Assembly: GCF_000305775.1 (NCBI RefSeq)
Contig: NC_018866.1
Coordinates: 744,001-808,000, forward strand
Length of the DNA: 64,000 bases
Origin: Dehalobacter sp. DCA
Lineage (GTDB): Bacteria > Bacillota > Desulfitobacteriia > Desulfitobacteriales > Syntrophobotulaceae
Direction: 5' to 3'
Part shown: positions 1-64,000 of the stretch, in pieces
Numbering within the stretch: position 1 is the first letter of the stretch
Layout: the number at the start of each line of letters is the position of its first letter
Program-made: the position numbers and the translations under genes
Notes under the pieces: model-generated
Database searches by the model: none
The model's input: only the letters and a program-made list of their open reading frames with translations
Told to the model about the DNA's origin: nothing

Positions 1-23
1 AGTTCGTTTATCATAAGTGTCAT
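1..23 (-). CDS. 5' end of an unidentified gene running off the left edge
   Basis: On the minus strand an ATG at 23 is preceded by a strong ribosome binding site, GGAGGA, with 7 nt spacing. The seven visible codons read MTLMINE before the window ends. Nothing can be said about function. The gene is divergent from the T-box/trpB unit, so 24-131 would hold its promoter, although I see no convincing -35/-10 pair for it. Confidence 0.45.
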
Positions 24-131
24 TGACAGTTCCTCCGTTAGAGAATGTATCGCGTACTTCTCTAGAGTTTACCATACTTTGCGTTTTTTCAAAATGGTAC
101 AATTCCCTGACTTTGGGGTTCTTACATTCTC

Positions 132-160
132 TTGACAAAAAACTAATTTCAAGCTAAGAT
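132..160 (+). promoter_or_regulatory. sigma-A promoter of the T-box/trpB transcript
   Basis: TTGACA at 132-137 and TAAGAT at 155-160 are separated by exactly 17 bp, a near-consensus housekeeping promoter. Transcription would begin near 167, about 20 nt before the T-box leader. Confidence 0.85.
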
Positions 161-185
161 TTAAACAATATTTGATACTGTTAAA

Positions 186-456
186 CCGCAGAATGAGAGT
201 AGTAACATGATGTTTGCTGTTTCAAGAGAGCCGCAGTCGGTGGAAAAGCGGTAACAGCACTGATGTGAATGGACTCATGAGGGCCGTGCAGAGATTACAA
301 AGAATGATTGATGTAAGCGTATGCAGGCCGGGAACTCCGCCCGTTATGAATGGAGCGTATGTCCGTCATACGTTTTAAGCGGCGTGTAAACGCAAGTTGG
401 GTGGTACCGCAGAGATCAAAGTCTTTGTCCGATAGTTTGGATAAAGGCTTTTTTTT
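186..456 (+). promoter_or_regulatory. T-box leader, tRNA-Trp responsive
   Basis: The leader shows the hallmark T-box sequence TGGGTGGTACCGC at 398-410, which pairs with the free tRNA acceptor end in the antiterminator. A GAGAGTAGTA motif near 191-201 lies at the base of Stem I. In the Stem I specifier region the context GAATGGAC places TGG at 270-272, the Trp codon. A rho-independent terminator (419-456) follows the T-box. The expected behaviour is that uncharged tRNA-Trp stabilises the antiterminator and turns on the downstream trpB. The specifier is assigned by sequence context, not by folding. Confidence 0.9.
419..456 (+). terminator. regulated terminator of the T-box leader
   Basis: AGTCTTTGTCC and GGATAAAGGCT pair, with G-U pairs, around an 8-nt loop and are followed by eight T residues. 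This is the attenuator alternative to the T-box antiterminator. Confidence 0.85.
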
Positions 457-528
457 AATAGATTTTCGTTTATTCATCGAAGATTAATTAAAAGATAGTT
501 ATTAATAATTTGGAAAGGAATGAAGACC

Positions 529-1899
529 ATGACAAGCATACCTTACAAAATCTATTTACCTGAAGAAGAGATGCCCAAGTACTGGTATAATGTAAAAGCT
601 GTTATGAAAGAGCTCCCGCCGCCCTTTATCCATCCGGGCACCATGAAGCCTTGCACCGCAGATGATCTGCGGCCGATCTTCTGTGATGAACTGATTGAAC
701 AGGAACTGAACAACACGGACGAATATATTGAAATTCCTGAGGAAGTTCGCGAATACTACAGGATGTACCGTCCTTCCCCGCTCGTGAGAGCCTATAATCT
801 TGAAAAGCTGCTGGATACACCTGCAGAGATCTATTTTAAATTTGAAGGCACGAATACTTCAGGTTCCCACAAATTAAACTCTGCAGCTGCCCAGGTTTAT
901 TACGCCAAAAAACAGGGGCTTTCTTCACTGACAACGGAAACCGGTGCCGGACAATGGGGTACGGCCTTATCGATGGCCTGTGCGTTTTATAATATTCCAT
1001 TAACGGTCTATATGGTGAAGGTATCTGCAGAACAGAAGCCTTACCGGAAAGCTGTCATTGAAACCTATGGCGGAAAAGTCATTCCATCTCCTTCCGACAC
1101 GACGGAAATTGGCCGGAAGATTTTGGCTGAAAACCCCGGCACAGGCGGTTCTCTTGGCTGTGCGATTTCGGAAGCGATTGAAACATCTGTCAAAACCGAA
1201 AACTGTCGTTATGTACTTGGCAGCGTACTCGACCATGTCCTGCTGCACCAGTCCGTGATCGGCGAAGAAACCAAGCTTGCCTGTGACAAATACGGCATTG
1301 AGCCTGAAATGATTATTGGCTGTATCGGCGGCGGGTCGAACTTTGGCGGTCTGGTTGCACCTTTCATGGGTGACAAGATCCGCGGCAAAAACAATATCGA
1401 GTTTATTGGTGTTGAACCTGCCTCCTGCCCTTCTCTGACCCGCGGCAAATATGCGTTTGATTTTGGGGATACAGGAAAAACGACACCCCTGATCAAAATG
1501 TATACGCTCGGATCAGGGTTCATTCCCTCTCCGAATCACGCCGGAGGCCTCAGGTATCACGGTATGAGCGGAATCGTTTCCAAACTGTACAATGACGGCT
1601 ATATGACAGCCCGGGCAGTTGAACAGTCCAAGGTATTTGAAGCAGCTACAGCCTTTGCGCGCTGTGAAGGCATCCTGCCTGCTCCAGAATCCGCACATGC
1701 TTTGCGGGTTGCAATGGATGAAGCGCTCAAGTGTAAAGAAACCGGTCAAAAGAAGACCATCCTGTTTGGCCTGACTGGCACCGGATATTTTGATATGGCT
1801 GCTTATATGAGCTATAATGCCGGCACAATGACAGACTATATTCCGACCGATGCTGATCTGGAAAAAGGCTTTGCAACGCTGCCAAAAGTGGATCTGTAG
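529..1899 (+). CDS. trpB: Tryptophan synthase beta chain, TrpB2 type
   Basis: A 456-residue PLP enzyme that condenses indole with L-serine to make L-tryptophan in the cytoplasm. It carries the Schiff-base lysine in the GSHKLN motif (about K115) and the PLP-phosphate loop GCIGGGSN. The long N-terminal extension of about 100 residues before the catalytic core is typical of the TrpB2 subfamily rather than TrpB1. I chose the ATG at 529 because GGAAAGG (512-518) lies 10 nt upstream; the ATG at 520 would be only 1 nt from it. No trpA or other trp gene is adjacent, so the enzyme may salvage indole or work with a remote TrpA. Control is by the Trp T-box leader upstream. Confidence 0.93.
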   Translation: MTSIPYKIYLPEEEMPKYWYNVKAVMKELPPPFIHPGTMKPCTADDLRPIFCDELIEQELNNTDEYIEIPEEVREYYRMYRPSPLVRAYNLEKLLDTPAEIYFKFEGTNTSGSHKLNSAAAQVYYAKKQGLSSLTTETGAGQWGTALSMACAFYNIPLTVYMVKVSAEQKPYRKAVIETYGGKVIPSPSDTTEIGRKILAENPGTGGSLGCAISEAIETSVKTENCRYVLGSVLDHVLLHQSVIGEETKLACDKYGIEPEMIIGCIGGGSNFGGLVAPFMGDKIRGKNNIEFIGVEPASCPSLTRGKYAFDFGDTGKTTPLIKMYTLGSGFIPSPNHAGGLRYHGMSGIVSKLYNDGYMTARAVEQSKVFEAATAFARCEGILPAPESAHALRVAMDEALKCKETGQKKTILFGLTGTGYFDMAAYMSYNAGTMTDYIPTDADLEKGFATLPKVDL

Positions 1900-1954
1900 A
1901 ATCAGCATTCCTAACAGACTTCGTGATAAGGGAATGTATCTAAACACAGCCTAT

Positions 1955-1995
1955 GAAGGGCGTCTCAAATACAAATTGAGGCGTCCTTCCTTTAT
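1955..1995 (+). terminator. terminator after trpB
   Basis: GAAGGGCGTCTCAA pairs with TTGAGGCGTCCTTC (1955-1989, two G-U pairs) around a 7-nt loop. The tail is only moderately T-rich, so termination strength is uncertain. Confidence 0.7.
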
Positions 1996-2090
1996 ATATC
2001 TTGGGTGTTGTAGCTTTGCACCGCGTTATAAATTTTCGTTCCAAGGCAGGATATTTTAATTATGTGTCGAATTACAATAAAATTGTGTAT

Positions 2091-2222
2091 TATAATATAA
2101 ACTAAATGAAGAGCTGAATCCAGGACAGCCTGGAGCGGGGGAACTTCTTTTTCTGGGGTGAATCGCATTTTGCGTAGGGCCTATACCTTTGGTCCGAATC
2201 CGTCAACTAACCTCGTAAGCTA
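2091..2222 (+). promoter_or_regulatory. c-di-AMP (ydaO/yuaA) riboswitch with its -10 element
   Basis: The stretch 2108-2222 has the conserved ydaO blocks in order: a GGGGTGAAT element at 2155-2163, GGTCCGAATCCGTCA at 2191-2205, and CTAACCTCGTAAGC at 2207-2220. A TATAAT at 2091-2096 precedes it, with no clear -35. This class binds cyclic di-AMP and usually switches expression off. Wall hydrolases of the NlpC/P60 type, like the gene that follows, are among its classic targets. The gap between trpB and this leader holds only the trpB terminator. Confidence 0.93.
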
Positions 2223-2239
2223 AGAAAGGTGAAAATTTG

Positions 2240-3436
2240 ATGCATTTTAAGCAGATCATTCGCGTTACCTTGACCTGCCTTAAAAAAATATCATGGAAAT
2301 CACCGCGCCTTCTCGGTGGTTTATTTATTACTATGATATTAATCGGGTCGTTTGCCTGTTACCTTGCCGCCCCAATGAATGCCATCGCTGTCTCTGTCAA
2401 CGGAAAACAACTTGGACTCGTCTTTAACCAAAATACCGCAGATACACTTATGGCGTCTGCAGCCAAAGAAAAACCTTACGAGATGGCCTATACCAATATC
2501 ACCATCAGCAATGCCAATTATCTTCGTTCTGCGCTGCGGCCAAACAATGTTGAAGAAAAGATTAATCAACCCTACGATGCCTATCAGTTTGCCATCAATG
2601 GTACTGTGATTGCCGTTTTGCCGGATGCGGAAGATATTGATCAGGTCTTAAAAGAATTTCAGGCTTATTACGTGAAACCCACGAAAGATAATGTCGTGAC
2701 TTCCGTTAAGATCGCCGAAGACGTCACATCCTCCAAAACAACCGCCGGGCTTTCTCAAATTCAGTCACCTGAACAAGTTTTGAAATCTCTGATTAACCAT
2801 AACTCCCTTACGGTCATCTGTCAGGGAAAATATACGGAAACCCAGAAAATCCAATATGATATCATCACGAAGAAGGATTATAAGCTCGGCTTTGGCAAAA
2901 AAGAAGTGATTACGGCAGGCAGTGACGGATCGAAGTCCGTAACCTATTCTTATGTCCAGAGTAACGGCAAGTATTCGGAAAAGCAAGTTGTCAAGGAAAC
3001 GATTCTCCAGGACGCTGTGACTGAAGTGATTGCCGAAGGCCCGACTGCCAAACCAATCCTGGTTGCTTCCAGATCCAACAGCTGTTCGAATGTCGTCGAT
3101 TATGCACTGGGCTATGTCGGATGCCCGTATGTTTATGGCGGAATAAGCCCCGGCGGGTTTGACTGTTCCGGATTTACCCGCTATGTATACGCTGCGGCCG
3201 GTGTCTCCCTTCCCCATTCCTCTTTCGCGCAGTATGCTTCCGGTTCCCCGGTTGGCAGGGATGAGCTGCAGCCGGGAGACCTTGTCTTTTTCTCGACCTA
3301 TGCCCGGGGCGCCTCACACGTCGGTATTTATATTGGCGGAGGACAATATGTGCACGCCTTTAATTATTCAACCGGCGTTGTCATATCCAATCTAAGCGCG
3401 CATTCGTCCAGTTATCTTGGTGCCCGCAGATATTAA
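2240..3436 (+). CDS. Cell-wall hydrolase with G5 and NlpC/P60 domains
   Basis: A 398-residue exported or membrane-anchored peptidoglycan endopeptidase. Residues about 25-45 form a hydrophobic signal/anchor after a lysine-rich start. The middle (about 150-275) ends in a G5 domain that probably binds wall polymer. The last 114 residues are an NlpC/P60 domain with catalytic Cys (about 309, FDCSG), His (about 360, SHVGIY) and a third His (about 372, VHAF). NlpC/P60 enzymes cut stem-peptide bonds. The ATG at 2240 is preferred over the in-frame TTG at 2237 because AAAGGTG ends 9 nt before it. Regulation by c-di-AMP through the leader couples wall turnover to turgor/osmotic signalling (family knowledge). 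Confidence 0.9.
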   Translation: MHFKQIIRVTLTCLKKISWKSPRLLGGLFITMILIGSFACYLAAPMNAIAVSVNGKQLGLVFNQNTADTLMASAAKEKPYEMAYTNITISNANYLRSALRPNNVEEKINQPYDAYQFAINGTVIAVLPDAEDIDQVLKEFQAYYVKPTKDNVVTSVKIAEDVTSSKTTAGLSQIQSPEQVLKSLINHNSLTVICQGKYTETQKIQYDIITKKDYKLGFGKKEVITAGSDGSKSVTYSYVQSNGKYSEKQVVKETILQDAVTEVIAEGPTAKPILVASRSNSCSNVVDYALGYVGCPYVYGGISPGGFDCSGFTRYVYAAAGVSLPHSSFAQYASGSPVGRDELQPGDLVFFSTYARGASHVGIYIGGGQYVHAFNYSTGVVISNLSAHSSSYLGARRY

Positions 3437-3466
3437 CAACTGGCAAGAGTTATCAAAACGAATGGG

Positions 3467-3501
3467 ATGATGCTAATAGTTAACTTTTAGCATCATTTTT
3501 A
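3467..3501 (+). terminator. terminator after the NlpC/P60 gene
   Basis: ATGATGCTAA (3467-3476) pairs with TTAGCATCAT (3487-3496), followed by TTTTTATT. Confidence 0.8.
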
Positions 3502-3515
3502 TTGCAAATTTCTTC

Positions 3516-3701
3516 CTAATCTCTTGCGCTCTGCAAGGCCTCACCCATCGAGATTTGATTGATCTTCCTTCTACTTAAGGCTTTAGCCAGCGTATAGGTC
3601 CAATTGATCAAACGTCCCCATCGGCTTACAGGTCCTTTTGGTGCTCCGGATAGAATTCTTCCTACCATTAGATTCGTCCGTACAAGTCTGGTTTTTTGCA
3701 T
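3516..3701 (-). CDS. Small conserved-looking basic protein, 61 residues
   Basis: The ATG at 3701 follows a strong GGAGG with 5 nt spacing, which argues for real translation. A longer in-frame reading up to 3797 lacks any ribosome site. The product is basic (many Arg/Lys), has no membrane segment or cysteine, and contains RILSGAPKGPVSRWGRLINW in its centre. I do not recognise a family. It lies alone on the minus strand between two plus-strand genes. Confidence 0.6.
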   Translation of the reverse strand: MQKTRLVRTNLMVGRILSGAPKGPVSRWGRLINWTYTLAKALSRRKINQISMGEALQSARD

Positions 3702-3853
3702 GATAACCTCCGAGCTGTTTGTTCTGAAAAATTGAATTTTTCTTTCCAATCCAGTATATTTATACGGGTAAGCAGCAAATTCATTGGTTATTATCATTGG
3801 TTATTATCATAGAACATATGAATGATCCTATCTGAAAATGGAGGGAAGAAAGA

Positions 3854-4333
3854 ATGGATATGATTGCTTTAATCATTGCGGTTGTTCTCTTTATTGCGGG
3901 TATTGTTGGAACTGTTCTTCCCGTTTTGCCCGGCGTCATTTTGATCTATGCAGGCATGCTGGCCTATGGCTTCATGACAGGCTTCGCAACATTAAATGCC
4001 TACTTTTTCATCCTGCAGGCCCTGGTCGTAATCCTGCTGTTCTTTGTGGATTATTTTGCCTCGGCTATCGGAACGAAACGCTTCGGCGGAAGCAAGCAGG
4101 CAGCCTGGGGCGCAGTGATCGGCACCATTCTGGGTTTGATCGTTCTTGGACCGCTTGGTATTATTCTCGGTCCGTTTTTGGGGGCGATTGCAGCCGAACT
4201 GATCCGTGGTACGGAATTAAAGAAGACAATCCAAATTGGTTTAGGTACACTGCTCGGTGTCCTTGGCGGTACTGCTGTCAAGATCGGTGCCGAAATCATT
4301 ATGATTGTCTATTTTTTCGTGCGCATCTATTAA
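3854..4333 (+). CDS. DUF456 family membrane protein
   Basis: A 159-residue, very hydrophobic, glycine-rich protein. It shows the DUF456 pattern: an N-terminal helix with a VGTVLPVLPG turn, a second helix pair, and a GPLGIILGPFLGA re-entrant-like segment around residues 95-110. Four to five membrane helices are likely. GGAGGG (3840-3845) lies 8 nt before the start. DUF456 has no established biochemical role. The gene is monocistronic by appearance. Confidence 0.85.
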   Translation: MDMIALIIAVVLFIAGIVGTVLPVLPGVILIYAGMLAYGFMTGFATLNAYFFILQALVVILLFFVDYFASAIGTKRFGGSKQAAWGAVIGTILGLIVLGPLGIILGPFLGAIAAELIRGTELKKTIQIGLGTLLGVLGGTAVKIGAEIIMIVYFFVRIY

Positions 4334-4458
4334 TGACTTTGCATAAATATTCTATAGAAAGCACATTTCCCCTTTGATTTTCTGACAGAAATATTAATTT
4401 CATTGTTTCCGCAGAATGGAATTTATCCGCCTGATTTTTTCTTTTTAATGAAATATGC

Positions 4459-4515
4459 TATACTGTTCCGAGAAAAGAGTTAAGATTCCTGCAAGTGTTT
4501 GCAGGCTTTATTTTT
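4459..4515 (+). promoter_or_regulatory. extended -10 promoter followed by a terminator-like leader hairpin
   Basis: TGCTATACT (extended -10; TATACT at 4459-4464) is followed at 4488-4505 by CCTGCAA/TTTGCAGG and then CTTTATTTTT. The hairpin plus T-run lies between the promoter and the ABC-transporter start at 4536, so it may attenuate that gene. Confidence 0.55.
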
Positions 4516-4535
4516 AGAAAGCGTGGCTCTGCAGC

Positions 4536-6293
4536 ATGAATATCCTGAATCGTTTTGTTCGTTATTATAAGCCTTACCGCCTGTTGTTTTATACGGATAT
4601 GCTTTGTGCAGTGATTGTCTCCGTCGTCGATCTGTCCTTCCCTCAAATCCTAAATCACTTAAGCAAAAACGTTTTTACTCAAGGCAGAGAAGTGATCCTG
4701 CACAGCATCGGCTTTTTCGGCGCAGCATTGCTGACACTCTACATAATCCGCTACTTTTGCCAGTATTTTATCACTTGCTGGGGCCATATCATGGGAGCCC
4801 GGATGGAAGCCGACATGCGCAGAGATTTATTCACGCACTATCAGCGTCTGTCTTTCTCTTACTACGACCAGAACAATACCGGTGAGCTGATGTCCAGACT
4901 CGTCAATGACCTTTTTGACATTTCCGAACTGGCTCATCACGGACCGGAGAATATCTTTATTTCCTTCCTGAAAATTATTGGGTCATTTGTTTTGCTGATG
5001 CTGCTGAATGTGCCGATGACTCTTATCCTGCTCGCTGTCACGGCGATCATGGTGATTTTCAGTATTCAGCGTAATCTCAAGATGAAAGCGGTCTTCCTCG
5101 ATAATCGGGTCAAAATTGCCAAAGTCAACGCAAGCCTTCAAGATAGTCTGGCCGGAATCCGGGTGGTCAAGTCCTTTGCCAACGAAGAAGCAGAAAAAAT
5201 GAAATTCCGGAAAAGCAATCAGGACTTTCTGGCATCCAAAGCCGGCAGCTATAAAATGATGGGAGGTTATTTTGCCTGGAATTCCTTCTTTTCTGGGCTG
5301 CTTTATATAGTTGTCATTGTCTCCGGCGGCTTGTCCATTGCCGGTGGATCACTAACACTTACGGAACTTGTCATTTACCTGCTTTACATCAATATCTTTG
5401 TTCAGCCCCTGGAAGTACTGGTTAATTTTACCGAACAGTTTCAAAAGGGTTTTGCCGGGTTTAAACGCTTTGAGGAAATTATGGAGACAAAACCTGATAT
5501 TATTGAAAAACCAAACGCCCTGCCTCTGGAAAATGTCAAAGGTGAAATAGAATTTTCCAATGTTTCTTTCCGATACAACCTCGATGATGATGTCCTCCAG
5601 AATGTCAGCATCCGAATTCCTACCGGAAGGAAAGTTGCTCTGGTCGGTCCCTCTGGCGGCGGAAAAACAACACTGTGCTCCCTGCTCCCCCGTTTTTATG
5701 ACGTTACCGAAGGAACCATTACGATTGACGGTAACGATATCCGGGATATCACGCTGGAATCCTTAAGAAATACAATTGGGATTGTGCAGCAGGATGTCTA
5801 TATGTTCAGCGGTACGATTAAGGAGAACATTGCCTACGGCAAAGCGAATGCCTCCGACCAGGAAATCATCGAGGCTGCCCGCAGTGCCAACATTCATGAA
5901 TTCATCATGTCTTTGGGACTCGGTTATGACACGTTCGTCGGTGAACGGGGCGTCCGGCTTTCGGGAGGACAAAAACAACGACTGTCGATAGCAAGGGTAT
6001 TTTTGAAGAACCCGCCGATATTAATCCTGGATGAAGCGACTTCGGCACTGGATAACGAAAGTGAACGCTATATTCAGGAGTCTCTGTCCAAGCTATCGCA
6101 TAACCGGACGACGATTATTATTGCCCATCGTCTGAGTACCATTAAAAATGCTGACGAAATTATTGTCATTACAGATGAGGGCATTCAAGAAAGAGGCACT
6201 CACCGCCAGTTGATTAATCTTGACGGGATCTATGCCCGGTATTACAACATGCAGTTTGAGGGAATCGATACACAAGAACGTCAGCCGAAGTAA
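4536..6293 (+). CDS. ABC exporter half-transporter (MsbA/LmrA type)
   Basis: A 585-residue fused membrane/ATPase subunit that would work as a homodimer or with another half. Residues about 15-300 carry six transmembrane helices with the LVNDLFDISELAHH coupling region. The ATPase domain (about 335-575) has Walker A GPSGGGKTT, signature LSGGQKQR, Walker B ILILDEATSALD and the switch His in IIAHRL. The substrate cannot be read from sequence; lipids, peptides or drugs are all possible. No good Shine-Dalgarno precedes the ATG (only GAAAG), so translation may be weak or start slightly differently. Confidence 0.9.
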   Translation: MNILNRFVRYYKPYRLLFYTDMLCAVIVSVVDLSFPQILNHLSKNVFTQGREVILHSIGFFGAALLTLYIIRYFCQYFITCWGHIMGARMEADMRRDLFTHYQRLSFSYYDQNNTGELMSRLVNDLFDISELAHHGPENIFISFLKIIGSFVLLMLLNVPMTLILLAVTAIMVIFSIQRNLKMKAVFLDNRVKIAKVNASLQDSLAGIRVVKSFANEEAEKMKFRKSNQDFLASKAGSYKMMGGYFAWNSFFSGLLYIVVIVSGGLSIAGGSLTLTELVIYLLYINIFVQPLEVLVNFTEQFQKGFAGFKRFEEIMETKPDIIEKPNALPLENVKGEIEFSNVSFRYNLDDDVLQNVSIRIPTGRKVALVGPSGGGKTTLCSLLPRFYDVTEGTITIDGNDIRDITLESLRNTIGIVQQDVYMFSGTIKENIAYGKANASDQEIIEAARSANIHEFIMSLGLGYDTFVGERGVRLSGGQKQRLSIARVFLKNPPILILDEATSALDNESERYIQESLSKLSHNRTTIIIAHRLSTIKNADEIIVITDEGIQERGTHRQLINLDGIYARYYNMQFEGIDTQERQPK

Positions 6294-6407
6294 AGCAGAT
6301 CAACGTAAACGTATTCAAAGTAATTATTGTCCATAAGCACTAATGATCGGTATTATTTTGCCGAAAAATTTTTACAGAAAAATTTAACTTAATAATATTT
6401 TTGTTAT

Positions 6408-6413
6408 TTGACA
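6408..6413 (+). promoter_or_regulatory. possible -35 element upstream of the Gln-rich gene
   Basis: TTGACA at 6408-6413 stands in an AT-rich leader. The best -10 candidates (TAATTG at 6430, CATAAT at 6428) are poor, so only the -35 can be proposed; an alternative sigma factor is possible. Confidence 0.3.
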
Positions 6414-6455
6414 AAAATAAGTTAGGTCATAATTGCTTATGGAGGTAAAGATAAA

Positions 6456-6977
6456 ATGGATGAAAAAAACAAGACCATCTTAGCTTCTGCCAAAAAAGAC
6501 ATGGAAGTTAGTGAGGAAATCGGCGATCTAAGAAGCCAGTTATCCGCAATGGAAAACACCATGAATCAGTTGAAACAAGTATCATTCAGTAACTTTTCTT
6601 CTCAGGGTAGTACAGTAAATCAGAACGAAATCATTCAGCAAAGCCAGCAGGCAGCCAATCAGCTGCAGCAGCAAATTCAGGGCTTCCGTAACCAGACCCA
6701 GCAGCAGAAACAGCAGGCAGATCAACAGCTGCGACAAGCTATCCAAACGGCGATGACCGCTTTGACACAGGCTAATCAGCAGATCCAGGCTCACCAAGTA
6801 CTGGAACAGATGGGTCAACTTATTGATCAGACTCAAGGCCAGTTATTTCAGATGAGCCAGCAGAGTCAAAATATGGTCAGCCAGCAGGGCCAGCAAAGCC
6901 AAAGCCAGCAGCCTCCTCAGTATGGGCAAAGCATTCAGGGTCAGAGTATGCAGGGACAGAGCATACCGAGTCATTAA
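6456..6977 (+). CDS. Glutamine-rich low-complexity protein
   Basis: A 173-residue protein with a perfect GGAGG 10 nt upstream of the ATG. Residues 1-50 look like a short charged helix. From about 55 onward Gln dominates in runs such as QQQKQQADQQ, in coiled-coil-like spacing. The tail (from about 150) has GQS(I/M)Q repeats and ends in SIPSH. There is no signal peptide, cysteine or recognised domain. It could be a spore-coat or other structural, self-associating protein, but that is inference. It stands upstream of the DUF4474 pair, separated by a terminator. Confidence 0.8.
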   Translation: MDEKNKTILASAKKDMEVSEEIGDLRSQLSAMENTMNQLKQVSFSNFSSQGSTVNQNEIIQQSQQAANQLQQQIQGFRNQTQQQKQQADQQLRQAIQTAMTALTQANQQIQAHQVLEQMGQLIDQTQGQLFQMSQQSQNMVSQQGQQSQSQQPPQYGQSIQGQSMQGQSIPSH

Positions 6978-6990
6978 TCTCAATTTATCA

Positions 6991-7020
6991 ATACCCAGTA
7001 TTTGCATACTGGGTATTTTT
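6991..7020 (+). terminator. terminator after the Gln-rich gene
   Basis: ATACCCAGTAT/ATACTGGGTAT form an 11-bp perfect stem with a 3-nt loop, followed by a T-run. Confidence 0.9.
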
Positions 7021-7065
7021 ACATATTATATCCATATATTGGTATTCTATTAAGGAGGAAGGAAG

Positions 7066-8061
7066 ATGTTATTATTTAACAGAAATGCCTCATACTCTTA
7101 TCATCAAAGTATGCAGCAATCAACCTGGGATGAGTCAATAACTGAGACTGAGACTGAACCTGATTCAGCACTTGCAACAGAAGAAAATAAATCTCATACC
7201 GGGTCTGTCTCTGTTGGCACCGGTAACGAAGACCTTGATGAAATCATTGAAATTGCCGGTTATTCCTATGATGCGCGACAGGATATTTTTATCTCGAATA
7301 TGAAGCCCTGGCAAAGGTATATCGGTTACTGCCGGCTTTTTGATGAGGCTGCCGCACCGCTTGGCATGATTATCGACTGTGAACCCATAACCTTTGATTA
7401 CCTCAACGAAAAGTGGATGGTTGGCCTTTGGAAAGGTCAGTATGATTTGGTCAGCGGCGGTGAAATCGGCCTGTATAAGTCAAACGGTCTTGTTTACCAG
7501 TCCGTCAACGATAAGGAGCTTCTGGACATGTCGTATACCATCAAGAAGGATGGAAAAAAACTTTTCTCCAGAAAAGCAAAACATTGGTGGCTGACCGGTT
7601 TCAAACTCGGAGAATTTGCTGAGCCGAATGAGCTGACGATGGATATCTGCCTCACGTTGAAAGACGTTAATATGAGGAATGCTTTTCTCGCAGGAATGCG
7701 TAAAGTTGGCTACAATGAGCACGAATTAGCCGTACGGGATAACAGCGTAAGCTTCACGTTCGATATCCCCAAGACGGCCCAGCCCTGGACCCGCACACGA
7801 TTGACTGATCAGTTGATCCAGCGCAAAAATAAATTCTTATGTGAAAAATATCAGGAAGTAACCGGCTCTGAGGGTACCGTCCAGGAAAGGCTCAAATTGT
7901 TGGAAAAACAAGATCCCGGAATGTACAAGAAAGTGAAAAAAATTGGCAAACGCACCCCTTCCCTGGAAGCCTGGATGGAAGTATTGATGACAGCTCTGAT
8001 TATTATCCTCTTTTTAAGAGCCAATACAGTCAGATTACAACGTTTAAGCATTGAATCCTAA
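7066..8061 (+). CDS. DUF4474 domain protein with C-terminal membrane helix (copy 1)
   Basis: A 331-residue protein with AAGGAGG upstream of its ATG. Residues 1-50 are variable and acidic. The DUF4474-like core (about 60-260) has motifs GYSYD..QDIF, PWQRYIGYCRLFDEA, MIIDCEP, WKGQYDLVSGGEIG, HWWLTGFKLGEF and NELTMDI. A linker follows, then one hydrophobic helix near residues 305-322, suggesting a tail anchor with the core in the cytoplasm. The function of the family is unknown. It is about half identical by eye to the next gene, a tandem duplication, with its own terminator between them. Confidence 0.8.
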   Translation: MLLFNRNASYSYHQSMQQSTWDESITETETEPDSALATEENKSHTGSVSVGTGNEDLDEIIEIAGYSYDARQDIFISNMKPWQRYIGYCRLFDEAAAPLGMIIDCEPITFDYLNEKWMVGLWKGQYDLVSGGEIGLYKSNGLVYQSVNDKELLDMSYTIKKDGKKLFSRKAKHWWLTGFKLGEFAEPNELTMDICLTLKDVNMRNAFLAGMRKVGYNEHELAVRDNSVSFTFDIPKTAQPWTRTRLTDQLIQRKNKFLCEKYQEVTGSEGTVQERLKLLEKQDPGMYKKVKKIGKRTPSLEAWMEVLMTALIIILFLRANTVRLQRLSIES

Positions 8062-8094
8062 AATTCTATTCATTCTAAAAATTTTATTTGTCAC

Positions 8095-8125
8095 GGACAA
8101 ACCTGTTCCAGAGTTTGTCCTTTTT
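8095..8125 (+). terminator. terminator between the DUF4474 paralogues
   Basis: GGACAAAC (8095-8102) pairs with GTTTGTCC (8113-8120), followed by TTTTT. Confidence 0.85.
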
Positions 8126-8182
8126 ACATAAAATATTATTGTCAAATATTCTAAAAATTAAATCTGTTAAGGGGCGAATCCG

Positions 8183-9154
8183 ATGTTATTTCACAAATCC
8201 AACGCTTTCATTCGCTATCCTATTCAAACCGGAATCTCCAATCCTGAAATTATGAAACGTCTTGCGGTTCCCGCTCAAGGTACCGGTGACCCCGATTTGG
8301 ATCAGGTGATTGAAAATGCCGGTTATCGGTATGATCCAGAACAGGATATTTTTTACTCGACTTTAAATCCATGGCAAAGAAATGCCGGGTATTGCCGAAT
8401 TTATGATGAGGTATCAGCCCCGACGGGTATGATTATTGATTGTGAACCGGTTTATTTTGAATATGACGGCAAGAAATGGATGATTGGCTTCTGGAAAGGT
8501 CAGTACGATCTGGTAACCGGCGGAGAAATCGGGATTTATACCGGGGCATTTCATTTTACGCTTCCGGGAATTTTCAGCGGAATGTTTTATAAATCTGCAG
8601 ACAACGATGAATTGCTGCCGATGTCCTTCGTGTTAAGGAAGAATGGGAGCGTACTCTTTACCCGATCAGAGAAACACTGGTGGCTGACAGGTTTTAGATT
8701 AGGCGAATTTTCTGATCCTTCGGAATTGACGATGGATATTGATCTTGCTTTTCCGAATACAGCAATGCGGGACGCTTTTCTAAACGGTTTAAGAGATGCC
8801 GGATACAATGACCAGGAATTTTATTTTTCCGGAAATAACGTATCTTTCACTTTTGCTAGGCCTCATACCGTACAGCCAAGAACGCGGAAACCCAGTACAG
8901 ACCGGCTCATTCAGGCTAAAAACAAATTGTTATGTGACAAATATCAGGAAATCACGGGTCCTTACAGCACAATGCAGGATAAAATGAAAGCGATTGAGAG
9001 CCTAGCCCCGCAGTTATATCAAACCGTCTTAAGACTCGGAAAGAGCAAGGAATTTTATGAATTGTGGATGAAGGTTCTGATCCTGGGCTTAGTTGGTCTT
9101 TTTGGTTACAGAAGAAGCAGAGAACTTTTCGAACATCAAAGAATCAGTGAATAG
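8183..9154 (+). CDS. DUF4474 domain protein with C-terminal membrane helix (copy 2)
   Basis: A 323-residue paralogue of the preceding gene that keeps all the signature blocks (PWQRNAGYCRIYDE, MIIDCEP, WKGQYDLVTGGEIG, HWWLTGFRLGEF). It has an insert of about 12 residues after EIG, where a phenylalanine-rich loop replaces a short turn. A single C-terminal hydrophobic helix near 295-312 again suggests tail anchoring. The Shine-Dalgarno is weak (AAGGGGCG). Duplication with separate terminators implies independent control. Function unknown. Confidence 0.8.
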   Translation: MLFHKSNAFIRYPIQTGISNPEIMKRLAVPAQGTGDPDLDQVIENAGYRYDPEQDIFYSTLNPWQRNAGYCRIYDEVSAPTGMIIDCEPVYFEYDGKKWMIGFWKGQYDLVTGGEIGIYTGAFHFTLPGIFSGMFYKSADNDELLPMSFVLRKNGSVLFTRSEKHWWLTGFRLGEFSDPSELTMDIDLAFPNTAMRDAFLNGLRDAGYNDQEFYFSGNNVSFTFARPHTVQPRTRKPSTDRLIQAKNKLLCDKYQEITGPYSTMQDKMKAIESLAPQLYQTVLRLGKSKEFYELWMKVLILGLVGLFGYRRSRELFEHQRISE

Positions 9155-9165
9155 CAGCAGTTATC

Positions 9166-9188
9166 GGGACAAAAGGTCCCTTTTTTTT
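9166..9188 (+). terminator. terminator after DUF4474 copy 2
   Basis: GGGAC (9166-9170) and GTCCC (9176-9180) form a short stem followed by eight T residues. Confidence 0.8.
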
Positions 9189-9235
9189 GCCTATTTTTAA
9201 CGATCCCCTCTCAAACCTACCTCTTTATCTCTTCG

Positions 9236-10351
9236 TTATTTAGGAATAAACAGTTTGTTTTGATGACAGCATTCAAAGAATCTTTTTTTATACCACCTGA
9301 CCGCCTGATAAAAATGGTACCAGTCGGATTCTGCAAAATGATCAGCAAGAATCACATTGTCTACTCTCCTGTTGTTAAAGGTCTGGGGATTAAAATTTTG
9401 AAACGCTTTTCTCAGCCATTCACTCTCCTGATAGACAATGCCAGACCATTCATTTTTCTGAAACATCCCGTATTCAAGCATGAAGGCAATCCAGCTTTCT
9501 TCCCTGTTTCTATCCGAATCTTTATTAATCAGCTGGCTCATAAGTTTAGGGGTATCATCGAATTGATAATTTGCATCCCGGAATTCAGGATGTTTTTTTA
9601 AATAAATCTCAAGGTACCCTTTTATCTTGGTCAAAGCCCGCTGATACCTTTCTTTATTGTCAATCTCCACAACGGTGTATCTGCCCTCGAAGGTATCGCT
9701 GCTGTCATACCGATAGGCCCAAACAAGGTAAGGCAGATCAGGAAAGGTCAACGCCTGCCCGTGTCCATAAGCGGGCACAACACGGTCAAACATTTCGTCA
9801 TATTTTTCTCCGCATAACTGTTTAAACAAATACAAAATCAGATCAGGTATTCCTAAGTAGACTTCATTGCGTGCTCCGCAATGATTAATATCATTCACTT
9901 TGCTGAGCATGCCGCTGAAACCCTGATGCGAAAAAGTATCGGCATAAGCATGCAGAACAATCCCAAATTTAATCAGATTATTGTCGTCCAGGGCCTCATT
10001 TAAAAGCACCAGGGCCACCGGCGACTCCTCTTTACAGCGGAGTTTCTTAGTAAAGTTTTCTCCTTTGCAGCCAGGAACAAAATGAAAGGCACAGGTATTG
10101 TTGATCATTGCCTCGTAATTAAACGTTTTTATTTTAAAATAGGAATGACAGGTTGCCATATTTAAAAAAACGGCACGGTTATCAGAGCGGTCAACACTGA
10201 CTTCCGGTGCCGGATTTTGAATCGTCATCAGATTAATTCTGGCATCATCGACATACTGCGAAGCATAGGCAATTTTTCTGGAGCTTTCCTTGTTGAACCC
10301 GCATGACCTGCAAAATGCCAAAAGCGCATAATAATGAATATCTCTTTTCAA
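9236..10351 (-). CDS. DUF6765-like protein
   Basis: A 371-residue cytoplasmic-looking protein. The TTG at 10351 is chosen because AAAGGAGG sits 9 nt upstream and the reading begins KRDIHYYALLAF, the expected start of this family; upstream in-frame codons have no ribosome site. The sequence is rich in His/Asp/Tyr, including DIHYY, HFVPG and an HAYADTFSHQGFSG block around residues 137-150. That block resembles metal-ligand patterns of alpha-helical phospholipase-C/nuclease folds, so a metallo-hydrolase role is possible but unproven. It stands just downstream of the MerR gene on the same strand. Confidence 0.7.
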   Translation of the reverse strand: MKRDIHYYALLAFCRSCGFNKESSRKIAYASQYVDDARINLMTIQNPAPEVSVDRSDNRAVFLNMATCHSYFKIKTFNYEAMINNTCAFHFVPGCKGENFTKKLRCKEESPVALVLLNEALDDNNLIKFGIVLHAYADTFSHQGFSGMLSKVNDINHCGARNEVYLGIPDLILYLFKQLCGEKYDEMFDRVVPAYGHGQALTFPDLPYLVWAYRYDSSDTFEGRYTVVEIDNKERYQRALTKIKGYLEIYLKKHPEFRDANYQFDDTPKLMSQLINKDSDRNREESWIAFMLEYGMFQKNEWSGIVYQESEWLRKAFQNFNPQTFNNRRVDNVILADHFAESDWYHFYQAVRWYKKRFFECCHQNKLFIPK

Positions 10352-10442
10352 TAGAAGGTTCCTCCTTTGCCATGTCCATCTTGATCTTATAAAAACCTTC
10401 AAGATAATATATGGAAATGGCAAAACGGAAGTGAACCTTTTT

Positions 10443-11207
10443 CTATTCCTTCATCCCGGTATAAATAAGAATCGCATCCCGTAAAAAGGCTGCTGTCCCA
10501 GGCTGCTTCTTATCGTAGTAGGCTGTAAACCTCGGGTCATCAGCATACATCTGTCCCAGACCGGCATGTGCTTCTTTGCTGTATTCCTTCCAAAAACAGC
10601 TCAGCCAGTTACGGTGCAGCTCTGCGGTTTCCTGAGCAAGTCCGGAGGCAGGATCACCTGTTTGGAAAGCTGCTTCAAGCTTTTCCGTAATCATGGCAGA
10701 AAGCCTAGTCATTTCTTCATACTCCTCAGGTTTCATGCCCTGAAATTTTTGATTGGACTGATCGACAACATCGTCTCCATATTTTTGGCGAATTTCCTCG
10801 CCATAAGCTGCTTCATTTTTCTGAATCATTTTTTTCTTGAGTCCTTCAAATTTTTCTTGGTCAGACATGGTAATACTCCCTTCATAAGACGCAATCGTTT
10901 TCTCAATATTCACGATCAGGCTTTCAAGCTGCGCTTTTTTTTCCAGCAGCTGTGAACGGTGCTTCCGGAAAGCTTTTAGTTCATTAAAAGACGGTGAATT
11001 GACCACTTCCTTAATTGTTTCCAGCCCCATACCCAGTTCACGATAAAGCAAGATCTGCTGCAGCCTGTTTACTTCCGCCTGTCCGTATAGGCGATAGCCT
11101 GAAGAATTAATCCTGGCCGGCTTTAGAAGCCCCATCTGATCATAATACCTTATTGTTCTGGGACTGATGCCTGCCAACCGGCTAAGTTTCTGTACAGAAT
11201 ATTCCAC
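10443..11207 (-). CDS. MerR-family regulator with TipAS-like effector domain
   Basis: A 254-residue transcription factor. Residues 1-70 are a MerR winged helix (VQKLSRLAGISPRTIRYYDQMGLL, then SGYRLYG), and 75-110 form the dimerising coiled coil. The C-terminal half resembles the TipAS/antibiotic-sensing helical domain (HRNWLSCFW, AHAGLGQMYADDPRFTAYYD). TipA/Mta-type proteins bind small molecules and activate exporters or themselves. The GTG at 11207 is preferred because GAGGTGA lies 5 nt before it. The promoter just upstream has the MerR-type 19-bp spacer, so autoregulation is likely. The next gene in the same direction is the DUF6765-like gene. Confidence 0.88.
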   Translation of the reverse strand: MEYSVQKLSRLAGISPRTIRYYDQMGLLKPARINSSGYRLYGQAEVNRLQQILLYRELGMGLETIKEVVNSPSFNELKAFRKHRSQLLEKKAQLESLIVNIEKTIASYEGSITMSDQEKFEGLKKKMIQKNEAAYGEEIRQKYGDDVVDQSNQKFQGMKPEEYEEMTRLSAMITEKLEAAFQTGDPASGLAQETAELHRNWLSCFWKEYSKEAHAGLGQMYADDPRFTAYYDKKQPGTAAFLRDAILIYTGMKE

Positions 11208-11225
11208 ATCGCTCACCTCAAAATC

Positions 11226-11256
11226 AGGATACACCTTGACGCTGCGTCAATGTCAA
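11226..11256 (-). promoter_or_regulatory. MerR-type promoter with 19-bp spacer and dyad operator
   Basis: On the minus strand TTGACA (11256-11251) and TATCCT (11231-11226) are separated by 19 bp, longer than the usual 17. The spacer contains the dyad TTGAC-GCAGC-GTCAA. This is the canonical MerR operator layout, in which the regulator twists the DNA to align the boxes. The predicted start lies about 12 nt before the GTG, giving a very short leader that begins at the ribosome site. Confidence 0.85.
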
Positions 11257-11260
11257 GAAA

Positions 11261-11274
11261 AATATTTTCGATGC
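11261..11274. repeat. left copy of the 14-bp flanking direct repeat
   Basis: AATATTTTCGATGC here is repeated exactly at 13228-13241 and flanks the nested element, as expected of a target-site duplication. Confidence 0.75.
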
Positions 11275-11577
11275 GTGAATTGGAAAATTAAATTCCAGTC
11301 CAGCCAAACCCTAACTGGAACTTACCATTGCAAAGATAGTGCTGGAAATTACTCTTCCAAATACCTCGTCAACCGGTTGAAACCAACCAATGGTTATCTT
11401 AAAATATAGTTACTTTACTTCCGCGTAGGATAGGGCAACACTGAGGAGTGACCCGAGCGGCGCGGAAGGTTTGCGGGAAGGCAGCCCATATCGTGCTGTC
11501 TTTTTTTGCTGCCTTTCCGGAAACAAAAGCGATAAACCTCGGGGTCAAGGGGCAGAGCCCCTTGGGTTATACTTGAG

Positions 11578-12952
11578 ATTCAGCAGCATTCCGGATGGTG
11601 TTCTTTACCAGGGAGGATTATCATCATGGCAAAGAATACTCATTTAACATTGGATGAAAGGATCTCTATCCAGTCCTTAGTATCAGCCGGAGCAAAATTC
11701 ACTGCTATTGGAGCGGAATTAGGAAAAGATCCGTCTACTATATCAAAGGAAATCCGCAATCACTACAAGGTAGCGGAGAAGGCTTCATTTAATCCCTGTA
11801 TGCATCGTAAGGCTTGTAAGCATCATTCAGACTTATGTCGGGCATGCAGACAACGTTGGAGCAAAGATTGCCGCAAATGTGATTATGAAAAATGTCACAC
11901 TATCTGCCCTGACTTTAAAGAACTTATCTGTCTTAAACTGAGAAAGCCTCCATATGTCTGCAATGGCTGTAATGAACGCCACAGCTGCAAGCTTCGCCGA
12001 CATCTCTATGATGCTAAGTATGCTCAGGCTGAGTATGAATCTGTCCGCAGCGAAAGCAGACAAGGCTTTGCAATCACTTCGGATGAGCTTGCCAGAATAG
12101 ATAGGATTGTCTCTCCGCTGGTCAAGCAGGGACAGTCTGTTCATCAGATCTGTGTCAATAATGGTGACGCGATCATGCTCGATGAAAAGACAATCTATAA
12201 CTACATTGATGCAGGACTCCTTTCTGTCGGAAATATTGACCTTCCAAGGAAGGTAAGGTACAGAGTACGAAAGAAGAAAAAACCTGTGAAGGTCGATAAG
12301 CAGTGTCATAAGGGCAGAACCTATGATGATTTTCTTGAATACATGGAAGCCAACCGAGATATAGCTGTTGTTGAGATGGACTCGGTTGAAGGCCGTAAGG
12401 GTGGCAAAGTATTCATGACGCTGTATTTCAGAAACTGTAGCCTGATGCTGACGTTCATTCGCGATGCCAATACGGCTAGAACCGTCACTGACAAGATTAA
12501 CTATTTGTATGAGACTTTGGGACACGATGCATTTGTTAAGCTGTTCCCAGTAATACTTACAGACCGTGGAAGTGAGTTTACGGATCCGTTATCCATTGAA
12601 TTCACGGAAGACAAGGTTCGCCGTACACATGTGTTTTACTGCGATCCACAGCGCTCTGATCAGAAAGGAGGCATCGAGGTTACCCATGAATTCATCAGAA
12701 GAGTCCTGCCGAAAGGCACTTCCTTTGACAGCCTAGATCAAGCAGATGTCTCTCTAATGATGAGCCATATCAATTCATACAAAAGAAAAAAGCTGGGCAA
12801 CCAGTCCGCCAACCAGTTGTTCAGCCTTTTCAATGGGGGAGATATCTTGCCTATGCTTGTCATACAAGACATCCCTGCTAATGAAATTAATCTAACACCA
12901 TTGCTGCTGAAGAAATAACAACAGACAGAACACCATCCGGGCTTTGTAGAAT
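11578..12952 (+). mobile_element. IS30-family insertion sequence
   Basis: One transposase gene is bounded by imperfect inverted repeats. The left end has CGGATGGTGTTCT at 11592-11604, and its complement AGAACACCATCCG lies at 12927-12939. The outer ATTC...GAAT bases set the proposed limits of about 1375 bp. A short target duplication could not be fixed. It has inserted into the older element around it. Confidence 0.8.
11626..12918 (+). CDS. IS30-family transposase
   Basis: A 430-residue DDE transposase. The N-terminal helix-turn-helix (LTLDERISIQSLV...KDPSTISKEIRNH) is typical of IS30. It is followed by a cysteine/histidine-rich stretch (about 60-130; CRACRQRW, CRKCDYEKC, CNGCNERHSC) that probably binds zinc. 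The catalytic region has the DDE pattern: EMDSVEG (D about 251), LTDRGSEF (D about 309) and the later E in the QKGGIEV segment (about 345). The frame is intact, so the element may still be active. GGGAGGATTATCATC gives it a good ribosome site. Confidence 0.93.
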   Translation: MAKNTHLTLDERISIQSLVSAGAKFTAIGAELGKDPSTISKEIRNHYKVAEKASFNPCMHRKACKHHSDLCRACRQRWSKDCRKCDYEKCHTICPDFKELICLKLRKPPYVCNGCNERHSCKLRRHLYDAKYAQAEYESVRSESRQGFAITSDELARIDRIVSPLVKQGQSVHQICVNNGDAIMLDEKTIYNYIDAGLLSVGNIDLPRKVRYRVRKKKKPVKVDKQCHKGRTYDDFLEYMEANRDIAVVEMDSVEGRKGGKVFMTLYFRNCSLMLTFIRDANTARTVTDKINYLYETLGHDAFVKLFPVILTDRGSEFTDPLSIEFTEDKVRRTHVFYCDPQRSDQKGGIEVTHEFIRRVLPKGTSFDSLDQADVSLMMSHINSYKRKKLGNQSANQLFSLFNGGDILPMLVIQDIPANEINLTPLLLKK

Positions 12953-13227
12953 AATACCCGATCGGGGGTGGAATTTAATTTTGCGAAAAAAGCGAGTTAA
13001 ATTCGACCTCCGCTTGGTGTGCGTCAATTTTGAGCTGAGTGTTCGATTAATGTAATGCTATCACGGCTGGTGCCGGTTATGCAATCTATTTGGTTTAGTA
13101 ACTTCCGGTTTGGAATCGTAAATTCCGGAAAATCGCGGATTTTTAGATGACTAGAATTTACTCTTGCAACAGGTGTGCTGAACTAGAATTTACAAATGCA
13201 AACTGGAAGTCAGGTTTCCAATTCACC

Positions 13228-13241
13228 AATATTTTCGATGC
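13228..13241. repeat. right copy of the 14-bp flanking direct repeat
   Basis: Exact second copy of AATATTTTCGATGC. The sequence resumes into the rubrerythrin promoter region directly after it. Confidence 0.75.
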
Positions 13242-13258
13242 TTTGGGACAAAATAGGA

Positions 13259-13277
13259 TATAATATTACAATTATAA
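13259..13277 (+). promoter_or_regulatory. rubrerythrin -10 box with candidate PerR/Fur-type site
   Basis: TATAAT at 13259-13264 is a consensus -10. The 15-mer at 13263-13277 matches 11 of 14 defined positions of the PerR box TTATAATNATTATAA and overlaps the -10, where a repressor would act. No good -35 is visible 17 bp upstream; the nested element ends at 13227, close enough to have altered it. PerR control of rubrerythrin is known in clostridia; here it is inference. Confidence 0.5.
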
Positions 13278-13327
13278 GCTATTTATGGTAATATTATGAA
13301 AGCGAAGAATAATAAGGAGGGATTTAT

Positions 13328-13813
13328 ATGACATCGCAAGACAATATGAAAGAATCTTTTGCAGGCGAATCTCAAGCTAACCGAAAATATACCGCTTTCG
13401 CTCAGAAAGCTGAAGAAGAAGGATATAACGGCGCTGCCAAGCTATTTCGGGCAGCAGCTGAAGCTGAAGCCCTGCATGCGTTAAGCCAGATGAAAGTGCT
13501 GGGTATGCTGAAATCAACAGAAGAAAATCTCAAAGCTGGGATTGATGGTGAAACCTTTGAGTTTACGAAAATGTATCCGCGTTTTCTGGAGAATGCAAAA
13601 GACGAAGGTAATTCTGAAGCACAAAGAGTTTTTCACTTAGCCAACGAGGCTGAGAAATCACATGCCGCCTTATACAAAGACGCACTTAAAGATTTAACCG
13701 CAGACAACGACTATTATTACTGCCAGATCTGCGGCTATATCCATAAAAACGAAGCACCGGAAAAATGCCCCGTTTGCGGTGCACCCTCTTCCAAATTCAA
13801 AAATGTGCAATAA
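13328..13813 (+). CDS. rbr: Rubrerythrin
   Basis: A 161-residue non-heme iron peroxidase that reduces hydrogen peroxide in anaerobes, fed by rubredoxin/NADH. Residues 1-125 are a ferritin-like four-helix domain with di-iron ligands in FAGESQANRKY, EAEALHA and NEAEKSHAALY. The C-terminal rubredoxin-like domain holds one Fe with CQICG (about 137-141) and CPVCG (about 152-156). AAGGAGG lies 7 nt before the start. The gene is monocistronic, with a strong terminator. Peroxide control is suggested by the PerR-like site. Confidence 0.95.
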   Translation: MTSQDNMKESFAGESQANRKYTAFAQKAEEEGYNGAAKLFRAAAEAEALHALSQMKVLGMLKSTEENLKAGIDGETFEFTKMYPRFLENAKDEGNSEAQRVFHLANEAEKSHAALYKDALKDLTADNDYYYCQICGYIHKNEAPEKCPVCGAPSSKFKNVQ

Positions 13814-13838
13814 AAAGCCCAATCAAGAGCGCTGCTAC

Positions 13839-13874
13839 AACGCTGCCGACAATTTTGCCGGCAGCGTTTTTATT
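13839..13874 (+). terminator. terminator after rubrerythrin
   Basis: AACGCTGCCG (13839-13848) pairs with CGGCAGCGTT (13859-13868), followed by TTTATTG. Confidence 0.9.
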
Positions 13875-13892
13875 GTTTAATAGTAAAGGTTT

Positions 13893-13995
13893 ACGTCATG
13901 TAGCCTAACTGCTCTTCGGCTATTGCGCCATCCATGGCGCAAATAGCCGTGCTCCGCATCGTGCTCCGCTTGGCCGCAGATAGACTACATGACGT
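13893..13995. repeat. Family A palindromic repeat, copy 1
   Basis: Unique outer arms ACGTCATGTAG (13893-13903) and CTACATGACGT (13985-13995) enclose a conserved core. The core starts with a hairpin (13918-13950; CGGCTATTGCGCC, ATCCAT loop, GGCGCAAATAGCCG) and continues GTGCTCCGC...GTGCTCCGCTTG. The same core occurs at 29859-29961 and, inverted, at 30266-30369 with different arms. It fills the space between rubrerythrin and the MFS gene. Confidence 0.8.
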
Positions 13996-14133
13996 TATAT
14001 TTTGGGTCCATTAAGCCATTATATAAAGATCTCTTGTCGCTTATTTGCTGTTTTGAAGGCTACAATTACCCAAGAATATAAAAAGAAGCGACTCAAAATA
14101 TCAATTCTCTATACTTGTGGCTTGTGTTTAGCT

Positions 14134-16059
14134 CTATCCTTGCTTATTGACCGGTTTTCTTCGATAGAAGCACAGGAAGATCAAGCCAATCAGAGAAGAA
14201 ATCGTAACTGTCAGATACACCTGCTTAAATCCGCTGTTTAAGGTTTTTTGGAATTCTGATTCAATGACCGTGCTTCTCTGATCAATCTCCGCAAGATAAT
14301 TTTGTTTGGCTGTGTCAAAAGCTCCCGGGACGGCATCTTTTAAGACTGTCATTTTTTCTATCGTATCCCGGAAGGATACGCTTGACTGGGGCATCGATTC
14401 CACAACCGTAAGCTCATCAATTCCGTTTTGAATCCCGGTTTGAATATTCGAAATCATATCCGGAGCCATGCCAGCAAAGAAGCTCCCTGTAATCAATTTG
14501 CTGTTCTCCGTGATGGTCGTGACGTCAGAAGATTTTATTTTGTCCATCAGCTCGTCAGGAATCTGATAGTCACTGCTGCCGTTCATATTGATTTCAATCT
14601 TTTCCAGATAGGAAAAGTTGGGCATATCGACGGTTGCCAGAACATTTTTCATCATTGGATTGCTTTTCATCTCATTGATTTCTGTTGTAAGTTCCTGCGC
14701 ATACGGCAGCTTCGGTATGGAGACTTCTTTGGGCAGCAGGTTCATTACATTATTCTGAACCGCCACTCCGGCATGCGCCAGAAAACCAACCATGACTGCC
14801 GGCGCAATCGCCGTTCCGATCGATCGAACAAGAGACAAGGCGGCGAGTGCCGAATTGGACTCTTCATCTTTGGTATTTTCCAGCATCATATAATTTAATG
14901 GTGTGCCCATCGTAAAGCCCATACCAAGACCCATGAGAACCAGACTGATGTTTACCGTCAGCATACTGGGCTGGTCAGCTGCGACAAAGATCAGAAACAG
15001 CGAACCAAGCAAAGATATCAGAAAACCTAGACCTAGAATCATTTTAGGTCCGTATTTATCGATCAGCTTTCCGGATAAAGGAGCGCCAACCCCTGCAAAC
15101 AAACCGAGAATGATAACAAAATAGCCGCCACTTCCGGAAGCAATTTTCAGTGAGTTTTCGGCAAACTGCGGCACAAAAATCATCCCCATTAACACAATTC
15201 CGGTAATAAAGGCAATGATAAAGGTGATCATGACCCGTGAGTTTGTAAAATACGATAAGTTCATCACCGGATCCTCTGCTTTTTTCTCAGCCAGGATAAA
15301 GAAAGGAATAAGAATCCCAAACAGGGTCAGGAAAGGATAAACACTCGTACTGATTAAAGTTGACTTTAAATCAAAGAAGTCAATATTCTTGAGTCCATAC
15401 ATTAAAGCGAGAATCATCACGGTCAGAATCAGGATTCCACCGATATCAATCTTTTTGACATTGTCATTTCTGTTGTTTGGCAGACAGAGGAAGCCGGCGA
15501 TCAGGATAAACAGCGTGATCGGCAGATTCACATAAAAAATAAACTGCCAGTTGCTCTTGCCGAAAATATCCAGAATTGCACTGCCTGCCGAAGCACCGAA
15601 AATATTGGCAATCCCGTATACTCCCCCAACCAGTCCCAGGGCCATCCCCCGTTTTTCCGGAGGAAAAGTCGTACCAAATTCAGCAGTCGCAACCGGAAGG
15701 ATTCCGCCTCCGCCAAGCGCCTGGACGATCCTGGCTGCGAGCAGGACCGTAAAGCTGTTAAACTCCTGGGCTAAACCACAAAATAAAGAACCCAGACCAA
15801 AGAGAAAGATACTGGCAAGATAAATGTACTTGCGTCCGAACATATCAGCAAGTTTACCCATGATCGGAATACTGGCCGCATAAGCCAGTGTATAAATCGT
15901 AATCATCCAGATCCCGGTTTTTTCATCGACCAGCAAATTATTTTGAATAACTGTTCTGGCTGGTGTGACAATTCCCGTGTCAATCGCACCCATAAAAATA
16001 CCGAGCAGATATAGAATCATAACGAGAACAAAGCTCTTTTTCGTATTTGATTTATTCAA
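14134..16059 (-). CDS. MFS multidrug exporter, DHA2 (EmrB/QacA) type
   Basis: A proton-driven drug efflux protein of about 641 residues. Twelve or more helices fill residues about 10-430, with the family motifs GKLADMFGRKYIY (motif A) and ARIVQALGGGGILP (motif C region). A large hydrophilic domain (about 440-605) then precedes one last helix near 612-632 and a basic tail; that extracytoplasmic insert is typical of a Firmicute DHA2 subgroup. I prefer the TTG at 16059, which has GGAG 9 nt upstream; a TTG at 16074 overlaps that site. It follows the marR gene by under 40 nt and is almost certainly its co-transcribed target. Confidence 0.88.
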   Translation of the reverse strand: MNKSNTKKSFVLVMILYLLGIFMGAIDTGIVTPARTVIQNNLLVDEKTGIWMITIYTLAYAASIPIMGKLADMFGRKYIYLASIFLFGLGSLFCGLAQEFNSFTVLLAARIVQALGGGGILPVATAEFGTTFPPEKRGMALGLVGGVYGIANIFGASAGSAILDIFGKSNWQFIFYVNLPITLFILIAGFLCLPNNRNDNVKKIDIGGILILTVMILALMYGLKNIDFFDLKSTLISTSVYPFLTLFGILIPFFILAEKKAEDPVMNLSYFTNSRVMITFIIAFITGIVLMGMIFVPQFAENSLKIASGSGGYFVIILGLFAGVGAPLSGKLIDKYGPKMILGLGFLISLLGSLFLIFVAADQPSMLTVNISLVLMGLGMGFTMGTPLNYMMLENTKDEESNSALAALSLVRSIGTAIAPAVMVGFLAHAGVAVQNNVMNLLPKEVSIPKLPYAQELTTEINEMKSNPMMKNVLATVDMPNFSYLEKIEINMNGSSDYQIPDELMDKIKSSDVTTITENSKLITGSFFAGMAPDMISNIQTGIQNGIDELTVVESMPQSSVSFRDTIEKMTVLKDAVPGAFDTAKQNYLAEIDQRSTVIESEFQKTLNSGFKQVYLTVTISSLIGLIFLCFYRRKPVNKQG

Positions 16060-16093
16060 CTTGCTTAACTCCAATCTTTAGATTTTGATTGGT

Positions 16094-16525
16094 CTAAATC
16101 TTTTCGTATTTGCTGATGGCTTTCATGCTGTTGGCAGCAATGACCGACGTAATCCTTTCGAGCTGCGCAATATCTTCCTGGTTAAGTCCTTCATAGATGG
16201 CTGTATGCCAGTCAGTCAGGATTTCCTGCATGTTGTCCATTATTTCCACTCCCTTTGGTGTCAAGGAGATCATTTTCTCGCGGTGGTCCTCAGGGTTGAT
16301 CATTCGATTCACATACCCTTTTTCTTCAAGTTTGCTTAAACTTTTGGCAACCGCTCCCTTGTCAATGACAAAAAAAGCGGCAATCATATCCTGATTTACT
16401 GGATCGTTTTTAGACAAAAACATTAGAATCTCTTGTTCGGAATGACCCAAATTATATTTTGTTAACCTTCTCATGGAATAGATGCGGCTAAACCGAAAAA
16501 TAACCGATAGGTCTTTCATCAACAT
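16094..16525 (-). CDS. MarR-family transcriptional repressor
   Basis: A 143-residue winged-helix regulator. Residues about 20-105 hold the MarR core: LGHSEQEILMFL, VNQDMIAAFFVIDKGAVAKS recognition helix, LEEKGYVNR and the wing DHREKMISLTPKG. The ATG at 16525 has AAGGAG 8 nt upstream. It is the first gene of an operon with the downstream DHA2 exporter. A long palindrome lies between its promoter and its start, so it probably represses its own operon until a drug or phenolic ligand binds (family knowledge). Confidence 0.92.
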   Translation of the reverse strand: MLMKDLSVIFRFSRIYSMRRLTKYNLGHSEQEILMFLSKNDPVNQDMIAAFFVIDKGAVAKSLSKLEEKGYVNRMINPEDHREKMISLTPKGVEIMDNMQEILTDWHTAIYEGLNQEDIAQLERITSVIAANSMKAISKYEKI

Positions 16526-16544
16526 TACAATTACTCCTTCTAAA

Positions 16545-16607
16545 ATAGTTGACCTAGACAACTGTTGTCCTGGCAACTATCCTATTTGATTTTTGGATGT
16601 TTGTCAA
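16545..16607 (-). promoter_or_regulatory. marR promoter and 36-bp palindromic operator
   Basis: On the minus strand TTGACA (16607-16602) and TAGGAT (16584-16579) have 17-bp spacing. Immediately downstream, 16545-16580 is a near-perfect 36-bp palindrome with outer halves ATAGTTG/CAACTAT and inner GACAAC/GTTGTC; only a few symmetric positions differ. It covers the transcription start, fitting steric repression by a MarR dimer or pair of dimers. Confidence 0.85.
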
Positions 16608-16673
16608 CAGAAATATCTATACACAAATCTTTGTTACAAAAGACGTTGACAAAAAACTGGAGAATAACCCAAA

Positions 16674-16708
16674 ATACAAAAATACCGTTGAAATTAAATT
16701 TCAACGGT
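16674..16708 (-). terminator. terminator after the SDR gene
   Basis: ACCGTTGAAATT and AATTTCAACGGT form a perfect 12-bp stem with a one-base centre (16684-16708), followed on the minus strand by ATTTTTGTATTTT. Confidence 0.8.
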
Positions 16709-16742
16709 TATGCATCAGTAAATATGCCTGATCAAGGAATTT

Positions 16743-17495
16743 CTAGACAAATTTTTCTTTTTGAATTTTATAGAGAAAACTTAATAGTATTTTATGCGGC
16801 ATAATTTTCATAAATATAAAGGCAGCTTTCATGACTACTCCAGGAATAATCAGATGCTTATGCTTAAGCATCTGATCAACCGTATACCTAGCTACATGAG
16901 GACTGTTCAATGCCTTTACGCCAAACTTAATATTGGCAACTTTTGCGAACTCGGTGTGTACCGGCCCCGGGCAAAGCGCACCTACGTAAACCTTGCTGTT
17001 TGTTTTTCGAAGTTCCTCATGTACGGCTTCTGTCAGTCTGAGTACATAGGCTTTCGACGCATAGTAAGCAGCCATTAATGGTCCGGGTAAAAAGGCAGCC
17101 GAAGAAGCTACATTTAAAATATATCCCCGGTCACGCTGCTTGAAGTCTTGCAGAAACAATTTCGTTAGAATGTGAACTGCTTTGATATTGGTATTAATCA
17201 GTTCTAATTCTTTTCCAAGATCAGTCTGATCAAAATCACCGTACACAGCAAACCCGGCATTATTGATCAGTATATCAATTTCCTGGTCCTTGACCAGGTT
17301 GTAAAGACGGAAACAGGATTCTTCCTGTGCAAGATCAAGGCTGATTGTCTGGACATCGCAGGAAAGCTCATTCTTTAAATCTTCCAGCCTGTCAAGGCGC
17401 CGAGCAACCAGGATTAAATCATATCCTTTCGCGCTGAGCACTCTGGCAATATCCCGACCAATACCTGAACTGGCCCCTGTAATTAAGGCTTTCAT
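16743..17495 (-). CDS. Short-chain dehydrogenase/reductase
   Basis: A 250-residue classical SDR. It has the NAD(P) glycine motif TGASSGIG (7-14), an Arg-rich second strand end (VARRLDRL) favouring NADP, NNAG (about 78-81), catalytic Ser in NVASSAAF (about 131) and YxxxK in YYASK (about 144-148). The last 30 residues form a hydrophobic/basic tail (AAFIFMKIMPHKILL) that may contact the membrane, as in DltE/YqjQ-like SDRs. The substrate is unknown. It lies just downstream of hslO on the same strand (33 nt gap), so the two may be co-transcribed. Confidence 0.9.
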   Translation of the reverse strand: MKALITGASSGIGRDIARVLSAKGYDLILVARRLDRLEDLKNELSCDVQTISLDLAQEESCFRLYNLVKDQEIDILINNAGFAVYGDFDQTDLGKELELINTNIKAVHILTKLFLQDFKQRDRGYILNVASSAAFLPGPLMAAYYASKAYVLRLTEAVHEELRKTNSKVYVGALCPGPVHTEFAKVANIKFGVKALNSPHVARYTVDQMLKHKHLIIPGVVMKAAFIFMKIMPHKILLSFLYKIQKEKFV

Positions 17496-17528
17496 ATTCT
17501 TGATGTTTTCCTTTCTAAGCGCTATAGT

Positions 17529-18407
17529 TCACTTTGCGGCATTCCTCAGCTTCTCAAGTTCCTCTTTCGAAAACAGATACATCTCATTGCAAAAATGACA
17601 CTGGACTTCCGCCTGACCGTCTGTTTGAATGATCTCTTTAATTTCCTCTTTGCCTAAGCTGATCATCGCGTTGCCGATCCGTTCCTTGGAACACTGGCAT
17701 TGAAATTTCACCGGCATTTTCTCGAGTACCTGAACATTGTTTTTGCCTAAAATTTCTTCCAGCATCTCCTCTGGCGTAAATCCATGCTGAATCATCGTTG
17801 AGACCGGCGTAATCGTTTTAAGATGTTCTTCAATTTCAGAAATGGTCTCTTCAGCAGTTCCGGGCAATAGCTGGATAATAAAACCGCCGGAAGCTTGAAT
17901 TGTATTATCCGGTGCAACCAAGACACCGAGTCCGACCGAAGAAGGAATCTGTTCGGATTTGACGAGATAATAGGTAAAGTCTTCCCCGATCTCTCCGGAA
18001 TATAACGTAACCTGCCCTGTAAAGTAATCCCGCATACCCAGGTCCTTAACAACAGACAATGTGCCTTCAGAACCTACAGCTCCGCTGACGTCTAATTTCC
18101 CGATCCGATTTAGATCCAAATGCGTTTGAGGATTGGTGACATAGCCCCTGACTTCCCCGTGTGCATTGGCGTCAACCAGGATAATACCCAACGGGCCGTT
18201 GCCTTCAATCTTGACAGTCAGTTGTTCATCACCTTTGAGCATTGCCCCGAGCATTAGACCGGCGGTCAGTGTGCGGCCGAGTGCCGCCGATGCTGTCGGC
18301 CAGGTCTGATGCCTGCGCTGAGCTTCACCGACGGTTTCCGTCGTCAAAGCTGCGTAAGCGCGTACCTTGCCGTCATAACCCAAAGCCTTAATCAAATAAT
18401 CGTTCAT
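17529..18407 (-). CDS. hslO: Redox-regulated chaperone Hsp33
   Basis: A 292-residue holdase activated by oxidation or heat that prevents aggregation of unfolding proteins. The N-terminal two thirds match Hsp33 ([50 protein letters not shown]). The C-terminal zinc switch has the four conserved cysteines as CQC (about 237-239) and CHFC (about 270-273). AGGAG lies 7 nt before the start. The preceding operon is closed by a terminator, so hslO probably starts its own transcript. Confidence 0.95.
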
Positions 18408-18441
18408 TTCAATCTCCTTATCTGTTGAAATTGATCATCAA

Positions 18442-18479
18442 GGACAAACAAAAGGCTGAAGAAATCTGTCATCAGCCTT
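18442..18479 (-). terminator. terminator of the TetR-MMPL-YhgE-like operon
   Basis: On the minus strand AAGGCTGA (from 18479) pairs with TCAGCCTT (to 18452), followed by TTGTTTGTCCT. Confidence 0.75.
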
Positions 18480-18552
18480 AGAAAAAGCTTTTTTAACACC
18501 GTCACTATTAGATCATAATTAGCACGAAAGTTCAATATTCTTCTGAAAAAAA

Positions 18553-20121
18553 TCAACGGAATAGATTGATAAAACGCTCCCAGAACGATAGCCTTCCTGG
18601 CTCCGTGACTGTGGCCTTTTCAACTGCTGTAGCTTTCAAATCCGGGGTCCGGATAACAAACTGAACACTTTCCGGGGAAATCTTCGAGGACACAAAAGAT
18701 ACCGGCTTTGTCTCTTCCCCACTGCTAAATGAGAGTGTCTCCAGCAATCCGGAAGCCTCATCTATACCGTTTTTAAATTGTCTTTGCCCGTCAATCAGTT
18801 TTTGAACTTGAGCAGGCAGAACGGATGAACTGGATGCCAGCTGGTTTAAGCCGCTGGTCAGCGCTGTTAAACTGTTGGCCAGTGAGACTGAACCTGATTT
18901 TAATTCCGTCCCCTGCTGTGCAAATTGATCCAAACCTGTTGAAAATTCTGTGATTCCCTGGGCAGACTGGGCTACGCCTGTTGTATAGCTGGACAGACCG
19001 CTGCCATATTGGGATAACTGACCCTTCAGGGTTCCAATCTGCTGAAGATAAGCCTGTCTTTGTTCAGCTGGCAGAGAATCTAGCAGCGGCGTTAATTGAT
19101 TCATCATTGCTGTTACGCCGGAGGAAAGGCTGGTATACTGGGCTGAAAGTTCCTGTCCCTGCTGGGAAAGCTGAGATGTGCCGCCGCTGATCTGTTTAAA
19201 CTGCGCCGCAAGGTTTGATGCTCCAGCTGAATACTGTTCTATCCCCTGACGCATCGTGCCGGCTCCCTGCTGAAGTTGGGCAGAGCCCGAGGCAATACGC
19301 TGCAATCCTTTATTTAATTCGATTAAGCCGGCCTTCAGCTTCTCTGTACCAGAAACAATTTCTCCGGCACCGCTTGACATTTTTGTTATACTGCCGGCAT
19401 CAATGTCAAGATTCAGGAAACTGGAACTGTCAAAACAGGTGCAGGTCATCGTCATGGACGCCATCTGAAATTTTTCAGTATCATAAACCACCGTATACTG
19501 CGCATTTTTCTGCGGAAGCACCATGTAGGCCAGCGTCAAGATCTTGCCGGAAATCATGGCGGAAGCGCCTGATGAAGAAAGAACCGTATTTTCATCCAGA
19601 TCCAGCGGCAGCTGGGCCTGACAAAGATAGTTTTCTCTATAATACGCTTTGGCTTCAGTATTTGGCTGAATTTTGAGCGTAATTTCAATCCTTCCTTCTT
19701 TGCCAACAATGTCTTCGGGCTTAACCTCCTGGCCGTTCAGCCGATAAGTAACAGCAAACGCAAACGGCAGTTCTCCATCAGCCAGTTTACCCTGATAATA
19801 GAAACCCGCATCCCGTGCCGGCAGCTGCCAGGAAATCTTGCCGTCCGTAAGCACTGGGGTTTCATTGCCGGAAAGATTGGTAATCGAATCGTAGACACCG
19901 TAGTCCAGGTAAATGCCGGACTCAGGCGTATCAATCCTGTTTACGACCGTGATACCGGATATACTCCCATCCGTTTTCAGGTCCGCATAAACGGTCTCAT
20001 CTTTAACAACGGTAATATTCTGGCTGCTTTCTGTGCTCTCCGTATTTGAAGCAGATGCGGATAAGGAGAATATTGAAATCAGCAGCGTTACTGTCAGGAA
20101 ACATGCGATTAGTTTTTTCAT
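18553..20121 (-). CDS. Exported YhgE/Pip-like protein partnering the MMPL transporter
   Basis: A 522-residue secreted protein. Residues 1-24 are a signal peptide ending SASAS. Residues about 35-230 are a beta-rich globular region. Residues about 240-450 are a long helical region with repeated G...L..G...L heptad-like units (GTEKLKAGLIEL, GAGTMRQGIEQY and so on), as in YhgE/Pip and phage-infection proteins. The C-terminus is soluble and ends WERFINLF, without the multi-helix domain of full YhgE. The start overlaps the MMPL stop as TGATG, and GGAGGAG is 8 nt upstream, indicating translational coupling. It is probably an extracytoplasmic adaptor of the MMPL pump. Confidence 0.8.
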   Translation of the reverse strand: MKKLIACFLTVTLLISIFSLSASASNTESTESSQNITVVKDETVYADLKTDGSISGITVVNRIDTPESGIYLDYGVYDSITNLSGNETPVLTDGKISWQLPARDAGFYYQGKLADGELPFAFAVTYRLNGQEVKPEDIVGKEGRIEITLKIQPNTEAKAYYRENYLCQAQLPLDLDENTVLSSSGASAMISGKILTLAYMVLPQKNAQYTVVYDTEKFQMASMTMTCTCFDSSSFLNLDIDAGSITKMSSGAGEIVSGTEKLKAGLIELNKGLQRIASGSAQLQQGAGTMRQGIEQYSAGASNLAAQFKQISGGTSQLSQQGQELSAQYTSLSSGVTAMMNQLTPLLDSLPAEQRQAYLQQIGTLKGQLSQYGSGLSSYTTGVAQSAQGITEFSTGLDQFAQQGTELKSGSVSLANSLTALTSGLNQLASSSSVLPAQVQKLIDGQRQFKNGIDEASGLLETLSFSSGEETKPVSFVSSKISPESVQFVIRTPDLKATAVEKATVTEPGRLSFWERFINLFR

Positions 20122-22211
20122 CAGATTGTCTCCTCCCTCCCACTTTCTTTCGCAAACAAAGTGGTTTTCATCATTACTTTATCAAACGTCATCAGCAGCA
20201 CCGGCAGTAAAACAAGGACCATCAGTCCTGACAGTGCCGCACCCCTGCCCAGCAAAATACCAATATCACTGATAGCTTTAATTTGGGAAAGCATTCCTTC
20301 CGCAAAACCCGCCACGGCAAGAATCAATGCTGAGATCATCACGGTGTTCCCGGCAGTATTCAACGCAGACAGTACTGCGTCTCTGGGTTTTTGTGTCTTC
20401 CTGAATTCGAGATAACGGTTGGACATCAGAATCCCATAATCAATCGTTGCGCCAAGCTGGATGGAACTCACAACCAAATAACCGATAAACACCAGACTTG
20501 ATCCCTGAAAATAGGGTATCCCCATATTGATCCAGATAGAAGACTCAATGACTGCGATCAGCAGCACCGGAACAGATATGGAACGGAACGTCAGCAGAAT
20601 AATCAGACCCACAGACAGAATTGAAAACAGGTTAACTGTACGCGTGTCCTGTTCAACAGTATTTTTGATATCGGCGATACTGGTGGCATTCCCCGCGGCA
20701 TACCATTCATCAGGGTAATACTTTTGCACCGACTGTTCGAGTTCTGCAACGGCTTCAAAAGTCTCGGGCGTTTCACCGGCAATGTTCATAAGAACGATCA
20801 TACGGGTATAATGTTCCGACAGGAACATATCCCTGACGCTTTGCGGCAGTAAAGAACGTGGGATTGCAGGATCTGCCAGCGTGACCAGAGTCTGAACATC
20901 GCGGATATATTTCTGTTCCTCCAGTTCCTGGGCCAGCTGTATTTCAGCAGCAATATCGTCATTTGGAACTAAAATCACAACAGGATTATAGACACCGAAG
21001 CAGCTTTCAATGTTATTTCTTTCCTCGACAATGGTTCCCTCACTGGAACTTCCGGAAGTATTCCCATATAAAAAGTCAGTATTCTTTTGTGCCAGGAAAG
21101 ACGGAATAACAATCATCACAACCAGGGCAAACAACAGATATCTTACTTTGATTGTGCCCCGGCCTATCTTCATAAAAGGCGGAACGAGGGGCCTGTGCCG
21201 GGTTTTGTCAATCGTTTTGTGGAAGATCGCAATCATAATCGGCAGCAAAATGATCACACTGATATAGCTCAGACAGATTCCCTTAACCAATACCAGTCCG
21301 AGATCCTTGCCGATCCCGTACTGCATAAACAGCAGGGCTAAAAACCCAGCTATAATCGTCAGCGCGCTCGCCGAAATAGATGAAAGTGTATTTTTTACTG
21401 CTTTGGCAATTGCAGAAAAAACCTCGGCCCCGGCATCCTTTTCCTCAAGATAGCGGTGGCAAAGAAACAACGAAAAATCCATCGAAATGGCGAATTGCAG
21501 CACCGCAGCAATTGAATTGGTGATGAAAGATATGTTATGGAAAAAGGCATTCGTTCCGGCATTGATAATCACAGAAACCCCTATGACGCTTAAATACAGC
21601 AGCGGTTCTATCCAGGAGTAACATGCCAACATCAGGATGAGGACACAGAGCGGAATAACGATGATCATAATCTTGGACATTTCCGAGCCAAGCACTTCCC
21701 GCATATGGCTCGAATCTTCAGCTTCTCCCGTGATACTGACATTTTCGCCTAACGAAGCCCGGATCGCCTTCAGGGCATCCCCTGTTCCAGTGGAATAATC
21801 CCCCTGAGCAAATTCAACTTGAAACAAGGCAGCTCCATCTTTATAGTAACTATCCAGAACGTTTTGGGAAATAAAGGCCTCCGGAACCGTAACATCTGTG
21901 ACATCATCCAGCCAAATCACATTTTTTACACCCGGAACCTCTTTGATTTTTTCCTTGGCTTCAAGGGCTTCCCGTATAGAAATGCCTTCCACCATGACCT
22001 GAGCAGTTCCCGGATAACCAAACTCCTGATCCACAAGCGTAATCGCCTGCTTGGTCAAGGAGTGTTCCGGCAGATATTCCGCTAAATCATAGTTAACTGT
22101 AATACTGGGTATAAGCGCAATACTGGCAATAATGACTGCCAAATAGATTAGTAAAACGACCCGTTTATGGATAATAAGGCCTTTCACAAACTTTTCTATA
22201 AACAGCTGCAT
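20121..22211 (-). CDS. MMPL/RND-superfamily transporter
   Basis: A 696-residue integral membrane transporter with duplicated MMPL topology. A first helix (about 15-35) is followed by an extracytoplasmic domain (40-170) and a five-helix bundle (175-335). A second single helix (about 355-375) then precedes a second external domain and a second bundle (about 515-680). Conserved signatures include AISMDFSLFLCHRYLEE and its repeat ATIDYGILMSNRYLEF, which carry the Asp residues used in proton relay. Substrates of such pumps are lipids or cell-envelope molecules. It lies in the middle of the tetR-mmpL-YhgE-like operon. Confidence 0.9.
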   Translation of the reverse strand: MQLFIEKFVKGLIIHKRVVLLIYLAVIIASIALIPSITVNYDLAEYLPEHSLTKQAITLVDQEFGYPGTAQVMVEGISIREALEAKEKIKEVPGVKNVIWLDDVTDVTVPEAFISQNVLDSYYKDGAALFQVEFAQGDYSTGTGDALKAIRASLGENVSITGEAEDSSHMREVLGSEMSKIMIIVIPLCVLILMLACYSWIEPLLYLSVIGVSVIINAGTNAFFHNISFITNSIAAVLQFAISMDFSLFLCHRYLEEKDAGAEVFSAIAKAVKNTLSSISASALTIIAGFLALLFMQYGIGKDLGLVLVKGICLSYISVIILLPIMIAIFHKTIDKTRHRPLVPPFMKIGRGTIKVRYLLFALVVMIVIPSFLAQKNTDFLYGNTSGSSSEGTIVEERNNIESCFGVYNPVVILVPNDDIAAEIQLAQELEEQKYIRDVQTLVTLADPAIPRSLLPQSVRDMFLSEHYTRMIVLMNIAGETPETFEAVAELEQSVQKYYPDEWYAAGNATSIADIKNTVEQDTRTVNLFSILSVGLIILLTFRSISVPVLLIAVIESSIWINMGIPYFQGSSLVFIGYLVVSSIQLGATIDYGILMSNRYLEFRKTQKPRDAVLSALNTAGNTVMISALILAVAGFAEGMLSQIKAISDIGILLGRGAALSGLMVLVLLPVLLMTFDKVMMKTTLFAKESGREETI

Positions 22212-22238
22212 ATCTTTATCATCCTTTACCGTTTCATT

Positions 22239-22817
22239 TTAAAGTCTCTTTTGGATATCCCCGATAATCAATAAAAGAAATTTGTTCAATAGATTGGCAA
22301 GACGCACTTCATCTCCGCCATACTTATTAAAAATATTAATGATTCCTTCAATAAGCGCCAAGGCCAAGGAGTCGGCAAGCAGCATATCACTTCCAGGCTT
22401 GGAACTGCTTAGGAACAAATCGTTCTCCAGACGCTGCTTGACAAGCTCAATCAGTTCCACCTTTATATTTTCGTATTTGGAGCCCTCGACACTTTTCATT
22501 AAGATTAAAAACTGCGTTCTGTTATCCAGAAACACCTTGGTTATCACTTCTGTGATATAGGTGATGCTTTGCATCGACAGGCTGCTTTTATCGCATATGT
22601 CAATGAATACCAGCTTTCGTAGCTGCTCTATAGTTGACTGAAGGATATTATCGAGCAGGTCATCCTTACCGGAAAAATAGGAGTAAATATTCCCTACAGT
22701 AATCCCGGCTTGCTGCGCAATACTCCGCATTGAGGAATGACGGTAGCCTGAGACTAGAAACTCCTCTTCCGCAGCCTCAATAATTCTTTTTTTAATCTCT
22801 TCTTTTGGCACTTGCAT
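22239..22817 (-). CDS. TetR-family transcriptional regulator
   Basis: A repressor of about 192 residues. Residues about 10-55 form the TetR DNA-binding domain (RIIEAAEEEFLVSGYRHSSM, IAQQAGITVGNIYSYF). The remaining helical region binds an unknown ligand. The ATG at 22817 (GGGTG 8 nt upstream) is slightly favoured over the ATG at 22835, which lacks a ribosome site. It heads the operon with the MMPL pump, which it probably controls. Confidence 0.9.
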   Translation of the reverse strand: MQVPKEEIKKRIIEAAEEEFLVSGYRHSSMRSIAQQAGITVGNIYSYFSGKDDLLDNILQSTIEQLRKLVFIDICDKSSLSMQSITYITEVITKVFLDNRTQFLILMKSVEGSKYENIKVELIELVKQRLENDLFLSSSKPGSDMLLADSLALALIEGIINIFNKYGGDEVRLANLLNKFLLLIIGDIQKRL

Positions 22818-22848
22818 AAATAAACACCCATTCATTATTCTTATTTTC

Positions 22849-22878
22849 AGTATATCGCGGCCGAAATCCAGTTGTCAA
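22849..22878 (-). promoter_or_regulatory. promoter of the tetR-mmpL operon
   Basis: TTGACA (22878-22873, minus strand) and TATACT (22854-22849) are spaced by 18 bp. A GC-rich GCGGCCG patch in the spacer is a possible part of a TetR operator. Confidence 0.75.
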
Positions 22879-22977
22879 TATTAAACATGAGTTCATTTAT
22901 ACTGCGATACTCTTATTCTATGTGTCCGTATTCCGCATATGCATCTGGTGGTAAAGGATCTTTACTTTCCGCTACAC

Positions 22978-23020
22978 TAAAAAAGCAGGTGCAAAAAAAT
23001 ACTTCTTTTTTTACACCTGC
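22978..23020 (-). terminator. terminator after the DUF4405-type cytochrome gene
   Basis: GCAGGTG and CACCTGC (22985-22991, 23014-23020), extended by A/T pairing, form a long stem. On the minus strand it is followed by TTTTTT. Confidence 0.8.
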
Positions 23021-23061
23021 TTCATCTATGATTGATTATTCTTTCATAATTGGCAGTGTTA

Positions 23062-23991
23062 TTAATCGCTTATATCCCCATAGAGTTCCTGATAGTCCTG
23101 TTCTGCCACCCTTATCTCACGTTGGGCCTTGTCGCATTGCGGATACAAAAGAGAGCAGTTTTTATGGCAACCACCACAATGCAGCTGGGACAAGTACTCA
23201 TCAAGACTGATTTTTTCTTCCGGACCGGTGGTATCACCAACAGTTGCATCCGTAGCGGAATCATTTGCCGAAACAATAGCATCAGCGTCTTCTGAATCAT
23301 CATTGTCAGAACTTGAACCTTCCGAATAGGTTATGTTTTCATTATAATAATTCTCTGCTGCGGGTTCAGTTCTATTTTTGGATGTACTTTGCGATGTCGT
23401 GATCTGTGTCTCCGCAATTTTGCTCAACTGACTCTCATCGCTTGTCGAAACTGTTGAAAGAACCCGGGTATACAACATGATGACCAGCAGGCACGCTGCC
23501 CCCAGGCGAACCAGTGTTTTTCTGACATTGCGCTCTTTCAGGTTTATGATGATCCTGCCGACTGATTTTACGAAATAGCTGGCATGAATTGCAAGATGGG
23601 TGATCAGGAAGCCCAGACAGACGTACGACGTCCATTTATGGACCAGATAGATCCATTCGCCATGAATCGTATCTGAAGGAAACAAAACTTTCGATATCAG
23701 TACTCCCGTAGTCACTATGATCGAAATACTAATGAAGATTGCGAGGTTCAAAGCATATTTCATCTTTACGGAAACTGCGGTCCTATTATTAAGCTTGTTT
23801 TGCAGCAGATTAAGCGTTGTGTTTTTCACCCAGGACCAGTTCAACAGAATATGGATACCGAAAAGAGCGAAAATAAATAGCCCTGCAATCTCATGAAAAG
23901 CTAACCCGGTTCCAAAAGCATCCAGCAGGAACACAAAAAATATGCTCATGGCGATATCTAATATAATCTTTGTCACTAATTTACTGCTCAT
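23062..23991 (-). CDS. DUF4405-type membrane cytochrome with CxxCH tail
   Basis: A 309-residue protein. Four membrane helices (about 8-28, 34-52, 80-100, 118-140) carry paired histidines (FHEIAG, FGIHILLNW, LVHKW, ITHLAIH) placed as in DUF4405/cytochrome b561-like di-heme proteins. A fifth hydrophobic segment near 162-180 leads into an acidic, Ser-rich, probably extracytoplasmic linker (185-265). The tail has CGGCHKNC and then LLYPQC. It could be a c-type heme site (CxxCH) or a four-cysteine iron-sulfur/zinc site (Cx2Cx3Cx6C). It probably transfers electrons across the membrane. AGGTGG precedes the ATG. No partner redox gene is adjacent. Confidence 0.75.
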   Translation of the reverse strand: MSSKLVTKIILDIAMSIFFVFLLDAFGTGLAFHEIAGLFIFALFGIHILLNWSWVKNTTLNLLQNKLNNRTAVSVKMKYALNLAIFISISIIVTTGVLISKVLFPSDTIHGEWIYLVHKWTSYVCLGFLITHLAIHASYFVKSVGRIIINLKERNVRKTLVRLGAACLLVIMLYTRVLSTVSTSDESQLSKIAETQITTSQSTSKNRTEPAAENYYNENITYSEGSSSDNDDSEDADAIVSANDSATDATVGDTTGPEEKISLDEYLSQLHCGGCHKNCSLLYPQCDKAQREIRVAEQDYQELYGDISD

Positions 23992-24124
23992 AAAACCACC
24001 TAACCATTATGTATTCGTATCAATTTCTGATACTGTAAATTTTATTCAATATGTATTCTAGGCGCATTCTGTGTTCGTTCTATGGCAGAAAGATGACAAT
24101 TTTATGAACAATCAGCATAAACTA

Positions 24125-24165
24125 GGGGGTATCGCCCAATTACTTTTTCGTTGGGCGATACCCCC
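24125..24165. terminator. perfect 15-bp hairpin after the secreted orphan gene
   Basis: GGGGGTATCGCCCAA (24125-24139) and TTGGGCGATACCCCC (24151-24165) pair perfectly. It lies 50 nt beyond the stop of the minus-strand gene at 24216 and upstream of the cytochrome gene. The tail is only weakly T-rich (TAGTTTATG), so a role other than termination is possible. Confidence 0.6.
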
Positions 24166-24215
24166 TTAGCAAATAATAATTACATCTCTAATGTATATAC
24201 TCATTGAATTGCAAA

Positions 24216-24752
24216 TTACTCAAGACCATTTATGGCTTTAATAACCACAGATTTTTTTACGCAGAAATCCTGAATGACAATTTTTTGCCTGTTAGGTCCC
24301 TGCAGGTATTCCTTCTGTACCGTGCAATAAAATCCTGCCAACCCCATTGCTTCCTGAGGAATCTCAAACGCACCTGGTATCGGGTGATCTGGGGAATAAA
24401 CGACTTCAATATCCTGATGCCAGGTCCATCCCAATTGGTCTCCTGAAAGGTATTTCCATAATCGGGCTTTCTGCCAGGCTCCCGCACCTAACGGCGGGTT
24501 AAAATGAATCATTGGATCAAAAAGCTTATTCCATTTTCTTTCGACAAAAACAATGTCTGTTTCCTTCGGATTAAATGGCTCTGGAGGTAATCCCTGAAGA
24601 AGTGCTTCCCAGTTTTCCAGTGTTCCGATAAACATTCTGGCCTGAGCGTTATAACCGTATTCATCAAATTCAGCATAAGCAATCCCTGGAATGGATAGGA
24701 TCATGATCAGAAGCAGCAGTACTGGGTAAAGAAGTCTGCGTTTTACTTTCAC
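24216..24752 (-). CDS. Secreted protein of unknown function
   Basis: A 178-residue protein with a classic signal peptide (MKVKRR, hydrophobic core, IAYA cleavage near 27). The mature part begins FDEYGYNAQARMF and is rich in Trp/Pro/Tyr, with two cysteines (CTVQ and DFCV). I do not recognise a family. The same motif-rich start (DEYGYN..ARMFIG) suggests a conserved exported protein. It is monocistronic, between hairpins. Confidence 0.75.
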   Translation of the reverse strand: MKVKRRLLYPVLLLLIMILSIPGIAYAEFDEYGYNAQARMFIGTLENWEALLQGLPPEPFNPKETDIVFVERKWNKLFDPMIHFNPPLGAGAWQKARLWKYLSGDQLGWTWHQDIEVVYSPDHPIPGAFEIPQEAMGLAGFYCTVQKEYLQGPNRQKIVIQDFCVKKSVVIKAINGLE

Positions 24753-24931
24753 GCCGTTTCTCTCCTCTCACGGAAAATTTATTTATACAATTCTCCGTTT
24801 ATTTGCCATTTCCTTCCATTAATACCACCAACAGGGATATTTTGATTTATATTTATTTTACAGAACAATTACAGTACTTACAGAATGGCTATTTAATTAA
24901 CGATTTAATTAAAACTGCCATAATACTGGCA

Positions 24932-24970
24932 CACAAATAAACGGCCTCTTCGCATTATTGCGAAGAGGCC
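24932..24970 (-). terminator. terminator-like hairpin
   Basis: GGCCTCTTCGC (24943-24953) and GCGAAGAGGCC (24960-24970) form a perfect 11-bp stem. On the minus strand it is followed by GTTTATTTGT. The rest of the gap 24753-25067 is AT-rich and I see nothing else in it. Confidence 0.75.
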
Positions 24971-25067
24971 TTAAGTGTATAACCCGCAAAATTCCTCATG
25001 GACACAAACAGATAATTTTACTCGAGTCACCTACTTTAACCCAAATACATGGAATCACAAATGGAAC

Positions 25068-25355
25068 TTACACTACTTTCTCTACGCCTTTCTTGAGAAT
25101 CACCCGGATAACGGAGTCTAGAAATGGAGCCTGGTGAAAACCTAAGGTCAAGGTAACAAACTGATCTACTGAAACAACATACTTGTGAACCTGAACGTTA
25201 ACTGGAAATCGATGGACCTCAAACACGAATCTTAACGGAAAACTGAGAAATTTTGCGGGAAACTGATCTGAATAAATAAAGCCAACCCTGAAGGTGGCTT
25301 TGAATCCGTCCGGCAACATCCCATACATCCCTCTGACCTGTGCCTCGAATTCCAA
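25068..25355 (-). CDS. Doubtful small ORF or gene remnant
   Basis: An open frame of up to 95 codons (TTG start) or 83 codons from an internal ATG with GAGGG 9 nt upstream. The product is rich in Phe/Val with alternating hydrophobics (FRVGFIYSDQF, VVSVDQFVTLTLGF), compatible with a beta domain. It has no signal peptide or cysteine, and I recognise no family. A good terminator lies downstream on the same strand and no competing frame exists, which is why it is listed. The weak start means it could be a fragment of a larger lost gene. Confidence 0.4.
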   Translation of the reverse strand: MEFEAQVRGMYGMLPDGFKATFRVGFIYSDQFPAKFLSFPLRFVFEVHRFPVNVQVHKYVVSVDQFVTLTLGFHQAPFLDSVIRVILKKGVEKVV

Positions 25356-25474
25356 CCTGACCTGTCAGCAAAAGGTAACACTGTATGTTTTTAACCATTA
25401 TTTATTAAATTTTCTGACTTCAGTATAATGCGAAGACCTGCTTTTTGTCAAGATGAAATCAAGGCTGTAAAATA

Positions 25475-26002
25475 TTACCGCTCAATGCCAAGGCGCGCTT
25501 TGATCCCTTTATCATAAGGATGTTTAACTTTCTTGACCTCAGAGACATAGTCCGCAAGATCAAGCAGTTCTTCCGCAGGCCCCCGTCCGGTCATCACAAC
25601 CTCAAGCCCTTCAGGTTTCGTACGCAAAAATTCAAGCAGAAGCGAACGGTCAATGAGGTCATAATTATAGGAGGCTACTGCTTCATCAAGAATCAGCAAA
25701 TCGACCTGACCTTCACGGCACGCTGAAATCGCCTGCTGCAGGATCTTATTATAAATGATCCTGCGTTGCTCCTTCTGCTCATTTGTTTCCTGCTTATAGA
25801 AACCGAATGACTCTTCACCGCGCAAAAACATTATCCCCGGAATTTTCTCCAGGGTGTGCAGTTCTCCTGTGTCCTGGCTTTTTAAGAACTGAACAATTAA
25901 TACCCTGCGCCCTCTGCCTGCACACCTGACTGCCAGACCGAGAGAAGCGGTCGTCTTTCCTTTGCCGTCCCCGCAGTAAATATGGATAAGACCCTTTTTC
26001 AT
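25475..26002 (-). CDS. cobA: Corrinoid adenosyltransferase (CobA/CobO type)
   Basis: A 175-residue ATP:corrinoid adenosyltransferase that adds the 5'-deoxyadenosyl ligand to cob(I)yrinate diamide or cobinamide. It has P-loop GDGKGKTT (about 9-16), the LILDEA Walker-B-like motif (about 113-118) and the GRGPAEELLDLADYVSE C-terminal block of the CobA family. The ATG at 26002 has AGGTG 8 nt upstream and lies only 3 nt after the cobQ stop, so the genes are translationally linked. It is the last gene of the corrinoid cluster. Confidence 0.95.
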   Translation of the reverse strand: MKKGLIHIYCGDGKGKTTASLGLAVRCAGRGRRVLIVQFLKSQDTGELHTLEKIPGIMFLRGEESFGFYKQETNEQKEQRRIIYNKILQQAISACREGQVDLLILDEAVASYNYDLIDRSLLLEFLRTKPEGLEVVMTGRGPAEELLDLADYVSEVKKVKHPYDKGIKARLGIER

Positions 26003-26005
26003 CAA

Positions 26006-27517
26006 TTATACACCTGCCTCCAAAATATTCATGATTGCAGCCATGTCGACGTTTTTCCGGATCTCATCAGCTAATCGGTCATACTGCTGCTCTTTATATT
26101 GTTTATAGCTTAACTGTTTAAGACTGGTTGAATCCAACCCCTTTTTATTCAACAGACATTCGGCAATCGCTACAGCGACCCCTTCTTCATCAAATATTCC
26201 ATGAACATAGCTACCCATAACATTCCGCTTTCGGGCGCCTTCCGTCTTTTGCACCTGAAGGCCTGACTCTATGTCGATATGCGTCAGAGGCTCGGTATCC
26301 CCTGTTTCTGTCACGCCCATATGAATTTCATAACCGTGAAAACGGATCGAGGATAATCCGGGAAGAACACCATCAAGCTGACTGAACCGGCCTTCCACCT
26401 GCGTCCTGGTCTTCTGTTTGGAGAATATTGTTTTCATATCCAGCAGACCCATTCCCGTGAGACTTCCGCCCTCTTCTACACTAAAAGGATCTTCCAACGT
26501 TTCTCCAAGCATTTGGTAGCCTCCGCATACGCCAAATACGATTGTTTCCCCGTCAGCAGCCTGCTTTTTAATCTTTGCTTCCAGACCGCTCTGACGCAGC
26601 CACAACAAGTCAGCCATCGTATTTTTCGTCCCTGGCAGGATGATCATATCCGGATTCTTCAGCTCAGCCATGGATTTTACATAGCGCAGGGAAACTCCGG
26701 GAATCAGTTCAAAAACGTTAAAATCAGTAAAATTGGACATCCTTGGCAGCCGGATCACTGCAATATCTACTGCTTGTACTGTTTTGTCCACAGCAATTCT
26801 TTCGGATAAACTGTCTTCATCTTCAATGTCGATATTCAGATATGGAACTACACCGATGACCGGAATATTGACTTTTTCTTCGATCATCCGCAGCCCGGGC
26901 TTCAGAATTTCTACATCTCCGCGAAATTTATTGATCACAATTCCTTTGATCATTTCCCTTTCATCTTCACTTAAGAGCATCACCGTGCCGTAAATAGATG
27001 CAAAAACGCCACCCCTGTCAATGTCAGCAACAAGCAGGACAGGAGCTTTAGCCATTTTGGCCATCCCCATATTGACGATATCATCCTCCTGCAAGTTAAT
27101 CTCTGCGGGACTGCCTGCTCCTTCGATGACAATAACGTCATTGTTCTGGTCAAGTGTCTGGTAGGACGCCATAATGTTTGGAATAAGCTTCGTTTTATAT
27201 TTAAAATAGTCTGCTGCATTCATATTACCCAACACTTCACCGTTGACAATGACCTGCGAACCCTGATCATTTGTCGGTTTCAAAAGGATCGGATTCATCA
27301 GGACACTGGGCTCCTGCCCGGCAGCTTCTGCCTGGACGACCTGCGCTCTACCCATCTCCAGCCCTTCTTTGGTTATGTAAGAGTTCAACGCCATATTCTG
27401 GGATTTGAAGGGCGCTACCTTATAACCTGCCTGTTTAAAAACGCGGCACAGACCTGCTGTGAACAAGCTTTTTCCGGCATTGGACATTGTTCCCTGAACC
27501 ATAATTGGTTTGGCCAT
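26006..27517 (-). CDS. cobQ: Cobyric acid synthase
   Basis: A 503-residue glutamine-dependent amidotransferase (CbiP/CobQ) that amidates positions b, d, e and g of adenosylcobyrinate diamide. The N-terminal dethiobiotin-synthetase-like domain has [12 protein letters not shown] (P-loop), IEGAGSPAE and [10 protein letters not shown]. The C-terminal glutaminase domain has the nucleophile Cys in [10 protein letters not shown] (about 333) and His in SYVHGIFD (about 427). Full length. It is followed immediately by cobA and preceded by the ApgM-like gene (37 nt gap). Confidence 0.97.
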
Positions 27518-27554
27518 CGTGTGACACCCGCTTTCCTGTTTGTTATCTTATTAT

Positions 27555-28676
27555 TTACTCTGAAATCAAATACTTTAAGATCTTATTCGCTTCTAAATCC
27601 TCCGGCGGAAAGGTTTCCCCGGCTTTTCGGAGGATATACGGAACGTCCAAGGCCGAATGCTTCCCGCTGACAGGGCTGGTCGCATGATCGGCGCAGATCA
27701 GAATCCCGGTATCATCTGTTAGGTTCTGACGCAGAAAGGCAAAAAACTCCCGGTCGATTCTTTCGATAAATCCAATTTTTTCCCGATAATCATGCCGGTG
27801 AGCGGCTTCATCTGTTCCATTAATATGCACAAGCACAAAATCATGGCCGGACAACAGACGGCAGGCTGTTTGAGCCTTAAGGGCCAGATCCGTATCCGTA
27901 TCTCCGGTAGCTTCTACTAAATCAGGAACATCCATCTTCAAGGCCAAAGCAATCCCTTTGGCAATCTCCGTACCGCAGACTGCCGCTGCTTTTTTGCCAT
28001 ACAATTCTGCAAATGCAGGTAAACGGCTTTTCCCGGATATTCCCCACGGATAAAACATCATTTGCTGTTCTTGGCTGCTTAGGTATTTTAACCTATTTTT
28101 CCCCTCCAAAACAAATCTTTGAAGTATGGGGGCCGAAGTGCAAATTTCCGCTAATAAATCATCCGAATCACCGCCCAAAAATTCATGCGGCGGATACGTC
28201 TTGCAATCCAGCATTTGAAAATAATGCGCTTTGGCAATGATCAGGTTCCTATACCCGGATAAATGCAGCATCTTGATATTCGGATCGATATCAGCCGCTA
28301 TCTTCGCTGCTTTTTGCATTTCAGCTCCGGTTAAGTTCCCGCCGTTGAAGGAAGCTAATCTTCCGTGACTGTCAAGGGCGGCAAGGTTGCAGCGCAGAAC
28401 GACTTCATCCTGCTCCAGGCAGTAGCCGTTAGCAAGCAGTTCGAGTGATGCCCTGCTTTGCGGAAAATAGGCAGGCTCAACTCCCAAAAGATTCAGGATA
28501 CACGGCATGCTTTCCGGCAGGTAACCCTGCGGGCAGGAACTAAACCAGCCGGTATAACCTTCGGCGGCAATTTGGTCAAGTTCAGGATGACGGGCAGCCT
28601 CAAACGTGGTTTGCCAGCCTAATTCTTCAATTTTTTCATCTGCAAGTCCGTCAACAATGACCATGACTGCTTTCAT
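27555..28676 (-). CDS. ApgM-like phosphoglycerate-mutase/alkaline-phosphatase superfamily protein
   Basis: A 373-residue metalloenzyme of the archaeal-type cofactor-independent phosphoglycerate mutase family. The N-terminal metal/nucleophile region is VIVDGLADEKIEELG, with SMPCILNLLG as the Ser/Thr nucleophile area. HINGTDEAAHRHDY and CADHATSP carry the Asp/His metal ligands. It is embedded between cobD and cobQ and overlaps cobD by about 26 nt. Context therefore suggests a step in nucleotide-loop assembly, such as alpha-ribazole-phosphate dephosphorylation or phosphate transfer on threonine, rather than glycolysis. That role is inference. A GTG at 28679 is an alternative start. Confidence 0.8.
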   Translation of the reverse strand: MKAVMVIVDGLADEKIEELGWQTTFEAARHPELDQIAAEGYTGWFSSCPQGYLPESMPCILNLLGVEPAYFPQSRASLELLANGYCLEQDEVVLRCNLAALDSHGRLASFNGGNLTGAEMQKAAKIAADIDPNIKMLHLSGYRNLIIAKAHYFQMLDCKTYPPHEFLGGDSDDLLAEICTSAPILQRFVLEGKNRLKYLSSQEQQMMFYPWGISGKSRLPAFAELYGKKAAAVCGTEIAKGIALALKMDVPDLVEATGDTDTDLALKAQTACRLLSGHDFVLVHINGTDEAAHRHDYREKIGFIERIDREFFAFLRQNLTDDTGILICADHATSPVSGKHSALDVPYILRKAGETFPPEDLEANKILKYLISE

Positions 28677-29736
28677 CACATATCACATCCCTGAGTGCGG
28701 CGCTGAGTTTTAAATTATCTTCGCGGCTTTTTACAGCAACCCTGAAGTATTCATCATTCAAATTGACATAGTTGGAGCATGGACGTACCATAATCCCTCT
28801 CTTGATCAGCTTTTCAGTTAGGTCTGTACGCTGAGTCCGGAAAAATATGTAGTTTGCTCTGGAGCCGATGACCTGGAGACCAAGGCCCAATAACGAATCA
28901 ATCAGAAATCTTCTTTCTGTTTGAATCAGCTGCTTCGTTTGCTGCAGATAGACTGTTTCTTTCAAAGCAGCGATGCCAGCCATTTGGGCCGGCGTTGAAA
29001 CACTCCAGTCCTGACCGGCGGACCTCATTTGTTCGAGCAATGTTTTGTTGGCTGTCAAAGCGTAGCCAAGCCTAAAACCCGGCATCGCAAATATCTTGGT
29101 AAAAGCTTTCAGAATGACAAGATTTTCATACTGTTCAATGCAGTTTTGCACAGAAAATTGTTCTTTATCTTCGACAAAATCCATAAAGCATTCATCAATC
29201 ATCACGATTGCACCGATCTCCTGGCTCTTGGCAAGCACCTTTTGCAAAAATGCACGTGAACACAATTGACCGGTAGGATTATTGGGGTTACAGATGATCA
29301 TGAGGTCCAGGCCTGGGCTTATTTGATCCAGCAGGTCCTCATGGGCTGAAAAATCGTGCTCTGGCCGTAAAAGATAATATTCTACCGAGCAATCCACCGT
29401 ATGCAGCGCTTTTTCATAGTCTGCAAACGTCGGAGCAAAGATCAGCGCCTTTTTCGGTTTCAGAGCCAGCGCAAGTCTGAAAATAATCTCTGCAGCCCCA
29501 TTGGCGGCAAGAATATATTCAGGATCCGTATACTCATAGTTAGCCAGAGCCGCAACAAGATCCCGGCAAAACGGGTCAGGATAGTTCGTACATTCATCAA
29601 GCGACCGGATCACGGCTTCTTTCACAGACTGCGGCAGCCCAAGTGGATTGACGTTGGAAGAAAAATCAAGAATTTCCTGCCTGCCCGTCAGTTTTTTTAC
29701 CGAATAAATGTCTCCGCCGTGGATATATTGGTACAT
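28651..29736 (-). CDS. cobD: L-threonine-O-3-phosphate decarboxylase
   Basis: A 361-residue PLP enzyme of the HisC-like aminotransferase fold. In the corrinoid pathway it decarboxylates threonine phosphate to (R)-1-aminopropan-2-ol phosphate, which CbiB attaches to cobyric acid. Motifs: DFSSNVNPLG start, NPNNPTG (about 151-157), DECFMDF and the PLP lysine in LKAFTKIFAMPGFRLG. Neighbouring cob genes separate it from HisC. It follows the 0.7-kb repeat-filled gap after cbiB, so it may begin a second transcript; AGGTGA precedes the ATG. Confidence 0.9.
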   Translation of the reverse strand: MYQYIHGGDIYSVKKLTGRQEILDFSSNVNPLGLPQSVKEAVIRSLDECTNYPDPFCRDLVAALANYEYTDPEYILAANGAAEIIFRLALALKPKKALIFAPTFADYEKALHTVDCSVEYYLLRPEHDFSAHEDLLDQISPGLDLMIICNPNNPTGQLCSRAFLQKVLAKSQEIGAIVMIDECFMDFVEDKEQFSVQNCIEQYENLVILKAFTKIFAMPGFRLGYALTANKTLLEQMRSAGQDWSVSTPAQMAGIAALKETVYLQQTKQLIQTERRFLIDSLLGLGLQVIGSRANYIFFRTQRTDLTEKLIKRGIMVRPCSNYVNLNDEYFRVAVKSREDNLKLSAALRDVICDESSHGHC

Positions 29737-29858
29737 CTGCTCTCACCTGTCTCTGTCGTATTTGTAGCCTAAGTTTGTCTTAAGTGGAACTGTTTCTCTG
29801 AAGCATTATTCTTGCATTTTAGCATTATTATAATCTTTTATTCTTTATTCTGTGGCTC

Positions 29859-29961
29859 GCGTATCTTCGTAACCGCCTTTTCGGCTATTGCGCCATCCAT
29901 GGCGCAAATAGCCGCGCTCCACATCCATGTTCCGCTTGTCAGGTCGGTTACGAAGATACGC
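29859..29961. repeat. Family A palindromic repeat, copy 2
   Basis: Outer arms GCGTATCTTCGTAACCG (29859-29875) and its exact complement (29945-29961) form a perfect 17-bp stem. The core hairpin at 29882-29914 is identical to that of copy 1, and CGCTCCACATCCATGTTCCG follows. The arms share nothing with those of copies 1 or 3. Confidence 0.85.
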
Positions 29962-30265
29962 TAATCTGTAGAAAGCTTTGTAGAAAGTTCAGGAAAGCAC
30001 CGACCCGAATACCTTAAGTCCCATTATACTGTCTCAGCTGGTATTCCTCGCTTTGTTGGCAAGCACAAGTCTAAAGTCCTATTTGCCGCCATGTGAAGCA
30101 CGATGTAGAGTGTTGCGCTCAGAAGTAACAATGCTTAGAAGGTACTGATACAAGGAGCAAGTCATAAAGAAGCTAGTTACGGAAGGCAACGGAAGGCAAC
30201 GGAAACGTGCTTATTAAACTTGATAGTGCTTCTTGAACCGCTAAAGTCTCCCATCCTGAAGATCA

Positions 30266-30369
30266 GTCTGTGAGTCACAGTTCCGCGCTAAGCGGAGCAC
30301 GAGGCGGAGCGCGGCTTTTTGTGCCACGGAGGGCACAATAGCCGAAAAGCGGTATTGTGACTCACAGAC
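30266..30369. repeat. Family A palindromic repeat, copy 3 (inverted)
   Basis: Outer arms GTCTGTGAGTCACA (30266-30279) and TGTGACTCACAGAC (30356-30369) are a perfect 14-bp stem. The core lies on the opposite strand relative to copies 1 and 2. Its inner stem uses GTGCC/GGCAC where the others have GCGCC/GGCGC, a compensatory pair change that keeps the hairpin. Confidence 0.85.
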
Positions 30370-30448
30370 CTGCCTCAAAGAACATTTCACCTCTTACAGA
30401 TTGGCGTAACAGCTAGTCGTATTCTTATGCCCCTGCTAAACAGAAATA

Positions 30449-31417
30449 CTAGCAACCAAACTGCACAATAACGGCTCTAACAGCGGACCCAAGAATCAGG
30501 CCTACAAGCGACGTCGCGATCATCAGCTTGTTGGCGCGGCGGATATCTTCAGCCTCGATCTCCCGGATCGGGTCACCGATCGTTGGCTTAACCACCAGCT
30601 TGCCAAAATAATGATTGCTTCCAGCAAGCTGAATATTCAGGGCTCCGGCACAGACGGCTTCAGTGTGGGCGGAATTCGGACTGGTATGATTGTGACGGTC
30701 ACGCCGGTAGATTCTAAAAGCGTTTTTAAAATCATAACGGGTCAGAAAAACTGCCAGGAGCATCAAATAGGCAGAAATTCTCGCCGGCAGATAATTTACG
30801 ACATCATCCAGTTTGGCAGCAAACCGGCCAAAATAAAGATATTTGTCATTTTTATAGCCAATCATCGAGTCCAGGGTATTGACCGCTTTATACAAAAAGC
30901 CCAAAGGGGCTCCGCCAACCAGAATGAAAATCATCGGGGCGATGATGCCGTCGGAAAGATTTTCAGCCACGGTTTCCACAGCGCCTTTCGCTACCTGGGA
31001 GCTGTTCAGGTTCTCCGTGTCCCGTCCGACAATCCACGATAATTGATAACGCGCTTCCATAATATCGTTCTTCTGCAGCGCATCATATACCTTCATGCTC
31101 TCAGCTTTCAGCGACTTCGTAGCCAGAATCTGATAACACATTAAGGCCTCGGCAATAAACCCTAGCAACGGGCTGATGCTTTTGAGCAAATACAGCAGGC
31201 CTAACGGCACGAGAAATGTTATCGTGACAATGAAAGCAGTCAGCAGTACCCCGCACCAATACTGGCTTCGATTCGTCTTGCAACTGATCCGGTGCAGATA
31301 TTTGTCTCCTGCGGCAATCAGCGAACCGATCCAGCGAACCGGATGAGGCAGCCAGGAAGGATCACCAAAAATTAAATCCAAAATATAACCTGTAATTAAA
31401 GCATAAAGTGTAATCAT
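30449..31417 (-). CDS. cbiB: Adenosylcobinamide-phosphate synthase
   Basis: A 322-residue membrane enzyme that joins aminopropanol (phosphate) to adenosylcobyric acid. The family opening DLIFGDPSWLPHPVRWIGSL is intact. VGRDTENLNSSQVAKGAVET, AENLSDGIIAPM and TLDSMIGYKNDKY are the conserved loops. TSPNSAHTEAVCAGAL and the C-terminal helix complete the family. Five or so membrane helices. The Shine-Dalgarno is weak (GAAGTTGG). It is probably the last gene of the riboswitch-led transcript before the repeat-filled gap. Confidence 0.95.
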   Translation of the reverse strand: MITLYALITGYILDLIFGDPSWLPHPVRWIGSLIAAGDKYLHRISCKTNRSQYWCGVLLTAFIVTITFLVPLGLLYLLKSISPLLGFIAEALMCYQILATKSLKAESMKVYDALQKNDIMEARYQLSWIVGRDTENLNSSQVAKGAVETVAENLSDGIIAPMIFILVGGAPLGFLYKAVNTLDSMIGYKNDKYLYFGRFAAKLDDVVNYLPARISAYLMLLAVFLTRYDFKNAFRIYRRDRHNHTSPNSAHTEAVCAGALNIQLAGSNHYFGKLVVKPTIGDPIREIEAEDIRRANKLMIATSLVGLILGSAVRAVIVQFGC

Positions 31418-31498
31418 TCAATACCAACTTCTTTATCATTTCGTCATTCACCAAAAAACAAGCGGGTGATCAAATTCGGACCTTTATATCCTTATCCT

Positions 31499-32101
31499 CT
31501 AAATCTTCGCTATCGCCGCCAGCTTTCTGTTTTCGGCCCATAGATCCTGATCAATGGTCAGTTGATAGCCTTCGCCGTTCTTTATCTGCCAATGGTAAAA
31601 ATCAAATATTTCCGGAGAAAATGCCTCAAGCAGCATCATGATCGTACCGCCGTGAATAATCAGTCCGGCCTGTTCTATTCCGGCTTCATCTACTTTCTGA
31701 ATAACGCGGCTAAAACCCTCCAGGCAGCGGGACTTGAACATTTCCGGCTGATCTCCCCCCGGGATTTGCTGTTTTCCGCCGCTGTCAATCCAGCTTTGGT
31801 ACTCGGCAAGGTCCTTCAGCTGTTCATACGATTTGTTCTCAAATATACCGAAGCTGCATTCCGCAAGTTCAGGAATTATACTGTAAGGGACATTCGGATA
31901 AATCAGCTCCTTGGTCTGAAGGCAGCGGAGCATCGGACTGACAAAAACATGTTCAACTGCCGTATAGCGACCGGAAGCAATATGCTCGCGGAGTTCGAAG
32001 ATCCCCTGTTCAGATAAAGGCTCATCCGTAATTCCGATATACCTGCTTCTCAAATTACCCTCAGTCTTGGCATGTCGGATCAGGTAAAGGAACTTATTCA
32101 T
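31499..32101 (-). CDS. cobC: Histidine phosphatase, probable alpha-ribazole-5'-phosphate phosphatase
   Basis: A 200-residue histidine-phosphatase-superfamily enzyme. It has the catalytic LIRHAKTEGN motif (about 5-14), SPMLRCLQT (about 56-64), acid/base Glu in ELAECSFG and the second His in IIHGGTI (about 151). Position in the corrinoid operon points to CobC, which dephosphorylates alpha-ribazole-5'-phosphate or adenosylcobalamin-5'-phosphate. The ATG at 32101 has GGTGA upstream; an earlier GTG at 32110 would remove that site. It overlaps the upstream CobU-like gene by 8 nt. Confidence 0.85.
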   Translation of the reverse strand: MNKFLYLIRHAKTEGNLRSRYIGITDEPLSEQGIFELREHIASGRYTAVEHVFVSPMLRCLQTKELIYPNVPYSIIPELAECSFGIFENKSYEQLKDLAEYQSWIDSGGKQQIPGGDQPEMFKSRCLEGFSRVIQKVDEAGIEQAGLIIHGGTIMMLLEAFSPEIFDFYHWQIKNGEGYQLTIDQDLWAENRKLAAIAKI

Positions 32102-32489
32102 GCTCTTCACCTTTAATCAGAACAGGAATGGAGCAGAAGACGCGATAGACCTTAGCCGCTTTCTGGGCGGCTGCACAAAGGATCCTCCCGGTCGTTTCCT
32201 GCATTTCCCGGTCATCTTTCAAAACCGGCACCACGGCTGAGCTTAATTCATCACAAATCAGAATCATGTCGGGATGCTGCTCGATTCCGTCAGCGATAAA
32301 TTTCCGGGCATCAAGGCCGGCTTCCTGCAAACGTCTGATCAGCAGATGCAGATGGTCAAGCACCGGATGCTGAAAAGCCTCTTCGAAGGTGCAAGTCCCT
32401 CCGTCCGTAATGTTTGCCGAAGCGATATCCCATCTGCTCCTGACAAATTCCAATTTCCCCTGACTGCCGCCTCCGATCACCAAAATCAT
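32094..32489 (-). CDS. Short CobU-like P-loop protein
   Basis: A 131-residue protein resembling adenosylcobinamide kinase/guanylyltransferase but about 50 residues shorter. The P-loop is altered to VIGGGSQGKLEFV. The CobU HR..R guanylylation block is missing. The C-terminal half keeps ICDELSSAVVPV and a GRILCAAAQKAAKVYRVFCSIPVLIKG helix/strand close to the CobU consensus. The start overlaps the cobS stop as ATGA, with GGAGG 9 nt upstream. It may complement the divergent CobU two genes upstream, or act as a separate corrinoid kinase subunit. Confidence 0.7.
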   Translation of the reverse strand: MILVIGGGSQGKLEFVRSRWDIASANITDGGTCTFEEAFQHPVLDHLHLLIRRLQEAGLDARKFIADGIEQHPDMILICDELSSAVVPVLKDDREMQETTGRILCAAAQKAAKVYRVFCSIPVLIKGEEHE

Positions 32490-33259
32490 AGCATAACGCC
32501 TCCTGCTATTGCTGAAATTAGGAGTATTCCTGTTTCACTTACCACAATATAAAAGCCTGCCAGATCACCGGTTATACCCCCAAAATACTTTTGGGCCATC
32601 AGGTAAAATAAGTAAAAGGACAGCACAATAAATAGAACTGCAATGCTTCCGACAATCATACTCACGTACAACATTGCTGCAACACATAATAAAGCAATCA
32701 AGCAAATGATGGTTCTTACCGTTTTCTTCGAGGCATAACCTGCAAAGATTGAAGCAAGTCCTGTTTTTCTGACACACGGAAAGCAGACGACTGCCAAAGC
32801 GGCCATCGACCGTGACAGGACAAACGAAACAAGAACGAGAAAGAAAAAGTCCGGTGTCAGATAGGTCTCATACCACGCCGCAAATTGCAGCAGCAGGATA
32901 ACTGACGTATAGATGAGCGCGAACGCTCCAACATTAGGATCCTTAAGGATTCGAAGCTTTTCCTCTTGGTCCTTATGGGAATTCAGGGCATCTGTCGTGT
33001 CACAATAACCGTCGAGGTGAACCCCGCCAGTGATCATGACGTTTATAAACACAGCTGCAGCAGCAAAAAAGACGGGACTGAACCCGAAATATTCCAATAA
33101 TAGAAACAAGAAATAGAGAACAAAGGCAATGACAGCCCCGACCACAGGAAAGAAGATAAAAGAATAACGCATATTCTTCTCGCTCCAGTCGATTTGAGGC
33201 ATCGGAATTTTAGAAAACATCGAAAAGGCTGCAACAAACGATTCAAACAAGATCTTCAT
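32486..33259 (-). CDS. cobS: Adenosylcobinamide-GDP ribazoletransferase (cobalamin synthase)
   Basis: A 257-residue integral membrane enzyme that joins adenosylcobinamide-GDP and alpha-ribazole. It has the family signatures FSKIPMP near the N-terminus and GGVHLDGYCDTTDAL (about 77-91), whose acidic residues bind Mg. Six or so hydrophobic helices follow. The start lies inside the cobU 3' end (17-nt overlap) with AAGGAG about 10 nt upstream, and the stop overlaps the next gene. It is tightly coupled within the operon. Confidence 0.95.
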   Translation of the reverse strand: MKILFESFVAAFSMFSKIPMPQIDWSEKNMRYSFIFFPVVGAVIAFVLYFLFLLLEYFGFSPVFFAAAAVFINVMITGGVHLDGYCDTTDALNSHKDQEEKLRILKDPNVGAFALIYTSVILLLQFAAWYETYLTPDFFFLVLVSFVLSRSMAALAVVCFPCVRKTGLASIFAGYASKKTVRTIICLIALLCVAAMLYVSMIVGSIAVLFIVLSFYLFYLMAQKYFGGITGDLAGFYIVVSETGILLISAIAGGVML

Positions 33260-33797
33260 AACCGGAAAGCTCCTTCATTCCTTTATGGATAAGCGGGATC
33301 GCGCAGACTGATTCAATCACTACATCTGCAGCAGCGGCAATTGCCGAATTTATTTCAGCCAGTACACGGATATAGCCGGCTGTAAAATCATCATAGGCTT
33401 TGAAATCCTCAAATATCGTACTGGTTACGATAACGGTGTTCGGTACGGTCACCGATAGCAACCGGATATCATTGATGATGCAGTCAATGGTATCCTGTGG
33501 GCTGCGCTCCTGCAGATACATTTCGTTGGCAATCAGGTTGCCCATGCACTCGAGTAAAGCGGTATGGCAGCCGCTGAGAACAGGGATCTTATCGAAAAGT
33601 CCGTAAGAAAACTCAAAGGTATCGAACCCTTTGCCGTCCCGCATTCGACGGTGCTTGACCACCCGGTTGCAGCACTCTTCATCTGAGGCAGCCATTGTTG
33701 CAATATAGGCCATTTTTCCTTTATTCAAACTGACAGCTAAGTTTTCTGCTATTTCAGACTTTCCGCTGGCAACGCCTCCGCTGACCAAAGCCAACAT
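33243..33797 (-). CDS. cobU: Adenosylcobinamide kinase/guanylyltransferase-like protein
   Basis: A 184-residue protein with the CobU P-loop SGGVASGKSEIAE (about 6-18), YIATM (about 31-35) and the VVKHRRMRDGKGF block that carries the guanylylated His. CobU phosphorylates adenosylcobinamide and transfers GMP to it. The usual EVG.G(I/V)VP loop is replaced by TSTIFEDFKAYDDFTAGY, so this copy is divergent. The second CobU-like gene keeps a better version of that loop but lacks the HR block. Confidence 0.8.
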   Translation of the reverse strand: MLALVSGGVASGKSEIAENLAVSLNKGKMAYIATMAASDEECCNRVVKHRRMRDGKGFDTFEFSYGLFDKIPVLSGCHTALLECMGNLIANEMYLQERSPQDTIDCIINDIRLLSVTVPNTVIVTSTIFEDFKAYDDFTAGYIRVLAEINSAIAAAADVVIESVCAIPLIHKGMKELSGYEDLV

Positions 33798-33903
33798 TTA
33801 CTCACCGCCTCTTTCCTTTCACAAAAATATCCCTTTATCTTTTATTATCTATCATCTATCGATCATCAAGCGATTCAAACTTTTCCAGCTTATACACGCC
33901 TGA

Positions 33904-35274
33904 CTAACCCATCCTAGCGGTTCGAAAGCTGCGGCATTTCCGGATAAACGAACGGGCAAACTCCGGATTCCCCCAGAGATGAAGGTGGGGATAGCCGGCA
34001 ACGAGGTTCTCATCGGCATGGATGCAGTCCCACGTTTTGCTGCCGGATGAATTTACTGCCGTAAAACTGCTGCCGTTGGCCGTCGAATCAGAGTAATGAA
34101 ATTCATGCGCATTGATCTTGCCGCCTTTGTCGCACAGCAAGTTGTCCTTTTGCGCCGTCAGTGTAATATAACCGAAACGGTTCAGTTTATCCGTCAGTAC
34201 AGCATCCCCTTCTAAATACCCTGCCATTGGATAAGGTTTGCCGTCCTTGTCAGCAATACGTTCCAATAAATACATGAACCCGCCGCACTCAGCTATACAG
34301 GGAGTATTATTGGAGAGAACATGCCTGATGCTTGCCAGCATCGATGTATTCCTGGCCAACTGTCCGGTATATAATTCCGGATAACCGCCGCCGAGAATCA
34401 GTCCGTCACATTCCGGTACAGCTTGATCATCAAGCGGACTAAAATACTGCAGTTCCGCTCCCAATGTTTCCAAAAGGTCGAGGCTGTCCTGGTAATAAAA
34501 ACAAAAGGCTTTATCTCTGGCTACGGCGACTTTAACAGCAGAGATTCTCTCGATCCCGGCCTCATGATAGTCTATTTCTGCGGCCCTGCCTGCAATACGC
34601 AGCAGCTGTTTCAGATCAATGGATTCTCTGGCCTGTATGGCCAGTAATTTCATTTTTTGCTGCAAGTCTTCCACTTCCGATGCTGTAATTAATCCAAGAT
34701 GCCTGCTTTCCAGCGCGCATTCTTTGAGTTTCGGAAAGTAACCGACCGCCTGGATATCCGTCTCTTTTTCGATCATTTCCTTATACTGCGGGTATAGGGA
34801 AGGTGTAAGATTATTCAGAATAACGCCCTTGATCCCGTTGTCCGGTCTAAAATGGCAGAAGCCTTGGATCAAGGCTGCAATTGAGATTGCTGAACCGGCA
34901 CAATTGACAATAAGGATAACAGGCGTTTGCGTTACTGCAGCCAAATGGTAAGAACTTGCCACGGTACTGCCAATGCCTAGCCCGTCATAATAACCCATTA
35001 CTCCTTCTAAAACAGCGATTTGCGACTGTTCGGAATTCTTGACCAGCAAATACCGGCATACCTCTTCCGATAGCATAAACAAATCCAGATTCCGTGATTT
35101 TGTCCCAATGACTTCGGTATGAAACATCGGATCAATATAGTCCGGCCCACATTTAAACGCAGCAGGATTAACTCCTTGCTCCAGAAGGGCTTGTAACACC
35201 GCACAAGTAATTGTGGTCTTGCCGCTGCTGCTGCCTGCAGCAGCAAACATAATACGTGGAATAACTGCTTTCAT
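33904..35274 (-). CDS. cbiA: Cobyrinate a,c-diamide synthase
   Basis: A 456-residue ATP- and glutamine-dependent amidotransferase. The N-terminal half has FAAAGSSSGKTT (P-loop), KCGPDYIDPMFH and VLEGVMGYYDG. The C-terminal glutaminase half has LILGGGYPELY and nucleophile Cys in IAECGGFMYL (about 335). It amidates the a and c side chains of cobyrinic acid. The open frame extends to 35382 through repeat B1, but GGAGA lies 7 nt before the ATG at 35274 and the family starts there. It is the first gene after the cobalamin riboswitch. Confidence 0.95.
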   Translation of the reverse strand: MKAVIPRIMFAAAGSSSGKTTITCAVLQALLEQGVNPAAFKCGPDYIDPMFHTEVIGTKSRNLDLFMLSEEVCRYLLVKNSEQSQIAVLEGVMGYYDGLGIGSTVASSYHLAAVTQTPVILIVNCAGSAISIAALIQGFCHFRPDNGIKGVILNNLTPSLYPQYKEMIEKETDIQAVGYFPKLKECALESRHLGLITASEVEDLQQKMKLLAIQARESIDLKQLLRIAGRAAEIDYHEAGIERISAVKVAVARDKAFCFYYQDSLDLLETLGAELQYFSPLDDQAVPECDGLILGGGYPELYTGQLARNTSMLASIRHVLSNNTPCIAECGGFMYLLERIADKDGKPYPMAGYLEGDAVLTDKLNRFGYITLTAQKDNLLCDKGGKINAHEFHYSDSTANGSSFTAVNSSGSKTWDCIHADENLVAGYPHLHLWGNPEFARSFIRKCRSFRTARMG

Positions 35275-35326
35275 GACTTGTTCTCCGTTTCTATCGAAGC
35301 TATCAAAGCTGAGATGGTCCGTAGAC

Positions 35327-35370
35327 ATCGCCGCTCCTTGCCGTCCATGGCATCGCGGCATTCGTCCATC
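35327..35370. repeat. Family B repeat, copy 1 (44 nt)
   Basis: A 44-nt unit beginning ATCGCCGCTCCTTGCC and ending GCATTCGTCCATC. It matches 37 of 44 positions at 56385-56428, and part of it recurs at 41408-41436. It contains GCCGTCCATGGC, a small dyad, and lies in the cbiA leader between the riboswitch terminator and the start codon. Confidence 0.75.
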
Positions 35371-35380
35371 CATGGACATC

Positions 35381-35416
35381 AAAAAACCTCTCTAACCGGC
35401 GGTTGGAAGAGGTTTT
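35381..35416 (-). terminator. expression-platform terminator of the cobalamin riboswitch
   Basis: On the minus strand AACCTCT...CCAACCGCC-GGTT...AGAGGTT forms a stem (35414-35385) followed by six or seven T residues. It lies about 85 nt beyond the B12 box, before cbiA. Confidence 0.85.
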
Positions 35417-35499
35417 ACTTACACAATCTGCAAACAGTCTAAAACACTTCTGCACGATTCGTATGCTACACCTTTCATCCTCCGTGAAAACAGTGCAAA

Positions 35500-35655
35500 A
35501 TGGCTCAGGCAGGTCTTCCGACTCGGTTTCAAAGCAAATTCAGCCTTCCCATTGTAAACAGTGGCAACTTTGAATTTGCTCCACCTTACGGCGGCGGGAC
35601 CGTACAGGTATTTCACCTGTTTCCCTATTATTGCAAAATGATGCAACCTAAGCGA
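35500..35655 (-). promoter_or_regulatory. Cobalamin riboswitch
   Basis: Read on the minus strand from about 35655, the leader has AGGGAAACAGGTGAAA, CCTGTACGGTCCCGCCGC, GGTGGAGC and CAATGGGAAG. It ends in the B12-box region GAGTCGGAAGACCTGCC (near 35524-35508). These are the ordered blocks of the AdoCbl riboswitch. A terminator follows, so cobalamin should shut off transcription of cbiA and the genes behind it. Confidence 0.95.
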
Positions 35656-35659
35656 TTAC

Positions 35660-35688
35660 ATTATATCAGAAGACGCACAACGTGTCCA
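35660..35688 (-). promoter_or_regulatory. promoter of the corrinoid operon
   Basis: TGGACA (35688-35683, minus strand) and TATAAT (35665-35660) are spaced by 17 bp. The start near 35653 coincides with the 5' end of the riboswitch. Confidence 0.85.
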
Positions 35689-35833
35689 CCCGCAATCTGC
35701 GGAACAGTATATAGCCTTCTCCTTGCCTTCTCCCTACATGATATTTGATATTTTCACAGACACGGCCTTGCTCTTCCTCCCTCCTTTTGATACGCTAGGA
35801 AAAAAGAACAGCAATCCACGGAGGTACCCTCTC

Positions 35834-36820
35834 ATGTCTTATTCTCTTCCAACCGAAATCATTTCAGCCCAAAACCTGACGAAACGGTTCGGAGATTTCA
35901 CTGCAGTTGACACGATCTCTTTTACTGTCCGGCAAGGAGAGTGTTTTGGACTTCTTGGTCCAAACGGCGCCGGCAAAACGTCCCTAGCCAGAATGGCTTT
36001 TGGCTTGTCCCCGAGAACAGAGGGCCATCTGACGGTTTTCGGTCAGGATATTTCGGAGCATTCCCGGGAAATTAAAGCACGTCTCGGTGTTGTTGCCCAG
36101 GAAGACAACCTTGACCCGGAACTGACGGTTCTGGAAAACCTGCTGGTCTATGCCTCCTATTATCGTCTGCCGCGTAGTATAGCCAGGGAACGGGCTTTTG
36201 AAATCCTGGACTTTATGGATCTTCGAAGTAAAGCCAATGCGGTCGTCGACGAGCTGTCCGGCGGCATGAAACGTCGTCTGACAATTGGACGAGCGTTGAT
36301 CAACCGTCCGGAGCTATTGATTCTCGATGAGCCAACCACCGGGCTTGATCCATACGCCCGTCATATGGTCTGGCAGCGTCTGCGGCAATTAAAAGAAAGC
36401 GGTACGACCATGCTGCTGACAACACACTATCTTGAAGAAGCCAGTCATCTCTGCGACCGACTGATCATCATCAATCAGGGAAAAATTCTCGAGCAAGGTG
36501 TACCGGAAGATCTTATTGATAAGCATGTCGGGCAATATGCGCTGGAACTCGGGGTAAGTCCGGATATGCAAAATAAGCTCCTGCACTGGAGCTCTGAGTG
36601 GCTGAAATCTTTTCAACAAATTGGTGATGATCTGGTCCTCTATTCTGATAACGGACCAGCCATGGCTGACAACCTGAATCAAAGAATTGCCGGTGAACAC
36701 CTTCCTGTCAGCTATCAGCGCCTGAGACCGACGAATCTCGAAGATGTTTTTCTGAAACTGACCGGCGAAACGCTTCATGGTGTCCGTGGCGGGTTTGAGA
36801 AATCATATGAAGACCGCTGA
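35834..36820 (+). CDS. ABC-2 exporter ATP-binding subunit (NodI/DrrA type)
   Basis: A 328-residue ATPase. It has Walker A GPNGAGKTS (about 44-52), Q-loop VVAQEDNLD, signature LSGGMKRRL, Walker B LLILDEPTTGLD and switch LTTHYLEEA. A C-terminal extension (about 245-328), as in NodI/DrrA proteins, ends LEDVFLKLTGE. GGAGGTA precedes the ATG at 35834 by 7 nt; the longer frame up to 35723 has no ribosome site. It is coupled to the permease gene that starts 19 nt after its stop. The substrate is unknown. Confidence 0.92.
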   Translation: MSYSLPTEIISAQNLTKRFGDFTAVDTISFTVRQGECFGLLGPNGAGKTSLARMAFGLSPRTEGHLTVFGQDISEHSREIKARLGVVAQEDNLDPELTVLENLLVYASYYRLPRSIARERAFEILDFMDLRSKANAVVDELSGGMKRRLTIGRALINRPELLILDEPTTGLDPYARHMVWQRLRQLKESGTTMLLTTHYLEEASHLCDRLIIINQGKILEQGVPEDLIDKHVGQYALELGVSPDMQNKLLHWSSEWLKSFQQIGDDLVLYSDNGPAMADNLNQRIAGEHLPVSYQRLRPTNLEDVFLKLTGETLHGVRGGFEKSYEDR

Positions 36821-36839
36821 TGATATGGAGGATAAGAGG

Positions 36840-37619
36840 ATGAAAATAGTTAAACCTGATCTTAATCCCGTACTGACCTTCAAGGTATTTCTGCGGAATC
36901 TGAAGGTTTTCGGCAAAACCTGGAAAGCCAATTTGATGTTTAATTTTCTGGAGCCGCTGCTTTATCTCTGGGCCATGGGCTTTGGTCTGGGCGTTTATAT
37001 TACGCAGATCAACGGGCTTTCCTACCTTGATTTTCTGGCTCCGGGGCTGATCGCATCTTCAGCGATGTTTGCTGTGACTTATGAAATGACCTACAACAGC
37101 TATACACGGATGTCCAAGGAAAAAATATTTCACAGCATGGTTGTTACGCCGGTAAGCATGGACGACATCGTCCTCGGCGAAATCCTGTACGGCACGTTCA
37201 AAGGCGTTCTTTACGGTGCGGTTTTCTCTATTGTCGTCGCTTTGTTCGGCATCGTCCGCTCCCCGTATGCCCTGCTCATCTTTGTCCCACTGATCCTCAT
37301 GTCCGTCATCTTTTCCAATCTCTCTTTAATTTGGACGAGTCTCGCTCCCAATTATGACTCTTTCGGCTATTTCTTTACGCTGCTGATTTCTCCAATGTTC
37401 CTGTTTGCCGGGATCTTTTTTCCGATTGAAAGCCTGCCCGCCGCCATTCGTTTTCTTCCGTGGCTGACGCCGCTGTACCATGCAGTTGAAACGGTGCGTC
37501 CACTGGTTCTGGGACAGGTTACTTCGTCAATCATCGGCCATATCATCTGGCTCTTAGCCGTTACGCTGCTGACGTTGCCTTTCCCGCTGGTCATGGTAAA
37601 AAAGAAGCTTATTCAATAA
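36840..37619 (+). CDS. ABC-2 exporter permease (NodJ type)
   Basis: A 259-residue permease with six helices. It has the ABC-2 hallmarks APGLIASSAMFAVTYEM near helix 2 and the MFLFAGIFFPIESLP amphipathic/helix-5 region, with PLYHAVETVRPL near the C-terminus, close to NodJ. GGAGG lies 8 nt before the ATG at 36840. With the preceding ATPase it forms a two-gene exporter for a polyketide, oligosaccharide or drug; the cargo cannot be told. Confidence 0.92.
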   Translation: MKIVKPDLNPVLTFKVFLRNLKVFGKTWKANLMFNFLEPLLYLWAMGFGLGVYITQINGLSYLDFLAPGLIASSAMFAVTYEMTYNSYTRMSKEKIFHSMVVTPVSMDDIVLGEILYGTFKGVLYGAVFSIVVALFGIVRSPYALLIFVPLILMSVIFSNLSLIWTSLAPNYDSFGYFFTLLISPMFLFAGIFFPIESLPAAIRFLPWLTPLYHAVETVRPLVLGQVTSSIIGHIIWLLAVTLLTLPFPLVMVKKKLIQ

Positions 37620-37645
37620 ACGAACTCTTTTTGGATTTTGGGGAT

Positions 37646-38476
37646 CTAGACGGTTGCAACTCTCCAATAAATACAGGCAATCTTCCCTGTGACCGTTTCT
37701 CTGATCAGCCCGTTCTTTTCTTTGCTTTGGATATAATTCCTGATGTCCGCTTTTTGCTCATCAGTCAAATCTGTCTTCATGCCAAGTCTGGTGATGTAAT
37801 GACGGTTCGCTTCATCCAATGTGCGGACACTTTCCCTTGCTGTCTCAATATAGGTAATTTCAGGATAAAGTTTTTTGAGCCAGAGAATATTGAAACAGCA
37901 GTACAATCCTTTGTTGCCGTATACATCTTCCTTATGGGGTGGAAGAAACCTACGTTTCAGTTCGTCACTGATAGGGTCGTGCCGTTCGATAAAATGACTT
38001 AAAAAGCAGTACCTGCTGCTTGCCGCAATCATCTTTTCGAGGCTTTCCCTGCTCCCAATGCCGGGAGACATAATCGCCGTTACCAGGCTGAATTTTTGTT
38101 TCCACAGTCTTGCGGACAAGTCGTCTTGCAGCCAGTCCATCTCAATGAAATCAACATTTTGAAGTTCCTGGGCCGCCACATAGTCTCTGGCAGTTCGCAG
38201 CATTTTCGTCGAAATGTCCACACCGGTTACGCTTTTCGCTTTTCGGGCAAATTCCGCTGCAAAACGGCCGGGTCCGCAGCCGATATCCAGAACAGTACTG
38301 TCTTCTCGGAGCATTCTTTCTACGGTAAGCAGCTCTATAATTTTCATAATTCTATCATCCGGTTCGATGCCGGTAAATTCTTCGACCCTGTTGTCCCAGG
38401 AATCCGCGCTTCCTTCTTTATAACTGCTTTTTAAATCTTTGGTTCGCCAAATTTGATCAAAATAATCAATACCCAT
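37646..38476 (-). CDS. SAM-dependent methyltransferase
   Basis: A 276-residue class I methyltransferase. Motif I is VLDIGCGPGRFAAEFA (about 63-78), then VTGVDIS (about 86) and VDFIEMDW. The C-terminal region has several aromatic and cysteine residues (CFNILWLKKLYPEITYIET). The start at 38476 is set by AGGTGG a few bases upstream; the longer frame to 38563 lacks a site. It converges on the NodJ-type gene and may have no link with it. The substrate is not evident. Confidence 0.85.
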   Translation of the reverse strand: MGIDYFDQIWRTKDLKSSYKEGSADSWDNRVEEFTGIEPDDRIMKIIELLTVERMLREDSTVLDIGCGPGRFAAEFARKAKSVTGVDISTKMLRTARDYVAAQELQNVDFIEMDWLQDDLSARLWKQKFSLVTAIMSPGIGSRESLEKMIAASSRYCFLSHFIERHDPISDELKRRFLPPHKEDVYGNKGLYCCFNILWLKKLYPEITYIETARESVRTLDEANRHYITRLGMKTDLTDEQKADIRNYIQSKEKNGLIRETVTGKIACIYWRVATV

Positions 38477-38752
38477 CGCTTCCACCTTTATATTTATGAT
38501 CAGCTCAAACTGACCGAAACTGCATCTTACATCTAATATTACCATCAACTCAGTCCCAAGCAAATATCATCATGCTGGCTGCCCTTCTTGTAAATAAAGC
38601 ATGATACCCATTAGTTTCTGCGCTGCCATATTTCTGACTTGCTCTCCTTAGGCAGATTTGATAATCTAATAAAGATATTGACCGCTATCACCTTGTTAAC
38701 TCTAAATAATCGTAATATTTACTAATTTATGTAAAAAGGAAGATAAGAAAAC

Positions 38753-40309
<1,557 letters not shown>

Positions 40310-40376
40310 GGCGGTAAACTTTCACAGATTTTGCTTCATCCGCTCTATTTTTAAGGGTAGATTGTTTAAAAACTTG

Positions 40377-40424
40377 AACAATAAAGTATCCATATACATT
40401 TATACTTTATTGTTTTCTTTTTTT
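40377..40424. terminator. bidirectional terminator between the ABC-F and potassium-channel genes
   Basis: AACAATAAAGTAT (40377-40389) and ATACTTTATTGTT (40402-40414) form a 13-bp stem, followed by TTCTTTTTTTTC on the plus strand and GTTTTTAAAC on the minus. The channel gene's stop codon lies inside the stem. Confidence 0.8.
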
Positions 40425-41284
40425 TCTAGTTGAAGACCGCAGTTTTTACAGTAATTATCCCCTTCGTCCTGGATAATCAGGCGGCAATTCGGACAAGTCC
40501 GGGTATGCGCTTTTATATTTCTGGTTCTCGCTAGCTCTGCTGAGACGATGCCAGTAGGTACGGCAATTACGCCATAACCAAGAAGCATCAGCATGGAGGC
40601 AACAATCCTTCCTAAAGGCGTGACCGGTGTAATATCGCCAAATCCGACGGTCGTAAGGGTCACAATCGCCCAGTAGATTGAGGCCGGAATACTGTCAAAT
40701 CCGCTGGTTTCCCCTTCGATTAAATACATCATTGTCCCAACGATTACAACCACAACGAGGACCGCCTGCAGAAAGACAATAATTTTATAGCGGCTGGCCT
40801 TTAGTGCATTGATCAGCGAATATGATTCACCGACGTACCGGCCGAGCTTTAAGATCCGAAAGATCCTCAGCAGACGAAAGACCCTAAAAATTAAAGCAAA
40901 CTGGCTACCGGCAATAAAGATACTCAGATACGTTGGCAAGATTGCCAGTAAGTCGGTTACGCCAAAGAAACTTTTCAGATATCTTAGTTTATTTCTTACG
41001 ACCCAAATTCTGATGATATATTCAATTGTAAAGAGAAACGTGATCACCCATTCCGTACCAGAGAGAATTGTACGGTAATCCTGATTCAGATTCGGCAGCG
41101 ACTCCAAGCAGACAACGAGAATACTCAGCAGGATCAGCCAGAGCAGCGCAATATCAAAAGACCTCCCTGCGTGGGTATCGTTCTCGAATACGATCGTAAA
41201 TAATCTATCTTTGAGCGAAAGATTTTTATTATTATCCCCAGTCTTCACTTTTTCTGTCTTGTCTCTATGTGATTCTTTTACCAT
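40400..41284 (-). CDS. Voltage-gated potassium channel with C-terminal zinc ribbon
   Basis: A 294-residue six-helix ion channel subunit. The S4 voltage sensor is FRVFRLLRIFRILKLGR (about 130-147), with Arg every third residue. The pore has the selectivity filter TTVGFGD (about 211-217) and S6 ends VPTGIVSAEL. It would tetramerise to pass K+. Unusually, the last 40 residues form a zinc ribbon with CPNC (264, 267) and CKNC (279, 282). GGAGA precedes the ATG by 7 nt. It is a single-gene unit. Confidence 0.93.
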   Translation of the reverse strand: MVKESHRDKTEKVKTGDNNKNLSLKDRLFTIVFENDTHAGRSFDIALLWLILLSILVVCLESLPNLNQDYRTILSGTEWVITFLFTIEYIIRIWVVRNKLRYLKSFFGVTDLLAILPTYLSIFIAGSQFALIFRVFRLLRIFRILKLGRYVGESYSLINALKASRYKIIVFLQAVLVVVVIVGTMMYLIEGETSGFDSIPASIYWAIVTLTTVGFGDITPVTPLGRIVASMLMLLGYGVIAVPTGIVSAELARTRNIKAHTRTCPNCRLIIQDEGDNYCKNCGLQLEKKENNKV

Positions 41285-41407
41285 TTTTTATTCTCCAGTT
41301 ATGATTAAATACCTATAAATTAAAAAGAATAATTTTTTTGTATTATAGCATATTATTTTCCAAAATACGTCTTCCGTAGCTCTGCATGCAATTATTTATA
41401 GAATGGA

Positions 41408-41436
41408 ATCGTCGTTCCCATGCCATTCGTGGCCGC
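41408..41436. repeat. Family B repeat, partial copy 3
   Basis: A sequence starting ATCGTCGTTCCCATGCC and ending CGTGGCCGC aligns with the first 29 nt of the 44-nt unit, with one inserted base and about five changes. It abuts the terminator of the cell-wall-binding protein gene. Confidence 0.5.
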
Positions 41437-41473
41437 TAAAAAAAGCTTACCCTGATTCTTCGAGGTAAGCTTT
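41437..41473 (-). terminator. terminator after the cell-wall-binding-repeat gene
   Basis: On the minus strand AAGCTTACC pairs with GGTAAGCTT around a 12-nt loop and is followed by TTTTTTAG. Confidence 0.85.
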
Positions 41474-41501
41474 CTGGTAAGTTTAGGAAGTAGATTAATC
41501 T

Positions 41502-42974
41502 CTATTGTCCAAAATTAATCGAGGAAAAAATTTGGTTTACTTCCGCCAATCCTGCGCTATCCGAATAAGCAATGGTAAAAAGGCATATCTGTCCTTTTAC
41601 AACAGCTGCGTATATTTTACCATATGCTATGCCTGAATTATCAGTTGCTTGGAACTCAAGGACATTAAAATTAGTTCCATTGAGATTTTGTGTATAAACT
41701 TCCCTTGGGAAAACAAACTCCGTTAAAGCTACTTTATATAACTCAAGGAAATTTTTACTGCTTACCAAAGTTCCGATATCGCTGGATTGTGCGATAAATC
41801 CAGTTGAATCACCTTTTGAAGCCGACAAAAGATATGCAAGATCATAGGTCGAGGCATCCGTAGAAGTACTGTCCGTACCTTCCTGGGTGAGCGCGATGTT
41901 ATCTTCAGTCTGCCATCCATCAGGAATCGTTATACTCAGATTAAAATAATTATTCGTATAATTTTGTCCGGAAAGCGTGCCAAAGTCCAATGTTGTACTT
42001 GGAGTCCTGGTATGGCTACTGATATACAAAAGCAGGGATGAAGGAATTGCCCCCTCTCCACCAAACACCGTATACGAATTTAAAGATGTCATATGATTCA
42101 GATAATCACAAGTGTTAACTGGGAGATCATTTTTTATTAACATGACAGTCCCGCCCTTTTTGGCCGCATACACACCGCCAGCCAGCGCATCAGCAAAGTT
42201 CTCACCCGTGGCGAAACATACTTTACTTTGGTCAAATGTGGACCAAAACTCATCCAATATTGCAACATTTCGTTCATACTTTTCCTTACCGGTGATTCTT
42301 TCCGGGTTACTGAACTTATTGGCTACAGTATCACTGATGATGCTCTGATCTCCAATAATATAGGTAGTTGTTATACTTTGGGAGCTCAAATAACTTTGAA
42401 CTCCGTTCGTGATTTGATCTTTTGAAACAAGGATTATCGGCATTTGCTTTAAGGCTGCGATCGGGCCTATCGATAATGCATCAGCATAATCGCTGCCGGT
42501 CGTTACCGCGATTTCATGAACTGCTCCTAATTCTGCCGCTATTTTTATGGCTGTATCGTAACGATCCTGGCCCGCTATTCGTTTCACGGTATAACGGGCA
42601 TTTTTTAATTGCGTCTCCTGGTTGGCAGAAATTACGCCAGTTCCTCCTATCAGATAAACCGTCTTGATTTTCAGTGCCTGTAGAACGTTACTAGTATTGG
42701 CATTTAGGGTATCTTTATTGGTTAATAATATCGGCGCATTTAGCTTATAGGCTAGCGGCACAGCAGCTAACGCATCCGGATAGTTTCCGCCATAAGCAAG
42801 AACGGCACAATCCGCCTGCTGCCATCCAGCTTTCGCAATTTGTGCGGCTGTTTCATAACGATCATTGCCGGCAAGTCTAGTCGTTGCTGGAGTTTCAGTT
42901 GCAAAAACAGTTCCATAGGATGATAACAATAAGCAGATAATAATTGGAATAACGACAAATAATTTCTTTCGCAT
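41502..42974 (-). CDS. Secreted cell-wall-binding repeat 2 (CWB2) protein
   Basis: A 490-residue surface protein. A signal peptide (MRKKLF, hydrophobic core, VFA near residue 25) is followed by three CWB2 repeats over about 30-300. Each contains R(L/I)(A/S)G.(D/K)RY(E/D)TA..IA, then DALA(A/G) and (I/V)GG...IS, the polymer-anchoring fold of clostridial Cwp proteins. The C-terminal 165 residues are a separate beta-rich domain (FNLSITIPDGWQ...QIFSSINFG) resembling substrate-free surface modules of unknown role. The ATG at 42974 precedes the signal peptide; an upstream in-frame ATG would add an implausible 31 residues. Confidence 0.88.
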   Translation of the reverse strand: MRKKLFVVIPIIICLLLSSYGTVFATETPATTRLAGNDRYETAAQIAKAGWQQADCAVLAYGGNYPDALAAVPLAYKLNAPILLTNKDTLNANTSNVLQALKIKTVYLIGGTGVISANQETQLKNARYTVKRIAGQDRYDTAIKIAAELGAVHEIAVTTGSDYADALSIGPIAALKQMPIILVSKDQITNGVQSYLSSQSITTTYIIGDQSIISDTVANKFSNPERITGKEKYERNVAILDEFWSTFDQSKVCFATGENFADALAGGVYAAKKGGTVMLIKNDLPVNTCDYLNHMTSLNSYTVFGGEGAIPSSLLLYISSHTRTPSTTLDFGTLSGQNYTNNYFNLSITIPDGWQTEDNIALTQEGTDSTSTDASTYDLAYLLSASKGDSTGFIAQSSDIGTLVSSKNFLELYKVALTEFVFPREVYTQNLNGTNFNVLEFQATDNSGIAYGKIYAAVVKGQICLFTIAYSDSAGLAEVNQIFSSINFGQ

Positions 42975-43175
42975 ATTTTCTATCCTCTCTATTTTGTATC
43001 TAACTTCTATATTTTCTATATTATTCCTATGTATTACAAGTCCTAACAGGTCCAAATGTTTCAACAATATATGATTTTTATAGAGTTATATCAATCAAAA
43101 GTTACAATTATCAACAAAATATGACTTTATCCGACTGCTCATTGTGTAAAACCAATATGATTCGTATGACCCACT

Positions 43176-43209
43176 ATAAAAGAGTAAGGTTTATGTAAAC
43201 CTTACTCTT
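43176..43209 (-). terminator. terminator after the LutB-like gene
   Basis: AAGAGTAAGGTTT and AAACCTTACTCTT form a perfect 13-bp stem with a 4-nt loop (43180-43209), then TTTATAG on the minus strand. The remaining bases between 42975 and 43277 show nothing else distinct. Confidence 0.85.
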
Positions 43210-43277
43210 ATCTATTCCATATTCTAATTTTTACAATACTCTCGTAATCGGATTTACTTTTTAAAACAATCTGTCCC

Positions 43278-44483
43278 TTATTCTTCCGATGATACAACCC
43301 TGCTTCGCAGTTCTCCGACCATGCTCGGCACGTTAATCTGCATCGGGCAGCGCTCCACACAACGTCCGCAGCGCAAACAGGTATACAGCATCGGAGCTGC
43401 AGCATCTGCTCCGCCTTCAACGAAGGCCGTCCAGATAGATCCTATGCCGCTTAAGTATGTCTTGCCATAATGCCCTGCTGTGACCTGGAATACCGGGCAC
43501 TCATACATGCAGCCGCCGCAGCGCAGACAGTGCGCAGCCTGGCTGAAATGTTCCTCCGCCATCATCTTACTCCGGCCATTATCGACAAAAATCACATAAA
43601 ATTCTTTCGGTCCATGAGCGCCATAAGTCGTAACCTTCTCGATATCCCCGGTTTTGCTCGGGCCGCTGATAATATTGACATAACTCGGTGCTCCGTACTG
43701 GGCGTATCTCCACGTTACCTCAGCTGTTATCATGGCCTCGAGGAAAGACGGTACAAGTTTTTCGATGCCCACAATGACAATATGTACAGGCGGTGCACCC
43801 GTACAAAGCCGGACATTTCCTTCATTTTCAATAATAACAACTTGACCGGTATCGGCAGCAACAACATTGGCACCGCTGATTCCAATATCAGCAGTGAAAT
43901 ATTTCTCTCTTAAAAATTCCCGTACTACCCCAACTTCCTGAGCAATATCGGGAGGCACTTCTTTTTTGAAGAAATCGGAAAAGATCTCTGCAACCTGTTC
44001 TCTGGGTACGTGGATTGCCGGAGACAGAATATGCATCGGGCGGTCATCTTTCAGCTGAAGAATGAATTCCCCAAGATCGGTTTCCCAAACCTCGTTCCCG
44101 GCTTTCTCCAGGCCATGTCTAAGTTTAAGCTCTTCGCCTAGCATGCTCTTGCCTTTTACAATCACTTTGCCCGTACCGACAATCTCATCGAGAATACGGA
44201 AAACTTCATCCTTGTCTTTGGCAAAGAAAGCCTTGCCATGATTTCTTTCAATTGCTTCCATCGCCTGCTCCATAAGCTCTTTGTTATGCTGCATCGAATA
44301 TGCTTTAATTTCTCGAACTTCCTCGGCAAGCCTTTCCGTGTGCGGATAGCGTTCCATCGTTGAAGATACCGTCTCTCGGTAAGATTTTACGGCTCTGGTT
44401 ATCGCCCGGTTAATATTAGGGTCTTTACTCGCTTTATTCAAATTCTTGGTGTAGGCGCCTATTTCTTTATTTAAGTCAGACAT
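43278..44483 (-). CDS. LutB-like iron-sulfur protein with LUD domain
   Basis: A 401-residue protein. Residues about 60-290 are a LUD domain (KGKSMLGEELKLRHGLEKAG, ADIGISGANVVAADTGQ, GIEKLVPSFLEA). The C-terminal 100 residues hold two 4Fe-4S motifs, CLRCGGCMYECP and CLRCGRCVERCP. LutB works with LutA and LutC in lactate oxidation to pyruvate; here only a LutA-like partner is present. The start overlaps the upstream gene's stop (TAATG), implying coupled translation. The electron acceptor and true substrate are unknown. Confidence 0.88.
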   Translation of the reverse strand: MSDLNKEIGAYTKNLNKASKDPNINRAITRAVKSYRETVSSTMERYPHTERLAEEVREIKAYSMQHNKELMEQAMEAIERNHGKAFFAKDKDEVFRILDEIVGTGKVIVKGKSMLGEELKLRHGLEKAGNEVWETDLGEFILQLKDDRPMHILSPAIHVPREQVAEIFSDFFKKEVPPDIAQEVGVVREFLREKYFTADIGISGANVVAADTGQVVIIENEGNVRLCTGAPPVHIVIVGIEKLVPSFLEAMITAEVTWRYAQYGAPSYVNIISGPSKTGDIEKVTTYGAHGPKEFYVIFVDNGRSKMMAEEHFSQAAHCLRCGGCMYECPVFQVTAGHYGKTYLSGIGSIWTAFVEGGADAAAPMLYTCLRCGRCVERCPMQINVPSMVGELRSRVVSSEE

Positions 44484-45469
44484 TATTCTTTAAACCCCCT
44501 AAATAAGAATTCAACCATATCATCCATGATCATCGGATGATTCTTATCAACACCGCTTTCCAGTGAAGATAAGCAGTACGGGCAGGAAATCAAAGCCCGC
44601 TTTGCTCCGGTATCCGCCAATTCAACTACTCTACGTTTGGAAATTGTTTTGGATATCTCAGGAAACAGCATTTTACTTGGGCCTCCGCAACAGGTTGTCC
44701 ACTCCCTGCAGCGCAGCGGCTCAATATATTTTACACCGACTGCATCCAAAACATCTCTGATCTCCTGGGATATGCCAAGTTCCCTGGCCATCCGGCAGGA
44801 ATCATGGATAACCACCGGATCCTTTTCCTCAACAGCAGGAAGCAAACGCCTTTTTTCCCAGACTAATTCGATAAAAGTCTTCACCTGAACATCCGGAAAG
44901 TCAACCAGTTTGGGATAAATAAGCTTGAACATTTCCGCTGCATGCGGCGAAGTGCAGACGATAACTTTTGCTTCGGTCTCTCTAATGCGTTCAGCTAAGA
45001 TCACAGCATAGGACTTTAATTCTTGCCAAAAACCAAGTTCATCCAGCAAAGCACCGGTATACATATCTGCCTGAGGGTCATAGCAAAGATCATAACCAAG
45101 TTTTTGCAAAATGATTGCTGCTTTATAATTTACAGAATAGAATCTTTCTTTGTCTTTGGCCAAGACAGAAGCATAGATCTTCTCCGCATTAATACCGGTC
45201 TTATTCACAAGCTTTCTTGCTCCCATCAGCCAGGAGAAAAGGTTGCTGGACGAATCAACATAAATCAGAGTCTTGACAAGTGAATCAATATACGGCAAAA
45301 GCTGATATTCACTGCCTGTATAAAACAGGATCTCACCTTTTTTAGGCAGCTTTAAATCTTTCACCCAGGAAGCTATCTCCTTTGGCTTCAAAGCCAGCGG
45401 GTTCTGATATTCAACAATATTATCCCTGATTAAAGCCAAAACAGGCGGCAGTTTTTTCTTCTTAGGCAA
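44483..45469 (-). CDS. LutA/GlpC-like cysteine-rich (CCG domain) protein
   Basis: A 328-residue protein with CCG-domain motifs. DSCRMARELG (about 230) and CCGGPSKMLFP (about 270) form the second half, while the first half has the degenerate TGSEYQLLPYI...YDPQADMYTGALLDELG. Such proteins bind non-canonical 4Fe-4S clusters and pass electrons with LutB-type subunits, as in heterodisulfide reductase HdrB. The start is a TTG with only a weak GAAGGG upstream, so translation level may be low. It is the first of a two-gene operon with the LutB-like gene, divergent from the prohibitin gene. Confidence 0.82.
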   Translation of the reverse strand: MPKKKKLPPVLALIRDNIVEYQNPLALKPKEIASWVKDLKLPKKGEILFYTGSEYQLLPYIDSLVKTLIYVDSSSNLFSWLMGARKLVNKTGINAEKIYASVLAKDKERFYSVNYKAAIILQKLGYDLCYDPQADMYTGALLDELGFWQELKSYAVILAERIRETEAKVIVCTSPHAAEMFKLIYPKLVDFPDVQVKTFIELVWEKRRLLPAVEEKDPVVIHDSCRMARELGISQEIRDVLDAVGVKYIEPLRCREWTTCCGGPSKMLFPEISKTISKRRVVELADTGAKRALISCPYCLSSLESGVDKNHPMIMDDMVEFLFRGFKE

Positions 45470-45701
45470 AATCTCACAGCCCTTCTGATGAAATGATATA
45501 CCAATTATTTAATACAAAAAAAACATAATAGTAAATGCCCAGCAGAAATGTATTATGTATTCATAATTCGGGTAATACAATGATCTCTAACTTTAAAACA
45601 TGTGAAGAAATAATACCCTGCATATTCTGGCCTTCACTCCCCTCTTATGATATGATAAGATAAAATTAGTTTCCAGGCAAAACCAGAAAGAGGAGAATTC
45701 T

Positions 45702-46544
45702 ATGGAAGAAAACATCACTCCGTCCAAACCCAGAAGAGGATTCTGGATAAAAATTATTCCGATTGTAATAATTATTGCGCTTATTGCTGCCATGATCGGC
45801 TTCAAAGGCTACATAATCGTTGAACCTGGCCACCGGGGCGTTATCGTCCAGCTTGGTAAAGTTATGCCGTACGTTTTAGACGAAGGGTTCCACATCATTG
45901 TACCATTCATACAGGATGTTATTCCAGTTGAAGTCCGGCTTCAGAAAGACCAGTCTGACCAAACTACCTCTTCCAAGGACCTTCAGGTCGTAAATACAAC
46001 GATCGCTGTAAATTACCGGCTTAATCCGGAAAATGTCAACAAGCTCTTCCAGGATGTTGGCCTGGAATACAAAGAAAAAGTTGTCGACCCGGCCGTTAGT
46101 GAATCGCTCAAGGCTGTAACCGCTCAGTATACCGCGGAAGAACTAATCTCTAAACGTTCGGAAGTCAGCGCCAAAGTCAAAGAGACGCTTGGTAAGAAGC
46201 TTGCAGTCTATTATATGGGACTGGATGACATCAATATCACCGAATTTGACTTCAGCGATCAATTCAATCAGGCTATTGAGGAAAAGCAGATTGCTGAACA
46301 GCAAGCCTTAAAAGCAAATCTTGATCTTCAGAGAATCCAAGTCGAAGCCCAGCAGCAGATTGAACAGGCCAAGGCTGAAGCAGAAGCCCTGAAGCTGCAG
46401 AAGGATGTCATTACCCCTGAACTGGTAGAACTGCGTAAAATTGAAGCTCAGCTTGAAGCGATTAAGAAATGGGACGGCAAACTCCCGACCGTGACAGGCA
46501 GCGGCGCTGTTCCGTTTATCGATATCAGCAGCCTGAGCAAATAA
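45702..46544 (+). CDS. Prohibitin/SPFH (band 7) family protein
   Basis: A 280-residue membrane-anchored scaffold. One helix lies at about residues 18-36. The PHB domain runs about 38-215 (VEPGHRGVIVQLGKV, EGFHIIVPFIQDV, AVNYRLNPENVNKLFQDVG). A long coiled coil follows (IEEKQIAEQQALKANLDLQRIQVEAQQQI) and then a short tail. Prohibitins form rings and often control FtsH protease or membrane microdomains. No protease gene is adjacent. GAGGAGA precedes the ATG by 7 nt. Its promoter is in the divergent gap with the LutA-like gene. Confidence 0.9.
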   Translation: MEENITPSKPRRGFWIKIIPIVIIIALIAAMIGFKGYIIVEPGHRGVIVQLGKVMPYVLDEGFHIIVPFIQDVIPVEVRLQKDQSDQTTSSKDLQVVNTTIAVNYRLNPENVNKLFQDVGLEYKEKVVDPAVSESLKAVTAQYTAEELISKRSEVSAKVKETLGKKLAVYYMGLDDINITEFDFSDQFNQAIEEKQIAEQQALKANLDLQRIQVEAQQQIEQAKAEAEALKLQKDVITPELVELRKIEAQLEAIKKWDGKLPTVTGSGAVPFIDISSLSK

Positions 46545-46611
46545 TTATGATGAATATTTAACCCTGTATATTTTAGATATTTAGGGATCTTAATATCATT
46601 GTGTAAGGATG

Positions 46612-46652
46612 AAACAGCCCGCATTCTTTCAAAGGAATACGAGCTGTTTTTC
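46612..46652 (+). terminator. terminator after the prohibitin-family gene
   Basis: AAACAGCCCGCATTC pairs imperfectly with GAATACGAGCTGTTT and is followed by TTCTATT. Confidence 0.75.
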
Positions 46653-46691
46653 TATTGAAATTCCGTTTGATTCCATAAAATAATTTTTCTT

Positions 46692-47495
46692 TTATCTGTC
46701 TCCATCCAGAAGGTTCCCAAGTCCTCCAAGGATACTCCCCTCGCCCTTCTGGGCCCCGCCAAGCCTCGGCGCGGAAGCAATGATCCTGTCCGCGAGACGG
46801 CTGAACGGCAGAGACTGCAGCCAAACTTTGCCGGGACCAGAAACAGTTGCAAAGAATAGTCCTTCCCCGCCAAAGAAAGCAGTTTTGATGCCTCCGACAA
46901 ATTGAATATCATAGCAAACGCTGCCGGTCATTCCGACGAGACAGCCGGTATCGACCCTGAGGGTTTCTCCCGGCCGAAGTTCCTTCTCGACAATTGTTCC
47001 GCCGGCATGCAGGAAAGCCAGGCCATCTCCCTCGAGTTTCTGCATGATAAATCCTTCACCGCCAAAGAATCCGGTCCCGAGTCTTTTATTGAATTCGATG
47101 CCGATCGCTACCCCTTTTGCGGCACATAAAAAGGCATCCTTTTGACAGATTACTTTACCGTTATACGCAGTTAGATCAACGGGGATGATTTTCCCGGGAT
47201 AAGGGGCCGCAAAAGAAGCATGCGCTTTGCCTGCCCCGCTGTTGGTAAATAGGGTCATGAAAAGACTTTCTCCTGTTAGCAGCCTTTTTCCTGCTCCAAA
47301 TAGTTTCCCGGTAAGTCCCCTGTTTTCTCCCTGTCCAGATCCGTCCCCAAAGATGGTTTCCATCTGAATGCCCGGTTCCATAAACATTAAGGCTCCTGCT
47401 TCCGCAATCACACTTTCAGCCGGGTCCAATTCAACCTCAACAAACTGCATGTCATCCCCGTAGACCTTATATTCGATTTCGTGAGCTTTTCCCAT
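46692..47495 (-). CDS. AIM24/TIGR00266 family protein
   Basis: A 267-residue soluble beta-solenoid-like protein. TIGR00266 features are [23 protein letters not shown]-like strands, an MFMEPGI turn, and repeated glycine-rich [13 protein letters not shown] and [14 protein letters not shown] strands. The C-terminus is Gly-rich (GGLGNLLDG). The molecular function is unknown; family members are reported near stress/tellurium-resistance or mitochondrial genes. It follows the beta-glucan synthase gene by 160 nt on the same strand with no terminator seen, so read-through is possible. Confidence 0.88.
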
Positions 47496-47654
47496 GTAAA
47501 CTCCTCTCTTTCCTGATTATCTTTTAGCTATCTTTTGTTCATCTTCATATTTATTCAATTTTACCAATCAATTTCCATACAAAACGCTAAAATCCTGCTT
47601 TTACTTTTCTTTTCCTAAGAAAATCCCGACGATTCACAAGAAATTCTTTATAAT

Positions 47655-50600
47655 TTACAGGGAAATCTCAACGACATGGTTTTTCCCGTCGTCGCTTAAC
47701 GCAATTGGAAAATGATCCTGAACTTTATCATCGACTTTAATCTTAGTAGACGTCATACTTTCACCAGTTTCAGCACCTGCCGGCTGCCGGCAGTTTACCT
47801 TAATTTGATACGTTGAATTTTTATGCCGGTAGGTCAGGGAATAGGTTTCCCAGTTGGACGGGACACACGGGGTTAACGACAGTTTATCCCCTGTAATCTG
47901 CAACCCGAGAATGCCCTCCAAAGCCGCCTGATACATCCATCCGGCAGCGCCGGTGTACCATGTCCACCCGCCTCTTCCGACATTCGGCTGAACCGCATAG
48001 ACATCGGCAGCAATTACATAGGGCTCTGCCTTATATTGACTGACTTCAATACCGGTACGGGCATGATTGACCGGATTCAGCATTTGAAACAGCTCCATCG
48101 CCTTATCCCTGCTACCAAGTTTACTGAACGCCAAAATTGCCCAGGCAGCCGCATGTGTATATTGTCCGCCATTCTCTCTGACTCCAGGAATATAGGCTTT
48201 AATATACCCGGGGTTTTTATCTGTTTTATCAAATGGCGGTGTCAACAGTTTTAACAAGGCTGCCTCCTTATCCCAGAGATATCTTTCTACCGCCAGCATG
48301 GCATCTGCTGCTCTGCTCTTTAAGGCGCTGCCTGACAGTATAGACCAGGACTGGGCAATCGCATCAATTTGACACTCGGAATTTGTGATTGAACCTACCG
48401 GAGACCCGTCATCATAATAAGCGCGCCTGTACCAGGAGCCGTCCCAGCCATGTTTCTCCATATTTACCTGCAGATCATCGAGGATTCCGGTATATTTTTC
48501 AACTCTTTCGTTATCATCCTTTCTGGCACAAATCGGGATGAACCTTTTAAGAACTGCCAGGATAAACCAGCCAAGCCAGACACTTTCTCCATTTCCTTCC
48601 CTGCCAATCGTGCTAAAGCCGTCATTCCAGTCCCCGGTCCCGATCAGAGGCAAACCGTGCCCGCCAAATCGCAGGCTGCGGTCTATCGCCCGTACACAGT
48701 GTTCATATACTGAACCACTCTGCTCTGAGGTCTCCGGAACGGCATAACGTTCGTCTTCGTTTTCCCCAAGTGCTTCAAGTTTTAGAAAGCTTGTTTTCTC
48801 TTCTAAAATACTGAAATCTTCGGTATGTTCCAGATAGTCTGCTGTTACGTAAGGCAGCCACAATAAGTCATCTGAGAATTTTGTCCTGATCCCTTTGCCG
48901 GTCTCCAAATGCCACCAGTGCTGTACATCTCCCTCCGGAAACTGTCTGGAGCTGTGCAGGATAATCTGCTTGCGCGTTATTTCCGGTTTGATGACGGCCA
49001 GGGGCATGACATCCTGAAGCTGATCCCTGTAGCCGTAAGCCCCGCCTGTTTGATAGAATCCTGATCTGGCCCAAATCCTGCAGACAATGGTCTGATAGAG
49101 CAGCCAACGATTTACCAGCAGATCAAAGGACGGCTCCGGAGTTGAGATCTGAATATGTGACAAAACATCATCCCAATAGTGGCTCACATCCTGAAATGCC
49201 TCTTCGATTCTGTCCGGACTGCGAAAAGCTTGAACCAATGAAAGTGCCGTTTCTCTATTTTGTTCATCCCCAAGCAGAAAATAGACCGTTTTTTCTTCTC
49301 CGGGATCCAAGGTTACTTGAAGCTGCAGGACTGCACAAGGATCAATATTCGTACCCATCTTGCCTGAAAGACAAGACAATATCCCTTCCGGTTTTGCCAG
49401 GCTGCCGCCTACACCAAGAAATTCAATACGGTCTGATGTTGACGATAGATAATCCGCACCGGAACCGGTAATAAAGGCTGCTCTTCCGGCAAACTCTTCC
49501 TGGTAGACATTCTGACAGAAGATGGTTTTATCGTGCAGTTCGGTGAGCAAATAAGGCATGTTTTGTTCCCTGTTTACCCCCAGCACCCATTCCAAATAAT
49601 AATAGAGCGAGAGACGTTTCGGCAGCGTATTTTTATTGGTCAGCCTCAACGCTGTAATTTTCAGATTCTGTCCTAGCGGGATAAAGACCCTCGTTTCCTG
49701 GTTAATTCCTAAGCTGGAGTGTTCAAAGACCGTGTACCCCTGACCATGCCTGATAAGATAAGGCTGACTGTCCCTGACTGGCTGCGGCAGAGGTGACCAG
49801 TAGTCTTGGGAATCTTCATCCTTGATAAAGATAGCCTCCCCGCTGACATCTAGCAGCGGATCGTTTGACCACGGGGAAAGTTTGTACTCCCTGCTGTTTT
49901 GGGACCAGGTATAGCTCGCCCCTGCTTCAGAAATAATTGTCCCAAATTTTTCATTCGCGATAACATTGACCCAGGGCAACGGGGTTGGCTGATTTTCCTC
50001 ATTGATGATTACATATTCTTTTCCGTTGTCCGTAAATCCGCCATAGCCATTAAAGAATTTTAAGCCTTCTGTCTTTTTACTCTCCAAGACAGTGCGGCAT
50101 GTTTGATTCACATCCTGTACAGGCAGGCTGCCCTTTTCTGACCGCTCGCTGGTAATACGGTTGCCTGCGATCTGTTCTATCGTGATTCTTTCGCCAGAAG
50201 TATGTTCACTGGCAGCCGGCTCGTCTATGATCTTTTCACCGGCTCGCAGACACTTCATGATCTGGTGGTTTAAAGACCCGTTTTCGCCGGAAAATATGAC
50301 ACTTGCAACGGTATGAAGCAAAACGTCATCCTCCGCGGAAAGCTGATCTTTTTTCAGAAGAAATACGCCTCCGGGTTTATTGACAAGTTTCCGAACATGG
50401 CTGATGCTGATTTTTTCCATAATAACTTCCTGGATCGCCTGGAAGTATCCCGATTCGTCCTCATTGAAAATAACCAAGTCGATGTAGAGGCCTTTGATTT
50501 TCCAATATTCATGAATGGTCAGGATTTGATCCACCAGCTTGAGCTGGCTGCTGTCCTGAATCTTCAGCATGACAACCGGCAGGTCTCCTGATATGCCATG

Positions 50601-53600
50601 AGACCAGAGAGAGGTTTGTCCAAGCTGATTAGATGCTGCGGGGCTTTTCTGGATTGGGCAGCCGTAGATGACCTGCCCAGCCAGACTGGAAATCATATTG
50701 GCTTCTCCAAAAGACAGTTGAAGGTTCGTTAATTCCATCAGATTTTGCGACCATGCCAATTCCTTGGCTTGCGTGATCACATAGCCACTGCGATATTTCT
50801 GGGCAAGCTGAAGGACAGATTCCAGCTTATTGCCGTATCCGGTCAGGAAATAGACAGATACCGTTCTTCCCGGATCAATTCTCACCCTGGCCCGCAGACT
50901 TAAGATTGGATCAAGAACCGCTCCTACCGAATTGGACAAAGGCTGGTTAATATCCATGACCCTAGGGTCGGCCAACGTTCGTCCGCGTCCAATAAATTTG
51001 ACTCTGTCTGTCTCATACTCGGTTTCCCCAAACATATTTCCTTCACTGAACAAGGTATGCATCATATAATGTTCAGCGTTGTGCAAATGCCGCGGCCGCC
51101 GAAAAGCGACAAGGGTATTATTTTCATACTTTGTCTGGATGAACAGCTTGCTGAAGGCGGGATGAGCCATATCCGCCGAGAGTTCATCCAAAGCAACTTC
51201 CACATAACTTGTCAGCTGGAGATCCCTGGAATAACTGCTTTGATTGGTCAGCGTGATTTTCCTGATCTCTACAGGATCCTCAGGAGCGACGAATACATCT
51301 GTCTGCGTGATGATATTTCCGTCTTTGCGGATATACTTGACCGTATTCGGGAAACAGGTTACCTTGTATTCCTCAGGCTGCGTCTGTACCGGTTTGGCTG
51401 TAGCCGACCAAAGATTTCCCGAATTAAGATTTTGGACATAGAAAAATGTTCCGTACCCGTCCATGGCGGGATCTTTGCGCCAACGGGTCAGAAAAAGATG
51501 ATTATACTGACTGTAGCCTGTACCGGAAAGTGTAAGCATGACGGCATATTCCCGGTTCGAAATGAAACTGCAGCGCGGAACCCGGGTATTCGGACTCAGG
51601 TAGACCACAGGTTTCTCTCCGAGTTTGCAGGAAATAGCGCGGACTTCCTTTTCTCCGGTTTCTTCGATGATCGGATTAAACGTATATTCTTTCAACGGAA
51701 CCTGCTCCTGCAGCAGCATTTCAATCGATTTAATGACCGGTTCCCGGTGGAAGCGCTCCTGCATCCTGTTTGCTTCAAGGACATTCCCTAAGGCAATCAG
51801 GCTCATCCCCTGATGGTGAGACATATAGCTCTTGACGATGCTGGATTCCTCATTATACGGAACTCTGCTTTTGGTATAGTCAATCGCTTCAAACAGTCCG
51901 AATACACCGTTATAACCTTTATTTTTCATCATACGGAGGTTTTCCATACTTGCTTTAAAATCAATCGGCAGCGCCATAAAAGTCGAATACGGGGATATAA
52001 CCATATCCTTGGACAATCCTCTTTTCAGGCCTAAGCCCGGAACGCCAAAAGCTTTATATTGGTAATTATTCTGGATATCAAAACAGAAAAATCCCGATTC
52101 GGATATCCCCCACGGCATCTTGGCCTTCTTTGAGTGCGCCTGTTGGATCTTTACCACAGAGCGATAGGATTCATCAAGGAGCGTTCCACGATAGTTATTA
52201 AACAGAATAGAAGGCATTAAAAACTCAAACATGGTTCCACTCCAGGATACCAGACAGCGCCTGCCGTTTATTCTGGTCAGCGGCCGGGCCATCTTAAACC
52301 AGTGGCTTTGAGGCACATCCCCTTTGGCAATTGCCAACAGACTGGTCTGCCTGGCTTCCGAGGCCAGCAAGTCATAATAGGATTTATCCCGTTTTCGCTC
52401 TGTTAAATTGTAGCCGATCGTAAACAGCTTGATCTGATCGTCAAACAAGGGCTTGAAGTTCATTCTGTACACTAAATGATGAAGATCTTTCTGTAGCTTC
52501 CCAGCACGGAGCAAAGTCAGAACGGCTCGTTTAAGCCCGCGATAGAGATAAGGCTGTAATTCCTTACCGGCGGTTTCCGGATTGTTCAGCAAGCCCAGAT
52601 ATTCCCGAATAAGAGATTTGACTGGGTACTGTCCGAGCTTTCGCAAAGAATCAGGCAGGTTAGGCAGGGTCAGGAACGGGAAAAAATATTCCAGCGCATT
52701 TTTTTGGTCTTGAAGCATCCGAGCCAGAGCCTCCGGCCAAAAATCTTTTGTGATCAGCCTGAGGTCTGTTTCGGGTTTCTCAGCCGTATTTCCGTTTTGA
52801 TCTGCGGAATTTCTGAAACGATTGCACGTCAGTTTTGCCCATTTGTCTACAAATGCATAACAAGTTTGAAGGTCTGTTATTCCTGCGCAAGCTCCGGCTT
52901 TTTCAGCTCGCTCACTTGCCATGATGGCTTTCAATTCTGTGCTAAAAGATCCCCTGACGTCAGGATCCACCGTGCCGGCATTCTCCTGACTCAGCAGATA
53001 AGTATCCATGAACCCCTGCAGCATGTTTTGCCCGATTAGTGGTTTCCCCGAAATTTCGGCCAGGCCGTTTTTTAGGGCAATCATATAGCCTGCCAGGTTG
53101 CCGCTGTCAACCGTTGAAATATAGATCGGGTGAAGTGGTTCCAGCGTCTGCGTATCGTACCAGTTATAGATATGCCCATTCCATTTTGGCATTCCTTGGA
53201 TCGTCCGGAGCGTATTCCTGACCCGGCTCAGCATTCTTTCCGTGCTTACATAGCCGAGATCTCCGGCTGTAAGGTTAGCCAGCAGCGCCAGCCCGATGTT
53301 GGTAGGTGATGTCCTGCAGGCCTCTCCTTTATGCGGTTCCATCTGGATATTATCCGGAGGCAGATAATTGTTTTTCGCATTAACAAAAAGATCAAAATAA
53401 GCCCAGACCTGCCGGGAGAACATACGAAGCTCCCGGTGGTCTTCGGAAGAAATCTCTGTGATAGAATCAGCATAAGGCAGACTCATTCGATAGGCAAGCC
53501 ATGGTGACGTCAACCAGCTGATCAGCAGGATCGTCAGGATTATCCCGGTAAGCAGGCTCACATAAAAATAACCGGATAGAAAGAAAAGGCTCATCACGAT

Positions 53601-56300
53601 GCCGCGCGCCATTCTATGATAAAAATTCCAGGCGTCTAACTGAAGATGCGTTTCAGAATCTGCCGCCGTCTCCCATTCGAGTAAATTGCGTTTGGTGATG
53701 GTTTGTCTCCCAAGACTCCTAAATACAGCATCCAGTTGATTGTACGCTTGATACGGCAGCACCGCGATACTGAACAGGATCTGGCTGATTCCTAGTTTCA
53801 GCTCAAACTTAAAGATCCTGAAGGTTATGCTGCGGTCGATAAGGCGTCCGCCAATGTTCAGAAGCAGCGGTAAACTTAAACTCAGCAGGACTAAAATCGC
53901 CAGCTGGCTGAAGAACTGATGCAGCGCGGTAACGGCTAGAAAAAGAATAATTATCTGAAAAGGCGTTTCCAGGCTCCGCCTGAGATTGTCAAAAATCTTC
54001 CAGCGGGATACAGCGGAAAAGTCCTGCTGAAACATATAACGCGCAATTTGCCAGTCTCCCCTTATCCAACGATGAGCCCTTTTGGTATGCGACAAAAATT
54101 TGGTCGGATATCCGTCAAAAAATTCAATATCCGTCGCTAAGGCTGTACGCGCATAGAGACCTTCAATCAGGTCGTGACTCAGGATCCTATTATCCGGAAA
54201 GGCATTTTGGGTCACGGCGTGAAATACTTTCAGATCATAGATGCCTTTTCCTGTGAATATCCCTTCGCCAAAGAGATCCTGATAGATATCTGAAATCGCG
54301 CATGTATAGGGATCAATGCCTGCTGTTCCGGTGAATACCCTGGCAAAAGGCGAAGCAAACGCACTAGCCGCCGTAAGACCGATCCGCGGCTGGATAATAC
54401 CATAGCCATAGGCGATACTTTTGCCGTTTTCAGCCAGTCTTGCTTCATTCATCGGATGCGCAATTGTACCAATCAGCTTGCGCGCAGAATCTCTGGGCAG
54501 TATCGTATCGGCATCCAGCGTGATGACATAGCGCATTCCTTGCATGTCTTCCGGCTTTCCTGTCCGGATAAAGTAACTTGTCTCTCCCTCGTGCAGAAGC
54601 AGCCTGTTGAATTCAATCAGCTTTCCCCTTTTTCTTTCCCATCCCATCCAGGTCTTATCTTTTTCGTTCCATTTTCTTTCTCTGTGAAAATAGAAAAAAC
54701 GCTCTTCCCCATATTTATCATTCAATCTTGCCGCCGCTTTGACACCTGCCTGAATGATTTCATCATCCCCGGGCTGTTTGGCCGCAGGGGCATCTGCAAA
54801 ATCACCAAGAACGGCAAAACACAGGTTTTGATCCCGGTTGCTTAAATAGTGTGCTTCTAGTTGTTCCATTTGCTGCCGGACTTTGGACGGATGATTGAAA
54901 ATCGCCGGGATCACAACAATTGTTTTGTATTGTTCCGGTATCCCGTTATCCAGGTACAATTTTGGCAGAAAGTTCGGAGACAGCATTCTGCAGAACAGAC
55001 GATTAATGAAACAGACAGCCATGCCATTGATCAGGATCAGCGCTCCGATCAGGCCCAGAAGCATACTTCCTGCCAATACACTGCCAGAATCATTTTTCGT
55101 CAGATCGAGAAAAATAAGAAAAGGTATCAGTGTCGCCAGAAATATTAACCCGAGGTAGGACAAGGCAGGTTTTAATTTTAGATAGCAGTATATGCCATGA
55201 AAAGACTTCTTTACCCTGCCCCAATTGTCGGCCAGCTCCTTTTCCAGGCGCACCTTGCCGGAACCAAACAAGTAATAGCCAACGTGGTTAAAAGGCGCAG
55301 ACTGGTTTTGGGCAGCTAATTTTTCTAATGTTCTGGCCACAATGATTTCTGTAACTTTATATTTTCCTGCCAGACCTTCTATCTCATGCCTGTATTTGTC
55401 CCGGGAATCGAAATCCATCTTGTCAAATATTTTGGCCGGATCCTTTTGAAGGGTTTGCTGTACCAGGCTGACATCCTCGAAAAAAGCAGACCAGTTCTCA
55501 GCGTTAATCTGTTTGATATCCGTGACAAGTTTGCCCATGGCTGCTCCCTGAGCTGTCAGAAAATGATGTTCAGAATTTACGGCCTTCTCCACCGTTGTAT
55601 TTTGTCTGCTGGCCGCATTATCAAGCCAATTGTATAGTATTTTAGCTTCTGGGCCATGTTCCTTGAGCTTTCTGGCGATTCTTTCCATGAAAATTGCCGT
55701 GAGCACGTCTTCAGTATCATGCCCAGATGCAGGAGCCATTTCAGCTACAGGCGTTTCAGTGTCCGTGCATCCGTCAAATACAATCTTCAGCCAATCATCA
55801 GCTTTTCTTCTTTCGGTCTGGATATAAAGAATGCGCTCAACCTGATAGTAGACTTTTTCCAGCAGCAGTACTTTTAGCATCATTGGAACAGCCCATATCT
55901 CAGCAGATGAAAGCGGTGCCTCTTCTTGATACCCGGCGATAAACGCCTTTAACTGATCAAAATTCAATTCATGTTCGCACTGTTTTAGAAATTCGGCTAT
56001 AATCAGATAAATTCTGGGGTAACCGGCGTTATCCCCTCCTTTTAAATACTGTAGCTTGCTTTCATATTCTTTGGAGATATCCTTGGTCAGTCCTGTGATT
56101 AATTCGCTGATAATGTAGTAATTGTCTAGATACCATTCTGCTGCGGGAATAACGTCTTCCGTTTCATAGTAATATTCATTGATTGGAGAATAAGCTTCAC
56201 GGATATAGGCACTTTGTCTTTTAATAACCGGCAGCAGGCTCCGACCTTTAGGGGTAAGCCCCAGCCAGTTATGGAATTGAGCAAGTTCCGAGATCTTCAT
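47655..56300 (-). CDS. Cyclic beta-1,2-glucan synthase (NdvB/ChvB type)
   Basis: A 2881-residue membrane enzyme that makes cyclic beta-1,2-glucans. After an N-terminal domain (1-360) there are two or more helices (about 375-430). A GT84/GT2-like transferase follows, with VITLDADTILPRDSARKL (about 590-610) and the QxxRW-like HRWIRGDW (about 740). A helix cluster lies at about 770-940. The glycoamylase-like domain is near 1240-1500 (SWSGTMFEFLMPSILF, SYMSHHQGMSL). Two GH94 N-terminal beta-sandwiches lie at about 1560-1850 and 2080-2290. The GH94 phosphorylase domain (about 2320-2810) carries the acid in IGTGDWNDG (about 2557). The order matches the proteobacterial ChvB/NdvB family. It is a single 8.6-kb gene with no frameshift. 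Confidence 0.92.
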   Translation of the reverse strand: MKISELAQFHNWLGLTPKGRSLLPVIKRQSAYIREAYSPINEYYYETEDVIPAAEWYLDNYYIISELITGLTKDISKEYESKLQYLKGGDNAGYPRIYLIIAEFLKQCEHELNFDQLKAFIAGYQEEAPLSSAEIWAVPMMLKVLLLEKVYYQVERILYIQTERRKADDWLKIVFDGCTDTETPVAEMAPASGHDTEDVLTAIFMERIARKLKEHGPEAKILYNWLDNAASRQNTTVEKAVNSEHHFLTAQGAAMGKLVTDIKQINAENWSAFFEDVSLVQQTLQKDPAKIFDKMDFDSRDKYRHEIEGLAGKYKVTEIIVARTLEKLAAQNQSAPFNHVGYYLFGSGKVRLEKELADNWGRVKKSFHGIYCYLKLKPALSYLGLIFLATLIPFLIFLDLTKNDSGSVLAGSMLLGLIGALILINGMAVCFINRLFCRMLSPNFLPKLYLDNGIPEQYKTIVVIPAIFNHPSKVRQQMEQLEAHYLSNRDQNLCFAVLGDFADAPAAKQPGDDEIIQAGVKAAARLNDKYGEERFFYFHRERKWNEKDKTWMGWERKRGKLIEFNRLLLHEGETSYFIRTGKPEDMQGMRYVITLDADTILPRDSARKLIGTIAHPMNEARLAENGKSIAYGYGIIQPRIGLTAASAFASPFARVFTGTAGIDPYTCAISDIYQDLFGEGIFTGKGIYDLKVFHAVTQNAFPDNRILSHDLIEGLYARTALATDIEFFDGYPTKFLSHTKRAHRWIRGDWQIARYMFQQDFSAVSRWKIFDNLRRSLETPFQIIILFLAVTALHQFFSQLAILVLLSLSLPLLLNIGGRLIDRSITFRIFKFELKLGISQILFSIAVLPYQAYNQLDAVFRSLGRQTITKRNLLEWETAADSETHLQLDAWNFYHRMARGIVMSLFFLSGYFYVSLLTGIILTILLISWLTSPWLAYRMSLPYADSITEISSEDHRELRMFSRQVWAYFDLFVNAKNNYLPPDNIQMEPHKGEACRTSPTNIGLALLANLTAGDLGYVSTERMLSRVRNTLRTIQGMPKWNGHIYNWYDTQTLEPLHPIYISTVDSGNLAGYMIALKNGLAEISGKPLIGQNMLQGFMDTYLLSQENAGTVDPDVRGSFSTELKAIMASERAEKAGACAGITDLQTCYAFVDKWAKLTCNRFRNSADQNGNTAEKPETDLRLITKDFWPEALARMLQDQKNALEYFFPFLTLPNLPDSLRKLGQYPVKSLIREYLGLLNNPETAGKELQPYLYRGLKRAVLTLLRAGKLQKDLHHLVYRMNFKPLFDDQIKLFTIGYNLTERKRDKSYYDLLASEARQTSLLAIAKGDVPQSHWFKMARPLTRINGRRCLVSWSGTMFEFLMPSILFNNYRGTLLDESYRSVVKIQQAHSKKAKMPWGISESGFFCFDIQNNYQYKAFGVPGLGLKRGLSKDMVISPYSTFMALPIDFKASMENLRMMKNKGYNGVFGLFEAIDYTKSRVPYNEESSIVKSYMSHHQGMSLIALGNVLEANRMQERFHREPVIKSIEMLLQEQVPLKEYTFNPIIEETGEKEVRAISCKLGEKPVVYLSPNTRVPRCSFISNREYAVMLTLSGTGYSQYNHLFLTRWRKDPAMDGYGTFFYVQNLNSGNLWSATAKPVQTQPEEYKVTCFPNTVKYIRKDGNIITQTDVFVAPEDPVEIRKITLTNQSSYSRDLQLTSYVEVALDELSADMAHPAFSKLFIQTKYENNTLVAFRRPRHLHNAEHYMMHTLFSEGNMFGETEYETDRVKFIGRGRTLADPRVMDINQPLSNSVGAVLDPILSLRARVRIDPGRTVSVYFLTGYGNKLESVLQLAQKYRSGYVITQAKELAWSQNLMELTNLQLSFGEANMISSLAGQVIYGCPIQKSPAASNQLGQTSLWSHGISGDLPVVMLKIQDSSQLKLVDQILTIHEYWKIKGLYIDLVIFNEDESGYFQAIQEVIMEKISISHVRKLVNKPGGVFLLKKDQLSAEDDVLLHTVASVIFSGENGSLNHQIMKCLRAGEKIIDEPAASEHTSGERITIEQIAGNRITSERSEKGSLPVQDVNQTCRTVLESKKTEGLKFFNGYGGFTDNGKEYVIINEENQPTPLPWVNVIANEKFGTIISEAGASYTWSQNSREYKLSPWSNDPLLDVSGEAIFIKDEDSQDYWSPLPQPVRDSQPYLIRHGQGYTVFEHSSLGINQETRVFIPLGQNLKITALRLTNKNTLPKRLSLYYYLEWVLGVNREQNMPYLLTELHDKTIFCQNVYQEEFAGRAAFITGSGADYLSSTSDRIEFLGVGGSLAKPEGILSCLSGKMGTNIDPCAVLQLQVTLDPGEEKTVYFLLGDEQNRETALSLVQAFRSPDRIEEAFQDVSHYWDDVLSHIQISTPEPSFDLLVNRWLLYQTIVCRIWARSGFYQTGGAYGYRDQLQDVMPLAVIKPEITRKQIILHSSRQFPEGDVQHWWHLETGKGIRTKFSDDLLWLPYVTADYLEHTEDFSILEEKTSFLKLEALGENEDERYAVPETSEQSGSVYEHCVRAIDRSLRFGGHGLPLIGTGDWNDGFSTIGREGNGESVWLGWFILAVLKRFIPICARKDDNERVEKYTGILDDLQVNMEKHGWDGSWYRRAYYDDGSPVGSITNSECQIDAIAQSWSILSGSALKSRAADAMLAVERYLWDKEAALLKLLTPPFDKTDKNPGYIKAYIPGVRENGGQYTHAAAWAILAFSKLGSRDKAMELFQMLNPVNHARTGIEVSQYKAEPYVIAADVYAVQPNVGRGGWTWYTGAAGWMYQAALEGILGLQITGDKLSLTPCVPSNWETYSLTYRHKNSTYQIKVNCRQPAGAETGESMTSTKIKVDDKVQDHFPIALSDDGKNHVVEISL

Positions 56301-56384
56301 ATTTCAACCCCAACATATTTTTTTCTTTACTCATTATGTCCATTTCTGCGGGCATAATTCGTAATTTGCAGCCTGCTGGGGCAA

Positions 56385-56428
56385 ATCGCCGCTCCCTGCC
56401 ATCCGTGGTAGCGCAGTATTCGTCCATC
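56385..56428. repeat. Family B repeat, copy 2 (44 nt)
   Basis: Matches copy 1 at 35327-35370 in 37 of 44 positions, without gaps. It lies upstream of the beta-glucan synthase start, between it and the FtsK terminator. The rest of the gap 56429-56530 shows nothing distinct. Confidence 0.75.
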
Positions 56429-56530
56429 TCTAGTACAGTGTATTTAAAATAAATAGGTACATAACATTCAGACTTTAGTATCTCGGGCCTGTCTGCCTGC
56501 CACAATTCCGCTTTCGACCATTGTGTCATC

Positions 56531-56564
56531 AAAAAGGAAAGACGCCTCAAATTTGAAGCGTCTT
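56531..56564 (-). terminator. terminator after the FtsK/SpoIIIE gene
   Basis: AAGACGC-TTCAAATTTGAGGCGTCTT forms a stem on the minus strand (56564-56539) and is followed by TCCTTTTTG. The stem resembles the trpB terminator (GGCGTC/GACGC). Confidence 0.85.
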
Positions 56565-56636
56565 ACTGAGCCAAGCTTTGATACAGCCCTTTCTTTTGAA
56601 TTACTGAGTGTATTGTATTAGGCGGAAATAGTCATC

Positions 56637-58937
56637 TTAAGAAAAATAACCTTGAAAATCTTCGAGGGATATCAGTATCTCCCTCGGTTTATTGCCCTCG
56701 CTACGGCCAACGACGCCGGCGTCCTCCAGCATATCCATCAGGCGGGCTGCCCGGGAATACCCAACTCTCAGACGCCTTTGCAGATAAGATACCGAAGCAA
56801 TCCCGGATGTAATCACCAGCTCGCCGGCTTCAGCAAAACGCTCGTCAAGATCTTCATCTGGCTTTTCAGAGGTTGTGGTTTCTTCGAGCAGATTTTCATC
56901 GAGCTCATAAGCTGATCTGCCCTGTTTTTTCCAATGTTCAATGACATTTTTTGTTTCTTGCTCGTCGATAAAGCAACCGTGAACTCTTTGGGGTTTATTC
57001 AGGCCAATCGGGGAATACAGCATGTCCCCTTTGCCCAATAATTTCTCGGCGCCGCCCCCATCAAGGATTGTTCTGGAATCAATCTGCGAGGAAACGGCAA
57101 AAGAGATCCGGCTTGGGATATTCGCTTTAATAAGTCCTGTAATAACATTCACCGACGGACGCTGCGTGGCTATGACCAGATGAATCCCTGCCGCTCTAGC
57201 CATTTGAGCAAGTCTGCAAATAGCCTCTTCGATTTCATTGGCAGCTACCATCATAAGATCGGCCAGCTCGTCAATCACGACGACAATGTAAGGTAACGGC
57301 TTATCCATATTCCTATTGTAGTGATCAATGTCACGAACGCCACTGGAGGCAAACAGTTCATAGCGGTCTTCCATTTCCCTGACAATGAATTTAAGGTATT
57401 TGGATGCTTTCTTCGGATCGGTAACGACCGCTGAAAGCAGATGGGGGATGCCGTTATACTGGTTAAGTTCAACCATTTTGGGGTCGATCAAAAGCAGTTT
57501 GACCTGATCAGGTGTATAGGAAAACAGCAGCGAATTCAAAAGACAATTAATAAAAATACTTTTCCCGGAGCCGGTAGCGCCGGCAACAAGCAAATGCGGC
57601 ATTTTTGCGAGCTCACCGATAACAGGCTGGTCCGCAATATCTTTGCCAAGCGCAATTTTCAGCTTACCGCCAGAACCCATAAACGATTCAGATCCAATCA
57701 CTTCTCTAAAGTAGACGGTCCTGGACTTTTGACACGGCACTTCAATCCCTACAGCCGCTTTGCCCGGGATCGGTGCTTCAATCCGGATATCTCTCGAAGC
57801 CATGGCCAAAGCAATATCATCTGCCAGATTGACAATTTTACTGATTTTCGTTCCCGGAGCAGGTGAGAGCTCATAACGTGTGATGACCGGGCCGACGGTA
57901 ATATTGGTAACTTTTGCGGTCACTCCGAATGTGCTTAAGACATCCTCCAGAAGCTCCGGGGTTGTGCGCTCTGCCGCCGCGGTGGTGTTTTCCCTGCGCC
58001 GCAGTAATTCGATCCTCGGCAGTATCCAGGCTTTCGTTTTGATGTCGTCGTAGTCGTATTCCGCAGAGATATCTGCAGATATATTTACCGATGGTTTTGA
58101 TTCATACGCCTTATAAAAATTTCCGTGAATTTTTTCTTCAGTCACAGGAGTCGCTGCCATCACTTGCGTTACGGAAGCTACTTGCTGCCTTTCCTGAAAA
58201 TAGTTGTTTCTCTGAAACAGTGTATCCTGTTTTTTCTCTTTATCTGCGCTTTCCAGCGGCAATGTATTGTTTTTCCTGATATCTTTCTTACTCTCTTTGA
58301 AATAGTCTTTAAATCCATTCATACTGACCGTATTTTCTGAAATATAGAAACTTTTATTTCCTTCGCCAAAATACGAAGAGAAATTTGCTCCCAAATGTCC
58401 CAGGTGATCCTTAGTTGCGACCGGTTCGTCATTCACAAACAATCGCTCGGCAAAATAGGATGAAAAGCCATTTTCGCGCGCCAAGCTTACCGGTATGCCT
58501 GTCTCAGGTTCAGAAGCTGCCTTATTCGCCAACCGATTGGCCTGAACTTCTCTGGACCTGGCGGTACTGATCCTTTTCGACAGTTCATCTGATCTAGCTT
58601 GTTCAGTTGATCTGGCCTTGTCAACTGGCCGGTCTTTCATTGTATTCTTTTTCCGCTTATATTCATCATATCTGTTATCATATTCATCATCATCATCATC
58701 ATCATCATCGTCAAATTCCTGTTCACGCTTTGTTCCGGACATAAGCCAACAAACAACCGCAAAAATCAAACAAATTACCGGCAGGCCAAGTGCGTAATTT
58801 CCGAGAAGTTCTTTAAAGAAACTAAAAACATTGGTCGAAAACTCCTGGATCTCGAAATAGCCCAGGATCCCAATCAGAAACATAAAAAAATACAGCAGCG
58901 AAAGTGCTTTTATAAGTATTCTTCCAACCAGCCTCAA
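56637..58937 (-). CDS. FtsK/SpoIIIE DNA translocase
   Basis: A 766-residue ATP-driven DNA pump for chromosome segregation at the septum or into the spore. There are only two clear membrane helices (about 7-28 and 48-68), against four in typical SpoIIIE. A run of nine Asp (about 76-84) and a basic/charged linker of about 230 residues follow. The motor has alpha/beta domains with Walker A GATGSGKSIF (about 455), Walker B VVVIDELADLM and ATQRPSVNVITG. The gamma winged helix (about 695-760, SYLQRRLRVGYSRAARLMDMLE) reads KOPS/SRS polarity sequences. The short N-terminus with the acidic tract is the unusual part. Confidence 0.92.
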   Translation of the reverse strand: MRLVGRILIKALSLLYFFMFLIGILGYFEIQEFSTNVFSFFKELLGNYALGLPVICLIFAVVCWLMSGTKREQEFDDDDDDDDDEYDNRYDEYKRKKNTMKDRPVDKARSTEQARSDELSKRISTARSREVQANRLANKAASEPETGIPVSLARENGFSSYFAERLFVNDEPVATKDHLGHLGANFSSYFGEGNKSFYISENTVSMNGFKDYFKESKKDIRKNNTLPLESADKEKKQDTLFQRNNYFQERQQVASVTQVMAATPVTEEKIHGNFYKAYESKPSVNISADISAEYDYDDIKTKAWILPRIELLRRRENTTAAAERTTPELLEDVLSTFGVTAKVTNITVGPVITRYELSPAPGTKISKIVNLADDIALAMASRDIRIEAPIPGKAAVGIEVPCQKSRTVYFREVIGSESFMGSGGKLKIALGKDIADQPVIGELAKMPHLLVAGATGSGKSIFINCLLNSLLFSYTPDQVKLLLIDPKMVELNQYNGIPHLLSAVVTDPKKASKYLKFIVREMEDRYELFASSGVRDIDHYNRNMDKPLPYIVVVIDELADLMMVAANEIEEAICRLAQMARAAGIHLVIATQRPSVNVITGLIKANIPSRISFAVSSQIDSRTILDGGGAEKLLGKGDMLYSPIGLNKPQRVHGCFIDEQETKNVIEHWKKQGRSAYELDENLLEETTTSEKPDEDLDERFAEAGELVITSGIASVSYLQRRLRVGYSRAARLMDMLEDAGVVGRSEGNKPREILISLEDFQGYFS

Positions 58938-58974
58938 GGTTTACCACTCCTAACATTTATCGATATCATTGATC

Positions 58975-59808
58975 TCAGTCGATCTGCAGATATTCCATAA
59001 GATTAAGCACGCATTTTTCCGGAACCGAGACCTCTCCAATTTCGACCTGACTGAAAAAGCCATGATAGTCGCTGCCACCTGTTGCGAGAGTCCTGTATTT
59101 TCGTGACAGTTCTTCAAAATAGGTAATCTTCTCTTCACGTTGAACCCAGTAACCGTAATAGACTTCAATTCCAATCGGCTTGTAACTCAAAAGATCCTCA
59201 GTCAGGGACTGGTCGATTAGTCCCGGATGAGCCAGGACAGGAAGCCCGCCTGTTTCGAGAATCAGATCAACCGCATCAGGAAAGGGGTTGCCTTCATAGG
59301 GTATATAGGCTGTTCCGCCGGGCCTGAGACAGGACGCAAGATTATCCCAATTAATAGTGAGATTTTGATCACGTTCAGTTTTATTCCAGATCGAGTAAAT
59401 AATATGAGACTTGCTGACGACGCCTTCGAAACTTGCTGTATTTTCAATCTCCTGCCATTCGAGCATCAGTCCCAAATCTTTTAACTTTCCGAGCATCAAT
59501 TTTGTAACAGCAGTTCTCTCTTTACGGATTTGCTGAAGCTTTTCCTGAAGATAGTCATTATTAATGTCTCGGTAATAGCCCAACAGGTGAATCTCCCGAT
59601 TCTTGTAATAGGTATTCAACTCAAGTCCGGGTATAATCCGGATTCCGTAATCCGGCGCAATGTTTTGCGCCTTGGTGACACCGGATGTTGTCTCATGATC
59701 GGTAATGGCGACAATATCCATCCCTTTTAAAGAAGAAATTTGCATAATCTCTTCAACCTTGAGACTTCCGTCAGACTGATTGGTGTGAATATGAAGGTCA
59801 GTTTTCAA
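58975..59808 (-). CDS. PHP-domain phosphoesterase
   Basis: A 277-residue metal-dependent hydrolase. Its metal ligands are LHIHTNQSDG (first HxH), AITDHETTSG, IPGLELN, LLGYY, VLAHPGL and GGSDYHG, the PHP order for trinuclear sites. Close relatives are 3',5'-nucleoside bisphosphate phosphatase/RNase AM (TrpH/YciV), which removes pAp or 5' nucleotides from RNA. A TTG start at 59808 has GAGAGG 9 nt upstream; the longer TTG at 59829 has no site. It lies just upstream of ftsK with a 37-nt gap. Confidence 0.9.
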   Translation of the reverse strand: MKTDLHIHTNQSDGSLKVEEIMQISSLKGMDIVAITDHETTSGVTKAQNIAPDYGIRIIPGLELNTYYKNREIHLLGYYRDINNDYLQEKLQQIRKERTAVTKLMLGKLKDLGLMLEWQEIENTASFEGVVSKSHIIYSIWNKTERDQNLTINWDNLASCLRPGGTAYIPYEGNPFPDAVDLILETGGLPVLAHPGLIDQSLTEDLLSYKPIGIEVYYGYWVQREEKITYFEELSRKYRTLATGGSDYHGFFSQVEIGEVSVPEKCVLNLMEYLQID

Positions 59809-59939
59809 TCGTAACGATCCTCTCGCCAAGATTTGCTATAATGTTTTCTTTTATACTATTTTATTCGTTTTTTACGGCAAAAATCCTTCAAAATAATTTG
59901 AATGATTGTTATATGTATGATCTGCCATCAATTTAAATG

Positions 59940-59958
59940 CAGACTGAAATGTTATCGT
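59940..59958. repeat. direct repeat 1 flanking the ISNCY tandem
   Basis: CAGACTGAAATGTTATCGT. The same 19 bp lie at 62890-62908, and 18 of them at the junction 61416-61433. This fits a target duplication of unusual length. Confidence 0.75.
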
Positions 59959-61415
59959 GTCAATAGTCTGCGATAATGTCACCCTGATAGGGTGATAACT
60001 GTGCAGCAGAAATGTCATCCCTAAGTTTCTTGGAATAGAAAATTTCGGTATAGCCAAACCAAGGGGAATTAGTTTTGTTTTTAGGTTTAATTAAAGTCTC
60101 AGAAGGTAGGCAATTAGTAGAGTTGTCTGGCTGAGAGATATGTATTATACTTTCCTTAGGCTGAGTATTAAGCGGTTCTGGTTTAATCACAAGGCCCTTG
60201 AAAAGAACCTGCATTCCGATATGTTTACTGGTTGCTACAGTAATCGTGTCATGAGGGGATGCAGGGATTTCTTTATTATCCTTAGAAATTGGCAACCGGT
60301 ATTTCTGACCTCTATAAGAAAAGGAAAGGCCTGAATCAAGCTTTCTTGTTTCATGTATAGCAAAGGTTAACTGAAATGCAGCCAAATCCTGTTTGGGCAA
60401 ATAGGCCTTTTCCATGCTGGCAGCCTGGACGGAGAATTTGCGGTTGTAATAGGGAATATATTGCCTCAGGAATTCATTAGCCTGTTCAATTGAATTAATG
60501 CCTTTACGCTTCATATCTTTAGGCAAACGATCCTGCAAAGTTTCCCAGAGCCTTTCAATCCCCCCTTTAGCTTGTGCAGACTTGGCAATGATAAGTAGAA
60601 TTTTGGTTTCTCTGAGAGCTCTTGCGAAGTGGGGTTGACGCTCGACTTTACCAGTTAGTTCTTCATCTAGTGTCAGTTTCTTTTTTGTTTTACTGTCATA
60701 AGCAAAGACTGTTCTACCATCGGTGTAAATTTCCCTTGGCAAATGGCCGTCTTGATTCATCTGAAACATCAACTCACAATACCCTTCAAAGGTTTCTTCC
60801 TTTTCGAAATGAAGAGCTAGAATACGACCTGTGGCATCATCTACAGCACCATGAAGGTGCAGGTAGGAGTCATTGCCCAGCCAATCATAACTGGAAGCAT
60901 CCATCTGAACGAGTTCTCCTTCACGTTTACGGGCATTTCTTGACCGATGTTTCTTCGGTCTTCGTTTGGCCTTTGGGGATCGAATACCACTGGCTTTTAG
61001 ATGTCTTGAAACAGTGCTGACAGAGACAAATATCCCCTTGTCTTCAGCGAGAACATCGGTAGCATGGCAAAAGTTATAGTTGATCAATTCCTTTTCGTAA
61101 ATCTCAATGATGTTCAAGGCTAACTTTGGATCTAAGGCATTAGCAGGCTTACGTCCTCTGTTTTTATGCAGAATGCTCATGACCCCATTGGCGGTGGCCT
61201 CCACTTTCAACCGCTGTACTTGTCTGACGCTGAGATTTAGAAGCCCTGTGCTTGTTTGTTTAATAAATGGCCTGCCAATAATTCTTCGATAATGGTTACT
61301 TTTCTTGCTTCTTGCTTGCTCATTTCTAATTTCATCCTCCCATTATATCTGTTTTGTGAGGGGATGACATTTTCCTTGAAGAATTATACTATGACATTAT
61401 CGCAGATCAACAACA
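59959..61415 (-). mobile_element. ISNCY/IS1202-like element, copy A (frameshifted)
   Basis: An element of about 1457 bp, nearly identical to copy B. It carries the 15-bp inverted repeat TCTGCGATAATGTCA at 59967-59981 and its complement at 61392-61406. It differs from copy B by one missing base in the transposase and one added base near the junction. Confidence 0.8.
59960..61323 (-). pseudogene. ISNCY-family transposase, copy A, frameshifted
   Basis: Same transposase as copy B, but one C is missing in CCCTG-TGCTTG near 61248 (copy B reads CCCTGCTGCTTG). This puts the N-terminal helix-turn-helix (about 37 codons from 61323) out of frame with the remaining 416-residue open frame. The catalytic core is intact, so mobilisation in trans by copy B is possible. 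Confidence 0.85.
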
Positions 61416-61433
61416 AGACTGAAATGTTATCGT
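61416..61433. repeat. direct repeat 2 at the junction of the two IS copies
   Basis: AGACTGAAATGTTATCGT lies between the right end of copy A and the left end of copy B, shared by both. Confidence 0.75.
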
Positions 61434-62889
61434 GTCAATAGTCTGCGATAATGTCACCCTGATAGGGTGATAACTGTGCAGCAGAAATGTCATCCCTAAG
61501 TTTCTTGGAATAGAAAATTTCGGTATAGCCAAACCAAGGGGAATTAGTTTTGTTTTTAGGTTTAATTAAAGTCTCAGAAGGTAGGCAATTAGTAGAGTTG
61601 TCTGGCTGAGAGATATGTATTATACTTTCCTTAGGCTGAGTATTAAGCGGTTCTGGTTTAATCACAAGGCCCTTGAAAAGAACCTGCATTCCGATATGTT
61701 TACTGGTTGCTACAGTAATCGTGTCATGAGGGGATGCAGGGATTTCTTTATTATCCTTAGAAATTGGCAACCGGTATTTCTGACCTCTATAAGAAAAGGA
61801 AAGGCCTGAATCAAGCTTTCTTGTTTCATGTATAGCAAAGGTTAACTGAAATGCAGCCAAATCCTGTTTGGGCAAATAGGCCTTTTCCATGCTGGCAGCC
61901 TGGACGGAGAATTTGCGGTTGTAATAGGGAATATATTGCCTCAGGAATTCATTAGCCTGTTCAATTGAATTAATGCCTTTACGCTTCATATCTTTAGGCA
62001 AACGATCCTGCAAAGTTTCCCAGAGCCTTTCAATCCCCCCTTTAGCTTGTGCAGACTTGGCAATGATAAGTAGAATTTTGGTTTCTCTGAGAGCTCTTGC
62101 GAAGTGGGGTTGACGCTCGACTTTACCAGTTAGTTCTTCATCTAGTGTCAGTTTCTTTTTTGTTTTACTGTCATAAGCAAAGACTGTTCTACCATCGGTG
62201 TAAATTTCCCTTGGCAAATGGCCGTCTTGATTCATCTGAAACATCAACTCACAATACCCTTCAAAGGTTTCTTCCTTTTCGAAATGAAGAGCTAGAATAC
62301 GACCTGTGGCATCATCTACAGCACCATGAAGGTGCAGGTAGGAGTCATTGCCCAGCCAATCATAACTGGAAGCATCCATCTGAACGAGTTCTCCTTCACG
62401 TTTACGGGCATTTCTTGACCGATGTTTCTTCGGTCTTCGTTTGGCCTTTGGGGATCGAATACCACTGGCTTTTAGATGTCTTGAAACAGTGCTGACAGAG
62501 ACAAATATCCCCTTGTCTTCAGCGAGAACATCGGTAGCATGGCAAAAGTTATAGTTGATCAATTCCTTTTCGTAAATCTCAATGATGTTCAAGGCTAACT
62601 TTGGATCTAAGGCATTAGCAGGCTTACGTCCTCTGTTTTTATGCAGAATGCTCATGACCCCATTGGCGGTGGCCTCCACTTTCAACCGCTGTACTTGTCT
62701 GACGCTGAGATTTAGAAGCCCTGCTGCTTGTTTGTTTAATAAATGGCCTGCCAATAATTCTTCGATAATGGTTACTTTTCTTGCTTCTTGCTTGCTCATT
62801 TCTAATTTCATCCTCCCATTATATCTGTTTTGTGAGGGGATGACATTTTCCTTGAAGAATTATACTATGACATTATCGCAGATCAACAA
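61434..62889 (-). mobile_element. ISNCY/IS1202-like element, copy B (intact)
   Basis: An intact element of about 1456 bp in direct tandem with copy A. Its inverted repeats are TCTGCGATAATGTCA near its left end and the complement at 62868-62882. Its right end lies 19 bp before the -35 box of the tRNA-Trp promoter. Confidence 0.8.
61435..62799 (-). CDS. ISNCY-family (IS1202-like) transposase
   Basis: A DDE transposase of about 454 residues. An N-terminal helix-turn-helix (LLNKQAAGLLNLSVRQVQRL) and a second HTH (KGIFVSVSTVSRHLKASGI) are followed by a basic stretch (KAKRRPKKHRSRNARKR). The catalytic core has QMDASSYDWLG (first Asp), IYTDGRTVFAY (second Asp) and KGGIERLWETLQDRLP (Glu). GGAGG lies 12 nt before the ATG at 62799; an ATG at 62811 is immediately after the site and less likely. 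The frame is intact. Confidence 0.88.
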   Translation of the reverse strand: MSKQEARKVTIIEELLAGHLLNKQAAGLLNLSVRQVQRLKVEATANGVMSILHKNRGRKPANALDPKLALNIIEIYEKELINYNFCHATDVLAEDKGIFVSVSTVSRHLKASGIRSPKAKRRPKKHRSRNARKREGELVQMDASSYDWLGNDSYLHLHGAVDDATGRILALHFEKEETFEGYCELMFQMNQDGHLPREIYTDGRTVFAYDSKTKKKLTLDEELTGKVERQPHFARALRETKILLIIAKSAQAKGGIERLWETLQDRLPKDMKRKGINSIEQANEFLRQYIPYYNRKFSVQAASMEKAYLPKQDLAAFQLTFAIHETRKLDSGLSFSYRGQKYRLPISKDNKEIPASPHDTITVATSKHIGMQVLFKGLVIKPEPLNTQPKESIIHISQPDNSTNCLPSETLIKPKNKTNSPWFGYTEIFYSKKLRDDISAAQLSPYQGDIIADY

Positions 62890-62908
62890 CAGACTGAAAT
62901 GTTATCGT
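62890..62908. repeat. direct repeat 3 beside the tRNA-Trp promoter
   Basis: CAGACTGAAATGTTATCGT, identical to repeat 1. Its last T is the first base of the tRNA promoter's -35 box. Confidence 0.75.
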
Positions 62909-62936
62909 TGACACAATCAAGTAATTCCGATATAAT
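62908..62936 (+). promoter_or_regulatory. tRNA-Trp promoter
   Basis: TTGACA (62908-62913) and TATAAT (62931-62936) are both consensus and spaced by 17 bp. The start would lie about 25 nt before the tRNA. Confidence 0.93.
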
Positions 62937-62967
62937 AGCTTTCGTCGTCAACTGTAGGAAAACACCC

Positions 62968-63041
62968 AGGGGATTAGTTTAATGGTAGAACAGCGGTCTC
63001 CAAAACCGTCAGTGAGGGTTCAACTCCTTCATCCCCTGCCA
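62968..63041 (+). tRNA. tRNA-Trp (anticodon CCA)
   Basis: Acceptor arm AGGGGAT pairs with ATCCCCT. The D arm has TAGTTTAATGGTAGA. The anticodon stem GCGGT/ACCGT encloses the loop CTCCAAA, with anticodon CCA at 63000-63002. The T arm has GGTTCAA, and CCA is encoded at 63039-63041. It reads the TGG codon, the same amino acid sensed by the T-box leader at the left end of the window. Confidence 0.97.
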
Positions 63042-63050
63042 AGTGAATTT

Positions 63051-63078
63051 AAGGCTCAGAGGCCTTTTTTTATTTTTG
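63051..63078 (+). terminator. terminator after tRNA-Trp
   Basis: AAGGC and GCCTT with a short loop, followed by a long T-run (TTTTTATTTTTG). Confidence 0.8.
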
Positions 63079-63123
63079 TATTTATGCTTTGGGGCAGATT
63101 TTGGATAGTTTTTTTAACCGGAG

Positions 63124-63168
63124 AAAAAAAATAAGGGAATCGGAATTATCCGACTCCCTTATTTTTAT
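63124..63168. terminator. bidirectional terminator
   Basis: AAGGGAATCGGA and TCCGACTCCCTT (63133-63160) form a 12-bp stem with one mismatch. It is flanked by an A-run on the left and a T-run on the right, so it can act on both strands. Confidence 0.88.
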
Positions 63169-63183
63169 TTCTATTTCTTTAGG

Positions 63184-63438
63184 TTATGATCTTTTTGATT
63201 TCAGATCATTTTGATATGTATCACTTGATTCACTTGATTTATTGCTTTTCTTTAAGCTTTTACTATTAAGTCTAAGATGAAATAGCACTAAAGCAACTAA
63301 TAAGAAACCGGGAATAACATGGACGCTTTCAAAGATTTCTTTGGGGATTATTTCATTTGTTAGCGCGGTAATCACCAAGATCAGAAGATCAATACAGAGC
63401 AATACATTAACAATTTTTTTTCCTTTATCCGTATCCAA
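63184..63438 (-). CDS. Small two-helix membrane protein, half of a DUF4405-like domain
   Basis: An 84-residue protein. A TTG at 63438 with AGGAG 8 nt upstream is the best start; the ATG at 63456 lies within that site's upstream region and has none. Two helices (about 8-28 and 38-58) are followed by a Ser/Lys-rich tail. The second helix is bounded by histidines, VHVIPG and LFHLRLN, spaced as in the first half of the DUF4405-like cytochrome at 23062-23991 (FHEIAG, GIHILLN). It may bind one heme as a homodimer, but this is inference. Confidence 0.65.
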   Translation of the reverse strand: MDTDKGKKIVNVLLCIDLLILVITALTNEIIPKEIFESVHVIPGFLLVALVLFHLRLNSKSLKKSNKSSESSDTYQNDLKSKRS

Positions 63439-63673
63439 TTCAATCACTCCTTTCATTAATAGATAGGTAATATATTAACAATCAATTATGTCCTTTATGT
63501 GAAATAATGGTGACAGTTATGTGAAATTCGAATGGACAAGGTGAATTTGATATGCTCCCTGTTTCTTTTAATTTGCAATTTTTCTGTATTTTTGATCACT
63601 TGGGAACATCTACAAAATTGAAACGGTATAAAAAGATTTTGTAATCCCATACTAAAATTAAAGGAGGGTTAAT

Positions 63674-64000
63674 ATGAGCTGGAGAGAATCACGATTTATG
63701 CAGGTTGTGTGGACTGTTATTCGCGTATATATTGGTTGGGAGTGGCTGAGTGCCGGTATCAGCAAAACTTTTGGAGCAAGTGCTGCAGCCTGGGTAGGCC
63801 CGAACGCAGGAGCGGCAGTTACAGGTTTTTTACAAGGAGCCCTCGCCAAAACTGGCGGCCAGCATCCTGATGTATCCTGGTGGTATGCATCATTTATTCA
63901 AAATATTGCTCTTCCAAATGCCAAAGTGTTTGGTTATGTGATTGCCTGGGGAGAACTTCTGGTTGGCTTGGGATTAATCCTCGGTTGCTTCACGACCATC
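63674..64000 (+). CDS. DoxX/DoxD-like membrane protein, cut by the right edge
   Basis: 109 codons are open to the window end. An excellent AAAGGAGGG precedes the ATG by 6 nt. The visible protein starts MSWRESRFMQVVWTVIRVYI and has a GWEWLSAGISK motif at the end of helix 1, a GAAVTGFLQGALAK loop, WWYASFIQNI and a helix with VIAWGELLVGLGLILGCF. This is the pattern of DoxX/DoxD-family proteins (thiosulfate:quinone oxidoreductase small subunit and relatives). The C-terminal helices lie outside the window. The gap 63457-63673 upstream is AT-rich without a clear promoter. Confidence 0.8.
   Translation, partial: MSWRESRFMQVVWTVIRVYIGWEWLSAGISKTFGASAAAWVGPNAGAAVTGFLQGALAKTGGQHPDVSWWYASFIQNIALPNAKVFGYVIAWGELLVGLGLILGCFTTI

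Follow-up and report, generated by a model that had tools for sequence, protein, structure and literature searches.

An apparently mobile family of nested hairpins in Dehalobacter sp. DCA, related to TwoAYGGAY RNA and with loops of putative CsrA-site form

Three hairpins of the Dehalobacter sp. DCA genome belong to a dispersed repeat family for which a relationship to TwoAYGGAY RNA (Rfam RF01731; Weinberg et al. 2010, PMC2864571) is strongly supported, as a divergent relative and not as a member. That the feature is a dispersed repeat with an Rfam relative is the ordinary part of the finding. What is unusual is the form of the element: a mobile nested palindrome with swappable arms and cores, an outer stem kept by compensatory change, and loops that have the form of textbook CsrA sites. 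We propose that the family is a mobile, non-coding nested hairpin of the MITE kind, divergently related to TwoAYGGAY RNA, whose transcript would be a CsrA-binding RNA; we judge the chances of this combined reading to be about even.

The window, a stretch of 64 000 nt from contig NC_018866.1 (positions 744 001 to 808 000), contains three copies exactly where the initial annotation had placed them (13893-13995, 29859-29961 and 30266-30369), and the perfect outer stems of 11, 17 and 14 bp reported for copies 1, 2 and 3 were confirmed. The corresponding inverted repeats were listed at 20, 17 and 21 nt. Copy 1 is a solo hairpin element on the minus strand (13885-14000) with arms of the type designated II below, and scored 110.1 bits (E 2.4e-26) with R1, a covariance model built from 34 copies. 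Its outer arms, 13893-13912 and 13976-13995, pair perfectly over 11 bp (13893-13903/13985-13995), followed by two mismatches. They enclose hairpin 1 (13916-13949, minus strand), with the apical loop ATGGAT on the minus strand at 13930-13935, and hairpin 2 (13951-13969, minus strand), in which GCGGAGC/GCGGAGC arms pair with G-A mismatches and the loop is ACGAT, the GGA being gone. The orthologous site of copy 1 is occupied in two congeners.

Copies 2 and 3 form a composite element of two inverted, outward-facing hairpins (29851-30376), separated by a 295 bp non-coding spacer (29967-30261), and an orthologous pair is found in genomes G001 and G004. Copy 2 (29851-29966, minus strand; R1 score 98.9 bits) has a so far private arm, with a perfect 17 bp stem between 29859-29875 and 29945-29961, a hairpin 1 at 29881-29914 (minus strand, loop ATGGAT at 29895-29900) and a hairpin 2 at 29916-29935 (minus strand) with a ACATGGATGT loop. 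Copy 3 (30262-30376, plus strand; R1 score 119.1 bits, E 1.1e-28) has type I arms at 30266-30286 and 30349-30369 that match at 90 % over 21 nt, the perfect 14 bp lying at 30266-30279/30356-30369. Its hairpin 2 lies at 30292-30310 (plus strand), and its hairpin 1 (30312-30344, plus strand) carries the loop ACGGAG (30326-30331) on a GTGCC/GGCAC stem.

The common core held up, with the 34 nt hairpin 1 occurring twice in the window at 0 mismatches (0.00 expected) and the GCTCCGC pair occurring twice (0.07 expected). When the copies were folded as had been suggested, the single-strand folds of all three were better than every dinucleotide shuffle: z-scores for copies 1 to 3 were -6.3, -9.0 and -5.7 as DNA, and -8.1, -9.1 and -6.7 for the GGA strand as RNA.

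Other features were observed in the window. A c-di-AMP (ydaO) riboswitch lies at 2102-2236 (plus strand), and a cobalamin riboswitch at 35491-35666 (minus strand) is positioned upstream of the cobalamin gene cluster that holds copies 2 and 3. An IS30-family transposase is encoded at 11626-12918 (plus strand), and 11273-13227, between the aligned blocks around it, is missing from the orthologous place in G001. Beside the G001 ortholog of 13885-14000 are ~240 bp (L128:4022-4260; G001:C1:1604022-1604260) that are missing from the window, bounded by AGCCTTACACAGATAT...ATATCTGTGTAAGGCT and holding CATGCCAA...TTGGCATG; this insert looks like another nested inverted-repeat element, and one fold covering most of its length was no better than shuffles. 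At 47655-56300 (minus strand), a 2881 aa ORF probably encodes a cyclic beta-glucan synthase-like protein: its translation contains glycosyl hydrolase 94 domains together with a putative glucoamylase domain, and it matches a glycosyltransferase weakly.

The genome-wide search for the core gave 43 BLAST matches in the host genome, and R1 identified 83 places at E<=0.05 in its 3.07 Mb. Each of four congeneric genomes gave from 58 to at least 60 R1 matches, several other genera of the same order also gave matches, and a pattern search of named genomes found the family in Peptococcaceae MAGs, Gracilibacter and Ca. Dichloromethanomonas. Neighbouring copies <500 bp apart were outward-facing in 16 of 17 cases, with the 3' ends of their GGA strands pointing out (p=3e-9 against one in four), and such pairs are separated by ~130-430 bp. 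Pairs decay through deletion to solos and hybrids. In UBA6116 (L046, L054 and L055), type I-like hairpins were seen embedded in a longer repeat whose closing stem, AATCCTGC...GCAGGATT, represents a third kind of outermost stem.

The outer arms had been described as unique at each locus. This proved wrong, as at least three arm families recur genome-wide: GTCTGNGNNCCACA (type I), ACGTCATG (type II) and TCTCCGTAATGG (type III), besides a few private arms. Conserved outer arms in genome-wide copies had been named as evidence against the idea of core insertion, and such conservation was found in part, arms of the same type being ~0.81 identical and arms of different types ~0.30. Arm identity tracks arm type (within minus between 0.505, p<0.0005), whereas core identity was 0.82 within an arm type and 0.81 between. 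Hairpin 1 was independent of arm type (-0.004, p=0.64) and hairpin 2 slightly linked to it (0.025, p=0.036). An enlarged core, with a 51 nt addition that contains two further A.GGA. hairpins, was found within all three main arm types, and at the orthologous locus L013 the same arms hold the enlarged core in G001 and the small core in the host genome. This decoupling, the enlarged core in three arm types and L013 together indicate that arms and core are exchangeable modules, and the earlier sense of core and arms as separate modules thus finds support in both the identity statistics and L013.

The initial annotation had suggested that the core enters existing hairpin loops or makes inverted target duplications, so that the arms would be local. 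The decoupling of core and arm type fits this proposal, as does the outermost GGGGCTGTTGCAAAAC stem of related genera, which is also found without any core. Against it, the same arm families are found at unlinked loci and, in the case of type III, in more than one genus, one element can hold a pair of hairpins with different arm types, and the suggested comparison of orthologous sites returned five element-free places in sister genomes with neither arm nor hairpin (L028, L036, L026/L207, L039 and L200). The idea that the arms pre-exist locally or are made from the target is already largely refuted, and we regard it as very improbable. Nested modules may be gained or lost at the level of the outermost GGGGCTGTTGCAAAAC stem. 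A candidate for clean core gain inside a bare GGGGCTGTTGC stem was rejected: bare stems exist, but that at L236 bears a type III arm remnant, which speaks for loss.

In every stem, structure is selected or maintained by compensatory change. Across the 34 copies, 95.7 % of cells were paired, vs 78.1 % in shuffles, and double-sided changes numbered 188 cells vs 53.5 in shuffles, counts that come from related copies and are not independent events. Of 18 outer-stem pairs, 17 showed double changes, and slid controls all collapsed in the pairing test. The compensatory change first noted in the inner stem, GCGCC/GGCGC against GTGCC/GGCAC, is genuine and general, the pair concerned being C-G in 19 of the 34 genome copies and U-A in another 14.

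The mismatches of the outer stem carry information on the folding strand. Read on the GGA strand, its non-Watson-Crick cells comprised 23 G-T and four A-C, or 16 and four if each arm type contributes a single count per column (p=0.012). A strand-symmetric process would be expected to give equality, so the GGA strand apparently folds, either as RNA or as single-stranded DNA; single-stranded DNA also tolerates G-T better than A-C. RF01731 members showed a similar trend that was not significant (25:14). These counts bear on the possibility that arm complementarity is unselected, with template switching at the palindrome copying arm onto arm so that the arms drift while the pairing stays. Such a process would fit the frequent apex deletion and fusion of palindromes in this family, and also the closer match of arms to their own partner (92.6 %) than to same-type arms of other copies (87.5 %). 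Strand-symmetric correction predicts otherwise than an excess of G-T over A-C of at least 4 to 1 on one strand, and we consider template switching an unlikely source of the pairing.

Comparison of genomes strongly supports the view that the family is recently mobile and, like a MITE, short, non-coding and multicopy. The unlinked units of MAG AS27yjCOA_185, compared within a length class, were mostly 97-99 % identical (one divergent copy was lower), and their flanks were at chance likeness, ~0.48. The type III hairpin of this MAG is nested in a further stem, GGGGCTGTTGCAAAAC...GTTTTGCAACAGCCCC; some units carry extra core-nested hairpins, GGA-looped or not, and bare outer stems occur. Plain hairpins without GGA loops (GCGTTACGCATGCGTAACGC and CGTGAAGGCTGGTAGCCTTCACG) were seen there at fixed core positions (L235, L240 and L245-L248).

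Orthologous loci record remodelling as well as presence and absence. Where the host genome has the L002/L006 pair, G001 has one hybrid, in which the outer halves of a type I and a type II hairpin are fused at the apex. At L003, a pair in one genome is a solo at the ortholog, formed between direct repeats, and another locus is occupied by a pair (G004), a solo (host genome) or a truncated form (G001). The outer arms of the L010/L037 element are swapped left to right between orthologs, and the L200 hairpin is missing from G001 and G002. A truncated copy at the 3' end of an ORF (L036; G000:C1:442412-442478) alters the last codons relative to G001.

No consistent target duplication was found at the empty sites L028, L200, L026/L207, L039 and L036, where flanks were too different and junctions untidy. 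At L200 the comparison of G004 with G001 suggested a clean duplication (TTATT on both sides), but the junction in G002 differs and the candidate was set aside. Element ends of the form GGGYTNGTCT... recur among copies, with 13 strict matches to the end motif in the host genome. A search of 2 Mb of G001 found no autonomous element sharing these ends; the few arm motifs outside model matches showed no transposase-flanking pattern. On inspection, the arms also lacked the conserved GTT/AAC core site of integron attC sites, and this identification was rejected.

Since 2010 TwoAYGGAY has remained an orphan among RNA families, filed by Rfam as cis-regulatory. RF01731 was the best Rfam match, on the complementary strand and over the full model, for copy 2 of the window and for copies in L012, L008 and L018. 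The gathering score of 43 bits was not reached: the best scores were 37.2 bits in the host genome, for copy 2, and 33.9 in a relative, the window has no match at gathering, and none of the copies searched matched a known Rfam family above threshold. In the reciprocal direction, R1 detected RF01731 loci at the same positions, five of 30 at E<=0.01. The hairpin 1 loop reads A.GGA. in 33 of 34 copies, but has the strict AYGGAY form in just 13; the GGA of hairpin 2 is retained in ~26 of 34 copies and lost in ~8. The architecture agrees with that of RF01731: two hairpins sit inside a long outer stem of poor conservation, and one stem has G-A mismatches. In RF01731 members G-A is in excess over C-T. 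RF01731 is itself multicopy, with 34 of 398 Bacillota genomes above the cut-off and many of these holding at least six, and its members form giant nested palindromes, the outer arms of which are private.

The loops suggest a link to CsrA. The high-affinity RsmE/CsrA consensus defined by NMR is a hexaloop ANGGAX directly on a stem (PMC4005645), and TwoAYGGAY was linked to CsrA in a 2014 proposal (PMC4333381). In four sets of copies, all 137 ANGGAX hexaloops were closed by C-G, all four bases occurred at both N and X, and shuffled sets gave <1 such loop each; as A, G, G and A are prescribed by the regular expression itself, the informative features are the closing pair, the freedom at N and X, and the count relative to shuffles. 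The host genome encodes csrA directly after fliW, and the conserved arginine of the RNA-binding region was recognized on inspection. Among sampled Bacillota, csrA was present in 31 of 32 RF01731 carriers vs 32 of 48 non-carriers (p=0.0015, uncorrected for shared ancestry). Inside the order of the host no association was visible (9/11 vs 41/50), because csrA is nearly universal there, and it was missing from two carriers that are MAGs of 84 % and 91 % completeness. From the loops we infer that the family presents CsrA-binding sites, and a spreading repeat may therefore seed the genome with CsrA-binding RNA.

The gene context of the copies bears on whether they act on neighbouring transcripts. 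One copy of 31 lay between divergent genes, vs 21 % expected (p=0.008; ORFs from a simple script). Between tandem genes, 18 copies were sense and 16 antisense, which does not favour a cis-regulatory RNA. The depletion between divergent genes would suit a cis-acting transcript hairpin, such as a bidirectional terminator, an RNA 3'-end protector or an insulator in the manner of REP or BOX, and the outermost stem of AS27 and its relatives, GGGGCTGTTGC...GCAACAGCCCC, often followed by TT, is terminator-like. However, arms in the host genome usually have no T run after them, and a terminator would leave the invariant A.GGA loops unexplained. The rarity of the T run led us to reject termination as a general role, and we consider cis-acting hairpins of any of these kinds improbable.

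A stronger alternative to the CsrA reading, though still an unlikely one in our estimation, is that the family is purely selfish DNA. The end hairpins would then be recognized as single-stranded DNA, in a system of REPIN/RAYT or IS200/IS605 derivation, or as terminal repeats of a DDE transposase, and the GGA loops would belong to transposition recognition, unrelated to CsrA. Outward-facing pairs with a hairpin at either end, near-identical copies at unlinked sites and the absence of sense bias in tandem gene contexts are all compatible with this explanation, and the G-T over A-C asymmetry is also expected if one DNA strand must fold. The addition of extra GGA-loop hairpins within the core argues against it, and the freedom at N and X fits a protein that reads A.GGA in RNA. 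In addition, 30 % identity between arm types is too low for one arm-reading transposase.

Under the CsrA reading that we prefer, read-through transcription would allow the GGA strand to fold into an outer stem presenting two hairpins, or four in enlarged cores. The presented loops would each offer a putative high-affinity CsrA binding site, and every transcribed copy could serve as a local or titrating site. Outer arms would need only to pair, so that their sequence would drift with compensation, while recombination at the shared core and the palindrome apex would swap cores. Such freedom of the arm sequence would explain why it appears locus-made.

More tentatively, the family may represent a class of Bacillota mobile element with a host-regulator decoy as cargo, its dispersed copies amounting to a genome-wide reservoir of CsrA binding; we think this extension possible but doubtful. 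The outward-facing arrangement of pairs would mean that transcription either way yields a CsrA-binding hairpin. If true, the decoy interpretation would account for TwoAYGGAY RNA and provide the CsrA-titrating RNAs so far missing from bacteria with FliW-CsrA. The present evidence recasts relatives of TwoAYGGAY as a nested palindrome that moves, and it explains the variability of the outer stem by compensatory drift and core swapping. Should the loops bind CsrA, a transposable repeat would be distributing the sites of a global regulator, a new route to post-transcriptional rewiring. The puzzle of the 'unique arms' turns into a case, open to testing, in which structure persists although sequence does not, and the history of the family is readable from pairs, solos, hybrids and empty sites across five sequenced congeners.

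Among known systems, TwoAYGGAY RNA shares the long outer stem of variable sequence, the two A.GGA.-loop hairpins and the G-A mismatches in one stem; the present family differs in its ANGGAN loops, ~80 dispersed copies, outward-facing pairs, recurrent arm families and four-loop core variant. Several A.GGA. hexaloop hairpins per RNA are also found in CsrB/CsrC/RsmX/Y/Z, but these are single sRNA genes of Gammaproteobacteria, whereas the present family is scattered in dozens of copies that lack an evident promoter, and its host belongs to the Bacillota and has FliW-CsrA. MITEs, RUP, BOX, Correia and ERIC elements are likewise short, non-coding, intergenic, hairpin-forming, high in copy number and spread to unlinked places. 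Unlike for MITEs, no cognate transposase or target duplication was identified for the present element, and compensatory evolution together with core and arm exchange would be unusual for them. REPINs, REP doublets mobilized by RAYT (PMC3116915), resemble the family in having an inverted hairpin doublet as the larger unit, with solos too, but the present hairpins are ~100 nt long with multi-branched cores. Mitochondrial double-hairpin elements and GC clusters are also moving nested or double hairpins with sequence families; they inhabit different genomes, and we draw the parallel without claiming homology.
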